Source: Rhodospirillales bacterium BBD 1991-14 (GTDB lineage: Bacteria; Pseudomonadota; Alphaproteobacteria; Kiloniellales; Kiloniellaceae). From it: a DNA stretch of 64,000 nucleotides. Where the stretch lies: contig LYSY01000007.1 in the NCBI GenBank assembly GCA_001657395.1, forward strand, positions 1-64,000, in the 5' to 3' direction. The position numbers were made by a program, and so were the translations under genes. Shown one piece after another: positions 1-64,000 of this stretch; the first letter of the stretch is position 1; each line of letters starts with the position of its first letter. A model generated the notes under the pieces. That model had not been told where the DNA came from. It made no database searches and saw only the letters and a program-made list of their open reading frames with translations.

Positions 1-186
1 AGACGTTGGGGGAGGGTGAGGGGGACGCACCCCCCCCCCCCCCCCCCCCCGCCACCATCCCCGTGACTGGGGGCGCGGGGGGCGGGGGGGGTGCGCCGCC
101 CGGCCGCTGACTCCCCCCCCCGGCATCTGCGGGGTGGGGGGGGGGGGGGGGGGGGGTGGCGTCCCCCTCACCCTCCCCCAACGTCT
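1..186. repeat. 28-bp perfect inverted repeat flanking C/G homopolymers
   Basis: Bases 1-28 are the exact reverse complement of 159-186. Between them lie long C runs (about 31-50), long G runs (about 132-156) and a C run near 113-120. No coding potential is visible. Such a structure at the very edge could be a real fold-back palindrome or an assembly/sequencing artefact at a contig end. The following stretch, 187-588, also has no gene: it holds a small hairpin at 207-229 and a family-B repeat at 357-480. Confidence 0.7.
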
Positions 187-206
187 CTTCTTGGGCGTGG
201 GCCCCT

Positions 207-229
207 CCCTCTCCCCTGGTGGGAGAGGG
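207..229. repeat. GC hairpin, 9-bp stem
   Basis: CCCTCTCCC at 207-215 pairs with GGGAGAGGG at 221-229 around a 5-nt loop. The same kind of pyrimidine/purine hairpin occurs at 1420-1442, and a less perfect relative surrounds 524-565, so this is probably a dispersed intergenic palindrome and not a gene-specific site. Confidence 0.55.
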
Positions 230-356
230 TTGCGCAGGTTTGGCGAACCGGGAGGTGAGCCTTAGCCGAAGCTGGGTGAGGGGGACTGCGGTGGCGGGGG
301 CCGTGCTCGCTCGGAGATGCGGAACCAAAGCCCCCTCACCCTCCCGCTTCAGCTCA

Positions 357-480
357 GATGTCACCCTCGGACTTGTTCCCCTTTGGCTTCATGGGGGTCC
401 ATGCATCCGCTGCACGGACCGGGGTTCCAAGGCCCCGGTCGCGCCCAGCCATGGATGCCCGGGTCAAGCCCGGGCATGAC
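357..480. repeat. Dispersed intergenic repeat, family B copy 1
   Basis: The element begins with a TGTCACCCTCGGACTTG-type left end and finishes with a hairpin, ATGCCCGGG (455-463) pairing with CCCGGGCAT (469-477), followed by GAC. The same left end and hairpin recur at about 9911-10037, 10070-10255 and 10288-10403. Loop and stem bases covary between copies (GCCCGGG versus ACTCGGG stems), which suggests that the hairpin itself is conserved. Confidence 0.75.
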
Positions 481-588
481 AGTGAAAATGGAAAGCACCC
501 TCACCCTCCCGCTCACGCGGGCCCCTCCCTCTCCCCCCTCTTTCATGAAGACCTGGGGGAGAGGGGAACTACAGCGGGCCGCCCGCCC

Positions 589-1206
589 TCAGGCGTCCGT
601 CTTCACGCCCTTCCCTTCCGCCCCCACCGCCTCCACACCGCCATCGACCCCGTCGACCGTCACCTCGGGCAGGTGGCAGAAGCCCTGGGGCGGGACCTCC
701 AGGGCGGCGTTGAACTTGCTGGACATGTTCTGGAAGGCGATGAGGCCGGTCAGCTCGGCGCGCTGGTCCTCGTCGAACTGCTCGGTCAGGGCGGCGGCCA
801 TCGCCGACGTGACGGCCTCCCCCGTGCGGGTCACCGCCTCGGCGTAGTCCAGCGCCGCGCGCTCCGCCGCCGTGAAGTCTCCACTCTCACGCCAGCGGTG
901 CAGGGCCTGGATCTTCTCCGCCGCCACGCCGCGCTTTTCCAGGGTCGCCGCGTTCACGTCGACGCAGAAGGCGCAGTGGTTGATCTGCGAGATGCGCACG
1001 GTGACGAGGGAGCGCAGGGCCGGGTCCAGCGGCGAGCCGCGGCGGTTCAGCGCCCCGTAGAGCAGCGCCAGCGCCGCGAAGACCCAGGGCGAGCGGCCCC
1101 AGAGCAGCCCCGGTTCCAGCACCTTGCCGTAGCTGCGCTTCTGCTTCCAGAAGAACAGGCGGATGAACCAGGGATAGGCCGAGAGCGGCTTGGGGGTGAC
1201 CAGCAT
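589..1206 (-). CDS. AhpD/carboxymuconolactone decarboxylase-like protein
   Basis: Predicted 205-residue protein of the AhpD-like/CMD family, usually small helical proteins with a redox-active CxxC that act in peroxide defence or as lactone decarboxylases. The diagnostic motif NHCAFCVDVN places the cysteines at residues 78 and 81, preceded by a conserved LRSLVTVRISQIN helix. The reading frame stays open further upstream, but that extension is low-complexity and read from repeats; the start used here (MLVTPKPL) gives a family-like length with the N-terminal YPWFIRLFF segment. It stands alone next to repeat-rich DNA, so the physiological substrate cannot be inferred. Confidence 0.82.
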   Translation of the reverse strand: MLVTPKPLSAYPWFIRLFFWKQKRSYGKVLEPGLLWGRSPWVFAALALLYGALNRRGSPLDPALRSLVTVRISQINHCAFCVDVNAATLEKRGVAAEKIQALHRWRESGDFTAAERAALDYAEAVTRTGEAVTSAMAAALTEQFDEDQRAELTGLIAFQNMSSKFNAALEVPPQGFCHLPEVTVDGVDGGVEAVGAEGKGVKTDA

Positions 1207-1468
1207 GGGTGTCTCCGGTTGCGGCGGCGTCGTGACGGGATGCCATCCTGAGGGGGCGCCAATTGGGGGCCCCGGCGCGCGGCGGCGCCGTCTCCCCTCC
1301 CCCTCCCACGTCGGGACCCCCGCCCTGCCGCGCAAGGGGCGGGGGATGAAAGGGCATGCCCCTCCCGACCTTGTTATCCCTCTCCCCTTTTTCGGTATCC
1401 CTCTCCCCTCTTTGAATCCCCCTCCCCCTTGATGGGGGAGGGCCGGGGTGGGGGTGACTCCCTCGCCC
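1207..1468. other. Intergenic region with GC hairpin
   Basis: No gene is seen. CCCTCCCCC (1420-1428) and GGGGGAGGG (1434-1442) form a perfect 9-bp stem with a 5-nt loop, like the hairpin at 207-229. It lies just beyond the 3' end of the minus-strand XRE gene and may act as a terminator-like structure, though no T-tract follows it. Confidence 0.5.
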
Positions 1469-1801
1469 CTACCTCCCCACCGGACGGGCGAAGCGCACGC
1501 CGGGCCCGAGGCCGCCCCCGCCCTCCCCATCGCCGCCCTCTCCCCCATCCTCCCCGGCGATCATCTCCACCCCCGCCGCCGCGAAGGTGAGGCGCAGGAG
1601 GCGCGCGGTGGCGGGGCGGATGCTGCCCTGGCCACGCTCGAAGGTGCGGATGGTGACGGCGCTGACCCGCGCCCGCCGGGCGAGGTCCTCCTGGCTCCAC
1701 AGCAGCAGCGCCCGCGCCGCGCGGCACTGCACGCCGGTAAGCTCCTGTTGCGCCGCGTTTCCGGAAGGCAAAGAATCTGTGTTACAAGCCGAAGCAGCCA
1801 T
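1469..1801 (-). CDS. XRE-family helix-turn-helix regulator
   Basis: Predicted 110-residue DNA-binding protein. The HTH core is CRAARALLLWSQEDLARRA followed by VSAVTIRTFERG (about residues 27-60), the classic XRE/Cro fold with the recognition helix at VTIRTFERG. A Gly/Glu/Asp-rich linker leads to a GPGVRF tail. The start MAASACNTD was chosen because longer forms only add unconserved residues. It is transcribed away from a second regulator (from 1965) that has the same CRAARALL helix and a GPGLRV tail, so the two are probably paralogues sharing a 160-bp divergent promoter region. Targets are unknown; autoregulation is typical of the family. Confidence 0.75.
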   Translation of the reverse strand: MAASACNTDSLPSGNAAQQELTGVQCRAARALLLWSQEDLARRARVSAVTIRTFERGQGSIRPATARLLRLTFAAAGVEMIAGEDGGEGGDGEGGGGLGPGVRFARPVGR

Positions 1802-1964
1802 GGCCTGACTCCTGTGAAGTCGGGGTATGGTCAGGCGCGGGAGCCGTGTTGCAGCACGCTCTCGCGCCGTCATAGCGGATTCATATTCGTCAGGAAAAAT
1901 GACGTTTGTGTTTGATAACAAGAAGGCGCGGAAGCGTCAATTGCTTTGTGTCGAAAAGAGCCTG

Positions 1965-2198
1965 ATGGACATCACTCCTTCCCTCTGCCGCGCCGCCCGC
2001 GCCCTTCTGGACTGGACACAGGCCGACCTCGCCGAGGCCGTCGGCCTCGCGCCTGAGACCATCACGCGATTCGAACGCGGCGGACGGCCACCCCACCCCA
2101 ACAACCTCGTCGCCATCCGCGAAGCCCTCGAAGCCGCCGGCATCGAATTCCTCCCCGAAACCAAAACCAAAGGCCCGGGGTTAAGGGTGCGGAAGTAG
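1965..2198 (+). CDS. XRE-family helix-turn-helix regulator, paralogue
   Basis: Predicted 77-residue regulator made almost only of an HTH domain: CRAARALLDWTQADLAEAV, then LAPETITRFERGG, ending in GPGLRVRK. It parallels the divergent gene ending at 1469. The start MDITPSLC has an AAAAGAG-like ribosome-binding site; an upstream ATG at 1899 is possible. Only 10 bases separate its stop from the start of the large membrane-protein gene at 2209, so it is probably the first gene of that transcription unit and may control it. Confidence 0.75.
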   Translation: MDITPSLCRAARALLDWTQADLAEAVGLAPETITRFERGGRPPHPNNLVAIREALEAAGIEFLPETKTKGPGLRVRK

Positions 2199-2208
2199 GG
2201 CGGCACGG

Positions 2209-4557
2209 ATGATCAAGATCACGCCAATTCGGAAGGGTCTGCAGAAGCAGATACAGTCTTGGAAGTCCGGTTTCACCGTGTGGCAAAGGAAAACGGCCAA
2301 GTCATTTGAGGTTGCCTACGCGAGTGTGCGGCTTCGCGTTGAATGGGCTTGTTATCGAGGTCTCTCTTGGATCGCTCCTTACCGGTTAAGTGTCGCCCTA
2401 GGCTGCCTGACCGCTCTCATTGTAGTTTCGGCCATTGGGCTTCCGTCACTTAACATCATCTTGGAACCACACTTCAGAGAAGCAGAAGCTTTAGACAACT
2501 TCCGCTCTTTGGTCCTCACGATTGGTGGAGCGCTGATAGGCGCTGCCGCAATCGTTTTCTCGCTCGTATTGTTTGCCATACAAGTGAATGTCGAGCGCAT
2601 GCCTCACGGCATGTTCCGTAAGGTCAGTACTGATGGCCGTCTGCTGAGCGCATTTGGATTGACGCTTCTGCTAGCAATCCTGACCGCCTCGCTTTCGATG
2701 ATACCCAATGAGTCCTGGGTCTCTATTGCTGTGCTTGGGGTTTTGTTTTCTACGCTCTTAACTCTCCTCCTGTTTCTCTATGCCTACAGGCGCGCGCTTT
2801 CTCTGGTGAATCCGGTTCAACAACTTAGGTTTGTTGTTGATGCAGCTAGCAGCGACCTACGCAAGTGGTCGGGTAGGGCGCGTCGTGCAGCTCCCCTCAT
2901 CAAAGAATCAGATGATCTAGAGTCTGGGCTTTCACCGAGCGTTCGGTCAACTCATGACATCAAAAGGATTGTGTACTTCCGCTTAAATCCTTGGTGGACC
3001 AACGAAGCAAAGCAGGCAGTTCTTTATGCAACATCGTATGCAGGTCAGTATGCAGAACAAGGGGATTATGAGGTTTCCGGCACGGCACTTACTGCGATAG
3101 TCAACATCAATCGCGCCTATATCGAGGCGAAGGGAAAGACTTTCTTTACATCAGATTTCTTGTTCAACAACCCACTTTCCACCGATGCCTTTATCAACGA
3201 AACACTAGAGTGCCTTAAGCGAAACCTGAACCTAGCACTAAGTCGAAAGGATGAGTTGCAGACTACGCAGACGCTGCAGGCTATGGCCTTGCTAACAAGC
3301 GAGTACCTTGAGATTGATTACTCCAATGAACATGCATCCAAAATGCATGCACACCTTGCAGCAAGTTATCTCTCCAACTCTGCCGAAGCAGTCGTGCCAC
3401 ATCAGATGGCGGATGTACTCATGGAATGGATGCGGTTCATGGGCACATCATGTCGGCACTTCGCTGATCGCGCAGACCCAAACGACACAGCAATACTGAC
3501 CGACAAAATGAGCGTGATCGCTGGAGGATGTGTCGCCAAGGAGAGTCTACGCCCTGTCACACATGAAGGAATTCTTGAGTTCGCAAGGCTCACATTTGCT
3601 TTGTTTCACTGCGAAAAACATGACCCGAGGTTCGCCCTCAAGAAGACCATGGAAAACGTCTCAATGGTCGCGAAAGTAACCCTTATGGTTCCGGAGAGCC
3701 CGCTTTTTGGGGTGCACGCCCCCTTCCTTGGCCCCTTCTATTCAGTGACCCAAATGAATGCGCTACCTCGCTGGATGACTGATTTAACGAATGCACTTTC
3801 CGATAGCTCTAAAGGTGATACGCGCACTGAAAACATAATTCGCAACATTGAGCATTGGGCCGAGCACCTTCATCAAATTCAGAAGGATCTCTTGCTGCTT
3901 TCGATCGAGAAGCAGTCTCACTTCATATTCGATGTAGTTCATTGGAACGCTCATATAGCAGATGTTCTCCTTGCACTTTCGAACGGAAGCGCGTGCACCG
4001 ATCACTCGCGCGACAAGCTTCGGCACCATGCGTGCCGCCTTCTCTATGTTTTCAGTTGGGTACCTGACAAGGAAGCTGCCGTACGGCAGGCGGAAAGCGC
4101 TAAGCTCACAGAAACGCTATTCGAAGTAGCACTAAACGCTTATCGCCGTGGATGCGAAGACGTTTCTGATGAGGCTGAGAAGATACTTTTCTCATGGGCA
4201 TTCAAGGCCGGCAAGTACTTAACAGGCTGGGATATCTTACATCGATCCATGTGTGCCCTCTCAACGCTAGCTATTGTCAGAGATGGAGGCATCCATAGCG
4301 AGCAGCTAAAGCAAAGAATCCAAGAAAGACTCAATGACAAATCTCCGCCAAGCAAAGAACGTCTTGACGACGACGCCCGAGAACTACGAAGAACCGCGGC
4401 TACACTGAACGGATTCGGGTATCCGTGGAGCCACTCTTCCATTGAGAAATCAATGCAGCACACAGACCGAGAGAAGCTTGCATTGCTTCTCAATGAAGTG
4501 GCCGACATCTTGTCACCCGATACAGCTGGAGAACCGTTGAACTTGGGGCCTATTTAG
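2209..4557 (+). CDS. Large DUF2254-like membrane protein, low GC
   Basis: Predicted 782-residue protein with four likely transmembrane helices near residues 60-82, 100-126, 146-166 and 170-193, then about 580 residues of soluble, helix-rich sequence with no motif I recognise. The second helix and what follows (GAAAIVFSLVLFAIQVNVER) resemble the DUF2254 family of membrane proteins, but the long C-terminal region is unusual for it. The DNA is visibly less GC-rich than its surroundings and uses AT-ending codons freely, pointing to recent transfer. It follows an XRE regulator by 10 bp and is convergent with an HNH endonuclease gene. A role in defence is an inference from context only. Confidence 0.6.
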   Translation: MIKITPIRKGLQKQIQSWKSGFTVWQRKTAKSFEVAYASVRLRVEWACYRGLSWIAPYRLSVALGCLTALIVVSAIGLPSLNIILEPHFREAEALDNFRSLVLTIGGALIGAAAIVFSLVLFAIQVNVERMPHGMFRKVSTDGRLLSAFGLTLLLAILTASLSMIPNESWVSIAVLGVLFSTLLTLLLFLYAYRRALSLVNPVQQLRFVVDAASSDLRKWSGRARRAAPLIKESDDLESGLSPSVRSTHDIKRIVYFRLNPWWTNEAKQAVLYATSYAGQYAEQGDYEVSGTALTAIVNINRAYIEAKGKTFFTSDFLFNNPLSTDAFINETLECLKRNLNLALSRKDELQTTQTLQAMALLTSEYLEIDYSNEHASKMHAHLAASYLSNSAEAVVPHQMADVLMEWMRFMGTSCRHFADRADPNDTAILTDKMSVIAGGCVAKESLRPVTHEGILEFARLTFALFHCEKHDPRFALKKTMENVSMVAKVTLMVPESPLFGVHAPFLGPFYSVTQMNALPRWMTDLTNALSDSSKGDTRTENIIRNIEHWAEHLHQIQKDLLLLSIEKQSHFIFDVVHWNAHIADVLLALSNGSACTDHSRDKLRHHACRLLYVFSWVPDKEAAVRQAESAKLTETLFEVALNAYRRGCEDVSDEAEKILFSWAFKAGKYLTGWDILHRSMCALSTLAIVRDGGIHSEQLKQRIQERLNDKSPPSKERLDDDARELRRTAATLNGFGYPWSHSSIEKSMQHTDREKLALLLNEVADILSPDTAGEPLNLGPI

Positions 4558-4728
4558 CCACTGATCTAAGATAGTTGTTTGAGCGTTTAACGCCCTTCAA
4601 GTCCAGCCCTGTTCATGCCAGTTACGAGAGGCGTAACTTCTCACCTCACATTAAATGCCGGTATCGAGCGGAAAGAGGATTAGTTTAAAGAGATCTCGAC
4701 ATCATGCATGCGAGGGCTGCCCAAGTCT
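4558..4728. other. Intergenic gap between convergent genes with two small hairpins
   Basis: GCGTT and AACGC form a tight palindrome at 4592-4602, and AGTTACG (4620-4626) pairs with CGTAACT (4632-4638) around 5 nt. No T-tract is present, so terminator activity is only possible. No coding potential is visible. Confidence 0.35.
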
Positions 4729-5688
4729 TCAAGGTTCGATGTCCACCCTGATCCAGTGTTCCAGCAATGCGTCATCCAGTGGTTTGACCTCCCCGTCCGA
4801 AATCGGTTCTCCGTTATGAGCTTTTAGATCTCGGGCGATTTCCGAGGCTGATTCCTGCTCCTTCGGATTCACAAACACCCGATGTTGTTCATCCAGTGTG
4901 AAGAGCCCGAGCTCAAAAGCCCTGTCATGCACGAGGCAGAGACAAAGGCCGTTGCCGGGATGACCGCGCAGTTCTTCGTTGTCGGTCCATCGGGTAATGT
5001 GGGCGCCGACGAGAAACCGAGGGTCAGATATGGAGCAGCCGGGAAAGCAGCACCTGTTGCCATAGTTTCGTCTGACCTGATCTGAGAACTTTTTCTGGCC
5101 GAGACGGGCGCGCACCGTCCTTATCTGCGAACCGGTGGCAACCGATACCACCGGATCACCCGCACCGGACGCAACGGTTGCATCTTCAGACCCGAACAAG
5201 ACGCTCAGCAAATCCTCGTCAACATCCGAGAGGTAGGCACCGTTCAGACACTGAAGTCTGCCGCTTTGACGGACGTAAAAGATATTGGCCTTGTCACGCC
5301 CACGGCTCTTGTTTCGATCAAAGTAATCCTCAAGTGCGATACGCTTCTGCTGAAACAGATCATCCAGATTGATCGCTTCATGGAACGGCGTGAACCCCTC
5401 AAGGTCTGCCCTGAAAAACCGTTCCGAGTAGTCCCATTTTCCCGGCTGCGGTGGTCGGCGCCCAGTTTCGAAACCGTCGCCTGTTGCCGTCGAGTACCCC
5501 ACGAAAGCAGCGTCAGGCGGAACACCACGCAGGTGGATGATGGTATCACCGGGTGTCACCTGAAGAATCTTGGTCCAGAAAGTCCAAGAGCCGCCGCCCT
5601 GCTTTTCGACCGGCGCCCACAGGCACTTCGGGAAAGCCCAGGTGCCACCACCGTGCACCTTGTCTCTCGACATTTCGAGATAGATCAT
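4729..5688 (-). CDS. HNH endonuclease with possible PUA/EVE-like N-terminal domain
   Basis: Predicted 319-residue protein. Its C-terminal part (about residues 197-275) is an HNH nuclease: NYGNRCCFPGC, VGAHITRW with His230, GHPGNGLCLC with Asn246, and LVHDRAFELGLF with His254, the arrangement of the HNH_2 type. The N-terminal 120 residues (VTPGDTIIHLRG, then AFVGYSTATG) have the alternating strand pattern of PUA/EVE-like domains that read modified bases; this match is tentative. A modified-base reader fused to HNH is a known layout for modification-dependent (type IV) restriction enzymes. It is convergent with the low-GC membrane-protein gene and is itself less GC-rich than the core region. 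Confidence 0.7.
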   Translation of the reverse strand: MIYLEMSRDKVHGGGTWAFPKCLWAPVEKQGGGSWTFWTKILQVTPGDTIIHLRGVPPDAAFVGYSTATGDGFETGRRPPQPGKWDYSERFFRADLEGFTPFHEAINLDDLFQQKRIALEDYFDRNKSRGRDKANIFYVRQSGRLQCLNGAYLSDVDEDLLSVLFGSEDATVASGAGDPVVSVATGSQIRTVRARLGQKKFSDQVRRNYGNRCCFPGCSISDPRFLVGAHITRWTDNEELRGHPGNGLCLCLVHDRAFELGLFTLDEQHRVFVNPKEQESASEIARDLKAHNGEPISDGEVKPLDDALLEHWIRVDIEP

Positions 5689-5798
5689 GGTTGCCGCGCA
5701 AACTCAAAAATTCAGCTCAAAGTAGAGCAAAGAGAAACACGGCCGGTCAACTTCTCCTTGGTTCGGCTGGCGCCGGGGTCTGGGCGGCTTGCCCCGCC

Positions 5799-6149
5799 CT
5801 ACCGGTTCACCAGATCCGGCTCCCTGCGCGGGCCGTTGCGCCAGGGGCCGCCGCTGCGGTGGTAGCTCGGCGCGGCGGGGTCGGCTTTCCAGGTATAGGC
5901 CGCCAGCATCGGCAGGGCGCCGGTGCGGATTTCGGGACGCTGGTGCGGCGCGGTGAAGACAAGCGCGCCGGGCCTGAAGAGCCTTTCCTGCTCCGGACTG
6001 TCGACACGCCGGTAGGCTTCGCCGCCGAGAATGGAGTAGATCCCGGCCGAGGCGTGGGCATGTTCGGAACAGGTGGTCTGCGGCCCCAGAACGAAGAGGC
6101 CGAGCCAGACGGCGCCGGGCGGCGAACGACATCTTTGCGGGCGCAGCGG
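5799..6149 (-). pseudogene. Headless cupin fragment, DMSP-lyase-like
   Basis: In this minus-strand frame about 116 codons stay open between two stops, and they read as the C-terminal half of a cupin: TCSEHAHASAGIYSILGGEA, then LFRPGALVFTAPHQRPEIRTG, then LPMLAAYTWKAD. The HxH metal ligands, the RPG turn and the later PH are what one expects of the DMSP-lyase (DddL-like) cupin family. The usual acidic ligand after HxH (HPAEE-type) reads GIY here. There is no start codon near the beginning of the conserved part and the N-terminal helical half is missing, so I call it a remnant. A sequencing frameshift is the alternative. Confidence 0.5.
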
Positions 6150-6259
6150 TCATCCGGTTAAATCAATCCGATGACCGTACCTGTTCCGGACGGGCAAACG
6201 AAGCCTGCCAAACAATGCCTGCCGAACGATGACGGCCTGAAAGCGTTGAGGGGAGTCCC

Positions 6260-6934
6260 ATGGTGTTCTGGACAGCGGGCGTGGCCGGACTGGCGGTCGC
6301 CTATCTCCTCGGGTCCCTGCCCACGGGCTATCTGGCGGGAAGGCTGCTCCGGGGCATCGATATCCGGGAGCACGGCTCCCGATCCATCGGCGCAACGAAC
6401 GTCCTGCGGACCCTGGGAAAATGGCCTGCCCTGGTGGTGCTCCTGACGGACGTGCTGAAAGGGGTGGGCGCGGTCGTCTTTGCCGGCTGGTTCTCTTCCT
6501 GGATCTACACGGTCCCCTCCGTCACGCCGCCCGCAGCGCCCGATCCGCAGACCTTCCTGCCCTGGGCCGTTTCCCTGGCCGGACTGGCGGCGCTGCTGGG
6601 ACACAGCCGCCCGGTCTGGCTGAACTTCGCAGGCGGCAAGTCCGCCGCCACGGGGCTCGGCGTGTTGCTGGCGATGTCCTGGCCGGTGGGTCTGGGGGCG
6701 GCGGCGGTCTTCGCTGCCGTGCTGGCCGTCTTCCGGATCGTCTCTCTCGGCTCGATGCTCGCGGCCCTGGCGGCGATCGCAATCGTCTTCGGCCTGGAGC
6801 ACCCCCTGCCCTATCGCCTGCTGGTCGCCGCAGGCGGCCTCACTGTGATCGCGCTCCACCGCGCCAACATCCAGCGGCTGCTGGCCGGGATGGAACCGCG
6901 CCTGGGACAGAGGAGCCCCGACCCGAAGTCTTAG
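6260..6934 (+). CDS. plsY: Glycerol-3-phosphate acyltransferase PlsY
   Basis: Predicted 224-residue integral membrane enzyme that transfers an acyl group from acyl-phosphate to glycerol 3-phosphate, the first step of phospholipid synthesis. The family signatures are clear: LLGSLPTGYLAGRLLRGIDI near the N-terminus, then REHGSRSIGATNVLRTLG (GSGNIGATN in most homologues), and a second loop HSRPVWLNFAGGKSAATGLG. About five hydrophobic segments are visible. GGGGAG lies a few bases before the ATG. The upstream gap holds the cupin remnant; the neighbour downstream is convergent, so plsY is probably monocistronic. Confidence 0.93.
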   Translation: MVFWTAGVAGLAVAYLLGSLPTGYLAGRLLRGIDIREHGSRSIGATNVLRTLGKWPALVVLLTDVLKGVGAVVFAGWFSSWIYTVPSVTPPAAPDPQTFLPWAVSLAGLAALLGHSRPVWLNFAGGKSAATGLGVLLAMSWPVGLGAAAVFAAVLAVFRIVSLGSMLAALAAIAIVFGLEHPLPYRLLVAAGGLTVIALHRANIQRLLAGMEPRLGQRSPDPKS

Positions 6935-6977
6935 GGCGTGCCCTGCGGGACTGGCGCGGTGGGGAAGCTCAGACCCT

Positions 6978-8015
6978 TCACACCGACCACTGGAAGACGT
7001 AGCCCGCGGCCAGGGAGCCGAGGACCACCAGCACAAGGTACAGCACGAAGGGCTTGAGCTTCAGGACCGGCACGATCGCCATGGCGCCCCAGATGCTGAC
7101 GACGCCGCCCGACACCAGAAAGGCCATGGCCGCGCCTGCGGACATGCCGCTGTCCATCAGGCCCCGGGTCAGGGGCAGGGCCGCATAGCCGTCGATGTAG
7201 GCCGGGGCGCCGACGAAGACGGCGGCGGGGATGGCCCACCACTGATCTTCGCCGACATAGGCGGTGAGCGCGTCCGGCGTGAGCGCGGCGTTCAGCGCAT
7301 ACTCCGCCGCGAAGGCCGGGATCAGGCAGATCAGGATGAGCCGAGTGGTCGCCCGGAACTGCTCGGCAAAGGTCCGGCGGCGGGCCCGCGACCGCCAGAC
7401 GTAGGGTTCGAAACCGCGCTCCGCAGCGCAACGGGCGGTCCCCAGACAGGTGGTTCCCAGTTCGCGCGCCAGGCCGGTATCCCGCAGCGCCGACCGCGCC
7501 CAGGGCCGCCCCGCGAAGACGGCCGTGGCCAGGCCGCCGAAGAGGCCGAGCCCGAAAGCCGCGAGGGTCTTCCCGACGGCAAAGGAGAGCCCGAGGGTGG
7601 CGGCGGTGGTGGCCAGCATGGCCGGGTCCGTGACGGGCGAGGACAGCCAGAACGCCATGATCGGCGCCAGGGGCACCCCGGCGGCCAGGAGCCCCGCCAT
7701 CATGGGCAGCACGGCAACGCCGCAGACGGGCGTGACCGCACCGATCAGCGACGCGGCCAGAACGGTGCGCAGGGTTCTTCCCTCGAAGGCGCCGGCGATG
7801 TGGGAGTCGGCGCCGCTGGCGATGATCCAGGCGGCCAGGAGGATGCCGGGAATGACGATCGGCGCGACGACGATCAGCCCCCGGACGACAAAGACCGCGG
7901 CCCCGGCGGCGTGCCCCGGCCAGGCGAAGGCGGCCAGCGCCAGAAGGGCTGTAACGCCCCCGTAGCAAACCCACCGCCTGTTCGCGCGGGCGGCGGACAG
8001 AACCTGCTGAACCAT
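6978..8015 (-). CDS. ArsP/DUF318-type permease
   Basis: Predicted 345-residue permease with about nine to ten membrane spans, of the family that includes ArsP (export of trivalent organoarsenicals) and related metal permeases. The family hallmark is present twice in degenerate form: AVTPVCGVAVLPMMAGLLAAGVPLAPIMAFWLSSPVTDP in the first half and FVGAPAYIDGYAALPLTRGLM in the second. A hydrophilic loop with two cysteines lies between the halves. AAGGAG precedes the ATG. A LysR regulator is divergent from a 101-bp gap, the usual arrangement when the regulator controls the transporter. The substrate cannot be told from sequence. Confidence 0.8.
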   Translation of the reverse strand: MVQQVLSAARANRRWVCYGGVTALLALAAFAWPGHAAGAAVFVVRGLIVVAPIVIPGILLAAWIIASGADSHIAGAFEGRTLRTVLAASLIGAVTPVCGVAVLPMMAGLLAAGVPLAPIMAFWLSSPVTDPAMLATTAATLGLSFAVGKTLAAFGLGLFGGLATAVFAGRPWARSALRDTGLARELGTTCLGTARCAAERGFEPYVWRSRARRRTFAEQFRATTRLILICLIPAFAAEYALNAALTPDALTAYVGEDQWWAIPAAVFVGAPAYIDGYAALPLTRGLMDSGMSAGAAMAFLVSGGVVSIWGAMAIVPVLKLKPFVLYLVLVVLGSLAAGYVFQWSV

Positions 8016-8071
8016 GGGAGCGCTCCTTCGGCCTTGCAGGATAGGAGCGGGTCAGACATACATGAAACGAA

Positions 8072-8085
8072 TGATATTCATATCA
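8072..8085. promoter_or_regulatory. Candidate LysR operator in divergent promoter
   Basis: TGATA (8072-8076) and TATCA (8081-8085) form a 5-bp inverted repeat with a 4-base spacer between the permease and lysR start codons. AT-rich dyads in this position are typical LysR binding sites, although the spacing gives T-N12-A and not the canonical T-N11-A. Confidence 0.4.
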
Positions 8086-8116
8086 GCCATCGGAAACATG
8101 AATACCAAAGGTGTGA

Positions 8117-9010
8117 ATGGACAACCTGGATAGCGACCTGCTGCGCACCTTCCTCGCCGTGGCGCAGGCCGGCAGCGTCACCGAGGGGGCGGAACGGATC
8201 CACCGCTCGCAATCCGCAACCAGCGTCCAGATCCGGCGGCTCGAGGCCATTGTCGGACAGCCGGTGTTCGAGCGGCACGGGCGGGGCATCGCGCTGAGCG
8301 AGGCCGGACGCCGCCTGCTGCCCGTCGCCCGGGACGTCACGGCCCGTCTCGACACGGCACTGCGCGCGCTTTCCGACACCGCCGTCGCCGGCAAGATCAG
8401 GCTGGCCATTCCGGACGATCATGGCCGGGCGAAACTCACCAGGATCATCGCCGCCTTCGCGCAGCGGCACCCGCAGGTCGAGCTTGAGGTGACCTGCGCC
8501 CTCAGCACCGGCTTTCCCGCGGCCCTGAAAAAAGGCGACCTCGATCTTGCCATCTACGAAGTCGAGGCGCTGCAGGCGGGCGAAGAACTGCTGAGCGAGG
8601 ACCCGACCTGCTGGGTGGCCGCCCTCGACCAGGACTTCTCCACGGCCGGAACACTGCCGGTGGCCCTGTTCGATCAGGCCTGCTGGTGGCGGGACGAAGC
8701 CGTCAGATCCCTGGACGCGCGCGGCGGGCCTTACCGCATCGTCTACTCCAGCCAGAGCGTGTCGGGCGTGCTCGCCGCGGTCGAGGCGGGCATCGCCGTG
8801 GGGCTCCTGGGCCGGTCATCGCTTCACGCCGGTCTGACGGTCGTGGATCGGACCTACGGCTTCGCGCCGACGCCGACCTCCAAGCTCGTGATGGCGGGCG
8901 GCACGGCGCCGGGCGGCGCGCCGCTGGCCACGATGAAATCCGCGATCCGCGCTGCGTTTCTCGGCGTAAACCCGAAGACGGAGTCCCGCAGCGACCCTGC
9001 GAACGGGTAG
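8117..9010 (+). CDS. LysR-family transcriptional regulator
   Basis: Predicted 297-residue regulator. Residues 1-65 are the winged HTH (LDSDLLRTFLAVAQAGSVTEGA, then SQSATSVQIRRLEAIVGQPVFERHGRG); residues about 90-290 form the periplasmic-binding-protein-like effector domain starting KIRLAIPDDHGRAKLTRII. The hydrophobic ligand pocket contains several cysteines or tryptophans (TCWVAAL, QACWWRDEA). It is divergent from the ArsP-type permease and probably regulates it together with itself. The effector is unknown. Confidence 0.88.
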   Translation: MDNLDSDLLRTFLAVAQAGSVTEGAERIHRSQSATSVQIRRLEAIVGQPVFERHGRGIALSEAGRRLLPVARDVTARLDTALRALSDTAVAGKIRLAIPDDHGRAKLTRIIAAFAQRHPQVELEVTCALSTGFPAALKKGDLDLAIYEVEALQAGEELLSEDPTCWVAALDQDFSTAGTLPVALFDQACWWRDEAVRSLDARGGPYRIVYSSQSVSGVLAAVEAGIAVGLLGRSSLHAGLTVVDRTYGFAPTPTSKLVMAGGTAPGGAPLATMKSAIRAAFLGVNPKTESRSDPANG

Positions 9011-9065
9011 TGCGGGCTCATTGCGGCCATGTGACACCGGTCTCTTCGCGGAGACCGCAGCGGCT

Positions 9066-9704
9066 TCAGGTCAGAACCTTCACGCCGTCCGGCGTCTCGA
9101 TCCGCGCGCGGTAGCGCAGCCGGGGGCCCTGAACGACGGCGGGCGGGCGGTCGATGGCGAGGGCGCGGTAGAGCATCTCGACGGCGGCGGGATCGGGATG
9201 CTCCAGGGTGAGCGACAGCAGGCGCGCGCCGAGGTCGGGGATCTCCGCCATCGACGTCGGGTCGCCGCGGTGATCGATGAGCGAGGGGGCCGCGCCGTCG
9301 AGGGGCAGCGACCCATCCGCCGGAATGGCGAAGTCGAAGGCCGGGGCGGCGGGCGGCAGGGGAACCCGCTCCCCGAAGACCGTGCCCTGGCTGCAGACAA
9401 GGGACCCGATGTCCTGCGTCGCCGCGACCCAGCCGCGCAGGCGCCGGCCCTCCTCCCAGTCCGCCCGCACCTGCTCCGGGTCGTCCACACCGAACCAGCG
9501 CGCCCGGCCGGGATCGACGCCCTCCGGGTCGCGGGCGACGATCTCCAGATAGACGGAACCGCCGAGCTGAAGCCGGTGATTGTGGGTGCCCATGTAGTCG
9601 TGGCGCGTGCCGAAGGGCACCTCGAGGCCGAGGCAATCGCGCACATGCGCGACGCCCTCGGCCAGCGTCGGGGCGATCACGGTGAGGTGGTCAAGCGTCA
9701 GCAC
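9066..9704 (-). CDS. VOC/glyoxalase-like domain protein
   Basis: Predicted 212-residue protein of the glyoxalase-like (Glyoxalase_3) family. It opens with VLTLDHLTVIAPTLAEGVAHV, where the His is the usual first metal ligand, followed by GTHNHRLQLGGSVYLEIVARD, the paired strand motif of VOC folds. The start chosen is the GTG that gives LTLDHLTV, with AGGAG about ten bases upstream; the frame is open for 71 more codons but that part is non-homologous and runs into repeats. It is convergent with lysR across a 55-bp gap. Function beyond a small-molecule lyase or dioxygenase fold is unknown. Confidence 0.78.
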   Translation of the reverse strand: MLTLDHLTVIAPTLAEGVAHVRDCLGLEVPFGTRHDYMGTHNHRLQLGGSVYLEIVARDPEGVDPGRARWFGVDDPEQVRADWEEGRRLRGWVAATQDIGSLVCSQGTVFGERVPLPPAAPAFDFAIPADGSLPLDGAAPSLIDHRGDPTSMAEIPDLGARLLSLTLEHPDPAAVEMLYRALAIDRPPAVVQGPRLRYRARIETPDGVKVLT

Positions 9705-9910
9705 GGGGGGAGCACTCCTGCGGTGCCCAGATGGATTACATGCGGGCCCCTTGATGTGGTGGACGGGCGATGGGGTGGGCTGCCTACATGGCGGGAATGT
9801 CATATGAGCCAAACTTGCCGCGAAATGCAAAGGCCGCTCTGGGCCCTGTGGCAGACCACCGCTTCCGCTGCGCCTGCGTCCTCCCCCCCTCACGCTCCAC
9901 TTCGGCTTAG

Positions 9911-10037
9911 ATGTCACGTCAGGACTTGTTCCCCTCCGGCTTCATGGGGGTCCATCAGGCCGTTCGCTGGAACCCTACCGGAGACGTCCGAGACGGCCAC
10001 CGCCATGGATACTCGGGTCAAGCCCGAGTATGACGAG
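9911..10037. repeat. Dispersed intergenic repeat, family B copy 2
   Basis: It starts ATGTCACGTCAGGACTTG and ends with the hairpin ATACTCGGG (10009-10017), loop TCAAG, CCCGAGTAT (10023-10031), then GACGAG. Its right 97 bases are nearly identical to 10314-10410, so one of the two copies probably arose by local duplication. Confidence 0.75.
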
Positions 10038-10069
10038 TCGTGCTGGGGGCCCTGGGCGCGCTCCACACC

Positions 10070-10255
10070 TGTCACGTCAGGACGTGCTTTCCTCCGGCTT
10101 CATGGGAGTCCGTGCATGCAACCGGCCCGTTATGCTTCGAGACGCGCCCTTTGCGGGCGCTCCTCAGTATGAGGAAGAAAACGGCCTCACCCTGAGGAGC
10201 CGCGCCAGCGGCGTCTCGAAGGGTGGATGCCCGGGTTAAGCCCGGGCATGACGAG
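10070..10255. repeat. Family B copy 3 split by a nested family C element
   Basis: The left end of family B (CTGTCACGTCAGGACGTG, 10070 onward) and its right hairpin (ATGCCCGGG 10227-10235, CCCGGGCAT 10241-10249) are separated by a family-C palindrome at 10135-10223. C begins CTTCGAGACGCGCC and ends GGCGTCTCGAAGGG, with an inner CTCCTCAGTATGAGG/CCTCACCCTGAGGAG pair. The order of events reads as C inserted into a pre-existing B. Confidence 0.7.
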
Positions 10256-10287
10256 GAGTGCCGGGGGGACCTGGGCGCGCTCACAAC

Positions 10288-10410
10288 TGTCACCCTCGGA
10301 CTTGATCCGAGGGTCCATTAGGCCGTTCGCTGGAACCCTACCGGAGACGTCCGAGACGGCCACCGCCATGGATACTCGGGTCAAGCCCGAGTATGACGAG
10401 TGGTGCTGGG
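10288..10410. repeat. Family B copy 4, near-identical to copy 2
   Basis: Left end CTGTCACCCTCGGACTTGA, right hairpin ATACTCGGG (10372-10380) with CCCGAGTAT (10386-10394). Bases 10314-10410 match 9951-10047 with only two differences. Confidence 0.75.
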
Positions 10411-10598
10411 AGGGAGGTGAGCCACACATCTGGTGTCCGATTGTTCTCCCCGCCCACGCGCGCTGAGGCCCGGCCCAGGTCCTGCGCGCCGCGGCCCTCC
10501 CCCTCCTTTGGGGCCCGCCCAGATTAGCGCTGTACATCCTTCCGGCTTCCTGTCTTTGCTTCCCGCTACAGCCGCACCACACGCAGGAACTGAGTCCC

Positions 10599-11228
10599 AT
10601 GCTTGCCGTCAATCCGGAGCTTTTCGCCGCCTATCTCTTCGCCACCGCCGTGCTGATCCTGATGCCGGGGCCCATCGTCACCCTGGTGATCGCCAATTCG
10701 CTGGCCTACGGGCAGCGCACCGGGCTGGCGACGGTCGCGGGGGCCAGCAGCGGCAACGCCATCCTGGTGGCGGCCGGGGCACTGGGCCTGACCACCCTGC
10801 TGGCCGTCGCCGCCGGCCTCTTCGAGGTGCTGCGCTGGGCCGGCGTTGCCTACCTGCTCTATCTCGGCATCAAGCAGTGGCGCGCGGTCTTCACCGCCGG
10901 GGCCCAGGGCGAGGCGGCGCCCATGAAGTCCCACAAGGGGGTCTTCGGCCAGGGGGTGCTGGTGGCCATCACCAACCCCAAGACCATCCTGTTCTACGCC
11001 GCCTTTTTCCCGCAATTCATCGACCCGGCGCTGGCGGCGGGCCCGCAGCTTCTGGCCATGTCCATCGCCTTCGTGATCATCGCCACCACGCTGGACGGGC
11101 TCTATGCGGTCCTGGCCAGCCGTGTGAGGCGCTTCTTCGTCTCCGCGCGGGCCAACCGCATCCGCCACGGCATCACCGGCACGCTGCTGATCGGCACCGG
11201 CGTCGGCCTCGCCCTGGCGCGGCGCTAG
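10599..11228 (+). CDS. LysE/RhtB-family amino-acid exporter
   Basis: Predicted 209-residue inner-membrane exporter with six hydrophobic segments. Family motifs: AVLILMPGPIVTLVIANSLAYGQRTGLATVAGASSGNA (the GP and G-rich first loop), LRWAGVAYLLYLGIKQW, and FGQGVLVAITNPKTILFYAAFFPQFIDP. RhtB/LysE proteins export amino acids such as lysine, threonine or homoserine lactones; the substrate here is not predictable. CAGGAA lies about nine bases before the ATG. The gene for a SnoaL-like protein follows 29 bp downstream on the same strand. Confidence 0.9.
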   Translation: MLAVNPELFAAYLFATAVLILMPGPIVTLVIANSLAYGQRTGLATVAGASSGNAILVAAGALGLTTLLAVAAGLFEVLRWAGVAYLLYLGIKQWRAVFTAGAQGEAAPMKSHKGVFGQGVLVAITNPKTILFYAAFFPQFIDPALAAGPQLLAMSIAFVIIATTLDGLYAVLASRVRRFFVSARANRIRHGITGTLLIGTGVGLALARR

Positions 11229-11257
11229 GGCACGCAGGGAGACGGAAGGTCGCCGCA

Positions 11258-11752
11258 ATGGAAACACCGGAGGCCGTGGTCGCGGCTTTTCAGGACGCCT
11301 GGAACGCCCACGACATGACGGCGCTGGAGGGCCTGTTCCGCGACAGGGCGGACTTCGTCAACGTGCACGGCCTGTGGTGGCGTGACCGCGAGACCATCGC
11401 CCAGCGCCACCGCGCCGCACACGCCGGGCCCTACGCCCGCTCTGTGCTGGAGGGCCAACTGCGCTCGCTGGAAGCCCTGGCGCCGGACCTGGCGCTGGCG
11501 CAGGTCGACTGGCGGCTGCAGGTTCCGGTTCCCGAAAGCAATGCTCCGGGGGCAGCAGCCGGCAAGAAGGTGGGCAAGAAGATCGCCGGCGGCGATTCGC
11601 CCCGGCCCCAGGCCGAAAACCAGGCGGCCTCTCAACAGACGCCCGAACCAAAGACCCGGCTGTCGCGCAGCATCATGACCCTGCTGCTGCAGCGCGGCGA
11701 CGAGGGCTGGCGCATCCGCGCGGCGCAGAACACCGAGAAGAGCTGGCGCTGA
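11258..11752 (+). CDS. SnoaL/DUF4440-like NTF2-fold protein
   Basis: Predicted 164-residue protein. The N-terminal part, PEAVVAAFQDAWNAHDMTALEGLFRDRADFVNVHGLWWRDRETI, is the characteristic first helix pair and strand of the SgcJ/EcaC/DUF4440 branch of the NTF2-like superfamily, and the C-terminal strands read IMTLLLQRGDEGWRIRAAQNT. An insertion of about 40 residues rich in K, G, P and Q (about 85-128) separates the strands and is odd for the family. GGAAGG precedes the ATG. No catalytic role can be assigned. Confidence 0.75.
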   Translation: METPEAVVAAFQDAWNAHDMTALEGLFRDRADFVNVHGLWWRDRETIAQRHRAAHAGPYARSVLEGQLRSLEALAPDLALAQVDWRLQVPVPESNAPGAAAGKKVGKKIAGGDSPRPQAENQAASQQTPEPKTRLSRSIMTLLLQRGDEGWRIRAAQNTEKSWR

Positions 11753-11804
11753 GCGCTTTCGGCAAGGGCATCCGGTCCTGGGCGGAACTGGCACGGGGCA
11801 TCAT

Positions 11805-11911
11805 CCTTCGAGACGGCCCGCTTCCGACTCATTGGGCGGGCCTCCTCAGGATGAGGGCCGAAATGAAAGCCTCACCCTGAGGAGCGGTCCGCAGGGCTGC
11901 GTCTCGAAGGG
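11805..11911. repeat. Dispersed intergenic repeat, family C copy 2
   Basis: CCTTCGAGACG (11805-11815) and CGTCTCGAAGG (11900-11910) form the outer arms; an inner pair CCTCCTCAGGATGAGG and CCTCACCCTGAGGAG is also self-complementary. The same architecture occurs nested inside a family-B element at 10135-10223. It sits in the gap between the SnoaL-like gene and the HIG1-like gene. Confidence 0.75.
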
Positions 11912-11980
11912 CGCGCGACAAACTGCCGCAGGCGGATTTTCGCTGGCCCGGCGCCCCGGCGCGGGTCTATGGTCTGAGGC

Positions 11981-12181
11981 ATGAAAGGCGTCTTCTTCGT
12001 TCTCATTCTCATCGCCATGCTGATCACCCTGGGGGTTCTGGCCACCGGCATCATCGGCATGGCCCGCGGCGGCGACTTCAACGCCAAGTACGGCAACAAG
12101 CTGATGCGCGCCCGGGTCATCGCCCAGGGCGTTGCCCTGGCCCTCTTCGCGCTGGCCGTGCTGGCCGGCGCCCAGGACTGA
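11981..12181 (+). CDS. HIG1-like twin-transmembrane protein
   Basis: Predicted 66-residue membrane protein of the hypoxia-induced (HIG1) type: a first helix VFFVLILIAMLITLGVLATGIIGMA, a short polar loop GGDFNAKYGNKLMRARV with the family's N-K-LMR-R pattern, and a second helix AQGVALALFALAVLA. Alphaproteobacterial members are thought to associate with respiratory complexes, as the mitochondrial ones do. It precedes the cobalamin adenosyltransferase gene, separated by a family-A hairpin repeat. Confidence 0.85.
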   Translation: MKGVFFVLILIAMLITLGVLATGIIGMARGGDFNAKYGNKLMRARVIAQGVALALFALAVLAGAQD

Positions 12182-12213
12182 AGTCCGGAAGCCGGGCTCG
12201 ATTCATATCAGGG

Positions 12214-12290
12214 CGGTTCCAGCCCGCTCCCCCTCCCGGCCACCCATAGGATACTGGAGCTAGGTGGCCGGGAGGGGGAGCGGGCCGGCC
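12214..12290. repeat. Family A hairpin repeat, copy 1
   Basis: Left arm 12223-12244 and right arm 12263-12284 are perfectly complementary over 22 bp, starting CCCGCTCCCCCTCCCGG, with an 18-base loop. The loop core CCATAGGATACTGG is the reverse complement of the core in copy 2 (43667-43728), so the two copies are in opposite orientation. It lies between two plus-strand genes. Confidence 0.88.
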
Positions 12291-12323
12291 CCGTACACCT
12301 TCAAAACCTAAAGAGTTCGGCAG

Positions 12324-12899
12324 ATGGTGAAGCTCACCCGCATCTACACCAAGGGCGGCGACAAGGGAAAGACGGCGCTGGGCTCCGGCCAGCGGGTCGC
12401 CAAGCACCACCCGCGCGTCGCCGCCTATGGCACGGTGGACGAGGCCAACGCCGCCGTCGGCTTGGCGCGCCTGCACACGCAAGGCCTGCCAGACCCGGAG
12501 GTCGACGCCATCCTGGGCCGCGTGCAGAACGACCTCTTCGACCTCGGCGCCGACCTGGCGACGCCGGAAGTGGAGAACCCGGAATACCCGCCGCTGCGCA
12601 TCACCGCGCCGCAGGTGGACCGGCTGGAAGGGGAGATCGACCGGCTGAACGCCGACCTCGAACCGCTCAACTCCTTCGTCCTGCCGGGCGGCTCCCCGGC
12701 CGCCGCCTTCCTGCACCAGGCCCGCACGGTGGCGCGGCGCGCGGAGCGCGAAATCACCACGCTGGCGGAGGCCGAGGCGATCAACCCGGAGGCGATCCGC
12801 TACATCAACCGCCTCTCCGATCTGCTCTTCGTCATGAGCCGCTACGTGAACGACAAGGGCACCGGCGACGTGCTCTGGGTGCCCGGCGCGAACCGCTAG
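12324..12899 (+). CDS. Cob(I)alamin adenosyltransferase, PduO type
   Basis: Predicted 191-residue enzyme that makes adenosylcobalamin from ATP and cob(I)alamin. Signatures: IYTKGGDKGKTALGSGQRVAKHHPRVAAYGTVDEANAAVG at the N-terminus (ATP binding), then VLPGGSPAAAFLHQARTVARRAER and INRLSDLLFVMSRYVN near the C-terminus, all diagnostic of PduO/MMAB. It is relevant that the window also encodes an AdoCbl-dependent ribonucleotide reductase at 29.8 kb, a consumer of this cofactor. No cobalamin riboswitch was recognised upstream. Confidence 0.92.
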   Translation: MVKLTRIYTKGGDKGKTALGSGQRVAKHHPRVAAYGTVDEANAAVGLARLHTQGLPDPEVDAILGRVQNDLFDLGADLATPEVENPEYPPLRITAPQVDRLEGEIDRLNADLEPLNSFVLPGGSPAAAFLHQARTVARRAEREITTLAEAEAINPEAIRYINRLSDLLFVMSRYVNDKGTGDVLWVPGANR

Positions 12900-12988
12900 G
12901 CTGAGTCGTCAGTTCATCGCCGGGTCATCACCGGGTCAGCGCCGGCTCATCCGCGGTTTATCGGCGGAAACCCTGGGCTGACGCGGCG

Positions 12989-13017
12989 TTGACACTCCCC
13001 TGCCGGACTCCTATTGT
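12989..13017 (+). promoter_or_regulatory. Candidate sigma-70 promoter for etfBA
   Basis: TTGACA (12989-12994), a 17-base spacer, then TATTGT (13012-13017). This predicts a transcript start near 13024 and a leader of about 135 nt before etfB. The leader contains TTGCCCA and TGGGCAA arms around 13067-13105 and so may fold. Confidence 0.6.
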
Positions 13018-13158
13018 GCGACCGCGAGATAGTAACTTATGCGTTCGTCCGTCCGGCTTCCGGGCCTTGCCCAGGGGCTTGCTTGGGGGCTTTTTTGGGC
13101 AACCCCGCTGCCGGACTCGTTGACATTTCCTAGCCGAGAGGTAGGTCGCAGACTTGCG

Positions 13159-13908
13159 ATGAAAGTACTCGTACCGATCAAGCGCGTCATCGACGCCAAC
13201 GTGAAGGTCCGCGTGAAGCCGGACCACAGCGGGGTGGAAACCGCCAACGTCAAGATGGCGATGAATCCGTTTTGCGAAATCGCCGTGGAAGAGGCCGTGC
13301 GCCTGAAAGAGGCGGGCACGGCCAGCGAGGTCATCGTCGTCTCCGCCGGCCTGGCGCAGGCGCAGGAAACCCTGCGCACGGGACTGGCCATGGGCGCCGG
13401 CCGCGGCATCCTGATACAGTGCGATGCGGATCCCGAGCCGCTGGCCGTCGCCAAGCTTCTGAAGGCGGTGGTCGAGAAGGAGAGCCCGGAACTGGTGATC
13501 CTCGGCAAGCAGGCGGTCGACAACGACAACAACCAGACCGGCCAGATGCTGGCCGCGCTGCTGGGCTGGCCGCAGGGCACCTTCATCTCCAAGATCGAAA
13601 AGGCCGACGGCAGCTTCGCCATCACCCGCGAGGTCGACGGCGGCCTGGAGATGCTGGACATCAAGCTGCCGGCGGTGGTGACCACCGACCTGCGCCTGAA
13701 CGAGCCGCGCTATGCCTCGCTGCCCAACATCATGAAGGCGAAGAAGAAGCCGATCGACACCATGACCCCGGCGGACCTGGGCGTCGACGTCAGCCCGCGC
13801 CTGACCGTGGTGGCCGTGAACGAGCCGCCGGCCCGCCAGGCCGGCGTCAAGGTGGGCTCGGTCGCCGAGCTGGTGGAAAAACTGCGCAACGAAGCGAAGG
13901 TGATCTGA
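13159..13908 (+). CDS. etfB: Electron transfer flavoprotein beta subunit
   Basis: Predicted 249-residue subunit of the FAD/AMP-containing electron transfer flavoprotein, which carries electrons from acyl-CoA and other dehydrogenases to ETF:ubiquinone oxidoreductase. It starts [22 protein letters not shown], and the EtfB signature [11 protein letters not shown] and the AMP-binding [24 protein letters not shown] are present. Its stop overlaps the etfA start by one base (TGATG), a translationally coupled pair. The 3-hydroxybutyryl-CoA dehydrogenase gene follows in the same direction. Confidence 0.95.
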
Positions 13909-14840
13909 TGTCGACGCTGATCGTCGCCGAGCACGACAATGCGGAGCTGAAGCCCGCCACGCTCAACGCCGTCACCGCCGCCGGCCAGTTGCCCGGCGAA
14001 ACCCACGTGCTGGTCGCCGGCACCGGCTGCGACGCTGCCGCCGAGGCCGCCGCCAAGGTGGCGGGAGTCGACAAGGTCCTGAAAGCCGACGACGCCGCTT
14101 TCGGCCACGGCCTGGCGGAGAACCTGGCCCCGCTGGTGGCCAAGCTCGCCGACGGCTACAGCCATGTCATCGCCGCCGCCACCACGTTCGGAAAGAACGT
14201 GATGCCGCGCGCCGCGGCACTGCTGGACGTGCAGCAGGTCTCCGACATCTCGGCGATCGAATCGGAAGACACCTTCGTGCGCCCGATCTATGCCGGCAAC
14301 GCGCTGGCCACGGTGAAGTCGGGCGACGCCGTCAAGGTGCTGACCATCCGCGCCACCACCTTCGATGCCGCCGCGGCCGAAGGCGGCTCCGCCGTGGTGG
14401 AGGCCGTCGACGGCACCGGCGATGCCGGGCTTTCCAGCTTCAAGGGCCAGGAGCTCACCAAGTCGGAGCGCCCGGAGCTGACCACCGCCGGGATCGTGAT
14501 CTCCGGCGGCCGCGGCATGCAGTCGGGTGAGAACTTCGCCATGCTGGAGCGGGTCGCCGACAAGCTCGGCGCCGCCGTCGGCGCCTCGCGCGCCGCCGTC
14601 GATGCCGGTTTCGTGCCCAACGACTATCAGGTCGGCCAGACCGGCAAGGTCGTGGCGCCGGACCTCTACGTGGCCATCGGCATCTCCGGGGCCATCCAGC
14701 ATCTGGCGGGCATGAAGGACTCCAAGGTCATCGTCGCCATCAACAAGGACGAGGAAGCGCCGATCTTCCAGGTCGCCGACTACGGGCTGGTGGCGGACCT
14801 CTTCCAGGCGGTGCCGGAGCTGGAGAAGGAACTGGGCTGA
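13908..14840 (+). CDS. etfA: Electron transfer flavoprotein alpha subunit
   Basis: Predicted 310-residue FAD-binding subunit. The N-terminal domain begins [24 protein letters not shown]; the C-terminal FAD domain carries [72 protein letters not shown] and [26 protein letters not shown], the standard EtfA signature. Coupled to etfB by one-base overlap. Confidence 0.95.
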
Positions 14841-14956
14841 AGTCGGCCTGCTGCAAAAGCGCCGGCAGGAAGCCGGCGAAGGTCCGGTGCAAGACCCAAC
14901 GGGACCGCAAACACCAAGGACCGGATCAGGCATGAGGACGGGGTAAGTTGGAACTG

Positions 14957-15865
14957 ATGGCAGATCAAGACGCGGCCGCCGAAGGCCCGATGGACGTGAA
15001 GTCGGTGGGCGTGATCGGCGCCGGCCAGATGGGCACGGGCATCGCCCACGTCTGCGCCCTGGCGGGCTACGACGTGCAGCTCTCGGACATCTCAGAGGAC
15101 CAGGCCAAGGCGGCGCTCGACATCATCGCGCGCAACATGGACCGCCAGGTCAAGCGCGGCAAGATCGAGGCTGCCGACAAGGACGCCGCCCTGGCGCGGA
15201 TCGTCCCCGGCGGCAGCCTGGAAGTCTTCGGCGACAGCGACCTCGTCATCGAAGCCGCCAGCGAGGTCGAAGAGACCAAGCGCGAGATCTTCAAGGCGCT
15301 CTGCCCGCTGATCAAGCCGCAGGCCATCATCTGCACCAACACCTCGTCGATCTCCATCACCCGCCTCGCCTCGGTGACGGACCGGCCGTCGCGCTTCATG
15401 GGCATGCACTTCATGAACCCGGTGCCGCTGATGCAGCTGGTCGAACTGATCCGGGGCATCGCCACCGACGAGGCGACCTTCGAGACCGTGCGCATGATGG
15501 CCGAGAGGCTGGGCAAGACCACCGCCTCCGCCGAAGACTTCCCCGCCTTCATCGTCAACCGCATCCTGCTGCCGATGATCAACGAGGCGGTCTACACGCT
15601 CTACGAGGGCGTCGGCTCGGTGAAGTCCATCGACACCGCCATGCGGCTCGGCGCCAACCACCCGATGGGGCCGCTGGAGCTGGCCGACTTCATCGGCCTG
15701 GACACCTGCCTGGCGATCATGCACGTGCTCTATGACGGCCTGGCCGACACCAAGTACCGGCCCTGTCCGCTGCTGGTGAAGTACGTCGAGGCCGGCTGGC
15801 TGGGCAAGAAGGCCGGGCGCGGCTTCTACGACTACTCCGGCGACGAACCCGTTCCGACCCGCTGA
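14957..15865 (+). CDS. 3-hydroxybutyryl-CoA dehydrogenase
   Basis: Predicted 302-residue NAD-dependent dehydrogenase (HbdA/PaaH family). The Rossmann motif GVIGAGQMGTGIA is at residues 18-30; further motifs are CTNTSSISITRLA, MHFMNPVPLMQLVELI with the catalytic His, and a C-terminal domain with FPAFIVNRILLPMINEAVY. It oxidises 3-hydroxyacyl-CoA in beta-oxidation or butanoate metabolism and can share electrons with the upstream ETF. An ATG (14957) was chosen; a TTG nine bases earlier and an ATG at 14990 (MDVKSVGV) are alternatives. It lies 116 bp after etfA and is probably in the same operon. Confidence 0.92.
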   Translation: MADQDAAAEGPMDVKSVGVIGAGQMGTGIAHVCALAGYDVQLSDISEDQAKAALDIIARNMDRQVKRGKIEAADKDAALARIVPGGSLEVFGDSDLVIEAASEVEETKREIFKALCPLIKPQAIICTNTSSISITRLASVTDRPSRFMGMHFMNPVPLMQLVELIRGIATDEATFETVRMMAERLGKTTASAEDFPAFIVNRILLPMINEAVYTLYEGVGSVKSIDTAMRLGANHPMGPLELADFIGLDTCLAIMHVLYDGLADTKYRPCPLLVKYVEAGWLGKKAGRGFYDYSGDEPVPTR

Positions 15866-15971
15866 CCGGGCGTCCCCTGCGGCAGGCCACAATGGCAGGC
15901 CACAAGGATCGCCATCCCCCACAGCAGCCATGAGCTTGGGCGGGCATCTGACCCAAATCCGCCAAGTGGGA

Positions 15972-16007
15972 TTGACACGGGCCGCTATATCGCTATATCT
16001 CGATATA
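15972..16007 (+). promoter_or_regulatory. Promoter with embedded ArsR operator; leaderless start predicted
   Basis: TTGACA (15972-15977), 16-base spacer, TATATC (15994-15999). Transcription would begin at about 16006-16007, which is the A of the ATG at 16007. A dyad, TATATC (15986-15991) with GATATA (16002-16007), covers the -10 element and the start codon and is a natural site for repression by the ArsR protein encoded next. No Shine-Dalgarno sequence is present. Confidence 0.6.
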
Positions 16008-16321
16008 TGGATTTACAAGCCGGCCTCACGGCTCTCAACAACCCGCTGCGCCGCCAGATCCTCGACTGGCTGAAGGACCGCGGCAACTTTCCCCCCGCCC
16101 TGCCCGAGCACGCCGGGGTGGATGGCGTCTGCGTCGGCTACATCCAGGAAAAAGCGGGCCTCTCCCAGTCCACGGTTTCCAGCTACATGGCGCTGCTCAA
16201 GCAGGCCGGCCTCGTGGTCTCCGAACGCCACGGGCAGTGGACCTTCTACCGTCGTGACGAGGCCGCCATCGCCGCCTTCGCCGAAGCCTTCCGAGACGCC
16301 GTCACCAAGGCGCAGCCATGA
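16007..16321 (+). CDS. ArsR-family winged-helix regulator
   Basis: Predicted 104-residue regulator: LTALNNPLRRQILDWLKD (first helices), a loop with one Cys (DGVCVGYIQEKA), recognition helix SQSTVSSYMALLKQAGLV and the beta wing SERHGQWTFYRRDE. Classic arsenic/metal thiol motifs (CxC) are absent, so it probably senses something other than metal, perhaps an electrophile or redox signal. Its last four bases (ATGA) overlap the start of an old-yellow-enzyme gene, so the two are co-transcribed and the regulator likely represses both. Confidence 0.88.
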   Translation: MDLQAGLTALNNPLRRQILDWLKDRGNFPPALPEHAGVDGVCVGYIQEKAGLSQSTVSSYMALLKQAGLVVSERHGQWTFYRRDEAAIAAFAEAFRDAVTKAQP

Positions 16322-17562
16322 TCGACCGCCCCTTGCAGCTGCCCGGCGGTGCACGCCTGAAGAACCGCATCGTGAAATCCGCCATGTCGGAGGCGCTGGC
16401 CGATGCCCGGAACGACCCGACGGAGGGGATGATCGCCCTCTACAAACGCTGGGGCCAAAGCGGGGCCGCTCTGCTGATCACCGGCAACACGCCGGTGGAC
16501 CGCGACCACCTGGAGCACGCCGCCAACGTCGTCCTGGACGAAAGAAGCGATCCGGAAAAGACGCGGCGCCTGGCAGCGGCGGCCAGGAGCGGCGGCGCCC
16601 TGGCGCTGGTTCAGATCGCCCACAGCGGGCGACAGACCCCCGAAGCGATCAACGCCCGGCCGCTGTCGATCTCCGACAAAGCGCTGGACCTGCCCGGCTA
16701 CGGCACCCCGCGGATGGCCAGCGAGGATGAACTGCAGGCGGTCATCGGGCGCTTTGCAATGGCGGCCCGCCTGGCGCAAAAGGCCGGCTTCGACGGGGTG
16801 GAGGTTCATGGCGCCCACGGCTATCTGCTCAGCTCAGCGCTGTCGCCGCGCATCAACACCAGAAAGGACCGCTGGGGCGGTTCCCTGACGAATCGCAGCC
16901 GTCTGCTGCGGGAGGTGATCCGGGCCGTACGCGCGGCGAGCGGAACGGACTTTGTCGTGGCCGCGAAGCTCAACTCCTCGGACTTCCAGAAAGGCGGCTT
17001 CACCCACGAAGAAAGCATCGAAACGGCGCGCATGCTGGAGCGGGAGGGCGTGGATTTTCTGGAGATCTCCGGCGGCACCTTCGAGACGCCCGTCGCCTAT
17101 CAACACACTGCGCAAAAGCAAAGCACGGCGCAAAAGCAAAGCACGGCGGCACGCGAGGCCTACTTCCTGGACTACGCCCGCGACATCAAAAAGGCGCTCG
17201 GCATTCCGGTCATGGTGACCGGCGGCTTCCGCTCAGCCGCGGTGATGCGCCAGGCCCTCGCGGAAGGCGCAACCGACCTGATCGGCATGGGCCGCCCCTT
17301 CATTCTCGATCCGGCATTTCCGAGGAAGCTTCTGGCCGGCGACATTGCCGCCACCCCCGCGCCCGAGCGCGGCTTCCCGCCGGCGGAGGCTCTGCCGCGC
17401 GGCGCCGTGCTGAACTGGTTCTGCCATCAGCTGGCGCTGCAAAGTACGCGAGGAAAGGCGGATCCGGACCTGCCGATCATCGAAGGCCATGACCGCTACC
17501 TGGACCGCATTGCGTCCTCGACCGCCGGACTGCTGGCAGCCCGTGCGGCAGCGCCCTGCTGA
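16318..17562 (+). CDS. Old yellow enzyme-family NADH:flavin oxidoreductase
   Basis: Predicted 414-residue FMN-dependent ene-reductase. The barrel motifs are KNRIVKSAMSEALAD, QIAHSGRQT, FDGVEVHGAHGYLLSSALSPRINTRKDRWGGSLTNRSRLLREVI, and the phosphate-binding MVTGGFRS and GMGRPFILDP near the end. No Cys cluster for 4Fe-4S or extra NAD(P) domain follows, so it is a single-domain OYE. A duplicated hexapeptide AQKQST-AQKQST (18-bp repeat at 17110-17145) lies in a surface loop. Co-transcribed with the upstream ArsR regulator, suggesting induction by its alkene or quinone substrate. Confidence 0.9.
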   Translation: MIDRPLQLPGGARLKNRIVKSAMSEALADARNDPTEGMIALYKRWGQSGAALLITGNTPVDRDHLEHAANVVLDERSDPEKTRRLAAAARSGGALALVQIAHSGRQTPEAINARPLSISDKALDLPGYGTPRMASEDELQAVIGRFAMAARLAQKAGFDGVEVHGAHGYLLSSALSPRINTRKDRWGGSLTNRSRLLREVIRAVRAASGTDFVVAAKLNSSDFQKGGFTHEESIETARMLEREGVDFLEISGGTFETPVAYQHTAQKQSTAQKQSTAAREAYFLDYARDIKKALGIPVMVTGGFRSAAVMRQALAEGATDLIGMGRPFILDPAFPRKLLAGDIAATPAPERGFPPAEALPRGAVLNWFCHQLALQSTRGKADPDLPIIEGHDRYLDRIASSTAGLLAARAAAPC

Positions 17563-17580
17563 CCCTGCGGTGCCAACGCC

Positions 17581-18303
17581 TTAGCGGCGGACGAATTCGA
17601 CGACGGAACCCTCGTGCTCGTAGCGGATCTGGACCAGTCTGCCGTCGGGGCCGTACCAGAGATCGCGGCTCAACTGACCGCTGAGGCGATAGCGCTCCGC
17701 CTCGACGTCACCGCTCCCCAGCGTGATCACCTCACGGCCCAGCAAATCGGCACGGACCCTGTAGGTTTCACCCTTCGCCGGCGACAGCAGCTTGCCCCCG
17801 GAGAGCACGGTCTTGGACCACAGGCTTGCAACGCCGATGGGCGCGGCCAACTGCTCGTCCTGGCCATTCACCGTGCGGGTGTACTCCTTGTCCTTGAGCA
17901 CGATGGAGAGCTCGGTCTCTTCGCCGTCGTCGTTGGTCATTCCAGCCAGGGACAGCAGGAGCCCGTTGCGCCAGCGTTCGACCCGCTTGTGCTCGTAGCG
18001 CGAGACGGTGATGAAGGCCACCTTCACCGCCAACGCCGTTTCGACCGAAACCTTCAGTGCCTCGTCTTCGCGCTCGAACTCGAAGTGGTGGCTGCCGATG
18101 GTCTCGCCGTCGCGCAGCACGTCGAAGACCAGGCGTTCCTGGGCCAGGGCCGCCGCAGAGGCGAGCAGACCGAAGACAAGGGCTGCCAGACCGCAGCGCC
18201 GGCCCAGGCGCAGCCGGCGCCAACGGACCCCCCATCGCACCTGCCACGGCGCCACCGCGGCTGTGGTGCCGGAGCGGCCAAGACACCGATCACTGCTGCG
18301 CAT
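17581..18303 (-). CDS. Exported DUF6134/DUF3108-like protein
   Basis: Predicted 240-residue protein with a signal peptide: an Arg-rich N-region, LAALVFGLLASAAALAQ, likely cleaved after ALA near residue 54. The mature part, ERLVFDVLRDGETIGSHHFEFEREDEALKVSVET, then LWSKTVLSGGKLLSPAKGETYRVRA, is beta-rich and matches the DUF6134 (DUF3108-like) family of periplasmic proteins of unknown function. The first ATG is used, but the N-region is long and an internal GTG may be the real start. It is convergent with the OYE gene. Confidence 0.72.
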   Translation of the reverse strand: MRSSDRCLGRSGTTAAVAPWQVRWGVRWRRLRLGRRCGLAALVFGLLASAAALAQERLVFDVLRDGETIGSHHFEFEREDEALKVSVETALAVKVAFITVSRYEHKRVERWRNGLLLSLAGMTNDDGEETELSIVLKDKEYTRTVNGQDEQLAAPIGVASLWSKTVLSGGKLLSPAKGETYRVRADLLGREVITLGSGDVEAERYRLSGQLSRDLWYGPDGRLVQIRYEHEGSVVEFVRR

Positions 18304-18417
18304 ACATCACCTCCTGACCCTGGCGGCCTGGATCGACGGCACGCTCTATCTTGGCCAGGGCGGAAGCCCGCTACAAGCTTTCCGTGCAATTTGGGAAAAT
18401 TCTCGGTTGTCTCTACC

Positions 18418-19098
<681 letters not shown>

Positions 19099-19123
19099 TC
19101 TGCGAGAGGCCTCCTAAAGGCAG

Positions 19124-20617
19124 ATGACTGCTGAGACACAAAATCTGGCCGCCAAGGCCGGCGCGCAAGCGGGAACAAAGGCTGAAGGCACCGCGAAGCC
19201 GGAAACCGCCGCGGCCCCCGGAAGCGCGGGCGATATCGGCGCCAACGCCATGTGGGGCGGCCGTTTTGCGGCCGGCCCCGCGGAGGTGATGGAACAGATC
19301 AATGCATCCGTTTCCTTCGATCAGCGCCTCTATGCCCAGGACATCGCGGGCTCCAAGGCCCACTGCGCCATGCTGGTCGACCAGGCCATCATCTCTGAAG
19401 AAGATGGGGCCGCGATCCTCTCGGGTCTAGACACGATCCTGTCAGAGATCGAGGCCGGGCGCTTCGTCTTCAAGGCAAGCCTGGAAGACATCCACATGAA
19501 CATCGAGGCGCGCCTCAGGGACCTGATCGGCGAGGCTGCCGGCCGCCTGCACACCGCGCGCTCGCGCAACGATCAGGTCGCCCTGGACGTGCGCCTCTGG
19601 ACGCGCGATGCCATCGACCGCCTGGACCCGGCCCTGCGCGACCTCCAGGCCGCGCTGATCGACCAGGCCGAGCGCGAGGCCGACACCATCATGCCGGGCT
19701 ACACCCATCTGCAGGCCGCCCAGCCGGTCACCCTCGGCCATCACCTGATGGCCTTTGTGGAGATGCTGGGGCGCGACCGGGCCCGTCTGGCCGACTGCCG
19801 GCAGCGGCTCAACGAATCGCCCCTGGGCGCGGCCGCCCTGGCCGGCACGTCCTTTCCCATCGACCGGGCGGCGACAGCGCGCAGCCTCGGCTTCGACCGG
19901 CCCATGGCGAATTCCATGGATGCAGTCGCCGACCGCGACTACGTGCTGGAGTTCATCGCCGCCGGCTCGATCCTGGCGCTGCATCTCTCGCGCTTCGCCG
20001 AGGAACTGGTGCTCTGGTGCTCGGCCGGGTTCCGCTTCGTGGACCTCTCCGATGCCTTCACCACCGGATCATCGATCATGCCGCAGAAGCGCAACCCGGA
20101 TGCGGCCGAGCTGATCCGCGGCAAGGCCGGGCGGGTGATCGGGGCGCTCAACAGCCTTCTGACCGTGATGAAGGGCCTGCCGATGACCTACGGCAAGGAC
20201 ATGCAGGAAGATAAGGAACCGCTGTTCGACGCCGCCGACACCCTTCAGCTCTGCGTCACGGCAATGACCGGGATGGTCCGGGACATGCGGGCCCGACACG
20301 AGGACCTGCGCCAGGCCACCGACCACGGCTTCATCACCGCGACCGATCTGGCGGACTGGCTGGTGCGCCGCCTGGATATGCCGTTCCGGCAGGCCCATCA
20401 CGTGACCGGCAGCATCGTGCGCCTGGCCGAGGAGCGCGACTGCGCCCTGGCCGACCTGCCTCTTGCGGCAATGCAAGAGGTCGAGCCGCGCATCGATGCC
20501 GAAGTCTTCGAGGTCTTAAGCGTTGAAAAGGCGATTGCAAGCCGCAACAGTGAGGGTGGCACAGCCCCTGAGGCCGTGCGCCGGGCCATCGCCGCAGCAA
20601 GGGAGCGTTTTCTATGA
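19124..20617 (+). CDS. argH: Argininosuccinate lyase
   Basis: Predicted 497-residue enzyme of the fumarase/aspartase superfamily that splits argininosuccinate into arginine and fumarate. Core starts at [26 protein letters not shown]; catalytic signature [12 protein letters not shown] at residues about 315-326; also [17 protein letters not shown] and [17 protein letters not shown]. An Ala/Gly/Lys-rich N-terminal extension of about 40 residues is unusual. The last four bases overlap the start of lptM, followed by lysA, an arrangement common in alphaproteobacteria. Confidence 0.96.
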
Positions 20618-20865
20618 CCGCTGGCCGTTACCGCCGTGCCCTGGTTCTGGCCGCTGCAAGCCTCCTGCTTGCGGGGGGCCTCGCCGCCTGCGGCAAAAAG
20701 GGCTCGCCCAAACCGCCGGCTGGCGAGGAAGAGGCCTATACCTACCCGCAGGCCTTTCCGGCGCCGCGCACCGTCGGGCCGCCGCCCGAGGGCGAGGACC
20801 CGCAGGAAAGCCGTGGGCCGTTCTCGATCTTCGAAGACAGCCGCACCAAGACCACGACCTACTAG
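20614..20865 (+). CDS. lptM: LptM-like small lipoprotein
   Basis: Predicted 83-residue lipoprotein. The signal sequence [18 protein letters not shown] ends in a lipobox with Cys at residue 26, followed by GKKGSPKPP, exactly the start of LptM/YifL-type proteins that assist assembly of the LPS translocon in the outer membrane. The remainder is proline-rich and probably disordered. ATGA overlap with argH and 35 bp to lysA support one operon. Confidence 0.85.
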
Positions 20866-20900
20866 CCGGCAGCAGCGCTGCGAACGCCGAGGACCTCTTT

Positions 20901-22229
20901 ATGGACAGCACCTTCTTTGCCTACCGCGACGGCGGCCTGCAGGTCTCTGAGGTCGCGCTCGATCGCCTGGCAGAAGAGGTCGGCACACCCTTCTACTGCT
21001 ATTCCGGCGATGCCCTGGAGCACAGCTACCGCAGTTTCGCCGCCGCCCTTTCCGGGCTGCCGGCCACCATCTGCTATGCCCTGAAAGCCAACTCCAACCA
21101 GGCGGTGATCAAGACCTTCGCCGACCTGGGCGCCGGCGCCGATGTCGTCTCCGAAGGCGAGCTTCGGCGCGCCCTAGCAGCAGGCGTTCCGGCCGAGAAG
21201 ATCGTCTTTGCCGGTGTCGGCAAGACCGCGGCAGAGATGGCCGCGGGCCTGGACGCCGGGATCATGCAGTTCAATGTCGAGTCGCTGGCCGAGCTGGAGT
21301 TGCTCTCCCAGGTCGCCAGTCAGCGGGGCGCCACCGCCCCGGTGGCGGTGCGCGTCAATCCGGACGTCGATGCCGGCACGCTCGACCAGATCACCACCGG
21401 GCGGGCCGACAGCAAGTTCGGTATCGATGCCGGCGCGGCGCGCGACTATATGCTGAACATCAAGAGCATGCCGGGCATCCGCTTCGAAGGCTTGGCGGTG
21501 CACATCGGCTCGCAGCTTACCGACATCGCACCCTACCGTACGGCGTTCCAGCGGCTTATCGCGCTCTATCATGAGCTGCGCGCCGCAGGCCTGCCGCTGC
21601 GCCGGGTCGATCTCGGCGGCGGCATCGGCATCAGCTACAAGCACGATCTGCAGGCGCAGTTCGCGGAGACCGAGAAGCGGGTGCGCGACTATGCGACCAT
21701 GGTGCGCGGGCTTGTCGAAGGTCTGGACGCCGAGTTGGTGTTCGAGCCCGGGCGCTCGCTGGTCGGCAACGCCGGACTGCTGGTCACGCGCGTGCTCTAC
21801 GTGAAAGACAACGACACGCGCCGCTTCGTCATCGTCGATGCGGCGATGAACGACCTGATCCGCCCCTCCCTCTACGATGCCTGGCACGAAATCCTGCCGG
21901 TGAAGGCGGCGCCGGAAGGAACGGCGCTGCGGCCGGTCGACGTGGTCGGGCCGGTCTGCGAATCCACCGACACCTTCGCCAAGCAGCGCCCCTTGCCGCC
22001 GCTGGCCGAGGGCGACCTGCTGGTGTTCAGCTCTGCCGGGGCCTACAGCTTCGTCATGGCCTCGACCTACAACTCGCGCCCACTGCCCCCGGAGGTGCTG
22101 GTACGCGGCGGACGCTTTGCGATGGTGCGCGAGCGCATGAACTATGACACAATGATCGGGCAGGACCACCTGCCGGACTGGCTGAGCGACGGGGCCGCCC
22201 AGCCGGCTGTAAGGAAGGCTGCGGGCTGA
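20901..22229 (+). CDS. lysA: Diaminopimelate decarboxylase
   Basis: Predicted 442-residue PLP enzyme making L-lysine from meso-diaminopimelate. PLP-binding lysine in YALKANSNQAVI (Lys62); DVVSEGELRRALAAGVPAEKIVFAGVGKT; SKFGID; HIGSQL; DLGGGIGISY; EPGRSLVGNAG; catalytic CESTDTFA; AGAYSFVMASTYNSRP. The start is the ATG giving MDSTFFAYRDGGLQVSEV; the frame is open much further upstream only because it crosses argH and lptM. Confidence 0.96.
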   Translation: MDSTFFAYRDGGLQVSEVALDRLAEEVGTPFYCYSGDALEHSYRSFAAALSGLPATICYALKANSNQAVIKTFADLGAGADVVSEGELRRALAAGVPAEKIVFAGVGKTAAEMAAGLDAGIMQFNVESLAELELLSQVASQRGATAPVAVRVNPDVDAGTLDQITTGRADSKFGIDAGAARDYMLNIKSMPGIRFEGLAVHIGSQLTDIAPYRTAFQRLIALYHELRAAGLPLRRVDLGGGIGISYKHDLQAQFAETEKRVRDYATMVRGLVEGLDAELVFEPGRSLVGNAGLLVTRVLYVKDNDTRRFVIVDAAMNDLIRPSLYDAWHEILPVKAAPEGTALRPVDVVGPVCESTDTFAKQRPLPPLAEGDLLVFSSAGAYSFVMASTYNSRPLPPEVLVRGGRFAMVRERMNYDTMIGQDHLPDWLSDGAAQPAVRKAAG

Positions 22230-22325
22230 AGCGTTCGGGCCGCAGGCGTCGATATCTGCGTGACGGTCCAGGTTGGGGGCCGATCTGGGGGCAGAGAGCT
22301 GGGGGACGAAAGGACAGGAGGGACA

Positions 22326-25019
22326 ATGACCTCGAGTTGGCCCAGTAACTCAAGCAGTAACTCCAGTAGCAACTCCAGCAAGAACGCCGGCGACAACGCC
22401 ACTGGCAATGCCCGGGGTCCCGCTCCGGGAGGCGAGCCCCCCAAGACCGCCGCCCCAAATCAGACCAGCCCGAATCAGAACCGCTGGTCAGCGGGCGTGA
22501 GCCGCGCCGAGGAGCGCCGCGCCACCGAACGCAGCCTGCGGCGTTTCGGCGTTTTGCTGAGCCTGGCGCGCGGTGCTGTGGCCTGGGAAGCGATCTGGCG
22601 CGCAGCCTGGCCCATGCTGGGGATCTGCGGGCTGTTCCTCGCACTGGCCCTTTTCGGAATCCTGCCGGCGCTGCCGGCCTGGCTCCACAGCCTGATCCTG
22701 ATCGGCTTCGTTGCGGCACTCGGCTATGCCCTCTGGCGCGCCGTCACGGTGGTGGCGCTGCCCGACGAGGCCGCCGGCAAGCGCCGGCTGGAACGGGACA
22801 GCGACCTTACCCACCGACCCCTGACGGCGCTGGACGACCGCATGGTGACAGGCCTCAGCGACGTCGAATCGAAAGCCCTGTGGCGTGCCCACCAGAAGCG
22901 CGCCATCAGCCGCCTTACCGGCCTGCGGGTTCTCTTGCCGCGGCCCGGGCTCGCCGGGCTGGACCCCTGGGCCCTGCGCGGCCTCGTGCTGCTGTTGATC
23001 TTTGTCGGCTTCGCCAGTTCCGACGGCAACGTCACGACCCGCCTGGCCAGCGCGATGACCCCGCAGTTCCAGGGCGAACCGACGTTGCCCCCCAGTCTCG
23101 ATGCCTGGATCAACCCGCCGACCTACACCGGTCTGGCCCCGCTCTACCTCGATGCGGAAAACAGCGGCGAAGCGAACGGCGAACGCCTGCGGGTGCCGAG
23201 CGGCAGTGTGCTGCTGGCCCAGGTGCAGGGCGGCAGCACGGCACCGAACCTGCGGATCGATGAGAGTACCGAAGCCTTTGAGCCCTTTGCGCAGGAAGCC
23301 TACCGCCTGGAACATGTCCTGACCGAGGGCTCCAGCCTGGCCATCCGGCAGGGCAGCCGCAGCCTGGCGGAGTGGCCGCTGGAACTGGTTCCCGACACGG
23401 CGCCCAGCATCGTCTTCGAATCGGCGCCGGGCCGCAGCGAGCGTGCCGCCCTGCGCCTCGCCTATCAGGCCGAGGACGACTATGGCGTGGTTGCGGCGAG
23501 AGCCGAGATCAAGCGCATCGACAAGCCCGAAGAGCCGCCCATCGAAGTCGATCTGGTGGTGCCCGGGGCCGCCCCGAAGGCCACCGCCGCGACGACTTAC
23601 CGCGATCTGACACCGCATCCCTGGGCCGGGCTGGCCGTCGAGATCCAGTTGATCGCGCGCGACCATCCGGGCCAGGAGGGGCGCAGCGAAACCCTGCGCA
23701 CGGTACTGCCGGAACGCGTCTTCAACCATCCCGTTGCCCGGGCCCTGGTCGAACTGCGCAAGCAGCTCACCCTGAAGCCCGAGGCGCGCCTCCCGATCGT
23801 CCAGGCCCTCAGCGCCATTTACGAGCGCCCCGACCATTTCTTCCACGATCTGGTGGTCGCGCTGGCGATCCGCTCCGCCGAGCGCCGCCTGATCTACGAT
23901 TCGTCAGCGCAGGCCATCACCCAGGTGCAGCAGCTGCTCTGGGACACGGCGCTGCGGATCGAGGAAGGTGAGCTGGCGATCGCCGAGCGCGCCCTGCGCG
24001 ATGCCCAGCAGGCGCTGATGGACGCCCTGGCGCGCGACGCCGGGGACGACGAGATCCAGCAGCTGATCGACGAGCTGCAGGCCGCGCTCGACAACTTCCT
24101 CGACGAACTGGCCGAACAGATGCGCGAGCAGATGGCCCGTGGCGAGCAGCCGGGCGAACAGGAACTGCCGCCCAACGCACAGCTGCTCGACCGCCAGGAT
24201 CTGCAGAGCATGATCGATCAGGCACGCGAGCTGGCGCAGTCGGGCGCCCGCGATGCCGCGCGCGAGCTGCTCTCCCAACTGCGTGAGATGCTCGAAAATC
24301 TGACCGCCAATCCCTATGCCGGCCAGATGAACCAGGACATGCAGGACGCCTCGCGCATGATGGAGAACCTGGAGAACATGATGCGCGAGCAGCGGGATCT
24401 GCTGGACCGCAGCTTCGAGCGCTCCCAGCGCGGGCGCCAGCAGCAGGGGCAACAGGGCCAGCAAGGGCAGCAGGGACAACAGGGGCAGCAGGGGCAGCAG
24501 GGACAACAAGGCCAGCAGAGCGCAGACCTGACCGATGCCCAGCGCCAGGAAGCCCTGCGCCGCAGCCTGGGCGAACTGATGCGCCAGCTTGGCGACGTGA
24601 TGGGCGACATTCCGCGCCCGCTGGGCCGCGCCGAACGCGAGATGCGCGATGCCCGAGACGCGCTGAACAGCGAACAGCCCGGTCAGGCGGTGCCGCCGCA
24701 GACCCGGTCACTGGACCAGCTGCAGCAGGGCATGCAGGCCACCCTGGACCGCTTCATGGAGATGTTCGCCAATCAGCCCGGCGAGACCGGCGAGGGCAGC
24801 GTTTCAGGCCGCTTCGGGCCCAACGGCCGCGACCCGCTGGGACGCGACAACAACCGCCCGGCGGGCGAAGCCTTCTCCAACGAGGGCGTGCAGATCCCCG
24901 AAGAAATGGAACTGCAGCGCAGCCGCGAGATCGTCGACGAACTGCGCCGGCGGCGCGGCGAACGCAACCGGCCGGCTGAGGAGTTGGAGTACATCGACCG
25001 TCTGCTGAAGCGGTTCTGA
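22326..25019 (+). CDS. TIGR02302/DUF4175 membrane protein
   Basis: Predicted 897-residue protein. After an Asn/Ser-rich start there are membrane helices at about LGICGLFLALALFGILPALPAWL, LILIGFVAALGYALWRAV and ALRGLVLLLIFVGFASS, then a long periplasmic part with beta-rich domains (LPPSLDAWINPPTYTGLAPLYL) and long acidic/Gln-rich coiled coils. A Gln-Gly tract of nine-base repeats lies near nt 24430-24520. This is the alphaproteobacterial TIGR02302 family of unknown function, regularly next to lysA. GGACAGGAGGG is a strong ribosome-binding site for the ATG chosen; a GTG 66 bases upstream is the alternative. Confidence 0.85.
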   Translation: MTSSWPSNSSSNSSSNSSKNAGDNATGNARGPAPGGEPPKTAAPNQTSPNQNRWSAGVSRAEERRATERSLRRFGVLLSLARGAVAWEAIWRAAWPMLGICGLFLALALFGILPALPAWLHSLILIGFVAALGYALWRAVTVVALPDEAAGKRRLERDSDLTHRPLTALDDRMVTGLSDVESKALWRAHQKRAISRLTGLRVLLPRPGLAGLDPWALRGLVLLLIFVGFASSDGNVTTRLASAMTPQFQGEPTLPPSLDAWINPPTYTGLAPLYLDAENSGEANGERLRVPSGSVLLAQVQGGSTAPNLRIDESTEAFEPFAQEAYRLEHVLTEGSSLAIRQGSRSLAEWPLELVPDTAPSIVFESAPGRSERAALRLAYQAEDDYGVVAARAEIKRIDKPEEPPIEVDLVVPGAAPKATAATTYRDLTPHPWAGLAVEIQLIARDHPGQEGRSETLRTVLPERVFNHPVARALVELRKQLTLKPEARLPIVQALSAIYERPDHFFHDLVVALAIRSAERRLIYDSSAQAITQVQQLLWDTALRIEEGELAIAERALRDAQQALMDALARDAGDDEIQQLIDELQAALDNFLDELAEQMREQMARGEQPGEQELPPNAQLLDRQDLQSMIDQARELAQSGARDAARELLSQLREMLENLTANPYAGQMNQDMQDASRMMENLENMMREQRDLLDRSFERSQRGRQQQGQQGQQGQQGQQGQQGQQGQQGQQSADLTDAQRQEALRRSLGELMRQLGDVMGDIPRPLGRAEREMRDARDALNSEQPGQAVPPQTRSLDQLQQGMQATLDRFMEMFANQPGETGEGSVSGRFGPNGRDPLGRDNNRPAGEAFSNEGVQIPEEMELQRSREIVDELRRRRGERNRPAEELEYIDRLLKRF

Positions 25020-25134
25020 GACACACCGGCAAGGGCGCCGATTACGCCCTCAAGCAGAAGAGAACGATGGTGTCGCGAGCGGCCTTCAGTGTTCCGGCAA
25101 GACCACTACCTGCGTCCGACGGAACCTGAACACT

Positions 25135-25512
25135 CTAGTGGCAGGTCATCGGTTCGCTGGACAGCGCCGCCTCGGCGGCCTCGCAGATCTCCAGCAGCGT
25201 GAAAGGCTTTGTGATCACCTCGCAGATCAGTTCTTCGAGGTTGTGCGCACGCTGGCGTTCGGCCGAGTAGCCGGTCATCAGAAGCACCGGCATGCTGGGA
25301 TAGTCCTTGGCGACCTTGAGCGCCAAGCCGATGCCGTCGAGGCTGGGCATCACGATGTCGGTGATCAGGAGGTCGAAACTGGAACCGCCGAGGGCCTCGA
25401 GGGCCTGCACACCGTCTTCCACCGACGTCACCTTGTGACCGCGGTGGGCGAGTGCGCGACTGACAAAACTCTGAACTGCGGTGTCGTCTTCGGCGACCAG
25501 GATATGCGCCAT
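25135..25512 (-). CDS. cpdR: CpdR-type single-domain response regulator
   Basis: Predicted 125-residue receiver domain without output domain. Acidic pocket AEDD (residues 7-10), phosphoacceptor Asp52 in LLITDIVMP, Thr80 in LLMTGYSAE and Lys102 in ITKPF are all present. The sequence around TDIVMPSLDGIGLALK and the short C-terminus match CpdR, which in its unphosphorylated form brings ClpXP to the pole and allows CtrA degradation. A perfect CtrA-type box lies about 165 bp upstream on the same strand. The start MAHILVAEDD was chosen over longer forms, which add a basic, unconserved leader. Confidence 0.82.
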   Translation of the reverse strand: MAHILVAEDDTAVQSFVSRALAHRGHKVTSVEDGVQALEALGGSSFDLLITDIVMPSLDGIGLALKVAKDYPSMPVLLMTGYSAERQRAHNLEELICEVITKPFTLLEICEAAEAALSSEPMTCH

Positions 25513-25675
25513 TGTGTAACGGTCTCCAGCGGCCTCTCGTCTCGGGCGGGCGCCCGGACTCTGCGGCTTTTCAGGCGTTTCCATGAGAGGGCCCGGCCGA
25601 TTACCGCGTCTGCGTGACGCCCCCGGCGGCCGGCCATACCCCCGCACGGCCTCTTCGCCAAACTGCCACCGCGTG

Positions 25676-25692
25676 GTTAAACAAGCCTTAAT
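25676..25692 (-). promoter_or_regulatory. CtrA-type box upstream of cpdR
   Basis: On the minus strand the bases read TTAAGGCTTGTTTAAC, exactly the CtrA consensus TTAA-N7-TTAAC. It lies between the zinc-ribbon gene end and the cpdR start and points towards cpdR. CtrA control of cpdR is known in several alphaproteobacteria; here it is inferred. Confidence 0.65.
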
Positions 25693-25722
25693 GGAGCAGG
25701 TCTGAGGCGCCGGTAAGGCCGG

Positions 25723-26376
25723 CTATTCCTCGTCCTGAACGAAGGTGATCGTGAGGTTCTGGCCTTCGGCCGGCGGATCCACAGTCTCGGTCGCGAAATC
25801 GACCGCTGCGCCCGCATCCAACTCGGCCCTGGGTGCCTCGAACTCCCACTCCCGCAGCACCGCGCCGGCGCTGTCGGTCAGGCGGGCGCGCAGCCTGGGC
25901 ACCGTCTGCTTGCGGTCCGTAATGTTGGTCACCGATCCGCTGAGCAGGATGATGCTGTCGCCGTCGCGCTGGGTGACCCGCGGTTCACCGACCCGCAGTT
26001 CAAGGGTCGGCCCGGGTGCGGTTACCGGAATGCCCAGGGTGGCATAGAGCGTTTCGAACTGCGGGAACTGGGCGACGATCTGTTCGCGCCCGAACCAGGC
26101 ACCGGCAAGCAGCGCGACCAGCACCGCCAGGAGGGCGAGCCAACCCAGGCCGGCGCTGTTTCTGGCCTTGGCCTTCGCAGGTGCGGCACGGCGCTTGGGC
26201 AACGGGGGCGGCGGCGGGGCTTCGGCCGGTTCCGGCGCTGCGGCGGGCGGCTCCTCCTCCGGCATCTGGTGCCAGCAGTTGCCGCACTTGCCGCAGCGTA
26301 CGATTCGCCCGTCATAACCGAGGAGCTCACGCTCGACGGCGAAGCGGCTTTCACAGGCTGGACAGGTAACAATCAT
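25723..26376 (-). CDS. MJ0042-type zinc-ribbon membrane protein
   Basis: Predicted 217-residue protein. The N-terminus MIVTCPACESRFAVERELLGYDGRIVRCGKCGNCWHQ is an MJ0042/DUF3426-type zinc ribbon with two CxxC knuckles. A Pro/Ala linker follows, then one membrane span (LGWLALLAVLVALLAGAWFG, about residues 85-104) and a beta-rich DUF3426-like domain (ILLSGSVTNITDRKQTVPRLRARLTDSAG). The start was placed at MIVTCP, since family members begin there. It is divergent from ftsE, as is usual in this class. Confidence 0.85.
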   Translation of the reverse strand: MIVTCPACESRFAVERELLGYDGRIVRCGKCGNCWHQMPEEEPPAAAPEPAEAPPPPPLPKRRAAPAKAKARNSAGLGWLALLAVLVALLAGAWFGREQIVAQFPQFETLYATLGIPVTAPGPTLELRVGEPRVTQRDGDSIILLSGSVTNITDRKQTVPRLRARLTDSAGAVLREWEFEAPRAELDAGAAVDFATETVDPPAEGQNLTITFVQDEE

Positions 26377-26481
26377 GAACGGCCGGCTGCCCCCCAAAGG
26401 CAGGTAATCCGATAACCTTATATGGTCGGGGTATAATCAAAGCAAGGCATCAGCAGGAACCTTTACGGGACTGACTTGCCT

Positions 26482-27270
26482 ATGCCATTTTCGATTCAGG
26501 CTTCCGCAAAGGGGAATCCGAGCTTGGTTCGCTTCGAGGACGTCGCGCTGCGCTATGGCACTGGGCCGGAGATCCTGAAGCACATCTCCCTGCAGTTCGA
26601 CCCTGGATCCTATCACTTTCTGGTCGGCGCCAGCGGCGCCGGCAAGTCGTCGCTGCTGCGCATGATGTACCTGGCCCAGCATCCCAGCGCCGGGCGGGTG
26701 ACTCTCTTCGGGCGGGACGTCACCGAACTGTCGCGCCCGGAAACGGCGCTGCTGCGCCGGCGAATCGGAGTCGTCTTCCAGGACTTTCGCCTGCTCGACC
26801 ATCTGACCGCGCGCGAGAACGTGGCCCTGCCCCTGCAGATCAGCGGCCAGGCCCACGGCCGCAGCGACAAGGACGTCGAGGAACTGTTGACCTGGGTCGG
26901 TCTGGCCGACCACATGGACGCCCTGCCGCCGACGCTTTCCGGCGGCCAGCAGCAGCGCGTCGCCATCGCCCGGGCGGTTATCGGCCGGCCCAACCTGCTG
27001 CTGGCGGACGAGCCGACCGGCAACCTGGACGACCGCATGGCCGTGCGCCTGCTCTACCTCTTCGAGGAGTTGAACAAGATCGGCACCACCGTGGTCATCG
27101 CCACGCACAACGAATCGCTGGTCGACCGCTTCCCCCATCCCGTCACCCGCCTCAGCGAGGGCGCGATCGCCCCCTCCGGAGGGGCAGCCGAGACGCCCGC
27201 CGCAGGCCCCGGCGCAAACCCGGCCGCTGCCAAGTCCGCGGCCGCCGTGGCCGGCCGGGAAAGCCCATGA
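26482..27270 (+). CDS. ftsE: Cell-division ATPase FtsE
   Basis: Predicted 262-residue ABC ATPase that, with FtsX, controls septal peptidoglycan hydrolases. Walker A GASGAGKS at residues 49-56, Q-loop [10 protein letters not shown], signature LSGGQ at 152-156, Walker [14 protein letters not shown] at 172-184, switch His in ATHNES. The C-terminal 35 residues are Ala/Pro-rich and variable. The ATG follows a TTG two codons earlier that could also serve as start. A TATAAT hexamer at 26432-26437 may be its -10 box. The final bases overlap the ftsX start (ATGA). Confidence 0.94.
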
Positions 27271-28160
27271 GGCGACGGCGCCAGGCAGTCCCGCTGGACC
27301 GCGACGCGACCGGGCGCTACCTGCCGCTGCTGGTCGCGATCATGGTCTACCTCGCGGCCCTCGCCCTGGCCGGCGCGATGGTGGCCAGCAAGCTCGCCGA
27401 CCGCTGGGACAGCGGGCTGAGCGGCGCGCTGACCGTACAGCTTCCGGCCGCCGGGCCCGCCGCGGCGGAAGGCGCCGAGGGCGACCCCGTGGCGGAGCAG
27501 GTGGTTGCCCTGCTGCGGGACACGCCGGGCGTGACCGCGGTGGAGCGGCTCGATAACCGGGACATCGCCGCACTGCTGGAGCCCTGGCTCGGCGACGCCG
27601 GCCTGACCGCGGAGCTGCCGCTGCCGGGGCTGATTGCCGTGACGGTGGACGCCGATCAGCCGCCTGACCTGAACGCCCTGCGCCGCTCGGTGCTGGCGGT
27701 TGCGCCGGGCAGCCTGGTGGACGACCATCAACGCTGGCTGGGCCATCTGCTGGACCTGACCTGGGCCATCGAGGCGATGGCCATCGTGGTGGTCGCGCTG
27801 GTCGTCCTGGCCGCCGCCATCATGGTCGCCTTCGTCACACGCATGGGTCTGGCGGCCCATGAGCAGGCCATTGAGGTTCTGCATCTGATCGGGGCACAGG
27901 ATTCCTACGTCGCACGCCAGTTTCAGAGCCACGCCCTCAGCCTCGGACTGCGCGGCGGCCTGATCGGCCTGCTCTGCGCGCTTCCGACCCTTTACCTCGG
28001 GCGTCACCTGCTGCAGCGAATCGACAGCGGCCTGCTGCCGGAGATGCAGCTTCTGCCGATCGAATGGTCGCTTCTGGTGCTGCTGCCGGTGGCTTCGGCG
28101 CTGGTGGCCATGATGACAGCACGGATTACAGTCTTGCGCACCCTGGCTAGAATGCCCTGA
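27267..28160 (+). CDS. ftsX: Cell-division permease-like protein FtsX
   Basis: Predicted 297-residue membrane partner of FtsE with four spans: LLVAIMVYLAALALAGAMVASKLA near the N-terminus, a periplasmic domain of about 110 residues, then IEAMAIVVVALVVLAAAIMVAFVTRMG, a span near GLRGGLIGLLCALPTLYLG and LLVLLPVASALVAMMTA. The EVLHLIGAQDSYVARQFQ loop is the FtsX signature that touches the ATPase. Four-base overlap with ftsE and one-base overlap with the next gene indicate a tight operon. Confidence 0.93.
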   Translation: MRRRRQAVPLDRDATGRYLPLLVAIMVYLAALALAGAMVASKLADRWDSGLSGALTVQLPAAGPAAAEGAEGDPVAEQVVALLRDTPGVTAVERLDNRDIAALLEPWLGDAGLTAELPLPGLIAVTVDADQPPDLNALRRSVLAVAPGSLVDDHQRWLGHLLDLTWAIEAMAIVVVALVVLAAAIMVAFVTRMGLAAHEQAIEVLHLIGAQDSYVARQFQSHALSLGLRGGLIGLLCALPTLYLGRHLLQRIDSGLLPEMQLLPIEWSLLVLLPVASALVAMMTARITVLRTLARMP

Positions 28161-28810
28161 TGCGCCTGCGTACGATCAAGAAGGACCGCGCCTCGCCGCT
28201 CAGCCGCGGCCTCCGCCGCCTGCGCAATCTGCTGGTCCTGGCCGTCATCGCCGCCCTGGCCTGGGGCGCCGGCCTGTTGTGGTTCGCGACGCTGCTGCCC
28301 ACCGCAGTGGCCGACAGCGACAGCCGCACCGATGCCATCGTGGTGCTGACCGGCGGCAGCGACCGGCTGAACATCGCGCTCGACCTGCTGGCCGAGCAGA
28401 AGGCCGACAAACTCTTCGTCTCCGGCGTCTACCGCGGCGTCGATGTCCGTCAGCTTCTGGAACTCTTCCAGCAATCGCCGGAAGAGCTTTCCTGCTGCGT
28501 CTTCCTGGGCTACGAGGCCGACAACACCCGCGGCAACGCCATCGAAACAGCGGACTGGATCGCAGCGCAGAACGCACGCTCCCTGCGGCTCGTCACCGCC
28601 AACTACCACATGCCGCGTTCGCTTCTGGAGTTCCGGCGCCGCATGCCGAAGGCCGAGATCGTGCCTCACCCGGTCTTTCCCGAACCCTTCAAGCACGATG
28701 ACTGGTGGCTCTGGCCGGGCAGTTCGTCCCTGCTCGTCACCGAATACAGCAAGTACCTCGTCGCCGTGGTGCGCGGCTGGTTCGACCGCATGGTCGCCGC
28801 CCTGCCATGA
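28160..28810 (+). CDS. YdcF/SanA-family DUF218 membrane protein
   Basis: Predicted 216-residue protein with one N-terminal span (LLVLAVIAALAWGAGLLWFATLLP) and a DUF218 domain: DAIVVLTGGSDRLNIALDLLAEQKADKLFVSG, then EADNTRGNAIETADWI, then VTANYHMPRSLLEF. These signatures define the YdcF/ElyC/SanA family, implicated in envelope integrity. Its position between ftsX and plsC is conserved in alphaproteobacteria. Confidence 0.9.
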   Translation: MRLRTIKKDRASPLSRGLRRLRNLLVLAVIAALAWGAGLLWFATLLPTAVADSDSRTDAIVVLTGGSDRLNIALDLLAEQKADKLFVSGVYRGVDVRQLLELFQQSPEELSCCVFLGYEADNTRGNAIETADWIAAQNARSLRLVTANYHMPRSLLEFRRRMPKAEIVPHPVFPEPFKHDDWWLWPGSSSLLVTEYSKYLVAVVRGWFDRMVAALP

Positions 28811-28834
28811 CTGATCTGCGATGACTGATCTGCC

Positions 28835-29584
28835 ATGACCAAGCTGCGCTCCTTCCTGTTCAACGTCTTCTTCTATCTCTGGACCACCGTCGTCCTGCTT
28901 CTCGGGCTGCCGCTGATGCTGGGACCGCGCAGCGGGCTCTATCACCTGGGCCGCTTCTGGGTACGCGGCATCATGGCCGCCCTCGCGGTCCTCTGCGGCC
29001 TGCGCTACGACATCCGCGGCCGGGAGAACCTGCCCCAGGGCGCCTTCCTGGTCGCGTCAAAGCACCAGTCCGCCTGGGACACCCTGATCTACTCGCTGCT
29101 GCTCTGGGACCACAGCTTCGTCCTGAAACAGGAACTCACCTGGATCCCGGTTTTCGGGCAGTACCTCATCCGGGCCGGTCTGGTGCCCGTCGACCGGGCC
29201 GGCGGCAGCAAGGCCCTGCGCAAGATGGTGGCCCAGGCCAAGAAGGTGGCCGCCCAGGGCCGCCCGATCGTGATCTTTCCGGAGGGCACGCGGGTCGCCC
29301 CCGGCCAGCAGCGGCCCTACCACCCCGGCGTGGCGGCGCTCTACGGGCAGCTCGACATTCCGGTGGTCCCGGTCGCTCTGAACTCCGGGCTGTTCTGGGG
29401 GCGCCGCAGCTTCGTCAAGCAGCCCGGCCGGATCACCCTGGAATTCCTGCCCGCCATCGAGCCGGGATTGAACCGCAAGGCCTTCCTGCAACGGCTGGAA
29501 GCGGCGGTTGAGGGACGCAGCCGGGAGCTGGCGGAAATCGCAACCCATGGGCGTGCAGAGGGGCGGCTGGAGCAGGCCGGCTAG
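28835..29584 (+). CDS. plsC: 1-acyl-sn-glycerol-3-phosphate acyltransferase
   Basis: Predicted 249-residue acyltransferase making phosphatidic acid from lysophosphatidate, the step after PlsY. Acyltransferase motifs: SKHQSAWDTL (the HX4D catalytic motif in the form HQSAWD), FVLKQELTWIPVFGQYL, VDRAGG, IFPEGTRVAPG, and a VPVALNSGLFWG block. Two hydrophobic segments at the N-terminus anchor it. It is last in the ftsE-ftsX-ydcF-plsC operon. Confidence 0.93.
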   Translation: MTKLRSFLFNVFFYLWTTVVLLLGLPLMLGPRSGLYHLGRFWVRGIMAALAVLCGLRYDIRGRENLPQGAFLVASKHQSAWDTLIYSLLLWDHSFVLKQELTWIPVFGQYLIRAGLVPVDRAGGSKALRKMVAQAKKVAAQGRPIVIFPEGTRVAPGQQRPYHPGVAALYGQLDIPVVPVALNSGLFWGRRSFVKQPGRITLEFLPAIEPGLNRKAFLQRLEAAVEGRSRELAEIATHGRAEGRLEQAG

Positions 29585-29710
29585 CTTGTGCGCAAAGCTG
29601 TGGACAGCTCCCGGGCCGTCGGCCGTTTTGACTGATTCTCCGCTTGCCAAGGCCGGCGCAGGCGGCGAATCGGAAGGCGGGGCACCGGACGAAGCCCGTT
29701 GACCGGGTTC

Positions 29711-29758
29711 TTCGGCGGACCTATCGTCAGCACAGCGTTTCCGCCGAAATATCGCACA
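29711..29758. promoter_or_regulatory. 9-bp inverted repeat upstream of nrdJ
   Basis: TTCGGCGGA (29711-29719) and TCCGCCGAA (29750-29758) are perfect complements 30 bases apart, ending 35 bases before the nrdJ start. They could form an RNA hairpin or a protein operator. They do not match the NrdR box or a B12 riboswitch. Confidence 0.4.
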
Positions 29759-29793
29759 AATGCGGGACCTTAGGGCCCGCGAGAGGTTTGCCC

Positions 29794-32136
29794 ATGTCTG
29801 AATTCTCGGCCCTGTCGCAAGAGATCTGGGACATGAAATACCGCCTCAAGGCCCCCTCCGGGGAGCCTGTGGACAAAACGCTGGGCGACAGCTGGCGGCG
29901 CATCGCGGGGGCTCTGGCCGCCGCCGAATCGGATTCGACAACCAGAAGTTCTATTGAGACGCGATTCGAAGACGCTCTGCGCGATTTCCGCTTCCTGCCG
30001 GCCGGACGCATCCAGGCCGGCGCCGGCAGCGAACGGAACGTCACTCTTTTCAACTGCTTCGTCATGGGCGTCATCCCCGACGACATGGCGGGGATTTTCG
30101 AGCACCTGAAGGAAGCGGCCCTGACCATGCAGCAGGGCGGCGGCATCGGCTACGACTTCTCCACCCTGCGCCCGCGCGGCGCCGTGGTGCACGGCATCGG
30201 CGCCGACGCCTCGGGTCCGCTCTCCTTCATGGACGTCTGGGACGCCATGTGCCGCACCATCATGAGCGCCGGCTCGCGCCGCGGCGCCATGATGGCGACC
30301 CTGGCCTGCGACCATCCGGACATCGAAGCTTTCGTCGAGGCCAAGCAGGAGCCGGGCCGCCTGTCGATGTTCAACCTCTCGGTTCTGGTCACCGACGCCT
30401 TCATGCAGGCGGTGCGCGAAGACCAGGCCTGGCCGCTGACCTTCGACGGGACCGTCTACCGCGTGGTGCAGGCCCGCGACCTCTGGGAGCGCATCATGCG
30501 CGCCACCTATGCGGCGGCGGAGCCGGGCGTGATCTTCATCGACCGCATCAACCGGCGCAACAATCTGCACTACTGCGAGACCATCCGCGCCACCAACCCC
30601 TGCGGCGAGCAGCCCCTGCCGCCGTACGGCGCCTGCCTTCTGGGCTCCATCAATCTCGCCGCCCTGGTGACGCAGCCCTTCGAGGACGGTGCCGCCCTCG
30701 ACATGACGGCCCTGGAAGAACTGGTGCCGACGGCGGTGCGGATGCTCGACAACGCCATCGACGTTTCGCGTTTCCCGCTGGAGGCCCAGCGCCAGGAGGC
30801 GCAGGCCAAGCGGCGCATCGGCCTGGGGATCACCGGGCTGGCCGACGCGCTGATCTGCTGCGGCCTGCGCTACGGCTCTTCCGAAGCCGTCGCGACGACG
30901 GAGCGCTGGATGACCGCCTTCCGCAAGGCCGCCTATCAGGCCTCCATCGACCTGGCCGCCGAGAAAGGCCCCTTCCCGCTGTTCGACCGGGATGCCTATC
31001 TGGCCGGCGAGTCGATCCGCGAACTGGACCAGGATCTGCGTGACGGCATCGCACAGCATGGCATCCGCAACGCGCTGGTCACCTCGGTCGCGCCCACCGG
31101 CACCATCTCCCTGCTCGCCGACAACATCTCCTCGGGCCTGGAGCCGGTCTTCAGCTTCGCCTATACCCGGCGCATCCTTCAGCCCGACGGCAGCCGGCGC
31201 GAGGAGGAGGTCAGCGACCACGCCTACCGTCTCTACCGCCGCCTCAAAGGACCGGACGCCCCGCTGACCGAGGCCTTCGTCGACGCCCAGACCCTGGAGC
31301 CGGCGGCGCATCTGGTCATGCAGGCCGCGGTGCAGCGCTACATCGACAGCTCGGTCTCCAAGACCATCAACCTGCCCGCCGACATCTCCTTCGAGGCCTT
31401 CAAGGATGTCTACACCCAGGCCTACGATCTCGGCTGCAAGGGTTGCACGACCTACCGGCCCAACGAGATCACCGGGGCCGTGCTGACCGTTCAAAGCGAA
31501 GAGCGGCAATCGGAAACGCCCGAGGCAAGCCTTGCGGCCACGCCGCCGGCACCGCCGGCCGAAGGTGACGTCGTTTACATGACCGACCCGCTGGCACGGC
31601 CGGCGGTGCTGCCCGGCTGCACCTACAAGCTGCGCTGGCCGGAAAGCGATCACGCCATCTACATCACCCTGAACGACATTCTGCAGGAGTCTCCCGGCAA
31701 GGCCGGGGGCAGCAAGGAACCGCGGCGGCGACCCTTCGAGATCTTCATCAACTCCAAGAACATGGAGCACTATGCCTGGACGCTGGCGCTGACCCGCATG
31801 ATCTCCGCCGTGTTCCGGCGCGGCGGCGATGTCTCCTTCGTCGTGGAGGAACTGAAGGCGGTCTTCGATCCGCGCGGCGGCGCCTGGATGGAGGGCCGCT
31901 ACGTGCCCTCCCTGCTGGCGGCCATCGGCGGCGTCATAGAGCAGCACATGATTGAGATCGGCTTTCTGCAGCCCAAGGAGCGCCCGCAGCTCGGTGCGCA
32001 GGACGGCGCCGTCAAGATCGCCGCCACCGCAGGAACGCAGCGCTTCGCCCAGTGTCCGAAGTGTGGCAGCGCCGGGCTGATTCGCCAGGAGGGCTGCGAC
32101 CTCTGCACAAGCTGCGGCTATTCCAAGTGCAGTTGA
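29794..32136 (+). CDS. nrdJ: AdoCbl-dependent (class II) ribonucleotide reductase
   Basis: Predicted 780-residue enzyme reducing ribonucleotides with adenosylcobalamin as radical source. Motifs: NCFVMGVIPDDMAGIFEHL, MQQGGGIGYDFSTLRPRG, active-site NPCGEQPLPPYGACLLGSINLAAL, SVAPTGTISLLADNISSGLEP, and PADISFEAFKDVYTQAYDLGCKGCTTYRPNE. A C-terminal zinc-ribbon-like tail, CPKCGSAG then CDLCTSCGYSKCS, carries the cysteines that re-reduce the active site. The start MSEFSALSQ was chosen; the frame continues upstream without homology. No nrdAB or nrdR is in view, while a cobalamin adenosyltransferase is encoded at 12.3 kb. Confidence 0.95.
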   Translation: MSEFSALSQEIWDMKYRLKAPSGEPVDKTLGDSWRRIAGALAAAESDSTTRSSIETRFEDALRDFRFLPAGRIQAGAGSERNVTLFNCFVMGVIPDDMAGIFEHLKEAALTMQQGGGIGYDFSTLRPRGAVVHGIGADASGPLSFMDVWDAMCRTIMSAGSRRGAMMATLACDHPDIEAFVEAKQEPGRLSMFNLSVLVTDAFMQAVREDQAWPLTFDGTVYRVVQARDLWERIMRATYAAAEPGVIFIDRINRRNNLHYCETIRATNPCGEQPLPPYGACLLGSINLAALVTQPFEDGAALDMTALEELVPTAVRMLDNAIDVSRFPLEAQRQEAQAKRRIGLGITGLADALICCGLRYGSSEAVATTERWMTAFRKAAYQASIDLAAEKGPFPLFDRDAYLAGESIRELDQDLRDGIAQHGIRNALVTSVAPTGTISLLADNISSGLEPVFSFAYTRRILQPDGSRREEEVSDHAYRLYRRLKGPDAPLTEAFVDAQTLEPAAHLVMQAAVQRYIDSSVSKTINLPADISFEAFKDVYTQAYDLGCKGCTTYRPNEITGAVLTVQSEERQSETPEASLAATPPAPPAEGDVVYMTDPLARPAVLPGCTYKLRWPESDHAIYITLNDILQESPGKAGGSKEPRRRPFEIFINSKNMEHYAWTLALTRMISAVFRRGGDVSFVVEELKAVFDPRGGAWMEGRYVPSLLAAIGGVIEQHMIEIGFLQPKERPQLGAQDGAVKIAATAGTQRFAQCPKCGSAGLIRQEGCDLCTSCGYSKCS

Positions 32137-32283
32137 GGCCCAAGCGTATCTGAGGGACCGCCGGGCCGGCAGGCCGTGACCGCCGGTTTAGAATGCGGAA
32201 AGACTTCCGGCTCACAATCCCCTAAGATTCCGCCCATCAGAGAGTGCCGGGAAGATTCGGCCCCCGCTAGGAAGCCAGAAGCT

Positions 32284-32748
32284 TTGGACAAGCCCGCCGC
32301 AGATCCCAAGGTCAAGATCCGCCGCCCGGTCGAGGAAGACTGGCCGCGCATGATGGAAGTGCTGGAAGGCGCCAACTTTCATCACATCGGCGGCCCGGAG
32401 ATGCCCAGTTTCCCGCTCAGCGACTGTTTCGTGGCGGAACTCGATGGCGTCGTGATCGGCGTCGGCGGCTATCGGATCCTCGATGCCACCACGGCTAAGA
32501 CCACCTTGCTGGCGGTCGATCCGGCCTATCGCGGCCACAACGTGGGGGCGGCGCTTCAACAGACACGCCAGGACTATCTGCGCGATCAAGGCATCAAGGA
32601 GCTCTATACAAACGCCGATGACGAGCGCGTGGTCGCCTGGTACGAGCGCAACTTCGGCTACCAGCCCACCGGAAAGCGCATCCCGAAAGTCGCACCCTTC
32701 GGGCGCAGCGATAAGGATGAGTGGATCAACCTGGTGACGAAGCTTTAG
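32284..32748 (+). CDS. GNAT-family acetyltransferase
   Basis: Predicted 154-residue GNAT protein: VKIRRPVEEDWPRMMEVLEGANF (first strand and helix), CFVAELDGVVIGVGGYRIL (central strands), KTTLLAVDPAYRGHNVGAALQQTRQDYLRDQGIKELYTNA (acetyl-CoA pyrophosphate loop, here YRGHNVG) and VAWYERNFGYQPTGKRIP. The start used is a TTG preceded by AGGAAG at nine bases; the frame is open 36 codons further upstream but that part has no family character. Substrate unknown. Confidence 0.82.
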   Translation: MDKPAADPKVKIRRPVEEDWPRMMEVLEGANFHHIGGPEMPSFPLSDCFVAELDGVVIGVGGYRILDATTAKTTLLAVDPAYRGHNVGAALQQTRQDYLRDQGIKELYTNADDERVVAWYERNFGYQPTGKRIPKVAPFGRSDKDEWINLVTKL

Positions 32749-32776
32749 GGCTCGCGAGGCCCAGCCGGTCCGGCGG

Positions 32777-33373
32777 CTACTGCAAGTGCATCTGACCCGC
32801 GGCGGCGGGGCTCTTTCCCGTCAAAAAGCGCCCGAACACAGCGTCCAGAGAGAGGGCGCCGGCGCCACGCACAACGAGATAAACCAGGACGAAGGCCCAG
32901 AGCGCCCGTTGGTCGAGGATGGCCGCGCTCGGCAGGCGGTCGAACCAGGTACCGATGGTGGCCGCGTCGACGCCGTGAAAGGCGATATCCACATAAGATT
33001 GCACGACGATGAAGCCGATCATGCCGAGGGCGGCAAGCCGCGTGAAAAGCCCCAGCACAATCAGCACCGGAAGGACGAACTCGGCGTAGGTGCCGGCAAA
33101 GACAATGAGGTCGTAGGGAAAGAAGGGCACCTGGGAGGCATCGTAGCCGTAGGCCTCCACCACCGAGGGCAGGATCTGGAAGTAGGCGTTGTCGCCGATG
33201 CTGAAAAACCCGAGGACACCCTCGCCCACCTTTGTGGCGGCGGAATGCAGATAGTAGACCGCGAGCACGGCTGCAAAAACCAGGCGCGCAGACAGGCCCA
33301 GGAACCAGCCGTCCAGCTTCGCCTCCACCGCACCGAAGATCCGGCCATGAACTGCTGTCAGTCGGGTCATCAT
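32777..33373 (-). CDS. DoxX-family membrane protein of bufferin operon (BufD-like)
   Basis: Predicted 198-residue DoxX-like membrane protein with four hydrophobic segments (GLSARLVFAAVLAVYYLHSAATKVGEG; FAGTYAEFVLPVLIVLGLFTRLAALGMIGFIVVQSYVDIAFHG; DQRALWAFVLVYLVVRGAGALSLDAVF). The AEFVLPVLIVLGLFTRLAA block is the DoxX signature. It is the last gene of a four- or five-gene operon and overlaps the preceding gene by four bases (ATGA). In bufferin operons the DoxX protein is the membrane component; its exact role is not established. Confidence 0.85.
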   Translation of the reverse strand: MMTRLTAVHGRIFGAVEAKLDGWFLGLSARLVFAAVLAVYYLHSAATKVGEGVLGFFSIGDNAYFQILPSVVEAYGYDASQVPFFPYDLIVFAGTYAEFVLPVLIVLGLFTRLAALGMIGFIVVQSYVDIAFHGVDAATIGTWFDRLPSAAILDQRALWAFVLVYLVVRGAGALSLDAVFGRFLTGKSPAAAGQMHLQ

Positions 33374-34191
33374 CTCTCGTTCATCCTCGCTGGAGTGTCT
33401 GGCGCATCAGGGCCCGAAGGCAGGAGCGCGGTCACGGCGCCGATCTCGAAAAGGCCCTGCAGGTGGATGGCAAGGTCGAACGCCGGGTCGCGCTCGACGG
33501 CCCGCTCCGCGGCCGCGCCCAACGTTGCGCCTTCCATCAGGTCGGCGATGAAGTCATGGCCGCCAGCCGGAAGCAGGCGGACTTCCACCTTCAGGGCCGG
33601 TCGAACGACCGCAGCCTCCTGGCCGCTCTTCATGTCGATATCAGTCTCAACAGCCGCCTCGCCACTCGCCGCCCAGAGCGAGACGACGGGCCAGCGCGAG
33701 CGGATGAGATGGAGGGAGGGGTGCAGCGCGAAGCGCAGGCTGCCGAGCTCGGCCGGCGGCACCGCCGAAAGGCGGTCGATCTCCAGGGCTGCGGCGTCGC
33801 CGGCGTGATAGGCGTAGAGTTGCGCCCACTCCAGCCGTGCCACGTCCCCCAGGTAAGGCACGCCCGCAGCCGGGGGGAAGTCCTCGAGGAAGTCCCCGAA
33901 GCTGCGGCCGTACAGCAGCAGTACGGGCGACCGTGGCGGTTCCTCGGCGATGTAGGCCCTGGCCGTCGCCTTGAAGAAATCCGCGCCGACCAGCCGACGG
34001 ACCACCGGAAAGGCGGCCTCGAGCGCTTCGATGAGGCTGACCGCCACGTTGTTGCGGTAGACGTCGAAGCCGCGGACAGCGGGCCCTTCGGCCCTCACAG
34101 CAATTGGTGCCGGCACCGGTTGCGCGGCATCGCGCAGCGCGGCGGAGAACGCCTGCTGCAGAACGGCGAGCGAGTCAGCTTGCGGCGACAT
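33370..34191 (-). CDS. DUF2063 partner protein (BufC-like)
   Basis: Predicted 273-residue protein. The N-terminal DUF2063 domain, VLQQAFSAALRDAAQPVP, FDVYRNNVAVSLIEALEAAFPVVRRLVGADFFKATARAYI and GRSFGDFLEDFPPAAGVPYLGDVARLEWAQLYAYHA, is the conserved signature of the partner that presents the precursor to the MNIO enzyme. A C-terminal beta-rich domain follows. Its start overlaps the 3' end of the bufB-like gene by 17 bases, so translation is coupled. Function is inferred from family and operon. Confidence 0.88.
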   Translation of the reverse strand: MSPQADSLAVLQQAFSAALRDAAQPVPAPIAVRAEGPAVRGFDVYRNNVAVSLIEALEAAFPVVRRLVGADFFKATARAYIAEEPPRSPVLLLYGRSFGDFLEDFPPAAGVPYLGDVARLEWAQLYAYHAGDAAALEIDRLSAVPPAELGSLRFALHPSLHLIRSRWPVVSLWAASGEAAVETDIDMKSGQEAAVVRPALKVEVRLLPAGGHDFIADLMEGATLGAAAERAVERDPAFDLAIHLQGLFEIGAVTALLPSGPDAPDTPARMNER

Positions 34192-35077
34192 GGGCTCTGC
34201 GGCGCTTCTGCAGCGGCGGCACCCGGCCGGAGATCTTGCGGACCTCGAGCAGCTGCTCGGCGGCCCGGGCCTCGGAATGAAGCGTCTCCCAGTCGGGCAG
34301 GTCGTTGTCCCACTCGATGAGGGTGGGCTTGGCACCGCCGCGGGCAAGGCTGCGGTCGTAGAGCCGCCAGACGGCGTCATCCACCGCCCGGTCGTGGGCA
34401 TCGATCAGCAGTGTGTTGCCCTGGCCGTCGTCTTCGCGGGCGTGCCCGCCGAGGTGGATCTCACCCACATGCTCCAGGGGAAAGGCGTCGATGTAGGCCT
34501 CCGGGGCGGTCCCCTGGTTGGTGGCGGAGACCATGACGTTGTTCACATCCAGCAGCAGGCCGCAGCCGCTGCGCTTCACCACCGCCTTCAGGAAATCGAC
34601 CTCGCTCATGGTGCTTTCCCTGAAGGTGACGTAGGTGGAGGGGTTCTCCAGCAGAACGCGGTGACCCACCGCATCCTGCATGCGCTCCAGGTGATCACTC
34701 ACCCGCACCACCGTCTCGTCGGTGTAGGGCAGCGGCAGCAGATCGTTGAAGTAGATGTCGTTGTGCGTCGACCAGGCGAGGTGTTCGCTCACCAGGCCGG
34801 GCTCGTAGCGCCCGGCCAGATCCCTGAAGCGTGCCAGATGCGCTTCGTCCAGGGGCGCCGCCCCGCCGATGGACAGCCCGACGCCGTGCAGCGAAAGCGG
34901 GTAGTCGCGGCGGATGCGCTCCAGGTAGTGATGCGGCGGCCCGCCGGCGCCCATGTAGTTCTCGGCATGAACCTCGAGCCAGCCGAGGTCCGGCCGGCCG
35001 TCAAGAACAGCCTCGTAGTGCTGGGCCTTCAGGCCAACACCCGCGCGGGCCGGAATTGTCGAGGAACGCGCCATCAC
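34175..35077 (-). CDS. DUF692 multinuclear iron oxygenase (BufB-like)
   Basis: Predicted 300-residue TIM-barrel enzyme of the DUF692/MNIO family, which includes methanobactin MbnB and BufB. Likely metal ligands are visible in order: SLHGVGLSIGG (His), SEHLAWS (Glu, His), LLENPSTYV (Glu), LLDVNNVMVSA (Asp, Asn), GEIHLGGHARE (two His), LIDAHDRAV (Asp, His) and LIEWDNDLP (Glu). BufB enzymes convert cysteines of BufA peptides to thiooxazole-type groups that bind copper. The gene lies 150 bp after the precursor gene, with hairpins in between, and overlaps the bufC-like gene. Confidence 0.92.
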   Translation of the reverse strand: MMARSSTIPARAGVGLKAQHYEAVLDGRPDLGWLEVHAENYMGAGGPPHHYLERIRRDYPLSLHGVGLSIGGAAPLDEAHLARFRDLAGRYEPGLVSEHLAWSTHNDIYFNDLLPLPYTDETVVRVSDHLERMQDAVGHRVLLENPSTYVTFRESTMSEVDFLKAVVKRSGCGLLLDVNNVMVSATNQGTAPEAYIDAFPLEHVGEIHLGGHAREDDGQGNTLLIDAHDRAVDDAVWRLYDRSLARGGAKPTLIEWDNDLPDWETLHSEARAAEQLLEVRKISGRVPPLQKRRRAHVAAS

Positions 35078-35195
35078 CAGTCACAGCATCTGTCAGGATT
35101 GAACAGGTTCAAGGTTGAGAGAAAAGAGGCGAACGCCGGTCCGGTCATCGCTGCTGCTTTGCCCGGACCGGCGCTCCCCTTCAAACCGCCCCGTC

Positions 35196-35237
35196 CAAGG
35201 ACGAGCCGGCGGTCCTTGAGGCCGGCGTCAGGCCGGC
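35196..35237 (-). promoter_or_regulatory. Two stacked hairpins at the end of the bufA-like gene
   Basis: GCCGGC (35221-35226) pairs with GCCGGC (35232-35237) around the bufA stop codon, and CAAGGAC (35196-35202) pairs with GTCCTTG (35212-35218) just after it. Neither is followed by a T-tract. Such structures could protect or partly end the precursor mRNA, giving more peptide than enzyme. Confidence 0.45.
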
Positions 35238-35557
35238 AGGTCGCGGTCAATAGCCTCCAGCGAGCCCTTGCGGTCACCCGGAAGCTCGAAGTCCGCCGTC
35301 GTTTCCTCGACGCCGTACTTCAGGCAGTCACCAGCCGGAACCAAGGTCCAGGCATTGCCCTGATAGTCCACGGTCGAGGTGCCGGCGCAGGTCGTGCCGG
35401 GGCCCGCAGCGCAGTCGTTCTGTCCGGCCAGAGAGATCCCGTAGCACTTTTCCTTTGCCTGGGCGCTGGCCGGCGTCACCTGCGCGGTTGCCGAAACCGC
35501 CAGAGCCACGGCACCGGCGATCATCGCCGCTGATACAACTTTCCCTTTTTCAGCCAT
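35228..35557 (-). CDS. DUF2282 bufferin precursor peptide (BufA-like)
   Basis: Predicted 109-residue precursor. A signal-like N-terminus ([25 protein letters not shown], cleavage likely near residue 33) is followed by a core with four cysteines at 38, 49, 57 and 78: [34 protein letters not shown], then [10 protein letters not shown]. This is the DUF2282 pattern of BufA1-type bufferins, RiPPs exported to the periplasm and linked to copper tolerance. In characterised bufferins the central cysteines are the modified ones, here Cys49 and Cys57 by position. An acidic tail ([26 protein letters not shown]) is longer than I would expect. Confidence 0.9.
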
Positions 35558-35666
35558 AGACTGATGTCTCCTCTTGATGAACGTTCCTCTCCGATCCCCG
35601 ATCTGCGGAAGCCCCGCTGGCAGAGCTTACAACAGATCCGAAACGCGGTCCGGTGTGCGCCGAAGG

Positions 35667-36209
35667 CTATCCTTCAATGGGGGCCGGACCCTCGTAGGTT
35701 CCGTCATTGTCATTGATGGCCTTCCAGCTCTTGGTTGAAGCGGGAAGGGGTTCCTTCTTCGACCAGATGCCGTCGGCCTTCTCGAGGTTACCGGGAATGT
35801 CGCCCTCCCAGAACCCGACCACCGTCGGCGTGATGTTCAAATAGAGCTTGCCGTCCACAATGCGCCAGAGGTTGGGGTTGGCGGGAACCTTGCCGCCCTG
35901 GGCCAGGCCATAGGCACAGTGACCGTCGTACTGGGGGGCGTACTTCGCCGGGTCGGCGACGAACTTGTCGCGGTTCGCCTCGTTCGAAAACGCCCAGGTG
36001 GCGCCGTTGTACTCGGCGGTGATGCCCGCCTTGCCCCGCACCGCCCGGGGCTGCGCAGAGCCGACGGGGTTCTGCTTCAGGTCGAAATAGGCCACCGCGT
36101 CATAGCCGCTGATCGCGTAGCCGGTTTCGTCAACGTACTGCTCGCCGGCCTGGGCCGCGCCAACGGTCATCACCGACAGGGCCGATGCCAGTAAAAGCTT
36201 GCGCATCAT
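35667..36209 (-). CDS. Exported YHS-domain protein
   Basis: Predicted 180-residue periplasmic protein: signal peptide MMRKLLLASALSVMTVGAAQAGEQ, then the YHS-type domain TGYAISGYDAVAYFDLKQNPVGSAQPRA, ITAEYNGATWAFSNEANRDKFVADPAKYAPQYDGHCAYGLAQGGKVPANPNLWRIVDGKLYLN. The HCAYG motif holds its single Cys. YHS domains often accompany metal handling. It is 109 bp upstream of the bufA-like gene on the same strand, so it is either the first gene of that operon or a co-regulated neighbour; a tie to copper is inference. Confidence 0.85.
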   Translation of the reverse strand: MMRKLLLASALSVMTVGAAQAGEQYVDETGYAISGYDAVAYFDLKQNPVGSAQPRAVRGKAGITAEYNGATWAFSNEANRDKFVADPAKYAPQYDGHCAYGLAQGGKVPANPNLWRIVDGKLYLNITPTVVGFWEGDIPGNLEKADGIWSKKEPLPASTKSWKAINDNDGTYEGPAPIEG

Positions 36210-36307
36210 GGGGGAGAACCTCGCATCTCCTGTTGAAGGGACAGGCGGGTGCCTGATGGCCTAGAAATATTGACCAACAGCCCCTGCGATCAATTCACGA
36301 CACTACA

Positions 36308-37015
36308 CTAAGATGTGACGAGCCCCTGATCGGAGGACCCCTGATCGGCGGGCCCCTCATCGGCAGGCCCGGAACCGGAAGAACCGGCGTCGGAGGACCC
36401 GGAGGCGGCGCGCCTTGCCTTGGCTTCCTTCAGCAGGCGTTCCAGGGCACGGTCGCGCAGGCCCAGCGCCTGGAGGTGGTGGACGGTGTTCTCGAGGTAC
36501 TCCATGCAGGGCCCGCGGGCGCCGTGGCCCTGCAGGATGAGGCCCACCATGTCGTCGTGGCTGAGCCCGCCGGCGTACTGGCGGTGGGCGCGGTCGACGA
36601 CGAAGGTGATCGCAGACACGCTGCCCTGATCGGTCTTGGCGGCCCGCCAGGACGGATGATAGACGCCGGTGATCATCTCCCGCGCATAGAGGTAGTCCAG
36701 CACCTCCTCGCCCTCGCCCGCAGGGACCCGGAACACCAGCCCGCGGCAGGACCCGCCGCGGTCAAGCCCCAGCACCAGCCCCGGGACCTGTGGCGTACCG
36801 CGGTAGCGGTGGGAGAAGACGCAGAAGCTGCGGTGGAAGCCGTTCAGGCGGGCGATGCGCACCTCGACATGGGGAAAGCCGGGGTGCCACATGAGCGAGC
36901 CGTAGCCGAAAACCCAGAAATCCTGACCATCCGGGAGGTCGAGACGGCGGGCGGCCAGTTCCTCGGGCGTGAGGTTGTCGGGGTCGTCAAACTCCGGCCA
37001 CCGGCTTTCCGTCAT
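36308..37015 (-). CDS. ChaC-family gamma-glutamylcyclotransferase
   Basis: Predicted 235-residue enzyme that cleaves glutathione to 5-oxoproline and Cys-Gly. The substrate loop FWVFGYGSLMWHPGF, then FHRSFCVFSHRYRGTPQVPGLVLGLDRGGSCRGLVFRV and DYLYAREMITGVYHP (with the catalytic Glu in AREM), are diagnostic of ChaC. The last 30 residues are a low-complexity Gly/Ser/Asp/Pro tail from short DNA repeats. The start MTESRWPEFDD lies before a tandem-repeat promoter region shared with the divergent DUF2125 gene. Confidence 0.88.
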   Translation of the reverse strand: MTESRWPEFDDPDNLTPEELAARRLDLPDGQDFWVFGYGSLMWHPGFPHVEVRIARLNGFHRSFCVFSHRYRGTPQVPGLVLGLDRGGSCRGLVFRVPAGEGEEVLDYLYAREMITGVYHPSWRAAKTDQGSVSAITFVVDRAHRQYAGGLSHDDMVGLILQGHGARGPCMEYLENTVHHLQALGLRDRALERLLKEAKARRAASGSSDAGSSGSGPADEGPADQGSSDQGLVTS

Positions 37016-37137
37016 GTCGTGTTCCGATACATCTGCGCAGCGGCTGCTATACCAACAAATCGCAGCCGCCCCCTCAAGCCTGCTTCGATTCCTCCCGCTG
37101 CCGGCCGTTTCGGACGGAGAAGCGGGGCCGCCGCCCG

Positions 37138-37233
37138 GGTCCCTGGAATGGGCCCCTGGCCTGGAATGGGTCCCTGGCCTGGAATGGGTCCCTGGCCTGG
37201 AATGGGTCCCTGGCCTGGAATGGGTCCCTGGAA
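37138..37233. repeat. 18-bp tandem repeat in a divergent promoter region
   Basis: Four full copies of TGGAATGGGTCCCTGGCC (37144-37215, the first with one change) plus a partial fifth. The array fills part of the 324-bp gap between the chaC and DUF2125 start codons (37016-37339), so changes in copy number would alter promoter spacing. Nothing else is recognised in the gap. Confidence 0.88.
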
Positions 37234-37339
37234 TGAGCCGGGGGCAATTGACTCGGCAACAGGGACCCCAGCAGGGGTATGATGCGCCGACCTGCGAGGC
37301 CAAAGCCCGAACCCCCGCCGGAAAGGAGAAAAAGCGCGC

Positions 37340-38362
37340 ATGCGTCGCACCCGCCTCGTCCACCTTTCCATTGTCGCCGTCGTTGTCTTTGCGCTGGCGC
37401 TACCGGCCTATTGGTACTGGGCTTCACAGGCCCTGGCCGAAGGCATCGCGCGCTGGCGTGCCGAACAGATCGAACGCGGCTACGAGATCGACTACGACGG
37501 TCCCCATATGGGCGGCTTTCCCTTCGCCCTGACGGTCACCTTCAATCAGCCCAGGGCGGTCAGCCCCCAAGGCCTGAGCTGGCAGGGACCGCCGATCCGG
37601 GGGGAAGCCAAGCTCTGGGACCCCTTCACGATCGATCTGGAGTTCCCCGGCACGCACCGGCTCCGCCTGACCGAAGGGCAGGAGGAACAGGCCGCCGATG
37701 TCGCGACGGAGGAGGCCCGAGGGCAGGTGGTGCTGGCCTTCGACGGCCAGGTCGACAGCGCCTCCCTCGATCTCGGCGCCCTGCAGGTGAACGGGCCGGA
37801 CCTGAAACCGCTGACCGTGGACAAGCTGACCGCCCGCCTGGGCCCGCTGCGCCAGTCGCAGGACGGCGACCCCGACGAGCTGAACCTGACGGGAGAGGCG
37901 GTCTCCGTGAGCCTGCCGGAGGGTGAAGGCGGCCCCCTCGGCGATTCCCTGGAGCGGTTGTCTTTCCGCTCGACGGTGGTCGGCGGCATTCCCCGCGGCA
38001 AGCCGGCGGAGTCCCTGCCGCAATGGCGCGATGCCGGCGGCCTCTGGCGCTTCGAAAGCCTCTCGGCGCTATGGGGCCCCCTGGACCTTCAGGCCAAGGG
38101 GCGGCTCGGCCTCGATCAGGCGCTGCGCCCGTCCGGGTTGTTCGATACCAGGCTGAAGGGGGCAGACGAAATCATCGACCGGCTTGTCGAAGACGGGCGC
38201 ATTAAGCCGGAAGCCGCCTTCGCCGCACAGCTTGCCGTCGCCGCCATGGGTCGGCGCGACGCCGCCAGCGGCACGACGGTGCTGGAAGCGCCGATTACTC
38301 TGCGGGACGGCCTGCTTTTTCTGGGACCGGTCCCGTTGCTCCCGATCGCTCCGGTTCTCTAG
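37340..38362 (+). CDS. DUF2125 exported protein
   Basis: Predicted 340-residue protein with an N-terminal membrane anchor (LVHLSIVAVVVFALALPAYWYWAS) followed by ALAEGIARWRAEQIERGYEIDYDGPHMGGFPFALTVTFNQPRA, the start of the DUF2125 family of alphaproteobacterial proteins of unknown function. The rest is beta-rich and AsmA-like in rhythm (GQVVLAFDGQVDSASLDLGALQVNG). Its last 68 bases overlap convergently with the tyrA-like gene. GGAAAGGAG is present 15 bases before the ATG. Confidence 0.85.
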   Translation: MRRTRLVHLSIVAVVVFALALPAYWYWASQALAEGIARWRAEQIERGYEIDYDGPHMGGFPFALTVTFNQPRAVSPQGLSWQGPPIRGEAKLWDPFTIDLEFPGTHRLRLTEGQEEQAADVATEEARGQVVLAFDGQVDSASLDLGALQVNGPDLKPLTVDKLTARLGPLRQSQDGDPDELNLTGEAVSVSLPEGEGGPLGDSLERLSFRSTVVGGIPRGKPAESLPQWRDAGGLWRFESLSALWGPLDLQAKGRLGLDQALRPSGLFDTRLKGADEIIDRLVEDGRIKPEAAFAAQLAVAAMGRRDAASGTTVLEAPITLRDGLLFLGPVPLLPIAPVL

Positions 38363-39308
38363 GATCGAAGGAACCGGCCTGGTGGGCGTCGATGATGCCG
38401 GCGCGGATTTCCCGCGTCCGGCGGAACAGGCCCTCCAGAGTCTCGCCCTCGCCCCAGCGGATCGCGCGCTGCAGCGCCGTGAGGTCCTCTGAAAAACGCT
38501 GCAGCATCTCCAGGACCGATTCCCGGTTATGCAGGAAGACGTCGCGCCACATGATGGGGTCGGAGCCGGCGATGCGGGTGAAGTCGCGGAAGCCGCCGGC
38601 GGAGAACTTCACCACCTCGGCGCGCTCGCTCTCCTCCAGGTCGGTGGCCGTGCCGACGATGGTATAGGCGATGAGGTGCGGCAGGTGGGAGGTGATGGCC
38701 AGCACCTTGTCGTGATGGGCCGCATCCATGATCTGGACCGTCGAGCCCAGGGCCTGCCACAAACGCACCAGCCGTTCCACCTGGTCCTCGTGGGTGCCCG
38801 GCGGCGGCGTCAGGATGCACCAGCGCTGCTCGAAGAGGTCGGCGAAGCCGGCCTCCGGCCCCGAAAACTCGGTACCGGCGACAGGGTGGCCGGGAATGAA
38901 GTGCACGCCTTCGGGCAAGGTGGGGCCGATATCGCGGATCACCGCCTGTTTGACCGAGCCGACATCGGTGACGATGGCACCGGCGGCAAGGCGCGGACCG
39001 ATCGCCTCCGCCACCGCGGCATTTGCGCCCACGGGCACGCAGAAGAAAACGAGATCCGCCCCCTCCACCGCATCGCCGGGATCGGCATGAACGGAATCGG
39101 CGAACCCAAGCTCTTCGATCTTCGCGCGGGTTTCGGTCCTTCTGGAATGTGCGGCGACATGGTCCGCCAATCCCCGTGCGCGCATCGCCCAGGCCAGGGA
39201 AGAACCGATAAGTCCGGCGCCCAGCAAGGCGACACGGCCGAACATCGGCCCTTCGCCACCCTTCGCAGCCTTGGATTTCGCAACCTTGGATACGGCGGCG
39301 CTGCTCAT
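38295..39308 (-). CDS. tyrA: Prephenate/arogenate dehydrogenase
   Basis: Predicted 337-residue NAD(P)-dependent dehydrogenase of tyrosine synthesis. Rossmann motif VALLGAGLIGSSLAWAMRARG, then FFCVPVGANAAVAEAI, IVTDVGSVKQAVI, FIPGHPVAGTEFSGPEAG (catalytic His) and LAITSHLPHLIAYTIVGTA. There is no chorismate mutase domain; that function lies in the operon's first gene. It overlaps hisC by four bases (ATGA) and its 3' end overlaps the convergent DUF2125 gene by 68 bp. Confidence 0.93.
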   Translation of the reverse strand: MSSAAVSKVAKSKAAKGGEGPMFGRVALLGAGLIGSSLAWAMRARGLADHVAAHSRRTETRAKIEELGFADSVHADPGDAVEGADLVFFCVPVGANAAVAEAIGPRLAAGAIVTDVGSVKQAVIRDIGPTLPEGVHFIPGHPVAGTEFSGPEAGFADLFEQRWCILTPPPGTHEDQVERLVRLWQALGSTVQIMDAAHHDKVLAITSHLPHLIAYTIVGTATDLEESERAEVVKFSAGGFRDFTRIAGSDPIMWRDVFLHNRESVLEMLQRFSEDLTALQRAIRWGEGETLEGLFRRTREIRAGIIDAHQAGSFDPREPERSGATGPVPEKAGRPAE

Positions 39309-40411
39309 GCCCCCGTCTCCGAGAGGGCTTCCTGCAGCGCCTCGGCCGTCACCCGCATTTCCTCTTCGGTGCCGACGGTCACCCTGAGGCAGTTGGCGAG
39401 ACCGTAGGCGGCGACACCGCGCACCAGCACGCCGCGGCGCTTCAGGGCCGCAAGGACCTGCTCGGCCTGGGACTGCCCGCCGGGAAAGCGCAGCAGCACG
39501 AAGTTGCCGACGCTGGGCAGAGGCTCGACCCCCGCCGCCGTTGCCGCCCGGGCAAACCAGCCGCGCCACTCGTCGTTGTGCGCGCGCGAGCGCGCCACAT
39601 GGGCCGCATCGCCCACCGCGGCGATACCCGCCGCCTGTGCGGCCTGACTGACGTTGAAGGGGCCGCGGACACGGTTCAGGACGTCGACGACCGCCGGCGG
39701 CGCATAGGCCCAACCGAGACGCAGCGCCGCCAGGCCGTGGATCTTGGAGAAGGTGCGCAGCATGACCACGTTGTCGGCCTGCTCGACAAGGCGGGCCGGC
39801 TGCGGGTAGTCCGCTGCAGCAACGTATTCGGCATAGGCGGCATCGACCACCAGCAGCACACCGGGCGGCAACGCCTGATGCAGACGTTTGAGCGCCGCCT
39901 CGGAGATGTAGCTGCCGGTCGGATTGTTGGGATTGGCCAGGAACAGGAGGCGCGTTTTCTCGGTAACCCGCGCAAGCAGGGCATCGACATCGGCCGTCAG
40001 CGCCACCTCAGGCGCGGCGACCACGGTCGCCCCGGCGGTGCGGGCGGAGATCCCGTACATCAGGAACCCGTGCTCGCTGTAGAGCACCTCGTCGCCGGGG
40101 CCGGCGTAGGCCCGCACCAACAGCGCGATCAATTCGTCGGAGCCGGCGCCGCAGGCGATACGCGCCGGATCCAGCCCCTCGGATTCCGCAATGGCCTGGC
40201 GTAGAGCCAGGGCGCCGCCGTCCGGATAGCGGTGCAGATCGTCCTGCTCCGCGGCATAGGCGGCCACGGCCTTGGGGCTGGGCCCCAGCGGATTCTCGTT
40301 GGAGGCCAGGCGGATGACCCGGTTTACCCCGGCGGCCTTGGACTCACCGCCGATGTAGGGCGCGACATCCATAATCCCGGGGCGCGGCGTCGGGCCTTCT
40401 GCCGCCGTCAT
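39305..40411 (-). CDS. hisC: Histidinol-phosphate/aromatic aminotransferase
   Basis: Predicted 368-residue class I/II PLP aminotransferase. Motifs: VIRLASNENPLGPSPKAVAAYAAEQDDLHRYPDGG, IACGAGSDELI, FLANPNNPTGSYIS, VVDAAYAEYV, and PLP Lys in MLRTFSKIHGLAALRLGWAY. Placement between a chorismate mutase and tyrA is the alphaproteobacterial arrangement in which HisC also serves as the aromatic aminotransferase for tyrosine and phenylalanine. Four-base overlaps on both sides mark one operon. Confidence 0.93.
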   Translation of the reverse strand: MTAAEGPTPRPGIMDVAPYIGGESKAAGVNRVIRLASNENPLGPSPKAVAAYAAEQDDLHRYPDGGALALRQAIAESEGLDPARIACGAGSDELIALLVRAYAGPGDEVLYSEHGFLMYGISARTAGATVVAAPEVALTADVDALLARVTEKTRLLFLANPNNPTGSYISEAALKRLHQALPPGVLLVVDAAYAEYVAAADYPQPARLVEQADNVVMLRTFSKIHGLAALRLGWAYAPPAVVDVLNRVRGPFNVSQAAQAAGIAAVGDAAHVARSRAHNDEWRGWFARAATAAGVEPLPSVGNFVLLRFPGGQSQAEQVLAALKRRGVLVRGVAAYGLANCLRVTVGTEEEMRVTAEALQEALSETGA

Positions 40412-41346
40412 GACGCACCGCTGCTTTCTGCTCCGGCCCCTGCCCCTGCCCCCGCCCCGGCTCCGGCCATGATGGCGGCAACCGGCTGGGCCGCCAGATC
40501 TTCAGGCGTCAGCGGCACGGCGAAGCTGCCGACCGCCCAGGCGTGGCTGACCTGCGGGACCTCCTCGACCAGCGCGGCGACCCTGGCATCGTCGCTCGCC
40601 AGTAAACCCTCGACCTCGACAAGGTGCAGTGTGCGGTCCGGCGCATCGACCCAGGCCTGGGTGTTGCGCACCGCAAAGCCGGCATCGGACAGCAAGGTCT
40701 TCAGGGCGCCGCGGGACACCGCCTCGTCCAGTTCGACGATCAGGTAGCCGCGGTCGCCGCCGCTTTCCTCCGGCTCGGCCAGGGAGATCACCACCGCCTC
40801 GGGTCCCGAGCGGCGACCACCATCCAGCGGCGCAAAAGGAAGACGGGCGATGATCTTGGGCGAGGCGCGCCCGCTGCGCGCCAGCTTCGGCCACCAGGGC
40901 GTGCCCCGGTCCGATTCCGGCAGCGGCAGAATCCCGATGTTGGCCTTGCCGTCGCTGACCGCCCGCAGCACCCCCATTTCCGATCCGTAGCCGGTGATCG
41001 GTGTCAGCGAGCCGAAGTGGTCGCGCGCCAGCAGCGAGAGGTCGGTGCCGTGCTCCGGCGCGAAGGCCGCCGCCGCAAAGGGACCCTGCAAACGTGTAAA
41101 GACCGAGATGATTTCGCGCCAGATGCGGCAGACGACCGGCTTGGGGAAAAGCCCCTGATGCCGCCCCACGAGCCGGCGCAGAACCCGGGCTTCCCGCCCC
41201 GGGCGCATGATGACGGCGTTGGTTCCCTTGGCCAGGGCGATCTGGCGCGCCAGTTCGGTGCGGCGCATGAGCTGGTCGTGGATTGCGTTGTCGATTTCGT
41301 CGATTTGGCGACGCAAGTCGTCCAGAGATGGCGGTTTTTCTGACAT
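40408..41346 (-). CDS. Chorismate mutase with degenerate prephenate dehydratase-like domain
   Basis: Predicted 312-residue protein. Residues 1-90 are an AroQ-type chorismate mutase: LDDLRRQIDEIDNAIHDQLMRRTELARQIALAKG, then MRPGREARVLRRLVGRHQGLFPKPVVCRIWREIIS. The rest (about 92-290) has the outline of a prephenate dehydratase plus ACT-like end (AAFAPEHGTDLSLLARDHFG; NIGILPLPES; GYLIVELDEAVSRGALKTLLSDAGF) but lacks the usual catalytic TRF-type motif and the ESRP regulatory motif, so dehydratase activity is doubtful. The C-terminus is a Gly-Ala repeat. It is the first gene of the operon with hisC and tyrA. Confidence 0.85.
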   Translation of the reverse strand: MSEKPPSLDDLRRQIDEIDNAIHDQLMRRTELARQIALAKGTNAVIMRPGREARVLRRLVGRHQGLFPKPVVCRIWREIISVFTRLQGPFAAAAFAPEHGTDLSLLARDHFGSLTPITGYGSEMGVLRAVSDGKANIGILPLPESDRGTPWWPKLARSGRASPKIIARLPFAPLDGGRRSGPEAVVISLAEPEESGGDRGYLIVELDEAVSRGALKTLLSDAGFAVRNTQAWVDAPDRTLHLVEVEGLLASDDARVAALVEEVPQVSHAWAVGSFAVPLTPEDLAAQPVAAIMAGAGAGAGAGAGAESSGAS

Positions 41347-41454
41347 TCGGGCCTGATACCTGCAGCCAAGGCGGAGCTACTGATAGTCGCTGGGTTGGGT
41401 AAAATCAAAGGAAACCTTACACTAAGCCGGCCGCCCCAGGGACCACCCCGCGCA

Positions 41455-41502
41455 CCATCCCAGGGGCCATCCCAGGGGCCATCCCAGGGGCCATCCCAGG
41501 TA
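41455..41502. repeat. 12-bp tandem repeat, four copies
   Basis: CCATCCCAGGGG is repeated four times, the last copy changed at its end. It lies between the start codons of the chorismate mutase gene and metX, about 80 bp before the TTGACA upstream of metX. Confidence 0.85.
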
Positions 41503-41582
41503 CCACCCCGGGAGCCAGGCCAGAGGGCGGTCCGCGCCCCGCTGCGCCTTCTGCTGCGCCGCTTGTGCGACCATGGGAAAGG

Positions 41583-41629
41583 TTGACAGAGCGGGTCCTT
41601 GCTCCCTAGCTAAGGGCCCTCTCGCTAGG
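41583..41629 (+). promoter_or_regulatory. Candidate metX promoter and operator
   Basis: TTGACA (41583-41588), an 18-base spacer and TAGCTA (41607-41612) form a weak promoter. CCTAGC (41605-41610) and GCTAGG (41624-41629) make an inverted repeat overlapping the -10 region that could bind a methionine regulator. Confidence 0.35.
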
Positions 41630-41733
41630 ATAGGGGCCTTTTGGCCGGAGTGGGCGCCGCGGCGGCAGCCGAAGGGGCGCCGGATCCGTGCAGCGGCCAA
41701 GACCCGGGAACGGGCGAAGACAGAGGAGTGACG

Positions 41734-42960
41734 GTGAGCGAACAGCCGGGAGCCACAGCGGTCGAAGGGGCGGTCGAAGGGGCAGCCGAAGAGGCGGAGG
41801 ATGCGGCGGAGTCAGCCCAGCAGCAGGCGCGGCAGGACGGCCTGACCGCCGAGTTCGGCGGCGATACCCCGATGATGCTCGACTGCGGCGTGGCGCTGGG
41901 ACCCTTTACCCTGGCCTACCAGACCTACGGCCGTCTCAACACCGACAAGTCCAACGCCATCCTGGTCTGCCATGCCCTGACCGGCGACCAGTTTCTGGCC
42001 GGCACCCACCCGGTGACCGGCAAGCCCGGCTGGTGGAGCCAGATCGTCGGTCCCGGCCTGGCGCTGGACACCGACCGCTTCTTCGTCATCTGCGTCAATG
42101 TGCTGGGCGGCTGCATGGGCACCACCGGACCGAAGTCGGCAAACCCGGCGACCGGGGAAGCCTGGGCGCTCGACTTTCCGGTGATCACCATTGCCGACAT
42201 GGTGCGGGCCCAGAAGCTGCTGATCGACCGGCTGGGCATCGACAAGCTGTTCTGCGTGACCGGCGGCTCCATGGGCGGCATGCAGGTGCTGCAGTGGGCG
42301 GCCAGCTACCCGGAGAAGGTCTTCGCCGCCGTGCCCATCGCCACCGCAGCCCGCCACACGGCCCAGAACATCGCCTTCCACGAGGTCGGACGCCAGGCGA
42401 TCATGGCCGATCTGGACTGGTGCGGCGGGCGCTACATCGCCGAGGGGCGCAACCCGGACCGCGGCCTGGCGGTGGCGCGCATGACCGCGCACATCACCTA
42501 CCTCTCCGAGCCGGCGCTGCACCGCAAGTTCGGCCGCCGGCTGCAGGACCGGCGCGGCCTGACCTTCGGTTTCGACGCCGACTTCCAGGTGGAAAGCTAT
42601 CTGCGCCACCAGGGCGCCAGCTTCGTGCAGCGCTTCGACGCCAATTCTTACCTCTACATCACCCGGGCTATGGACTACTTCGACCTGGCCTCCGAGTCCG
42701 GCGGCCAGCTCGCCCAGGCCTTCCGCGACACGCCGGTGCGATTCTGTGTCATCTCCTTTTCCAGCGACTGGCTGTTCCCGACCTCGGAGAACCGCGACGT
42801 GGTCCATGCCCTCAACGCCGTGGCCGCCGACGTCAGCTTCGTCGAGATCGAAAGCGACGCCGGCCACGATGCCTTCCTGCTCGACGAACCGGAATTCCGC
42901 GGAACCCTGGCCGGCTTCCTGAACGGCTGCGCCGAACATCGGGGTCTCAGCTTCCCATGA
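41734..42960 (+). CDS. metX: Homoserine O-acyltransferase MetX
   Basis: Predicted 408-residue alpha/beta hydrolase that acylates homoserine, the committed step of methionine synthesis. Motifs: [27 protein letters not shown], nucleophile Ser179 in [36 protein letters not shown] and [11 protein letters not shown] (catalytic Asp and His region). The first 35 residues are Ala/Glu-rich. The start is a GTG with AGAGGAG six bases upstream; another GTG two codons earlier is possible. Overlaps metW by four bases. Confidence 0.94.
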
Positions 42961-43634
42961 CTGCCGCAACCGGAACCCGACCGATGAGCCCGCTCGACAC
43001 CAGCGCCGCCCGCAGCGCCGCCCCGCTGCGCAGCGACCTCGCGCTGATCGCCCGCATGGTCGACCGCGGGGCCAGGGTGCTCGATATCGGCTGCAGCGAC
43101 GGCGCGCTGCTGGACCATCTGATCCGCGAGCGCGAGGTGGTCGGCCGCGGCATCGAGTTGTCCCAGCGCAACGTGAATGCCTGCGTGGCCAGGGGCCTCT
43201 CGGTGATCCAGGGCGATGCGGATACCGATCTGGTGGAATACCCGGCCCGCGCCTTCGACTACGCCATCCTCAGCCTGACCCTGCAGGCGACCCGCGACCC
43301 GCGGCGGGTGCTCGAACAGATGGTGCGCATCGCCCGCCACGCCATCGTCTCCTTCCCCAACTTCGGCCACTGGCAGGTGCGCCTGCACCTGACCCTGCGC
43401 GGGCGCATGCCGGTCACGGACTCCTTGCCGGAGGCCTGGTACGAGACCCCGAACATCCACTTCTGCACGATCCGGGATTTCATCGCGCTCTGTGAGGCCT
43501 GCGGGCTGGAGATCGAGGAAACCATGGTGCTGCGCAACGACCGTCCGCAGAGGGGCCTGCTGGGGTCGATCTGGGGCGGCCCGCTCGCCAACCTGCTCGG
43601 CGAAAAGGCGATCTTCCGCCTGCGCAAGGACTAG
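42957..43634 (+). CDS. metW: MetW-like methyltransferase-fold protein
   Basis: Predicted 225-residue MetW. SAM-fold motif [16 protein letters not shown], then [27 protein letters not shown] and the MetW signature ISFPNFGHW-type segment ([25 protein letters not shown]), [19 protein letters not shown]. MetW is required with MetX for homoserine acylation in many proteobacteria. ATGA overlap with metX. Confidence 0.94.
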
Positions 43635-43659
43635 AGCGTTTTCCACTTACGGCGGATCG

Positions 43660-43740
43660 GTTCCAGCCCGCTCCCCCTCCCGGCCACCCAGCGCCAGTAT
43701 CCTATGGGTGGCCGGGAGGGGGAGCGGGCCGGTTCCGTCA
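43660..43740. repeat. Family A hairpin repeat, copy 2
   Basis: Arms 43667-43690 and 43705-43728 pair perfectly over 24 bp around a 14-base loop. It sits between the convergent ends of metW and the MmcQ-like gene and is well placed to end transcription from both sides. Its loop is in the opposite orientation to copy 1. Confidence 0.88.
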
Positions 43741-43764
43741 AACCAGGAAACCGTCTAGGCGGCC

Positions 43765-44127
43765 CTAAGCCTCCAGGAGCCCCAGTTCGCGCTGCTTCTT
43801 CTTGGGAAGACCCAGAGCCACGATGCGGTGGGATTCGCGCAGATAGTCCTTCAGCGCGTCGTCCGCGAGGCCCGGCTCGGCGTAGTGCTGGATCCACTTC
43901 ATGCCGCGTGAGGCAAGATAGGGCGCCGGGCGCAGCCCCGGCTGGTCCTGGAGGATCTCGTAGGACAGCGGGCTGGTCTTGAAGGTGTAGGCCGGCGCGC
44001 CGTCGGCCCAGCCGCCGATGGCGAAGACCTTGCCGCCCACCTTCCAGACATGGGAGCCGCCCCACTGCACGACGTAACTCGTGGCCGGCAGGGCTTTGCA
44101 GAAGGCGTTGAACTCCTCGTAGGTCAT
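43765..44127 (-). CDS. MmcQ/YjbR-family protein
   Basis: Predicted 120-residue protein of the MmcQ/YjbR (CyaY-like fold) family: MTYEEFNAFCKALPATSYVVQWGGSHVWKVGGKVFAIGG, then FKTSPLSYEILQDQPGLRPAPYLASRGMKWIQHY and LKDYLRESHRIVALGLPKKKQRELGL. These small proteins are thought to bind DNA, but function is not established. The start MTYEEF fits the family; the upstream extension is unconserved. It is 37 bp downstream of a methyltransferase gene on the same strand. Confidence 0.88.
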   Translation of the reverse strand: MTYEEFNAFCKALPATSYVVQWGGSHVWKVGGKVFAIGGWADGAPAYTFKTSPLSYEILQDQPGLRPAPYLASRGMKWIQHYAEPGLADDALKDYLRESHRIVALGLPKKKQRELGLLEA

Positions 44128-44164
44128 AGGTGTTCGTCGGGGCCGCCCCCATCGCGCGACCGGC

Positions 44165-44923
44165 TCAGGTCGGCTTCGGGGTTCTCTCGCGGTGCACGCG
44201 GCCGGCAGCCTGGGGCAGTTGAACCACCACCGGCTTGCCAATGCGTCCGCGCACCCGCTTGACGGAACCGGCGTAGAGCTGTTTGCCGGATTCGATCATC
44301 ACGACGCCGGCGAAGGTGGGAAAGAAGCGCGCACCGATGCGCTCAAAGGCCGGGGCCGAGCGCAGCAGGGTGTGGGAGGTGGTGGGCGGCACGTAGAGCG
44401 CCCGCTCCGTCCGCGTCGGGGTAAACATGTTCTCCCGCAGGAGCCGTGAAAGCTGGGCGCCGCTGTAGGGATGCCCCCAGCCCAGCGGCGTGCGGTCGGA
44501 GCGCGCCCAGATGCCGCGGCGGTTGGGCACCACCACCAGCAGGCGGCCGTCGCCGGTGAGGACCCGCCATATCTCCCGCAGCAGGGCGCGCAGGGCCTCG
44601 CTGTTCTCCAGGCCGTGGACCAGCAGCACCCGGTCGACGGAGTAGTCGGGCAGCGGCAGCTCGGTCTCCTCGACGAGGGAGACCACCCCCGGCCCTTCCG
44701 GCGGCCAGTGCAGCACCCCCTGGGAGGCCGGCATGAAGGCCAGCACCCGCTCGGCCTCGCTCCTGAACTGGCGCAGATAGGGCGTGGCGAAGCCGAGCCC
44801 GAGCACGCGCTGGCCGGTCACGTCCGGCCATACCGAGCGCACGGCGCGGCGCACCATATGGCGCGCCACCTGGCCGCGGCGGGTCTCGTAGAACTCCCGC
44901 AGATCGACAACGTCATGCCACAT
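44165..44923 (-). CDS. Class I SAM-dependent methyltransferase
   Basis: Predicted 252-residue methyltransferase. N-terminal DLREFYETRRGQVARHMVRRAVRSVW precedes a Rossmann-like motif VLGLGFATPYLRQF; later motifs are LPLPDYSVDRVLLVHGLENSEALRALLREIWRVLTGDGRLLVVVPNRRGIWAR. The C-terminus (RVRGRIGKPVVVQLPQAAGRVHRERTPKPT) is basic. The family is conserved in alphaproteobacteria, often beside glyoxalase genes; the substrate is unknown. A CtrA-type box lies 55 bp upstream. Confidence 0.85.
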   Translation of the reverse strand: MWHDVVDLREFYETRRGQVARHMVRRAVRSVWPDVTGQRVLGLGFATPYLRQFRSEAERVLAFMPASQGVLHWPPEGPGVVSLVEETELPLPDYSVDRVLLVHGLENSEALRALLREIWRVLTGDGRLLVVVPNRRGIWARSDRTPLGWGHPYSGAQLSRLLRENMFTPTRTERALYVPPTTSHTLLRSAPAFERIGARFFPTFAGVVMIESGKQLYAGSVKRVRGRIGKPVVVQLPQAAGRVHRERTPKPT

Positions 44924-44977
44924 GGGCGCGGAGCCTATCACAGTTGCCCGTTCCAGGCGAACACAGGTCTGCTATGG

Positions 44978-44993
44978 TTAACAAAGCCTTAAC
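44978..44993. promoter_or_regulatory. CtrA-type box in a divergent promoter
   Basis: The plus strand reads TTAACAAAGCCTTAAC, a perfect TTAA-N7-TTAAC. It lies between the divergent methyltransferase and DUF985 cupin genes and shares its flanks (GGTTAA, CAAGCC/AAAGCC) with the box upstream of cpdR. Confidence 0.65.
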
Positions 44994-45038
44994 AGGATGA
45001 TGGCCCAACAGAAAGATACCCGTAACAGGAGGACGGCC

Positions 45039-45476
45039 TTGGACGCGGCGGAGATCATCGAGACCCTGGGCCTGCAGCCCCATCCGGAGGGCGGACATTT
45101 CCGCGAGACCTTCCGCGACCCGACAGCCATCGACGGGGGCATCGAGGGGCGTGCGGCCTCCACCGCGATCTACTACCTGCTGGCGGCCGGCGAAGTCTCC
45201 CACTGGCACCGGGTCGACGCGGCGGAGGTCTGGCACTGGTACGCCGGCGCGCCCCTGGTCCTCACCATGTCGGCCAACGGCCACGACGCCGAGGCCAAGG
45301 TCCTGGGGCCTGAACTGGCGGCGCGCCAGCGCCCGCAGGTGGTGGTCCCGGCGCGGGTCTGGCAGACGGCGGAGAGCCTGGGCGCCTGGACCCTGGTGGG
45401 CTGCACCGTCGCCCCCGGCTTCCAGTTCGAGGGTTTCGAGATGGCGCCGCCGGACTGGCGGCCCCTCCCCCGATAG
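45039..45476 (+). CDS. DUF985 cupin protein
   Basis: Predicted 145-residue cupin of the DUF985 family: ETLGLQPHPEGGHFRETFRD, TAIYYLLAAGEVSHWHRVDAAEVWHWYAGAPLVL (HWHR and the later EVWH are the cupin metal/fold residues) and GAWTLVGCTVAPGFQFEGFEMAPP. The start chosen is a TTG six bases after a perfect AGGAGG; the two upstream ATGs (44997, 45000) lack a comparable site and add 14 residues. Function is not known; related proteins have been suggested to bind sugars or act as epimerase-like enzymes. Confidence 0.85.
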   Translation: MDAAEIIETLGLQPHPEGGHFRETFRDPTAIDGGIEGRAASTAIYYLLAAGEVSHWHRVDAAEVWHWYAGAPLVLTMSANGHDAEAKVLGPELAARQRPQVVVPARVWQTAESLGAWTLVGCTVAPGFQFEGFEMAPPDWRPLPR

Positions 45477-45497
45477 GCGCCCCAACTCTCTTTCCTG

Positions 45498-46394
45498 TCA
45501 GGACTTGCGCAGCAGTTCCTTCGAGGCCAGCACCGCTCCAGCGACGATCAGCAGACAGGCCAGGGCGACGATCCAGGTCGCCTCGGCCTGGCCGAAGGCG
45601 ATGAGCAGCAGCGTCGACAGCAGGGGCGCGGCGTAGGAGAAGGCGCCCAGAACCTGGATGTTGCCGTGCTTGGTGCCGTAGTCCCAGACGAAGAAGGCGG
45701 CACCCACGGGGCCCAGGCCGAGCCCCAGGATCGCCAGCCACTGCAGGCCCTGGGGCACCACGGTGGTCTCCAGCAAGAAATGGCAGGCGGCGCCCAGGAA
45801 GGCCACGGCCCCGCAGAAGCCGCCCACCACGTCGGTCGGCACTGCGCCGAAGCGCCGGTTGAGGACCGAATAGGTGGACCAGGTGAGCGCACAGGCGAGC
45901 GCGGCCAGATAGCCCAGCGCGAACTCAGCCCGAAAGGCGACCTGCCCGCCGCGGGTAACCAGCAGCGCCGCCCCGGCCAGACCCAACAGCGCCCCGCCGA
46001 GGTGGAACCAGCGCAGCCGTTCGCCCGGCAGCAGCGCCGAGAAGACGACGATCAGTAGCGGCCAGAGATAGGCGATGAGGCCGGCCTCGACGGGCGGTGC
46101 GTTGCCGAGGGCGACGAAGTAGAAGAAGTGATAGCCGAAGAGCCCGGCCACCCCCAGCAGCCAGACCGGCGGGCGCTGGCGCCATGCGGCGAAGCTGCCG
46201 CGGCCACGGGCGGCAAGAACGCAGAGGCTTGTGACAAAGGCGACCGCGAAGGTCATGGCCAGGAGTTGAAAGGGCGGAATGCCCGCCGCCCCGGTGGTGA
46301 AGAGCGCCAGCAGCGACCACAGCAAGACGGCAATGCCGCCGATCAGGGTGGCGCGCAGACGCTGCGGAGCGGAGGCCGGGGCGGAAGAACTCAT
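45498..46394 (-). CDS. EamA-family (DMT) transporter
   Basis: Predicted 298-residue inner-membrane transporter with ten hydrophobic segments in two EamA repeats (LRATLIGGIAVLLWSLLALFTTGAAGIPPFQLLAM; LGYLAALACALTWSTYSVLNRRFG). The WS-LLALFT and TWSTYSVLNRR pieces are typical of EamA first helices. A Lys/Arg-rich end faces the cytosol. It lies 50 bp downstream of a Nudix gene and closes a minus-strand run of overlapping genes. Substrate unknown. Confidence 0.88.
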   Translation of the reverse strand: MSSSAPASAPQRLRATLIGGIAVLLWSLLALFTTGAAGIPPFQLLAMTFAVAFVTSLCVLAARGRGSFAAWRQRPPVWLLGVAGLFGYHFFYFVALGNAPPVEAGLIAYLWPLLIVVFSALLPGERLRWFHLGGALLGLAGAALLVTRGGQVAFRAEFALGYLAALACALTWSTYSVLNRRFGAVPTDVVGGFCGAVAFLGAACHFLLETTVVPQGLQWLAILGLGLGPVGAAFFVWDYGTKHGNIQVLGAFSYAAPLLSTLLLIAFGQAEATWIVALACLLIVAGAVLASKELLRKS

Positions 46395-46444
46395 GGTCTG
46401 GCTGATAGCGCTGCACGCGCAGGCTGGCAAGCCCGCGGCACGGC

Positions 46445-46876
46445 TCAGGACACCGCGCGCTTCTGCACCGCAAGGGCGATGATGCGCTCGGTCTCGGTCC
46501 AGAGACCGAAGGGCCCGAGGTCGGCCGGGTCGGCCCAGGCGACCTCGGCCGCATCGTGACCGGCCGCCGCCTCTCCCGCGCGCCACTCTGCCAGCAGGTC
46601 GACCAGCGTGTAGTGGTACTGCACGGCGCCCGCCTCGTCGCGGGTGATGGAGTCGACCACGTCGACGAGGGGGCCGACCGCGATCTCGATCCCCGCCTCC
46701 TCCCGCACCTCGCGGCGGGCCGCAGCCTCGATGCGCTCGCCGAGGCGCTGGCGCCCGCCGGGCAGCGACCACTGACCTTCGCGCGGCGGCTTGCCGCGGC
46801 GGATCAGCAGCACGCGATCCGCCTTGAAGACCACCACGCCGACGCCGATGAGCGGACGATTGGGATAGTCGTTCAC
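46445..46876 (-). CDS. Nudix hydrolase
   Basis: Predicted 143-residue Nudix enzyme: NRPLIGVGVVVFKADRVLLIRRGKPPREGQWSLPGGRQRLGERIEAAARREVREEAGIE contains the Nudix box GX5EX7REXXEEXG (REVREEAGIE). The short ADP-ribose-type architecture and the closing WADPADLGPFGLWTETERII are typical of house-cleaning Nudix proteins. A GTG start overlapping the stop of the upstream DUF4166 gene gives the family length. Confidence 0.9.
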   Translation of the reverse strand: MNDYPNRPLIGVGVVVFKADRVLLIRRGKPPREGQWSLPGGRQRLGERIEAAARREVREEAGIEIAVGPLVDVVDSITRDEAGAVQYHYTLVDLLAEWRAGEAAAGHDAAEVAWADPADLGPFGLWTETERIIALAVQKRAVS

Positions 46877-47454
46877 GCGGCGCCCTCCCCCTCCGGAACG
46901 AGGTAACCGCGGTAGGCGATCAAGAGCCCGGCCAGCGGCAGGACGATGGAGACTTCGAAGGTAAAGCGGCCGGCGCCGTCGACCCGCTCGCGCCCGACGA
47001 TGCGCGGCCACAAGCGAGCCGGCAGCGGCAGACGCAGAAACCGCACGCCGACAAGCCGGAGATCGAGCCCCTCGCCCGAAACCTCCGGCCGCAGGGTGAA
47101 ATGGCCAATGCCGAAACGCTCGTAGAGGTGCCCCGGACGGGCCGGCTCCGCCCCCTGGCGGCTGGTCAGGCGATGCCCGGCGAAGTCCCGCTCCCAGGTC
47201 TCCACCCCGTCGCGGGTCGAAAAGCGCACCCGCACCGGCAGGTCGCGTCCGGCGGGCGGCATGCGGAAGCAGGCGGCGACAAGGCGCGCGGCCAGACCGT
47301 CCCCACGCTCCACATCGCAGCGCCCGGCGGCGCTCCTGGCGCCGTCATGATCGTGCAAGCGCCGCAGCGGCCCCGGCAGCCGGTCGAGGGCGCCGCCCAG
47401 AACACGGCGGTAAAGCGGCACAAAGGCGCTGCTGCCTGTTGCGGCTGCGCTCAT
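46873..47454 (-). CDS. DUF4166 protein
   Basis: Predicted 193-residue protein of the DUF4166 family: FVPLYRRVLGGALDRLPGPLRRLHD, ARLVAACFRMPPAGRDLPVRVRFSTRDGVETWERDFAGHRLTSRQ and ERFGIGHFTLRPEVSGEGLDLRLVGVRFLRLPLPARLWPRI. Members are often beside or fused to saccharopine dehydrogenase- or DCC-type proteins; function is unknown. Four-base overlaps join it to the DCC gene upstream and the Nudix gene downstream. Confidence 0.82.
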   Translation of the reverse strand: MSAAATGSSAFVPLYRRVLGGALDRLPGPLRRLHDHDGARSAAGRCDVERGDGLAARLVAACFRMPPAGRDLPVRVRFSTRDGVETWERDFAGHRLTSRQGAEPARPGHLYERFGIGHFTLRPEVSGEGLDLRLVGVRFLRLPLPARLWPRIVGRERVDGAGRFTFEVSIVLPLAGLLIAYRGYLVPEGEGAA

Positions 47455-47879
47455 TGCAGGAACCGCCCGCGCTCCTCGGCGGTGGGAATACGGCATTGGT
47501 CGTAGCGGCCGAACAGGCGGTAGCGATTGCGCGCCACCCGGTCGTAAAACCAGTCGCGCAGACCGCGCGGCAGGATCGCCAGAAACCGAAGCCAGGACCA
47601 GGGTGCGCGCAGGTCCCCCGCGATGCGGATGGCCGCGTCGGACTTCAGGTAGACAGCGGGACCGTCGACCACGACGACCGAATCCCAGTCCTCGGTCGGC
47701 TGGCCGTGGGCGGCCAGGGCGCGGCGCCCGGCATCCGACTGGACGGCGGCGAAGCGAAACTCCGCCGCGCGCTCGTGCTTCAGGATGAATTGCATGGAGC
47801 CGTTGCACAGCACGCAGACGCCATCGAAGAGAATCAGCTTGGTTGGCAGGGGTTTCCCGGCAGAAGACTCCTCCGACAC
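47451..47879 (-). CDS. DCC-family thiol-disulfide oxidoreductase-like protein
   Basis: Predicted 142-residue DUF393/DCC protein: LILFDGVCVLCNGSMQFILKHERAAEFRFAAVQSDAGR has the D-x-x-C-x-x-C motif that names the family, and the C-terminal FLAILPRGLRDWFYDRVARNRYRLFGRYDQCRIPTAEERGRFL is conserved. These proteins are predicted thiol-redox enzymes. The start is a GTG; no nearby ATG is in frame. First gene of the DCC-DUF4166-Nudix-EamA run. Confidence 0.88.
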   Translation of the reverse strand: MSEESSAGKPLPTKLILFDGVCVLCNGSMQFILKHERAAEFRFAAVQSDAGRRALAAHGQPTEDWDSVVVVDGPAVYLKSDAAIRIAGDLRAPWSWLRFLAILPRGLRDWFYDRVARNRYRLFGRYDQCRIPTAEERGRFLQ

Positions 47880-47904
47880 CGTACCCTGTCCGACGTGTCC
47901 GCCG

Positions 47905-48630
47905 TCAGGCCATGTACTGGCCGCCGTTGGCCGAGATCGTCGAGCCGGTGATGAAGCCGGCCTCTTCGCTGGCGAGGAAGACCACGCAGCGGGCGATCTC
48001 CTCCGGCTCGCCCAGCCGGCCCACCGGGATCAACGGCAGGATCTTGCTGTTGAGAATCTCCTCCGGAACGGCGCGGACCATCTCCGTGCCGATGTAGCCC
48101 GGCGCAACGGCGTTCACGGTGATGCCTTTGAAGGCGTTCTCCTGGGCGACCGCCTTGGTGAATCCGAAGACGCCGGCCTTGGCGGTGGAGTAGTTGGCCT
48201 GGCCGAGCTGGCCCTTCTGGCCGTTGATCGAAGAGATCGAGATGATCCGCCCGTAGTTGCGGCTGCGCATGCCTTCGATGACGTTACGCGTCATGTTGAA
48301 GAGCGAATCCAGGTTGGTGGCAATCACCGACTGCCAGTTTTCCAGGCTCATACGGTGCAAGGTGCCGTCGCGGGTGATGCCGGCGTTGTTCACCAGCACG
48401 TCCACCGGCCCCAGGTCGCTCTCGACCTGGGCGATGCCGGCCTTGCAGGCCTCGAAGTCGCCGACGTCCCATTTGTAGACGGCGATGCCGGTGTCATCCT
48501 TGAACTTGTTGGCGGCTTCGTCGTTGCCGCCGTAGCTCGCCGCCACGCTGTAGCCGGCGTCTTTCAGGGCGACGGAAATCGCCGCTCCAATGCCCCGCGT
48601 TCCCCCCGTCACCAATGCCACCCGCGCCAT
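47905..48630 (-). CDS. phaB: Acetoacetyl-CoA reductase PhaB
   Basis: Predicted 241-residue short-chain dehydrogenase giving (R)-3-hydroxybutyryl-CoA with NADPH. Motifs: ALVTGGTRGIGAAIS, NNAGITRDGTLHRMSLENWQSVIATNLDSLFN, ISISSINGQKGQLGQANYSTAKAGVFGFTKAVAQE (catalytic Ser-Tyr-Lys) and VAPGYIGTEMVRAVPEEIL. The PhaB/FabG-like GQANYSTAKAG and NLDSLFNMTR segments favour PhaB. It is separated from phaA by a plus-strand ArsR cassette. Confidence 0.92.
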   Translation of the reverse strand: MARVALVTGGTRGIGAAISVALKDAGYSVAASYGGNDEAANKFKDDTGIAVYKWDVGDFEACKAGIAQVESDLGPVDVLVNNAGITRDGTLHRMSLENWQSVIATNLDSLFNMTRNVIEGMRSRNYGRIISISSINGQKGQLGQANYSTAKAGVFGFTKAVAQENAFKGITVNAVAPGYIGTEMVRAVPEEILNSKILPLIPVGRLGEPEEIARCVVFLASEEAGFITGSTISANGGQYMA

Positions 48631-48771
48631 CGTGCACCTCCCCGCTCACTGATTAAGCCCTTAGCGATCACCGCCGCTTTAGGACAACGGTCTGTTCTCA
48701 GGTGCATCAAACCATGGATCGCAACCGCCGCCAACCGCTGCTCGCATCAACCGGCAGCCCAATTTGAGGAA

Positions 48772-48801
48772 TTGACATTAAAGTGATCGCTTTAATATTA
48801 T
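48772..48801 (+). promoter_or_regulatory. Promoter with palindromic ArsR operator; leaderless start predicted
   Basis: TTGACA (48772-48777) and TATTAT (48796-48801, 18-base spacer) or TAATAT (48793-48798, 15-base spacer). The spacer is a 20-bp near-perfect palindrome, ATTAAAGTGATCGCTTTAAT (48777-48796, 18 of 20 positions symmetric). The predicted transcript start falls at about 48805-48808, one to four bases before the ATG at 48809, and no Shine-Dalgarno site exists. Confidence 0.65.
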
Positions 48802-48808
48802 TCCGGCC

Positions 48809-49141
48809 ATGCAGGCCATTGAAAATGACGCCGTCTTTCATGCCATTGCCGACCGGACGCGCCGCCGGCTTCTCGAGCTGTTGGCCGAGGGTGATCGCCC
48901 GGTGCAGGATCTGGCCGCGGAATTCGACATGAGTTTCGCGGCTGTCTCACAGCATCTTCAGATACTGCGGGCGGCGGGATTGGTGCACCGCCGCCCCGCC
49001 GGCCGCAAGCGGATCTATGCCTTGGAGGCTGCGCCGCTGGCCGAGGTACGCGCCTGGACCGATCAGTACGAACGCTTCTGGAAGGCGCGGCTCGCGCGCC
49101 TGCGGCGGCACCTTGCAACAAAGCCTGCAGCAAAGGATTAA
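48809..49141 (+). CDS. ArsR-family regulator of an SRPBCC/VOC cassette
   Basis: Predicted 110-residue winged-helix repressor: FHAIADRTRRRLLELLAEGDRPVQDLAAEFDMSFAAVSQHLQILRAAGLVHRRPAGRKRIYALEAAPLAEVRAWTDQYERFW. The C-terminal W-x-x-R-L-x-R-L segment is typical of the ArsR type that is encoded with AHSA1/SRPBCC proteins. No metal-binding Cys is present. It is 5 bp from the SRPBCC gene and probably represses the whole cassette from the palindrome in its promoter. Confidence 0.9.
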   Translation: MQAIENDAVFHAIADRTRRRLLELLAEGDRPVQDLAAEFDMSFAAVSQHLQILRAAGLVHRRPAGRKRIYALEAAPLAEVRAWTDQYERFWKARLARLRRHLATKPAAKD

Positions 49142-49146
49142 TCGTA

Positions 49147-49590
49147 ATGAGCATGCGCCGGCCGATAGACCTTGTCCTGACACAGGACTTCGATGAGGAC
49201 AGGGAGTCGCTCTGGCAGTCCCTGACCGACAGCACCACGCTGGCCGATTGGCTGATGCCCAACACTTTCCGCCCGGTGGTCGGCGCGGCCTTCGAGCTCC
49301 GCGCCGGGCCGGAGGACACCGACTGTGGCGGCACCGTGCGCTGCCGCGTTCTGACGCTGGAGCCACCGCACCTTATGGTCTGGTCCTGGATGGAGGAGGG
49401 CATCGGCAGCCCGACAGCGGTCAGCTTCACCCTGACCGAACGGGGGACCGGCTGCCGTCTGGCGATCCGGCACCGCGGCCTGGCCAGCGCGCCGGAAGAA
49501 GAAAGCTTCCGCCAGGGCTGGCAGGAGAAATGCGCCGCGTTTGCCCGACGCGTCGGAAGCAAAGGAGACGACCATGCCAGAAGCGCATGA
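49147..49590 (+). CDS. SRPBCC/AHSA1-domain protein
   Basis: Predicted 147-residue START-like protein: IDLVLTQDFDEDRESLWQSLTDSTTLADWLMPNTFRPVVGAAFELRAG, then LMVWSWMEEGIGSPTAVSFTLTERGTGCRLAIRHRGL and a final helix SFRQGWQEKCAAFARR. This is the AHSA1 type of SRPBCC fold, a hydrophobic-ligand pocket, commonly operonic with ArsR regulators. The ligand is unknown. Its 3' end overlaps the VOC gene by 17 bp. Confidence 0.87.
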   Translation: MSMRRPIDLVLTQDFDEDRESLWQSLTDSTTLADWLMPNTFRPVVGAAFELRAGPEDTDCGGTVRCRVLTLEPPHLMVWSWMEEGIGSPTAVSFTLTERGTGCRLAIRHRGLASAPEEESFRQGWQEKCAAFARRVGSKGDDHARSA

Positions 49591-49969
49591 ACAACGAGAT
49601 CACGAGACGGGCTTCAAAGCCGGCCCCAATCTTGCGATGAAGGTGCCGGCGCCGCTTTACGCCCAGACCGTGGCCTTCTACCGCGACGTGCTGGCCCTGA
49701 GAGAACTGAACAGTGATGACGAAACGACGGCCTTCGCTTTTGGCAGCATGACGCTGCATCTGGATTGCTGTCCGCAGATGAGCCAGGCGGAACTCTGGCT
49801 GCAGGTGGCCTGCGACGACAGCCGCGCCGCAGCAGAGCGGCTCGACGGAGCCGGCGTCCGCCGCTGCGACGGCATCGAAGCGCTGCCCGAAGGCTTCGAC
49901 GGATTCTGGATCAGCAACCCGGCGGGGATCATTCACCTGATCGACGGCGCGGGCCAGGGTAGGCAGTAG
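49574..49969 (+). CDS. VOC-family (glyoxalase/bleomycin-resistance fold) protein
   Basis: Predicted 131-residue VOC protein: NLAMKVPAPLYAQTVAFYRDVLALRELN, TTAFAFGSMTLHLDCCPQMSQAELWLQVACDD and FDGFWISNPAGIIHLI. The start chosen (MPEAHEQ) follows AAAGGAG by seven bases. It ends the ArsR-SRPBCC-VOC cassette, just before a strong terminator. Paired with SRPBCC, it suggests handling of a toxic or signalling small molecule, which is inference. Confidence 0.83.
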   Translation: MPEAHEQRDHETGFKAGPNLAMKVPAPLYAQTVAFYRDVLALRELNSDDETTAFAFGSMTLHLDCCPQMSQAELWLQVACDDSRAAAERLDGAGVRRCDGIEALPEGFDGFWISNPAGIIHLIDGAGQGRQ

Positions 49970-49991
49970 CCGGACACGGCAGAGACGAAAT

Positions 49992-50020
49992 CCGGCCCGC
50001 ACAAGGGCGGGCCGGTTTTT
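49992..50020 (+). terminator. Rho-independent terminator of the ArsR cassette
   Basis: CCGGCCCGC (49992-50000) pairs with GCGGGCCGG (50007-50015) around a 6-base loop and is followed by TTTTT (50016-50020). It lies between the VOC gene end and the convergent phaA end. Confidence 0.9.
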
Positions 50021-50066
50021 CGTCGGTTGCGCTTTTTTTGGCGGACCGAGGGCCCGCTGTCAGCAC

Positions 50067-51242
<1,176 letters not shown>

Positions 51243-51416
51243 TTCGGAGATCTCCCGTGTTGTGGGCGGAGCGCTTCTCTTCGCGATGAAGCGGCGACCC
51301 GCAATCCTTGCGTCCCGGAAGGGCTCAGGACGCGCAGCCTTGACGAACCTGACCTTGATATAAGGACAGACGAGCCTGCGGTGCAAGCCGTGCGGGAGAC
51401 GCGCGCCGTCCCGCGG

Positions 51417-52553
51417 CTAGTCCGGTCCTGCGGCGCGGGCCAGAATCCACTCCTGCAGAGGCTGCCAGACGCTCGCCTCCGCCCTGCCGCCCACCATCAT
51501 GCCGATGTGGCCGACCGTGGGGGTGACGGTCTCTCCCGCCGGCAAGGCGTTGGCCAGGGCGAGCGCCGAGGCCGGCGGGACGATGCGGTCCTGCGCCGGG
51601 ATGACGCTCAGCGCCGGCAGCGTGACGGCGGCCGGGTCGACCGGATGGCCGGCCAGCAGCCACTGGCCCTGGGCCGCGCTGTTATCGCCGTACCAGCGCC
51701 CCAGGCACTCGCGCGCCACCGGCGCAGCCAGCGCCACGCCGTCGTTCAGCCAATCCTCCAGGGCCACGAAGGCCTCGGCCTTCGACGATGCGGGATCGAG
51801 CCGGGCGAAGCTGAGGAACTTGCGCACCACCAGATGCGGGTCGAGACTGGCGAACAGCGCCTGGATCAGGTCCACCGGCATCTCGCCCATGACCTCCAGG
51901 AGCGGCGCGGCCAGCGGCAGGCAGGCCGCGGCGAGACGGCTGTGGGGCGCGTTGTCGGCGTGGAAATCCCAGGGCGTTGCCAGCAGCACAAGGGCCTCGA
52001 GATCCTCCTGACGGCGGGCCGCCAGGCCCAGCGCCAGCAGGCCGCCCATGCAGTAACCGATGGCCAGCGGCTTGCGCCCGCTTTCCTCGACAACAAAGTC
52101 GAGCGCCCGCTCCAGGCGCCCGGCGATATAGTCGGTCAGAGTAAAGGCGCGCTCCTGCGCGCGGGGGCGGCCCCAGTCCACCAGCAGCGGGCGCAGGCCG
52201 CGGGCGGCCAGCCAGCGCAGGAAGGAGCGCCCTTCCATGAGGTCCAGAACGTAGGCCCGGTTGATGAGCGAGGGGATGACCAGCAGAGGCGCCGCCGATT
52301 GCACGGCAGGGCCGGCCTCGGCGCAGGCGCCGTAATCGAGCAGGCGGGTGTCGCCCTCCTGCCAGATCACCGGAGGATCGGGGAGCAGGCGGCGGTAGGG
52401 ATGATGGCGGTAGGCCTCGATACCCTGGGCGAGCAGGGTCATCCGCTGCATCACCTCGCGTTCCACCGCAGCGGAGAAGACCTCGGGGTCAGCCGCCCCC
52501 AGTTTTTGCCTTAGGCTTTCGGCGCGGTCTGCCAGTTCCCCCTTCCAGGGCAA
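51417..52553 (-). CDS. phaC: Short class III-like PHA synthase subunit PhaC
   Basis: Predicted about 378-residue alpha/beta hydrolase polymerising 3-hydroxyacyl-CoA. The PHA-synthase lipase box is GYCMGG with the nucleophilic Cys near residue 168; the triad is completed by Asp in VIPAQDRIVPP and His in TVGHIGMMVGG. PLLVIPSLINRAYVLDL and GLRPLLVDWGRP are conserved PhaC blocks. Length is near that of class III PhaC (with PhaE), well below class I (about 590). The start is uncertain; a TTG (MPWKGELADRAESL) is used, overlapping the phaE-like gene by 65 bp. Confidence 0.85.
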   Translation of the reverse strand: MPWKGELADRAESLRQKLGAADPEVFSAAVEREVMQRMTLLAQGIEAYRHHPYRRLLPDPPVIWQEGDTRLLDYGACAEAGPAVQSAAPLLVIPSLINRAYVLDLMEGRSFLRWLAARGLRPLLVDWGRPRAQERAFTLTDYIAGRLERALDFVVEESGRKPLAIGYCMGGLLALGLAARRQEDLEALVLLATPWDFHADNAPHSRLAAACLPLAAPLLEVMGEMPVDLIQALFASLDPHLVVRKFLSFARLDPASSKAEAFVALEDWLNDGVALAAPVARECLGRWYGDNSAAQGQWLLAGHPVDPAAVTLPALSVIPAQDRIVPPASALALANALPAGETVTPTVGHIGMMVGGRAEASVWQPLQEWILARAAGPD

Positions 52554-52971
52554 GGATCCGCTGCTCCAAAGCGGCAAGGCGCTCCGCGATGACGCCCAGG
52601 TCAGCCCGGCCGCCGTCAGGTGCAGCGGCAGCGGGCGCGGGCCCAGCCGACCCGGCGGCCCCATCGTTCCCGCGCAGGTCTTCGCGCCGTCCATTCCTCG
52701 CCCCATCCTTTTCCGGCCCGCCGGTCTTGGCACCGGCAGCGGCCTGCAGCCCGGCGGACGGACCGCCCTGCGCGGCCGCCAGCATGCTGGCCATGGCCGC
52801 CGGCCAGGCGCCCCAGACCGCCGGCAGGCCGGCCGCCGTGACGCCCAGCGAGGCCATCACCCGCTGCATGGCCTCAGCAAAGTCCGGATCCGCCGCCAGC
52901 GCCGTCATCTGATCCTGCCAGAGGTCGACGTAGCGCCGCGCCAAGTCTTCAAGCTCTTCGGTCTGGCTCAT
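52489..52971 (-). CDS. PhaE-like PHA synthase partner
   Basis: Predicted 160-residue acidic/Ala-rich protein: TEELEDLARRYVDLWQDQMTALAADPDFAEAMQRVMASLGVTA, then WPAAMASMLAAAQ, a Gly/Ala/Pro linker, and a final coiled coil LGVIAERLAALEQRILALEGG. The position immediately upstream and overlapping phaC, and the end-on coiled coil, suggest a PhaE-type or PHA-granule-associated partner. No family signature is strong enough to be sure. Just before it lies an 11-bp tandem repeat (53018-53050). Confidence 0.6.
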   Translation of the reverse strand: MSQTEELEDLARRYVDLWQDQMTALAADPDFAEAMQRVMASLGVTAAGLPAVWGAWPAAMASMLAAAQGGPSAGLQAAAGAKTGGPEKDGARNGRREDLRGNDGAAGSAGPAPAAAAPDGGRADLGVIAERLAALEQRILALEGGTGRPRRKPKAKTGGG

Positions 52972-53017
52972 GACCGGGCCAGTATAGCCGGCTCCCGCGG
53001 CCCCTGGCCAGACGAGG

Positions 53018-53050
53018 TCCAGACGGGATCCAGACGGGATCCAGACGAGG
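53018..53050. repeat. 11-bp tandem repeat, three copies
   Basis: TCCAGACGGGA twice (53018-53039) and a third, altered copy (53040-53050), about 47 bp upstream of the phaE-like start. Confidence 0.75.
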
Positions 53051-53133
53051 GGCGGCCTTCTGCGGCCGCGGAAACAGCGGAAGTCAGGGTGAAAACGGCC
53101 GAAAGGGCCCGAAGACCCGCCCGGAGACGGGCG

Positions 53134-53208
53134 TTGACAGGCCGTGATGCGGCGCAGCAATATCTTCCCTGCGGGAGCGGAACGTCCGGTTGAGGCGCCG
53201 CTGCAGCG
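53134..53208 (+). promoter_or_regulatory. Candidate phaR promoter with PhaR-like sites
   Basis: TTGACA (53134-53139) and CAATAT (53158-53163) with an 18-base spacer. The spacer holds TGCGGCGCA (53148-53156) and the leader holds CGCTGCAGCG (53199-53208); both are TGC/GCA palindromes resembling the CTGC-N3/4-GCAG sites bound by PhaR in Rhodobacter and Paracoccus. Autoregulation is inferred. Confidence 0.4.
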
Positions 53209-53311
53209 CCCGGGACCCAAGGCCCGCGCGCCCGCAAACGATGAAAACGCCGGTGCCGGATACCCATGAAGAGTTCATGACCGGGACGCGCGGCGGGAAA
53301 GGCAAGGGAAC

Positions 53312-53944
53312 TTGGCTGCTTCCAGCAAAGGTGGAAAGAAGCGGGATGGGAACGACGGGCCCATCACGATCAAGAAGTACGCGAACCGCAGGCTCTACAA
53401 CACCGCGACCAGCAGCTACGTGACCTTGGACCATCTCTGCCAGATGGTGCAGGACGATGTCGACTTCGTCGTCTACGACGCCAAGAGCGGCGAAGACATC
53501 ACCCGCGCGGTGCTGACGCAGATCATCGTCGAGGAGGAATCCAAGGGCCAGAACCTCCTGCCCATCAACTTCCTCAGGCAGCTTATCTCCTTTTACGGGG
53601 ATTCCATGCAGTGGATGGTTCCGCGCTACCTCGAACATATGATGGAGAGTTTCGCCCAGAACCAGGACCGCATGCGCCAGTCCATGCAGGAAACCTTCGG
53701 CAACATGTTCCCCTTCGGCAATCTGGAGGAAATGGGCAAGCAGAACATGGCGCTGTTCGAAAGCGCCATGCGCATGTTCTCCCCCTTCCCCGCCGACCAG
53801 GATGAAAACGGCGACAAGCCGGCGGCCGAGAACGGCCGCGCCGATACCAAGGCCGAGGCCTCTTCGGAATCCCTGGAAGACCTGAAGGCGCAGATCGATC
53901 AGCTGCAGAAGCAGATCAACACGCTCACCAAAGACAAGACCTAG
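53312..53944 (+). CDS. phaR: PHA synthesis repressor PhaR
   Basis: Predicted 210-residue repressor that senses PHA granules. N-terminal PHB_acc_N domain: ITIKKYANRRLYNTATSSYVTLDHLCQMVQDDVDFVVYDAKSGEDITRAVLTQIIVEEES, then PINFLRQLISFYGDSMQWMVPRYLEHMMESF and a C-terminal coiled coil LEDLKAQIDQLQKQINTL. The start is a TTG with AAGGGA seven bases upstream; no ATG lies near the conserved N-terminus. It is divergent from the phaE-like/phaC/phaA genes, which it presumably represses. Confidence 0.94.
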   Translation: MAASSKGGKKRDGNDGPITIKKYANRRLYNTATSSYVTLDHLCQMVQDDVDFVVYDAKSGEDITRAVLTQIIVEEESKGQNLLPINFLRQLISFYGDSMQWMVPRYLEHMMESFAQNQDRMRQSMQETFGNMFPFGNLEEMGKQNMALFESAMRMFSPFPADQDENGDKPAAENGRADTKAEASSESLEDLKAQIDQLQKQINTLTKDKT

Positions 53945-53994
53945 AAGAGCTTTGATAAAGAGGTCCGGGCAGGTCCCGGCCTCAGCCGCTGACC

Positions 53995-54045
53995 GCCCCT
54001 AGTCGCCCACGGCCCCTAGTCGCCCACGGCCCCTAATCGCCCACC
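53995..54045. repeat. 17-bp tandem repeat spanning a stop codon
   Basis: GCCCCTAGTCGCCCACG occurs twice and a third, altered copy covers the last codons and stop of the minus-strand EAL gene. Each copy carries the GAC/GAT-TAG end, so the array looks like repeated duplication of the gene's 3' end. Confidence 0.8.
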
Positions 54046-55760
54046 GCCAGGGCGCCCTTCGGCGCCGCATCCCCCTGCTGGCGGCGCAGCAGGCGCTCGT
54101 CGACCTCCGGCCGGCCGAAGTAGTAGCCCTGCAAGAGGTCGACACCTTCGGCCGAGAGGTAATCGGCATCCTCTTTGGTCTCGACGCATTCGGCCACCGT
54201 GGCCACGCCCATGGCCTGGGCAAGGGCCAGCAGATTGCGGATGAAGATCTGGTTCTCCTTGTCCGCAGTGATGTCGCGGATGAAGGATCCGTCGATCTTC
54301 ACGACATCGACGGTCAGCGCGCGCAGATGATGGAAGGTGGTGAAGCCGGCGCCGAAGTCGTCAAGCGCAACCTCGCAGCCAAGGGAGCGCAGCGATGCGA
54401 CGAAGCGCGAGGTCTCGTCGACGTCCATGAGCGCCGTCGTCTCGGTAATCTCGACGATAAGCCGGGAGGCCAGGTCGCGGTGCCCCTTCAGGCGGGCAAT
54501 AAGGCCGCGCTGCCAGGACCGCTCCGTGGCCGTCAGGCCGGAGATGTTGATGGCCAGCCTCACATCCGGGTAGCGCTCCAGGGCGGCGAGGGCCAGGTCG
54601 CGCACCCTGTTGTCGATGGAGCGCATCAGACCGAGCTGTTCGATCGCGGGGATGAACTGGGCGGCGGGCACCAGGGCACCGGCCTTGTCGTACATCCGCA
54701 CCAGGCATTCGAAGTAGCGCACCGCGTGGGAGCGGGCGTCGACGACCGGCTGATAGGAGAGCGCGATGCGGTCGTCGCGCAAGGCTTCCTGCACTTCCTC
54801 GCCGATATCCATGGAGGCACGGTAGTCCAGGCGCTGCGCCTCGCTCAGCTCATAGAACCGCAGGCAGTCGCGGCCGGCCGCCTTGGCCTGCTGCAGAGCG
54901 CTTTCCGCTTTGGTCATGGTGTCCACGGCCGTCTTGCTCTGGCTGCAGAAGGCGACCGCACCGATGGAGACGGTGACGTGAATGCGCTCACCGCCGACCA
55001 CCACGGGGTCGTCGCGCATGCGCAACAGAATACGCTCGGCCGCGGCCTGAGCCTTTTCCTCGCTGCAGACCGACAGCAGCGCGCCGAAGCAGTCGCCGCT
55101 GGGCCGGCCGATCACATCGGCGGCGCGCAGGCAGTCGTCCAGGCGCCGGCCAAGTTCGACCAGCACCGCATCGCCGACCTCGTAGCCGTAGCCGGTGTTG
55201 ATGCGGTCGAGATGGTCGATGCCGATGACGATATAGACGCCGGGCTGGCCGAAACGCTGCGACTGGGTGAGCGCGTGCTCAAGCGCTTCGCGCATGCGCA
55301 GCTTGTTGTAGTGGCCCGTCAGGTCGTCGAAGTTGGCGAGGTACTGCAGGCGTTCCTCGTGGCGCTTGCGCTGGGTGATCAGCCGGATCACACCGCTCAT
55401 GCGCGCCGGTACGCCGGCCGGCGAGTACTCCACGCTGCCGCGGTCATGCAGCCACTGGAAATCGCCCCGGCCGGTGCGAATGCGAAATTCGCAGTCGTAG
55501 TTTGCTGAACCGGCGAAATGGTCCGACAGAAGGCGGCGGCGGCGGGGAATGTCCTCGGGGCTGATCCGCAGCTGCAGCTCTTCGCCGCTGCGCGGTACCG
55601 GCAGCTCGTCGTTCTCGAAAAGCGCCTCGACATCGCCGCTGAAGGAGATTTGATCGGTTGCCAGGTCCCAGTCGTAGACGACATCGCCGGAAGCCCGGAT
55701 CGCCGCACGCAGGCGCCCGAGTTCCATTTCCGTGTCGTCCTTGCCTCTGGCATCGATCAC
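54033..55760 (-). CDS. PAS-GGDEF-EAL protein with degenerate GGDEF
   Basis: Predicted 575-residue cyclic-di-GMP protein. PAS domain about residues 15-130 (VVYDWDLATDQISFSGDVEALF); GGDEF domain about 135-300, where the GGDEF motif reads RPSGDCFGALL, so cyclase activity is unlikely; EAL domain about 315-560 with YFECLVRM (EAL motif as ECL, Glu kept), NISGLTATE, DDFGAGFTTFHHLRALTVDVVKIDGSFI and VATVAECVETKEDADYL. Phosphodiesterase activity is plausible with the GGDEF acting as a GTP sensor. Its 3' end forms part of a 17-bp tandem repeat. Confidence 0.9.
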   Translation of the reverse strand: MIDARGKDDTEMELGRLRAAIRASGDVVYDWDLATDQISFSGDVEALFENDELPVPRSGEELQLRISPEDIPRRRRLLSDHFAGSANYDCEFRIRTGRGDFQWLHDRGSVEYSPAGVPARMSGVIRLITQRKRHEERLQYLANFDDLTGHYNKLRMREALEHALTQSQRFGQPGVYIVIGIDHLDRINTGYGYEVGDAVLVELGRRLDDCLRAADVIGRPSGDCFGALLSVCSEEKAQAAAERILLRMRDDPVVVGGERIHVTVSIGAVAFCSQSKTAVDTMTKAESALQQAKAAGRDCLRFYELSEAQRLDYRASMDIGEEVQEALRDDRIALSYQPVVDARSHAVRYFECLVRMYDKAGALVPAAQFIPAIEQLGLMRSIDNRVRDLALAALERYPDVRLAINISGLTATERSWQRGLIARLKGHRDLASRLIVEITETTALMDVDETSRFVASLRSLGCEVALDDFGAGFTTFHHLRALTVDVVKIDGSFIRDITADKENQIFIRNLLALAQAMGVATVAECVETKEDADYLSAEGVDLLQGYYFGRPEVDERLLRRQQGDAAPKGALAVGD

Positions 55761-56095
55761 GCCGCTGCTCTCCTACCTGAAGCTGAACCATCGCCCCCCA
55801 ATGCTGGACACCCCCGATACTGGGCGCCCTCAGTGCTGGCGCGACCGTCCCCGGCCTTAGAGGCGCCATCTGGCACCCGATACATGAGAATCTGGCAGTG
55901 CCCCCTTAAAGAAACATGAACGTTCGAGGAGAGTTTGTTGTAAATTTTGACCTGAACGTGGTATTATTTTAGTAAATATCGCCCACTTCGTTTATATTTC
56001 TGAGTTTTATAGATAATTTTATTGGTTAATATATAAACCAAGTTAGATTCAATGCTTGATAAATTTTTCATAAGATGCATCTATTGTATGCGAGG
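55761..56095. other. AT-rich intergenic region with a 20-bp palindrome
   Basis: About 55915-56095 is strikingly AT-rich against the surrounding DNA. It contains TTGGTTAATATATAAACCAA (56022-56041, 18 of 20 positions symmetric), a likely protein-binding palindrome upstream of the next gene. No coding potential is seen. Confidence 0.6.
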
Positions 56096-56581
56096 ATGAA
56101 AGGACTGGACCCCGACCCGATGACCGGTGTTCCCAAGATGCAGCTGTTGCCAGCGCCCGGCGCCAAGCCGTTGGCGCCTTCAGGCGCTGCAGGCCAGGGG
56201 TCCGGATCGCGGCAGGTGATCGAGGCGGTGGTCAGAACCACGCCGCCGCGCGCCGGCAGCGAAGAGGCCGCTGCCCGCGCCCTTGTCGAGCAACGTGCCG
56301 GGGAGGGCCGCGACGGTTCGGCCGGGCGGGAGCGGACCGCGGCATCGCAGGAGCCGGCAAAGGGACGTCTCGCCAGTTTCTCCCGCTTGTCGTCCATGCC
56401 CTTCATGGTGCAGGTCCTGGGCCAGCAGGCCCTGGCGGAGCGCTCGCCGGCCGCGGCGGCGCAGACCCCGCTTTCACAGCATCGTGACGGCGCCCTGATG
56501 GGAAGCGATCTCTATCGCAAGGCCGGCGGCGAGCCGGAGCTGATGCCCGACAACGCAACGCTGGTGCGCTTCGCCGTCTAG
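56096..56581 (+). CDS. Small alphaproteobacterial hypothetical protein
   Basis: Predicted 161-residue, Ala/Pro-rich, mostly disordered protein. The end is the most structured part: LASFSRLSSMPFMVQVLGQQALAERS, then HRDGALMGSDLYRKAGGEPELMPDNATLVRFAV. Similar short proteins with a VQVLGQ-type block and a final GSDLYRxAGGEP motif are seen in Rhodospirillales, function unknown. Several starts are possible (56075, 56096, 56120); the one with GCGAGG directly upstream is used. Its codon use is typical of the genome, although the promoter region is AT-rich. Confidence 0.6.
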   Translation: MKGLDPDPMTGVPKMQLLPAPGAKPLAPSGAAGQGSGSRQVIEAVVRTTPPRAGSEEAAARALVEQRAGEGRDGSAGRERTAASQEPAKGRLASFSRLSSMPFMVQVLGQQALAERSPAAAAQTPLSQHRDGALMGSDLYRKAGGEPELMPDNATLVRFAV

Positions 56582-56699
56582 CCGTCCTACGAAGTGGACA
56601 GCGCCGAACTCCAGCCCCGACTTGCGCCGATCAGCGGGACTTGATTGCCGGTCAACGATTCCGGTCGACCGGCAACCGGCAGCCCAGCGCAGTCCGCCA

Positions 56700-57119
56700 T
56701 CAGAACTTCCGCGTCTTGTCGGCCTCCGTCTTGTGGGCCAAAACCAGAAGCGTATCGCCCGACTTCACAGACTTGCCGTCAGGATGCTTCACCTGCTCGT
56801 GCTTGCCGCGATGGACCTTGCCATCGGCCGGCGAGCGATAGCGGTATTCGACATAGGTGACCTTGACCAACCTGTAGTCCTTGTAGGCCGGATGGGTCTC
56901 ATGAATACGCTGCATCGGGGCGCAGGGACCGTGATCGGTCGTCGTCGTGGTCTTTGAAAGAACGCCGCGCTCACGCTTCGTCATGTAGCAGAGTTCTTCG
57001 ACCTTGGTCACCCGCGCCATCGTCTCTTCGTAGTTGGTGGCACGGTCGAACTGCGCATAGAGAAAGAGCCCGCCAAGACCCAGAGGGATCAGAACGAACT
57101 TGATCAGCAGCCTGCTCAT
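56700..57119 (-). CDS. Membrane-anchored hypothetical protein
   Basis: Predicted 139-residue protein with an N-terminal anchor LLIKFVLIPLGLGGLFLYAQF and a periplasmic part containing two cysteines (VEELCYMTKRERG and TTDHGPCAPMQ), a Thr run and YRLVKVTYVEYRYRSPADGKVHRGKHEQVKHPDGKSVKSGDTLLVLAHK, which looks like a small beta-barrel or DUF3592-type domain. No family is firmly recognised. It is divergent from no gene and lies between a plus-strand hypothetical and the GlxA-like gene; probably monocistronic. Confidence 0.65.
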   Translation of the reverse strand: MSRLLIKFVLIPLGLGGLFLYAQFDRATNYEETMARVTKVEELCYMTKRERGVLSKTTTTTDHGPCAPMQRIHETHPAYKDYRLVKVTYVEYRYRSPADGKVHRGKHEQVKHPDGKSVKSGDTLLVLAHKTEADKTRKF

Positions 57120-57275
57120 GAGGAAATCTCCCGGATCGCGAGGGACGCTTAGCCTGCGCCCGCAAGCTGCGCCGGGACCCGGAAAGATTCTCTTAAAAAG
57201 GGTAATTGAGGCGGAGTTGATTCAATTGATGGTGTCTTCCGCCGGCCTGTGGAGCGGCGCCCGGCTTGTCCCGTC

Positions 57276-58277
57276 CTATCGTTCGCTGTGTTCTGCGGCG
57301 CCGGCAGCCTGGTCACGACCCTGCCGCTCCTCGCGGGGCATCTTGTTGAAGAATTCCCGATAGCACTTGGAGAAGTGAGAAGCGGAAACGAAGCCGCAGG
57401 CCAGTGCGACGTTCAGGATGGACATCGCAGTCTGCTTCAGCAGCGCGCGCGCCCGGTAAAGCCGCAGTTCCAGGTAGTAGCGGGTCGGTGTCCGGGCCAG
57501 GTACTTGCGGAACAGGCGTTCGAGCTGACGGTTGGACAGCGCCGCCCGGCGGGCGAGTTCGGCCCGGGACAGCGGCTCCTCGAGATTGGTCTCCATCAAT
57601 TCCACGACCTGAAGCAGCTTCGGGTGACTGATGCCGAGGCGGCCCTGAAGGCTCATGCGCTGATGATCGTGGGTCTCGCGAATGCGCTCGTGAATGAACT
57701 GTTCGGCGACCCGGGTGGCGAGATCGCGGCCCAGCCGCTCGCCGATCAGACTCAGCATCATGTCCAGGGAGGCGGTCCCGCCGGAGCAGGTCAGACGGCC
57801 CCGGTCGACTTCGAAGAGCTCGCCGGTGATGTCCAACTCCGGAAAGTCCTCGCGGAACGCATCGAGGTTCTCCCAATGCACCGTGCAGCGATAGCCCTTC
57901 AAAAGGCCGGCCCAGGCCAGCAGGTAGCTGCCGGTCGACAGCGCCCCGACACGGCTGCCGCTGCGCTCCAGGCGGCGCAGGGCCGATATGGCCGGCGACT
58001 CCCGAAAACGGTGAATGTCCATGCCGCCGACCACGATGAAGTAGTCCGGCGACTGACAGGCATCGAGCGCACAGTCCGGCAACATGCGCAGCCGGTCGGA
58101 GGCCGGTGCCGGCCCGCCGTCCTCGGTCACGATCTGCCAGTCGTAACACGGGCTGCCGGTCAGACGGTTGGCCACACGCAGCGGCTCCACAGCACAGCTG
58201 AACGCCAGCATGGAAAAACCGGGCAGCAGAAAGAAGGCAAAGGTCTGTTGCGACTCGGCGCTGGGCTTAACGTCCAC
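57276..58277 (-). CDS. GlxA-family AraC-type regulator with DJ-1/PfpI domain
   Basis: Predicted 333-residue regulator. The N-terminal half (FAFFLLPGFSMLAFSCAVEPLRVANRLTGSPCYDWQIVTEDGG; FIVVGG; VGALSTGSYLLAWAGLLKGYRCTVHWE) is a DJ-1/PfpI-like ligand-binding domain with TGSYLLA in place of the nucleophile elbow. The C-terminal half is an AraC HTH pair (SRAELARRAALSNRQLERLFRKYLARTPTRYYLELRLYRARALL; SILNVALACGFVSASHFSKCYREFF). GlxA-type proteins such as GbdR control glycine-betaine, carnitine or polyamine catabolism. A GTG start with AGGA nearby is used; longer forms are unconserved. Confidence 0.88.
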   Translation of the reverse strand: MDVKPSAESQQTFAFFLLPGFSMLAFSCAVEPLRVANRLTGSPCYDWQIVTEDGGPAPASDRLRMLPDCALDACQSPDYFIVVGGMDIHRFRESPAISALRRLERSGSRVGALSTGSYLLAWAGLLKGYRCTVHWENLDAFREDFPELDITGELFEVDRGRLTCSGGTASLDMMLSLIGERLGRDLATRVAEQFIHERIRETHDHQRMSLQGRLGISHPKLLQVVELMETNLEEPLSRAELARRAALSNRQLERLFRKYLARTPTRYYLELRLYRARALLKQTAMSILNVALACGFVSASHFSKCYREFFNKMPREERQGRDQAAGAAEHSER

Positions 58278-58909
58278 TGTTCCTACGGCCTCTCCCGACT
58301 CCGGCCCTGCCCCCCGCACGGCCGTGCATCGCGCACAGCATACCCACAAGCCCTCGATGAACAATGGTTTGCGCGGTGGCCAAGGACGCCCATCGTTTAC
58401 ACAAAGAGGGGCAGAGGAGCCTGGATCGCCCCTATTTTGACCCTGGCGTAGAGCCGCCGAGGCAGCGATAGATTCATCCTGTACGAGAGGTTGACGCGGT
58501 CACGATGCAATCACCGAAGGACCGGTCCGGCGCCTTCGGCAACGTCCGCCGCTCAAAAAGTCTGTGAGTCAGGGTTGCATGGCTTTCTTGCGGCCCCAAG
58601 TTGAATAGCAGGAGCTCAGGCAGCCCAAAGATTGATGGGTCCCTGGCCGGCGCGGACCATGGAGTCCGGCGCCACGACAGGCGCGCGGCGCGAAAATGAA
58701 TTATCTTTCGGTATTTTAGATACTCCATACTCGCGTAAGGACATTGCGCCGGAACAGCCTATAAAGACGGTTCCGCCAGGGTTTTAAAAGTGTCCTCGCG
58801 AAAAAACTCTTGCCTTATTTACTTCATAAAGTGATTATGCAATATCACCGTATCGATTAGATTCTTACTTAAGGTTGAGCGGGAATCACAACAAAGATGG
58901 TGGGATCGA
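58278..58909. other. Long intergenic gap with candidate promoter
   Basis: No convincing gene in 632 bp. The last 150 bp are AT-rich and include TTGCCT (58810-58815), a 17-base spacer and GATTAT (58833-58838), a fair promoter for the XRE gene. CGGAAC (58750-58755) and GTTCCG (58770-58775) form an inverted repeat just upstream. A small RNA in the gap cannot be excluded. Confidence 0.35.
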
Positions 58910-59284
58910 GTGGAAACTGTATCTGCTAATATTCAAAGCGTTGAGAAGTTCGTCGGTCAACGTATCCGCGAGCGGCGTACCATGCTGGGGCTGACCCAGC
59001 AGCAGCTTGCGGAGATGATCGGCGTGACCTATCAGCAGGCCCACAAGTACGAGCGCGGTATCAACCGCGTTTCGGCCGGCCGGCTGTTCGAGATCGCCAA
59101 GGTGCTTGGTGTCGACATCGGGTTCTTCTATGAGGGCCTGAACAGCGAAGACGGGCGCCTGAACGAGCGTCAACGGATGTGCTTGGATCTGGCACGTAAC
59201 TTCACCCGTATCTCGAACGACCGCCATCAGGAGGCCGTGAGCCAGTTGTGCCGCGTCCTGGCGGACGGCGGACGGCCTCACTGA
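58910..59284 (+). CDS. XRE-family regulator, PhrR/PraR-like
   Basis: Predicted 124-residue regulator with one HTH: FVGQRIRERRTMLGLTQQQLAEMIGVTYQQAHKYERGINRVSAGRLFEIAKVLGVDIGFFYEGL. The RRTMLGLTQQQLA and YEKGxNRVSAGRL pattern is that of the alphaproteobacterial PhrR/PraR group, implicated in stress response, attachment and quorum control. The tail (NERQRMCLDLARNFTRISNDRHQEAVSQLCRVL) is amphipathic. A GTG start is used. A 16-bp tandem repeat begins 8 bases after the stop. Confidence 0.88.
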   Translation: METVSANIQSVEKFVGQRIRERRTMLGLTQQQLAEMIGVTYQQAHKYERGINRVSAGRLFEIAKVLGVDIGFFYEGLNSEDGRLNERQRMCLDLARNFTRISNDRHQEAVSQLCRVLADGGRPH

Positions 59285-59291
59285 GGCCCGG

Positions 59292-59365
59292 CCTGACTGA
59301 AAGCCAGTCTGACTGAAAGCCAGTCTGACTGAAAGCCAGTCTGACTGAAAGCCTGTCTGACTGAG
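59292..59365. repeat. 16-bp tandem repeat, four copies plus partial
   Basis: TCTGACTGAAAGCCAG in four near-identical copies with a partial fifth. The period is not a multiple of three, so frames read through it are artefacts. Confidence 0.88.
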
Positions 59366-59499
59366 GGTCTGCGATCGGCTTTGAACGGGGACTGCCAGGC
59401 TGCGGATGGCCCGGCAGTCCCGTTCCTCGACCTTTGCCTTCCAGGAAACCGCCACTCCAGCGGTTAAATGACCTGGGCTTTGCCCGGTCTGCGCACCCC

Positions 59500-59541
59500 G
59501 GCCGCTTGTCCCCGGCCGCTTGTCCCCGGCCGCTTGTCCCC
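59500..59541. repeat. 14-bp tandem repeat, three copies
   Basis: GGCCGCTTGTCCCC repeated three times exactly. Confidence 0.85.
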
Positions 59542-59661
59542 GGATCGCGCAGGCGGCACACTGATTGCGGGGTCGAAGCCTGCACCGCCGGATCCGGTCC
59601 GGGTGCGGCGCTTTGCGCCCCTGCCCGCAGCAGACAAAGAAGACCCAAGGCCGAACCGAAC

Positions 59662-59898
59662 GTGTCCTCCCTGCTTCCGCAACAACAGCTGGTGCTGGAA
59701 CTGCTGCGCATGTCCGGCGAGATCGGCGTCACGGAACAGACGTCGGAAACCATTCTCTGGCGGACCCTGCGCGAGTGCCGCGCCAAGGGCTGGCTGACCA
59801 TCACCGAGGTCAGTCCGGGGATACACTCTGTGGCCATGACGCCCGGGGGCCGCCGCAAGATCGAGTCGGTCTCGCCCGGAGATGCGGCAAAGGCCTAA
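59662..59898 (+). CDS. Small winged-helix-like protein
   Basis: Predicted 78-residue protein: LLPQQQLVLELLRMSGEIGVTEQTSETILWRTLRECRAKGWLTITEVSPGIHSVAMTPGGRRKIE. The pattern of helix, turn, SETILWRTLRECRAKGWL and a beta hairpin VSPGIHSVAMTPGGR is that of a small winged helix, similar to phage-type or MarR-like DNA-binding domains. A GTG start is used because everything upstream is repeat-derived. Too short for firm assignment. Confidence 0.5.
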   Translation: MSSLLPQQQLVLELLRMSGEIGVTEQTSETILWRTLRECRAKGWLTITEVSPGIHSVAMTPGGRRKIESVSPGDAAKA

Positions 59899-60140
59899 TG
59901 CGCCCGGAGACGCGCCCCGAGATGCCTGCGGGGGATGCCTGCGGGGATTACCGGGAGCAGTCCCGGCGCCACGGCAGTAGATGTGCGCCGGACGTCTGGG
60001 CTTCATCAAGCCGTCATACATCTGTAACCTTCCAATCATGGGGCAGGATTACTCTCCGGCGTTCCGCGGTCGGGCCCCGGCATTCGGCCCTTGAGCGCGC
60101 TTGAGTTTTCTTCCCGACATTTCCACCGGAGGCTCCCACG

Positions 60141-61136
60141 ATGCCATCGCTTCGTCATGCTGTTGCCGGCCTGCTGCTCGCCGCGCTCGCCGTCTTCCTT
60201 CCCAACTCTTCCGCCCTGGCCGTCTCGGGCAAGCTGGTCGTCTACACCTCCCAGCTTGAGAAGGACGCCCAGCAGACCGTCGATGCCTTCAAGGCCAAGT
60301 ATCCGGACGTCGAGGTGGAGTGGACCCGCAACGGCACCTCGAAGCTGATGAACATCCTGCGCGCGGAGATCTCCGCCGGCGAGATCAAGCCCGATGTCCT
60401 GCTGATCGCCGACATCATCAACATGGGCCAGTTGAAGAAGGAAGGCCGTCTGCTGCCTTACAAGGAGGCCGCCGTCGGCCCCTATGATCAGGCGCTCTAC
60501 GACGCCGACATGACCTATTTCGGCACCAAGCTGATCACCACCGGCATCGTCTACAACACCGCCGCGCCGATGAAGCCGAAGTCCTGGAGCGATCTGCTGG
60601 CCGCCGAGGCCAAGGGTCTGGTCGCAATGCCGAGCCCGCTCTACTCCGGCGCCGCGCTCAACCACATGCACAGTGTCGTGAATGCACCGGGCCTGGGCTG
60701 GGACTACTACGAAGGCCTGGCCGGCAACGACATCACGCCCAAGGGCGGCAACGGCGGCACCTTCAAGGCAGTTGCCAGCGGCGAGAAGCTCTACGGCATC
60801 GTCATCGACTTCCTGGCCATCCGCAACAAGCTGGAAGGCTCGCCGGTCGACTTCGTCTTCCCCGAGGAAGGGGTGAGTGCGGTGACCGAACCGGTGGCCA
60901 TTCTCTCGACCTCCAGGAACGTTCCGGCCTCCCAGGCCTTCGTCGACTTCATCCTCTCGGAAGAGGGCCAGACGCTGGCCGCGGACCAGGGTTTCCTGCC
61001 CGCCCATCCGGCCGTCGCCCCGCCGCCGGGCTTTCCCGCGCAGTCCGAGATCAAGCTGATCGGCTTTGATGCCGCCCAGGCGATCGAGACGGACAAGAGC
61101 GCGCGGATGAAGTTCACCGAACTGTTCGGCGAGTAA
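60141..61136 (+). CDS. Iron/phosphonate-type ABC transporter binding protein
   Basis: Predicted 331-residue periplasmic binding protein: signal peptide AVAGLLLAALAVFLPNSSALA, then VSGKLVVYTSQLEKDAQQTVDAFKAKYPDVEVEWTRNGTSKLMNILRAEISAGEIKPDVLLIAD. It belongs to the cluster that includes FbpA/FutA ferric-iron and 2-aminoethylphosphonate binders. The ligand is not certain; tyrosines TYFGTKLIT and PLYSG are candidate ligands. GGAGG precedes the ATG. One-base overlap (TAATG) with the permease gene. Confidence 0.9.
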   Translation: MPSLRHAVAGLLLAALAVFLPNSSALAVSGKLVVYTSQLEKDAQQTVDAFKAKYPDVEVEWTRNGTSKLMNILRAEISAGEIKPDVLLIADIINMGQLKKEGRLLPYKEAAVGPYDQALYDADMTYFGTKLITTGIVYNTAAPMKPKSWSDLLAAEAKGLVAMPSPLYSGAALNHMHSVVNAPGLGWDYYEGLAGNDITPKGGNGGTFKAVASGEKLYGIVIDFLAIRNKLEGSPVDFVFPEEGVSAVTEPVAILSTSRNVPASQAFVDFILSEEGQTLAADQGFLPAHPAVAPPPGFPAQSEIKLIGFDAAQAIETDKSARMKFTELFGE

Positions 61137-62896
61137 TGCCGTCTTCGGAGGCCGGCCCCCTGGCCCGGAGCCCGGGGGCCGGTCCCGGAACAGGCCCCGT
61201 TTCGGGCCTCTGGCGCGGCAAGGGCGAACAGGCTCTGTTCGCCTTTCTCGTGCTCTTCGTCGGCCTGATCGCCGTGCTGCCTCTGGCGCGGCTGCTGTGG
61301 GAGGCGGTGGCCCCCGGCGGCACGCCGTCTCTGGCGACCATCGAAGAGGTGCTGGCGCGGCGCTCCACGTGGCGCGCGACCTGGCACAGCATCGAAGTCT
61401 CCCTCGGCGGCACGGTCATCAGCCTGTTGCTCGGCAGCTTCTTTGCGTTCCTCGTCGCGCTCACCGACATCCGCGGCAAGGCGGTGCTGGTGTTCTGCTT
61501 CATGCTGCCGATGATGATCCCGCCGCAGGTGACCGCCCTGTCGTGGATCCAGGTCTTCGGTCCCTCCAGCAGCCTGCTGAACATGCTGGGCCTCGCTCCG
61601 CCGCTCGGCACACCCCATCCGCTCTACTCGCGCGAAGGCATCATCCTGCTGCTCGGCATCCAGCACGCGCCGCTGGTCTTCCTTGCCCTGCGCGCGGGCC
61701 TGCGCGCCATGCCCAAGGAGATGGTGGAGGCCGCGCGGGCCAGCGGCGCCTCGGGCCGGCAGGTCTTTCAGACCATCGTGCTGCCGCTGATGATGCCCTC
61801 GCTGGTCGCCGGCACGGCGCTCGCCTTCGTCTCCGCCGTCGGCAACTTCGGCATTCCGGCCATGCTGGGCATCCCGGCGCGCTACTCGGTGCTGCCGACC
61901 CTCATCTACCAGCGGCTCTCCGACTTCGGGCCCGACATCATCAGCCAGATCGCCGTGCTCTCTGTGCTGGTCAGCTTTATCGCCGCCGCGGGCTTCGGCC
62001 TCCAGGCCTGGCTGCTGCGGCGGCGCGACTACCGCACCATCGGCGCGCCCTCCCAGCCGCTGTTCTACGAGCTCGGGTCCCGGCGCCGGCTGGTGGAGGC
62101 GCTGTGCTGGCTGGTCATCGTCTTCATTCTGGTGCTGCCCCTGGCGGCCCTTCTGGCCGCCTCCCTGGTCAAGGCCTACGGCCTGTCGCTTTCGCCGGAG
62201 ACCTTCACGCTGCGCCACTATGCCGATGCCGTCCTCAGTCACGACGCCACGGCGCGCGGCTTCGTCAACAGCTTCATGCTGGCGGGCGCGACGGCGGTGC
62301 TGCTGATCGCGCTGGCGGTGCCGCTGGCCTACTTCATCGTCTGGCGCCGCACCGCCCTGCTGCGGGTGCTGAACGGCCTGGCGGAGCTGCCCTATGCCCT
62401 GCCCGGCGCGGTGCTGGCCATCGCCGCCATCTTGGTGTTCCTGAAACCGATCCCGCTGCTCGGCGTGTCGCTCTACGGCACGCTGTGGATCATCTTCGCC
62501 GCCTACCTTGCGCGCTTTCTCACACTCGGCCTGCGCCCGGTGATCAGCGGCTTCTACCAGCTCGACCGCACGCTGGAGGAGGCGGGACAGATGGCGGGGG
62601 CCGGGTTCTTCCGGCGCCTGGCAACCATCGTGCTGCCGCTGACCGCGCCAGTTGCCGCCGCCGGCGGGCTGCTGGTCTTCCTCACCGCCTTCAACGAGAT
62701 CCAGGTCTCCGCCCTGCTCACCTCCTCCGGCGCCGAGACCATCGGCGTCATCATCTTCTTCCTGGACGAGAGCGGCAGCTCGTCCATGGCCTCCGCCGTC
62801 GCGGTGATGGTGGTCGCCGTGGTGCTGGGGCTGATGCTGCTGGCCGGCGGCCTCGCCAAGCGTCTGCCGCGTGGCGTGCTGCCCTGGGAAGCCTGA
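61136..62896 (+). CDS. Two-domain ABC permease (FbpB-like)
   Basis: Predicted 586-residue permease made of two fused BPD_transp_1 domains, about 12 membrane spans in all. The EAA-type loops are VEAARASGASGRQVFQTIVLPLMMPSLVAG (first half) and LEEAGQMAGAGFFRRLATIVLPLTAPVAAAGG (second half). Fused two-domain permeases are typical of ferric-iron and some phosphonate importers. The N-terminus is Gly/Pro-rich. It follows the binding protein; the ATPase gene is convergent on the other strand. Confidence 0.93.
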   Translation: MPSSEAGPLARSPGAGPGTGPVSGLWRGKGEQALFAFLVLFVGLIAVLPLARLLWEAVAPGGTPSLATIEEVLARRSTWRATWHSIEVSLGGTVISLLLGSFFAFLVALTDIRGKAVLVFCFMLPMMIPPQVTALSWIQVFGPSSSLLNMLGLAPPLGTPHPLYSREGIILLLGIQHAPLVFLALRAGLRAMPKEMVEAARASGASGRQVFQTIVLPLMMPSLVAGTALAFVSAVGNFGIPAMLGIPARYSVLPTLIYQRLSDFGPDIISQIAVLSVLVSFIAAAGFGLQAWLLRRRDYRTIGAPSQPLFYELGSRRRLVEALCWLVIVFILVLPLAALLAASLVKAYGLSLSPETFTLRHYADAVLSHDATARGFVNSFMLAGATAVLLIALAVPLAYFIVWRRTALLRVLNGLAELPYALPGAVLAIAAILVFLKPIPLLGVSLYGTLWIIFAAYLARFLTLGLRPVISGFYQLDRTLEEAGQMAGAGFFRRLATIVLPLTAPVAAAGGLLVFLTAFNEIQVSALLTSSGAETIGVIIFFLDESGSSSMASAVAVMVVAVVLGLMLLAGGLAKRLPRGVLPWEA

Positions 62897-62913
62897 TTTT
62901 TTCGACTTGCGTC

Positions 62914-62999
62914 GAAGCGGTTCCAGCCCGCTCCCCCTCCCGGCCACCCAACAGGATAATCGCATTGGGTGGCCGGGAGGGGGAGCGGGCCGGTGCCGA
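62914..62999. repeat. Family A hairpin repeat, copy 3
   Basis: Arms 62927-62951 and 62965-62989 pair perfectly over 25 bp around a 13-base loop. It separates the convergent permease and ATPase genes and can serve as a two-sided terminator. Confidence 0.88.
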
Positions 63000-63011
63000 A
63001 AACCAATCCAA

Positions 63012-64000
63012 TCAACCGGCCGGGATCACCCAGCCGTCCTGCACCGTCAGGCGCACAGGGTCGCCGCGCGACGGCGCGCCGTCGTCGGGCAGCGTAAGTT
63101 GCAGCCGCGCCGCCGGGTCGGCCTCCGGCGCCACCTCCACCGCCGTCACGCCGCCCTTGTAGGTGACCCTGAGCGCCCGGCCGCGGATGGCGCCCTCCGG
63201 CGAGAGGACCAGATCCTCCGGCCGCAGGCAGACCCTGGCCGGCCCCTGCCGCTGGTCCGGTGCGCAGCGCAGCACGAAGTCGCGCCCCAGCAGGGTGGCG
63301 GTGCAGCGTCCCTCGCGCAGCAGGGAGGAGACCTCGGCCGCCACGATGCTGCCCTGGCCGATGAAGTCCGCAACCATATCGTTCTGCGGCTTGCGGTAGA
63401 GATCGCGCGGCGCCGCAAGTTGGGCCAGGCGGCCGTCGTGCATCACGGCGATACGGTCGGCCAGGGTCATGGCCTCCGCCTGGTCGTGGGTGATGTAGAC
63501 CATCGTGGCGCCGGTCTTGGCGTGGAAGGCCGCGAACTCCTCCTCCATCGCCGCGCGGAGATGGACGTCGAGGTTCGCCAGGGGCTCGTCCAGCAGCACG
63601 ATGCGCGGCTCCATCACCAGGCAGCGCGCCAGCGCCACCCGCTGGCGCTGGCCGCCGGAAAGCTCCGCCGGGCGCCGGTCCTCCAGGCCTTTGAGGCCCA
63701 CGGTCTCCAGCGCCGCGGCGACACGCCGGTCGTAGTCGCTGCCGCGCACCTTCTGCACCCGCAGCGGGTAGCCGACGTTGCCGGCCACGCTCATATGCGG
63801 CCAGAGGGCGTAGGACTGAAACACGATACCGATGCGCCGGTCCTCGGTGGCCAGGTGATGGGCGTCGGAAGACGCCAGAAGGTCGCCCAGGTGGATGCTG
63901 CCCGCGTCCAGCCGCTCGAAGCCGGCGATCAGGCGCAGCAGGGTGGTCTTGCCGCAGCCGGAGGGGCCCAGCACCGCCAGGAATTCGCCGTCAGCCACAT
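63012..64000 (-). CDS. ABC transporter ATP-binding protein, 5' end beyond window
   Basis: At least 328 residues of a ferric/phosphonate-type ABC ATPase: [23 protein letters not shown] (Walker A), [54 protein letters not shown] (signature and Walker B), [16 protein letters not shown], and a C-terminal TOBE domain ([28 protein letters not shown]). The visible start VADGEF is normally preceded by about 30 residues, so the true start is outside. Encoded convergent with its likely permease and binding protein, an uncommon split. Confidence 0.92.

Follow-up and report, generated by a model that had tools for sequence, protein, structure and literature searches.

Five genes lie in the order yhs, bufA, bufB, bufC, and doxX on the minus strand of the 64,000-nt stretch of DNA analysed here (the window), which belongs to a marine, Pelagibius-like alphaproteobacterium. 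The first gene of the apparent operon (35667..36209) encodes a YHS protein of 180 aa, and bufA (35228..35557) encodes a Buf1 (DUF2282) bufferin precursor of 109 aa. They are followed by the MNIO maturase gene bufB (34175..35077, 300 aa, GTG start), the gene bufC for a DUF2063 partner protein (33370..34191, 273 aa), and the gene for a DoxX family membrane protein (32777..33373, 198 aa). The hallmarks of Buf1 bufferins are thiooxazoles derived from Cys, and copper binding and protection. Family models and gene order agree on a bufferin-type (Buf1) operon, as an earlier note on this DNA had proposed. That note's description of the genes as contiguous with overlapping ends fits only two junctions: bufB and bufC share 17 nt, and bufC and doxX share 4 nt, but YHS and bufA are 109 nt apart, and bufA and bufB 150 nt apart. 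The whole genome has one MNIO gene, one DUF2282 gene, and four YHS_seleno genes, three of which stand away from the buf locus.

Proteins and candidate regulatory features of the locus

BufA matches Pfam PF10048 (DUF2282) at 83 bits (cut-off 22.4) and the BufA2 model NF050166 at 23.4 bits, below the cut-off of 60. The four Cys that had been noticed in it follow the Buf1 pattern and are retained in 84/84 compared BufA sequences. Its N-terminus is hydrophobic, ends in an Ala-rich segment, and resembles a signal peptide, and a long tail of 24 letters follows Cys4. BufB scores 384 bits with NCBIfam MNIO_BufB NF050167 (cut-off 310) and 347 bits with Pfam MbnB_TglH_ChrH PF05114 (cut-off 25), and it matches PDB 3bww at E 4e-42. 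Its candidate metal ligands H64, H99, E144, D177, and H208 are kept in 89/89 aligned rows, three of which are the window's own protein, and the candidates D226, H228, and E255 are kept in 88/88 rows. BufC matches Pfam DUF2063 PF09836 at 95 bits (cut-off 27.2) and the HvfC model NF050145 at 50.8 bits, below its cut-off of 142. DoxX reaches 28 bits with Pfam PF07681 (cut-off 23.6), and the HvfX model also matched below its cut-off in the NCBIfam scan of the window. The DUF692 MNIO enzyme, DUF2063 partner, and DoxX protein proposed earlier are all present above their Pfam cut-offs.

The YHS protein scores 128.4 bits with NCBIfam YHS_seleno_dom NF041384 (cut-off 70) and a borderline 30.6 bits with Pfam PF04945 (cut-off 30.3). 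Its N-terminus, judged by eye, is signal-peptide-like (..AQA/GEQY), and the protein is probably exported. A single conserved Cys, Cys98, lies in a G-H-C motif and is present in 114/119 aligned YHS rows; no metal site other than this one Cys is evident in the protein. Passages of PMC13188914 describe members of the YHS family with selenocysteine (GxU) at the equivalent position, where the window YHS has an ordinary Cys and no selenocysteine. The His preceding Cys98 was considered as a link to bufferins and rejected, as it is absent from linked YHS proteins of other types. AlphaFold did poorly with 12 close sequences (pLDDT 50), and a model built from 119 diverse rows reached a pLDDT of 87 and a pTM of 0.80. 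A Foldseek search with the latter matched no solved structure at a threshold of E 0.001, and the tightest short fit, to toluene monooxygenase (28 columns, rank 16, rmsd 0.9), did not reach that threshold.

A promoter-like motif, GTCAC-N15-CGTGAATTGA (36290..36319, minus strand), stands 80 nt ahead of the YHS start codon (ATG) and overlaps the final codons of the upstream ChaC gene. It occurs as one exact copy each in 7/8 Pelagibius genomes, namely those with DUF2282, and is missing from the eighth; the pattern was drawn from five of the 8 counted genomes, and the informative part is its single-copy state. The reversed pattern, used as a control, has 0 copies in all 8. The motif was not found in every linked lineage and is absent by eye from a Thalassobaculum plasmid that carries the operon. 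A related motif precedes unlinked (lone) Thalassospira YHS genes, so the motif may be a feature of YHS and not of the operon. A sigma-70 consensus scan found no promoter. The classic sigma-F/NrsF regulon was dropped for this host, as its genome has no match to NrsF (PF06532) and the motif is unlike the GTAACC-N16-CGAA described in PMC3511200; NrsF matches occur in 3/61 genomes of the order, 2 of them over the cut-off. Between bufA and bufB, a strong GC-rich hairpin with a T-rich tail (35134..35173, minus strand; z-score of the region -3.27, equally stable shuffles 0/200) is a possible partial terminator or mRNA stabiliser. It is not peculiar to YHS loci: folds with z < -2 occur in 26/33 loci with YHS and also in 10/21 without (p 0.055), so the hairpin is better seen as a general tendency. 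The YHS-bufA gaps have such a fold in 11/43 cases.

Linkage of YHS genes to bufA

The earlier note suggested that the YHS protein could be a new member of the system and took a lack of YHS-buf linkage elsewhere as evidence against this. Linkage was found in other families and in another class. In the class sample (132 BufB rows, those under ~190 bits being excluded, and 141 YHS rows that pass the family cut-off), YHS adjoins bufA at 9/118 loci, at 209-375 nt from domain to domain. All nine precede bufA on its own strand, and the next nearest YHS gene is 3.9 kb off. Linkage amounts to 16/37 bufA loci within the order and 4/43 outside the class, always upstream and on the same strand, and to 0/54 loci among additional members of the class taken from the phylum sample, with phylum-sample YHS rows under the cut-off excluded from these counts. 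The class, order, phylum, and named-genome samples partly overlap and are not independent of one another. The arrangement, whose frequency the note had proposed to check, is thus recurrent but a minority trait in the class, and since 109/118 and 54/54 class loci are without YHS, the gene is not required for bufferin operons. YHS genes occupy 141 places in 87/289 genomes of the class, 9 of them at bufA, and 3/6 insert-type YHS matches in the class sample are without bufA.

The full five-gene order occurs at 7 loci of the class that fall under three other family codes (f42, f124, and f83), at the loci read from the order, and, beyond the class, at least at L118; also beyond the class, L116 has a short DoxX hit and L117 has no BufC hit. 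Two loci, L059 and L115, retain YHS-bufA-doxX without bufB and bufC, and the adjacency is kept head-to-head in L232 and convergently in L210. Among the best 80 window-type YHS loci of named genomes, which were picked for likeness to the window YHS and yield no frequency, bufA stands beside YHS in 31 and is absent in 49; Granulosicoccaceae (Gammaproteobacteria) contribute 7 of the linked and 4 of the unlinked loci. A mobilizable Thalassobaculum plasmid carries YHS-DUF2282-DUF692-DUF2063-DoxX-sigma-NrsF. The operon is testable because it also stands in named non-MAG records, those of Pelagibius litoralis, P. marinus, Oceanibacterium hippocampi, and Denitrobaculum tricleocarpae.

Gene-order conservation ends at yhs. 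The upstream neighbour of YHS varies, the largest cluster comprising 4 loci, whereas bufA and bufB stand beside YHS in 30/31 (with a crude choice of ORFs); ChaC was rejected as a sixth operon gene because it is not conserved. Membership of YHS in the operon is well supported: other families and another class repeat the linkage with the same position and orientation, conservation extends to bufA and bufB but not to the gene ahead of YHS, and the motif, single-copy in Pelagibius genomes, precedes YHS. The long BufA tail is found in 29/46 YHS-linked BufA sequences and in 0/38 and 0/102 without YHS, and the plasmid, read afterwards, also fits this rule. It is absent from 7/35 loci with the DGHC-type YHS and from 10/10 with other YHS types, and it may be shared by descent only.

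Proposed role of the YHS protein

The best explanation, with a probability of roughly 0.6, is that some Buf1 operons have YHS as a recurrent accessory gene, whose product is expressed and exported along with the bufferin and has a role on the product side. We infer the biochemical role; YHS probably acts with the finished peptide, because L059 and L115 keep it beside bufA and doxX without the maturation genes. A single transcript would start at the motif upstream of yhs, and the hairpin after bufA may keep the mRNA for YHS and BufA more abundant than the mRNA for the enzymes. In the cytoplasm, BufB and BufC would convert the Cys of BufA into copper-binding groups, and YHS and BufA would be exported via Sec signals. 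In the periplasm, the single-Cys YHS and the membrane protein DoxX would together serve the mature bufferin, YHS as its copper or thiol-redox partner.

It is possible, though less probable, that the YHS protein has a general role in periplasmic stress, merely shares the promoter, and acts on neither bufferin nor copper. The many YHS genes in the class that lie mostly elsewhere and the related motif before lone Thalassospira YHS genes agree with this, as does a rhodanese-like gene that adjoins YHS at 10/49 unlinked loci, in Rhodobacteraceae-type genomes (three Pfam-checked). Co-regulation alone sits poorly with an identical neighbour, side, and orientation across several lineages, with the persistence of YHS beside bufA even where bufB and bufC are gone, and with a long tail confined to YHS loci among those compared.

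A part in making the peptide, such as metal delivery or keeping Cys reduced for BufB, is very improbable. Although bufB comes next in nearly all linked loci read, the YHS N-terminus is signal-peptide-like, MNIO modification is held to precede export in the discussion of PMC12452194, and L059 and L115 have no bufBC to assist. Chance, or plain inheritance of a functionless adjacency from one ancestor, deserves equally little credence. Many linked loci come from close relatives in the genus and order samples, and the 54 further class loci contain no linked YHS; however, nine pairs were seen against ~0.01 expected among 118 (a rough figure from 2 YHS per 4.5 Mb), and L232 and L210 keep the adjacency in other orientations. 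Starred branches force at least five changes of linkage state in the YHS tree and at least five in the BufB tree; both are quick trees with SH-aLRT support only that do not distinguish gain from loss, and the status of short unlinked loci in them was taken from the surveys.

A more specific form of the accessory-gene reading is tentative and rather doubtful: YHS may be dedicated to one bufferin subtype as its partner in the periplasm, docking on the long BufA tail and passing either Cu(I) or reducing power for thiols between bufferin and DoxX. If so, the bufferin would belong to a redox or copper relay and be more than a passive buffer. The recurrent fifth gene also offers a handle on the fate of bufferins after export, and it suggests a possible role for the YHS (seleno)protein family, for which none was met in the literature passages.

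Relation to known systems

As a partner of the bufferin peptide, YHS may have been overlooked. It is unmentioned in the main text of the published bufferin survey (PMC12452194), which admits unrelated genes only at <=10 bp from a known gene. YHS-bufA gaps, measured up to where the BufA profile match begins, span 39-376 nt, 42/45 being between 40 and 220, and the annotated gap on the Thalassobaculum plasmid is 33 nt; the survey would usually miss YHS because these gaps exceed its 10-bp rule.

The Buf1 operons of Caulobacter (CC3254-CC3257 and CC2905-CC2907) and the gig operons, as described in passages of PMC3511200 and PMC12452194, share with the window a DUF2282 four-Cys precursor, the MNIO, and DUF2063 in the same order; their precursors have a signal peptide, which the N-terminus of the window BufA resembles. 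DoxX is present in one of the two Caulobacter sets in the gene table of PMC3511200, and also in the window. In contrast to these operons, the window has a YHS_seleno protein before bufA, its genome has no NrsF match, and its BufA tail is longer than in the compared unlinked BufA. The HvfABCX/oxazolin operons resemble the window in their MNIO, DUF2063, and DoxX-like partners and in weak HvfC and HvfX model matches, whereas the window precursor is a DUF2282 protein and the Hvf models stay below their cut-offs. The passages available from two selenoprotein reviews, including PMC13188914, do not place the YHS family in a bufferin operon. The window YHS is a member of NF041384 (128 bits, cut-off 70) with G-H-C where selenoproteins have GxU, and it differs from the selenoprotein members in being the Cys form and in standing inside a bufferin operon.

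Composition of the window operon

The Buf1 operon of the window lies on the minus strand. In transcription order it comprises a YHS gene (36209-35667; YHS_seleno model of NCBIfam, 128 bits, cut-off 70), bufA (35557-35228; DUF2282, Pfam), bufB (35077-34175; MNIO BufB model of NCBIfam, 384 bits, cut-off 310), bufC (34191-33370; DUF2063, Pfam), and doxX (33373-32777; DoxX, Pfam). The earlier note described the genes from bufA to doxX as having overlapping ends, which is true of bufB/bufC (17 nt) and bufC/doxX (4 nt) but not of bufA, which is separated from bufB by 150 nt and from the YHS gene by 109 nt. Its proposal of a four-Cys BufA-like precursor is borne out, all four Cys being conserved in the 84 BufA sequences compared. 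In BufB, the His, Asp, Glu, and Asn residues that vary least are present in 87-89 of 89 aligned rows (three of them the window's own protein) or in 88 of 88. The genome carries a single MNIO gene and a single DUF2282 gene, alongside four genes of the YHS_seleno family.

The YHS protein has a signal-peptide-like N-terminus and is probably exported. A single Cys is found in 104 of 119 aligned YHS rows, and Cys98 is conserved in 114 of them. The AlphaFold model shows a confident domain, for which no close solved fold was found. The closest named record among the best 80 of 352 loci, at 98% identity in YHS, is a MAG of Pelagibius, a genus placed by NCBI taxonomy in Alphaproteobacteria, Rhodospirillales, Rhodovibrionaceae.

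The bufA-bufB gap folds strongly (window z -3.27) and holds a strong hairpin at 35134-35173. Such gaps reach z < -2 in 26 of 33 YHS loci versus 10 of 21 loci without YHS; the hairpins of relatives are strong and unlike in sequence, and occur in many bufferin operons without YHS as well. The YHS-bufA gap folds less often (11/43). Elsewhere in the window, an 18-bp repeat in five nearly perfect copies (37142-37231) directly precedes a DUF2125 gene within a long ChaC frame, and a tandem array (59293-59364) has 4.5 copies of the 16-bp unit CTGACTGAAAGCCAGT.

Recurrence of the YHS-bufA linkage

The suggestion that the YHS protein belongs to the system was to be judged by a test set beforehand, namely linkage of YHS to buf loci elsewhere. 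This linkage recurs in the class, in the order, and outside the class, in a minority of lineages. The class sample (289 genomes) contains 118 DUF2282 loci in 100 genomes; bufB is immediately downstream in 101, and YHS is immediately upstream on the same strand in nine, the chance expectation for such pairs being roughly 0.01. The domains of these nine pairs are 209-375 nt apart, and the next closest YHS is 3.9 kb off. In the order sample (61 genomes), 16 of 37 DUF2282 loci, spread over 15 genomes, are linked. All 15 YHS matches there with a domain of 360-363 nt, the window's type with its 9-residue insert, adjoin bufA, and the sole other linked YHS is a partial match close to a contig end; three of six insert-type matches are linked in the class sample. 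The phylum sample adds four linked loci among 43 DUF2282 loci outside the class, all from one family code, and none among 54 bufA loci of class members absent from the class sample (closest YHS 45 kb).

On reading the loci, the arrangement YHS-bufA-bufB-bufC-doxX was found within the class in a further three family codes, and also in the order, where one locus (L122) ends at the contig edge. Outside the class, one locus has all five genes (L118), another has all five with a short DoxX match (L116), and a third is without a BufC match (L117). Two loci (L059:4006-5368 and L115:3506-5307) consist of YHS-bufA-doxX without bufB and bufC, and their bufB lies elsewhere in the genome (G051) or within a second YHS locus (G637).

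Among named genomes, bufA adjoins YHS in 31 of the best 80 of 352 loci, which were selected for likeness to the window YHS. The canonical order is found in 29 of the 31, with the contig stopping short of doxX in two. YHS and bufA are head-to-head in a Roseovarius MAG (L232) and convergent in a Rhodospirillaceae MAG, where bufB is in several open pieces (L210:6708-7730), reflecting either a decayed operon or poor assembly. The linked loci include Pelagibius, Oceanibacterium, Denitrobaculum, Geminicoccaceae, Tepidamorphaceae, and Rhodobiaceae, together with seven from the gammaproteobacterial family Granulosicoccaceae. bufA and bufB come next after YHS in 30 of the 31, and the gene upstream of YHS varies, its largest cluster covering four loci. 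Membership of YHS in the operon is well supported and very likely. No bufA lies within the fetched stretch at 49 of the best 80 loci; by record names, 40 of these are Thalassospira or Rhodobacteraceae/Roseobacter-type and four Granulosicoccaceae. An unlinked YHS is followed by a rhodanese-like gene at L213:5530-5979 and nine similar loci of Rhodobacteraceae-type genomes (Pfam check on three of the ten), which hints at thiol or sulfur chemistry.

Promoter-like motif and possible spread of the cassette

Upstream of YHS, alignment across Pelagibius and near relatives reveals a conserved motif, GTMAC-N15-CGTGAWTTGA, which resembles an ECF-type promoter. It has one exact copy per genome in seven of eight Pelagibius genomes, those with DUF2282, and none in the eighth, while the reversed pattern is absent from all eight. 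Since the pattern was derived from five of the genomes counted, the news here is limited to its single-copy state and constant position. A weighted search also located it in three further loci (L179, L183, and L077), more weakly in some others, and found a related site before unlinked Thalassospira YHS genes. The one Pelagibius genome without a DUF2282 match (G338, locus L262) is also the only one of the eight with an NrsF match.

At least 14 switches between linked and unlinked occur on a quick YHS tree (174 domains) and at least 10 on the BufB tree (88 proteins), five of them being forced by starred branches in each, and both trees leave gain and loss indistinguishable. Within the YHS tree, linked members fall into two regions, where they make up 38 of 91 and 10 of 29 rows. 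The head-to-head Roseovarius locus clusters with unlinked relatives on both trees and differs in orientation, which suggests that its linkage arose as a separate event. In Thalassobaculum sp. OXR-137 the seven-gene cassette YHS-DUF2282-DUF692-DUF2063-DoxX-sigma-NrsF lies on a mobilizable plasmid (NZ_CP139716.1:1274-9777) with a toxin-antitoxin pair alongside, and on this ground the system may travel. L183 (CP051228.1), labelled Mesoflavibacter, has a YHS-buf operon whose YHS clusters with alphaproteobacterial ones; the label may be wrong.

The BufA tail and the likely role of YHS

Window BufA has a long segment beyond Cys4, the last of its four Cys, with 19-20 residues ahead of GSL. Of the 46 BufA linked to YHS, 29 have this tail: 28 of the 35 paired with a DGHC-type YHS, and one next to a YHS truncated at a contig edge. 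None of the 10 BufA linked to other YHS types has it, nor does any of the 38 compared BufA without YHS or of the 102 further BufA without YHS; the Thalassobaculum plasmid BufA, examined afterwards, does. The match could reflect descent from one cassette, so the shared tail supports an interaction of YHS with BufA and is no demonstration of it. In the reading preferred here, YHS is predicted to work with mature bufferin, copper or thiol handling being its likeliest function; the reading as a whole has a probability of about 0.6.

In the open-access literature, no paper was found joining the YHS domain with DUF692 or DUF2282 with YHS, YHS was absent from the papers found for YHS/DoxX/DUF692 combinations, and the sole match for YHS domain and bufferin was due to the word "buffering". 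"YHS" was likewise not found in the main text of a survey of MNIO clusters (PMC12452194), whose rule left out unrelated genes lying more than 10 bp from a known one. What is new is that Buf1 operons of a minority of lineages include a recurrent, probably exported fifth component. According to a 2026 review (PMC13188914), the YHS_seleno family is counted among selenoproteins with a GxU motif, and the GxU of those members corresponds to G-H-C in the window YHS.
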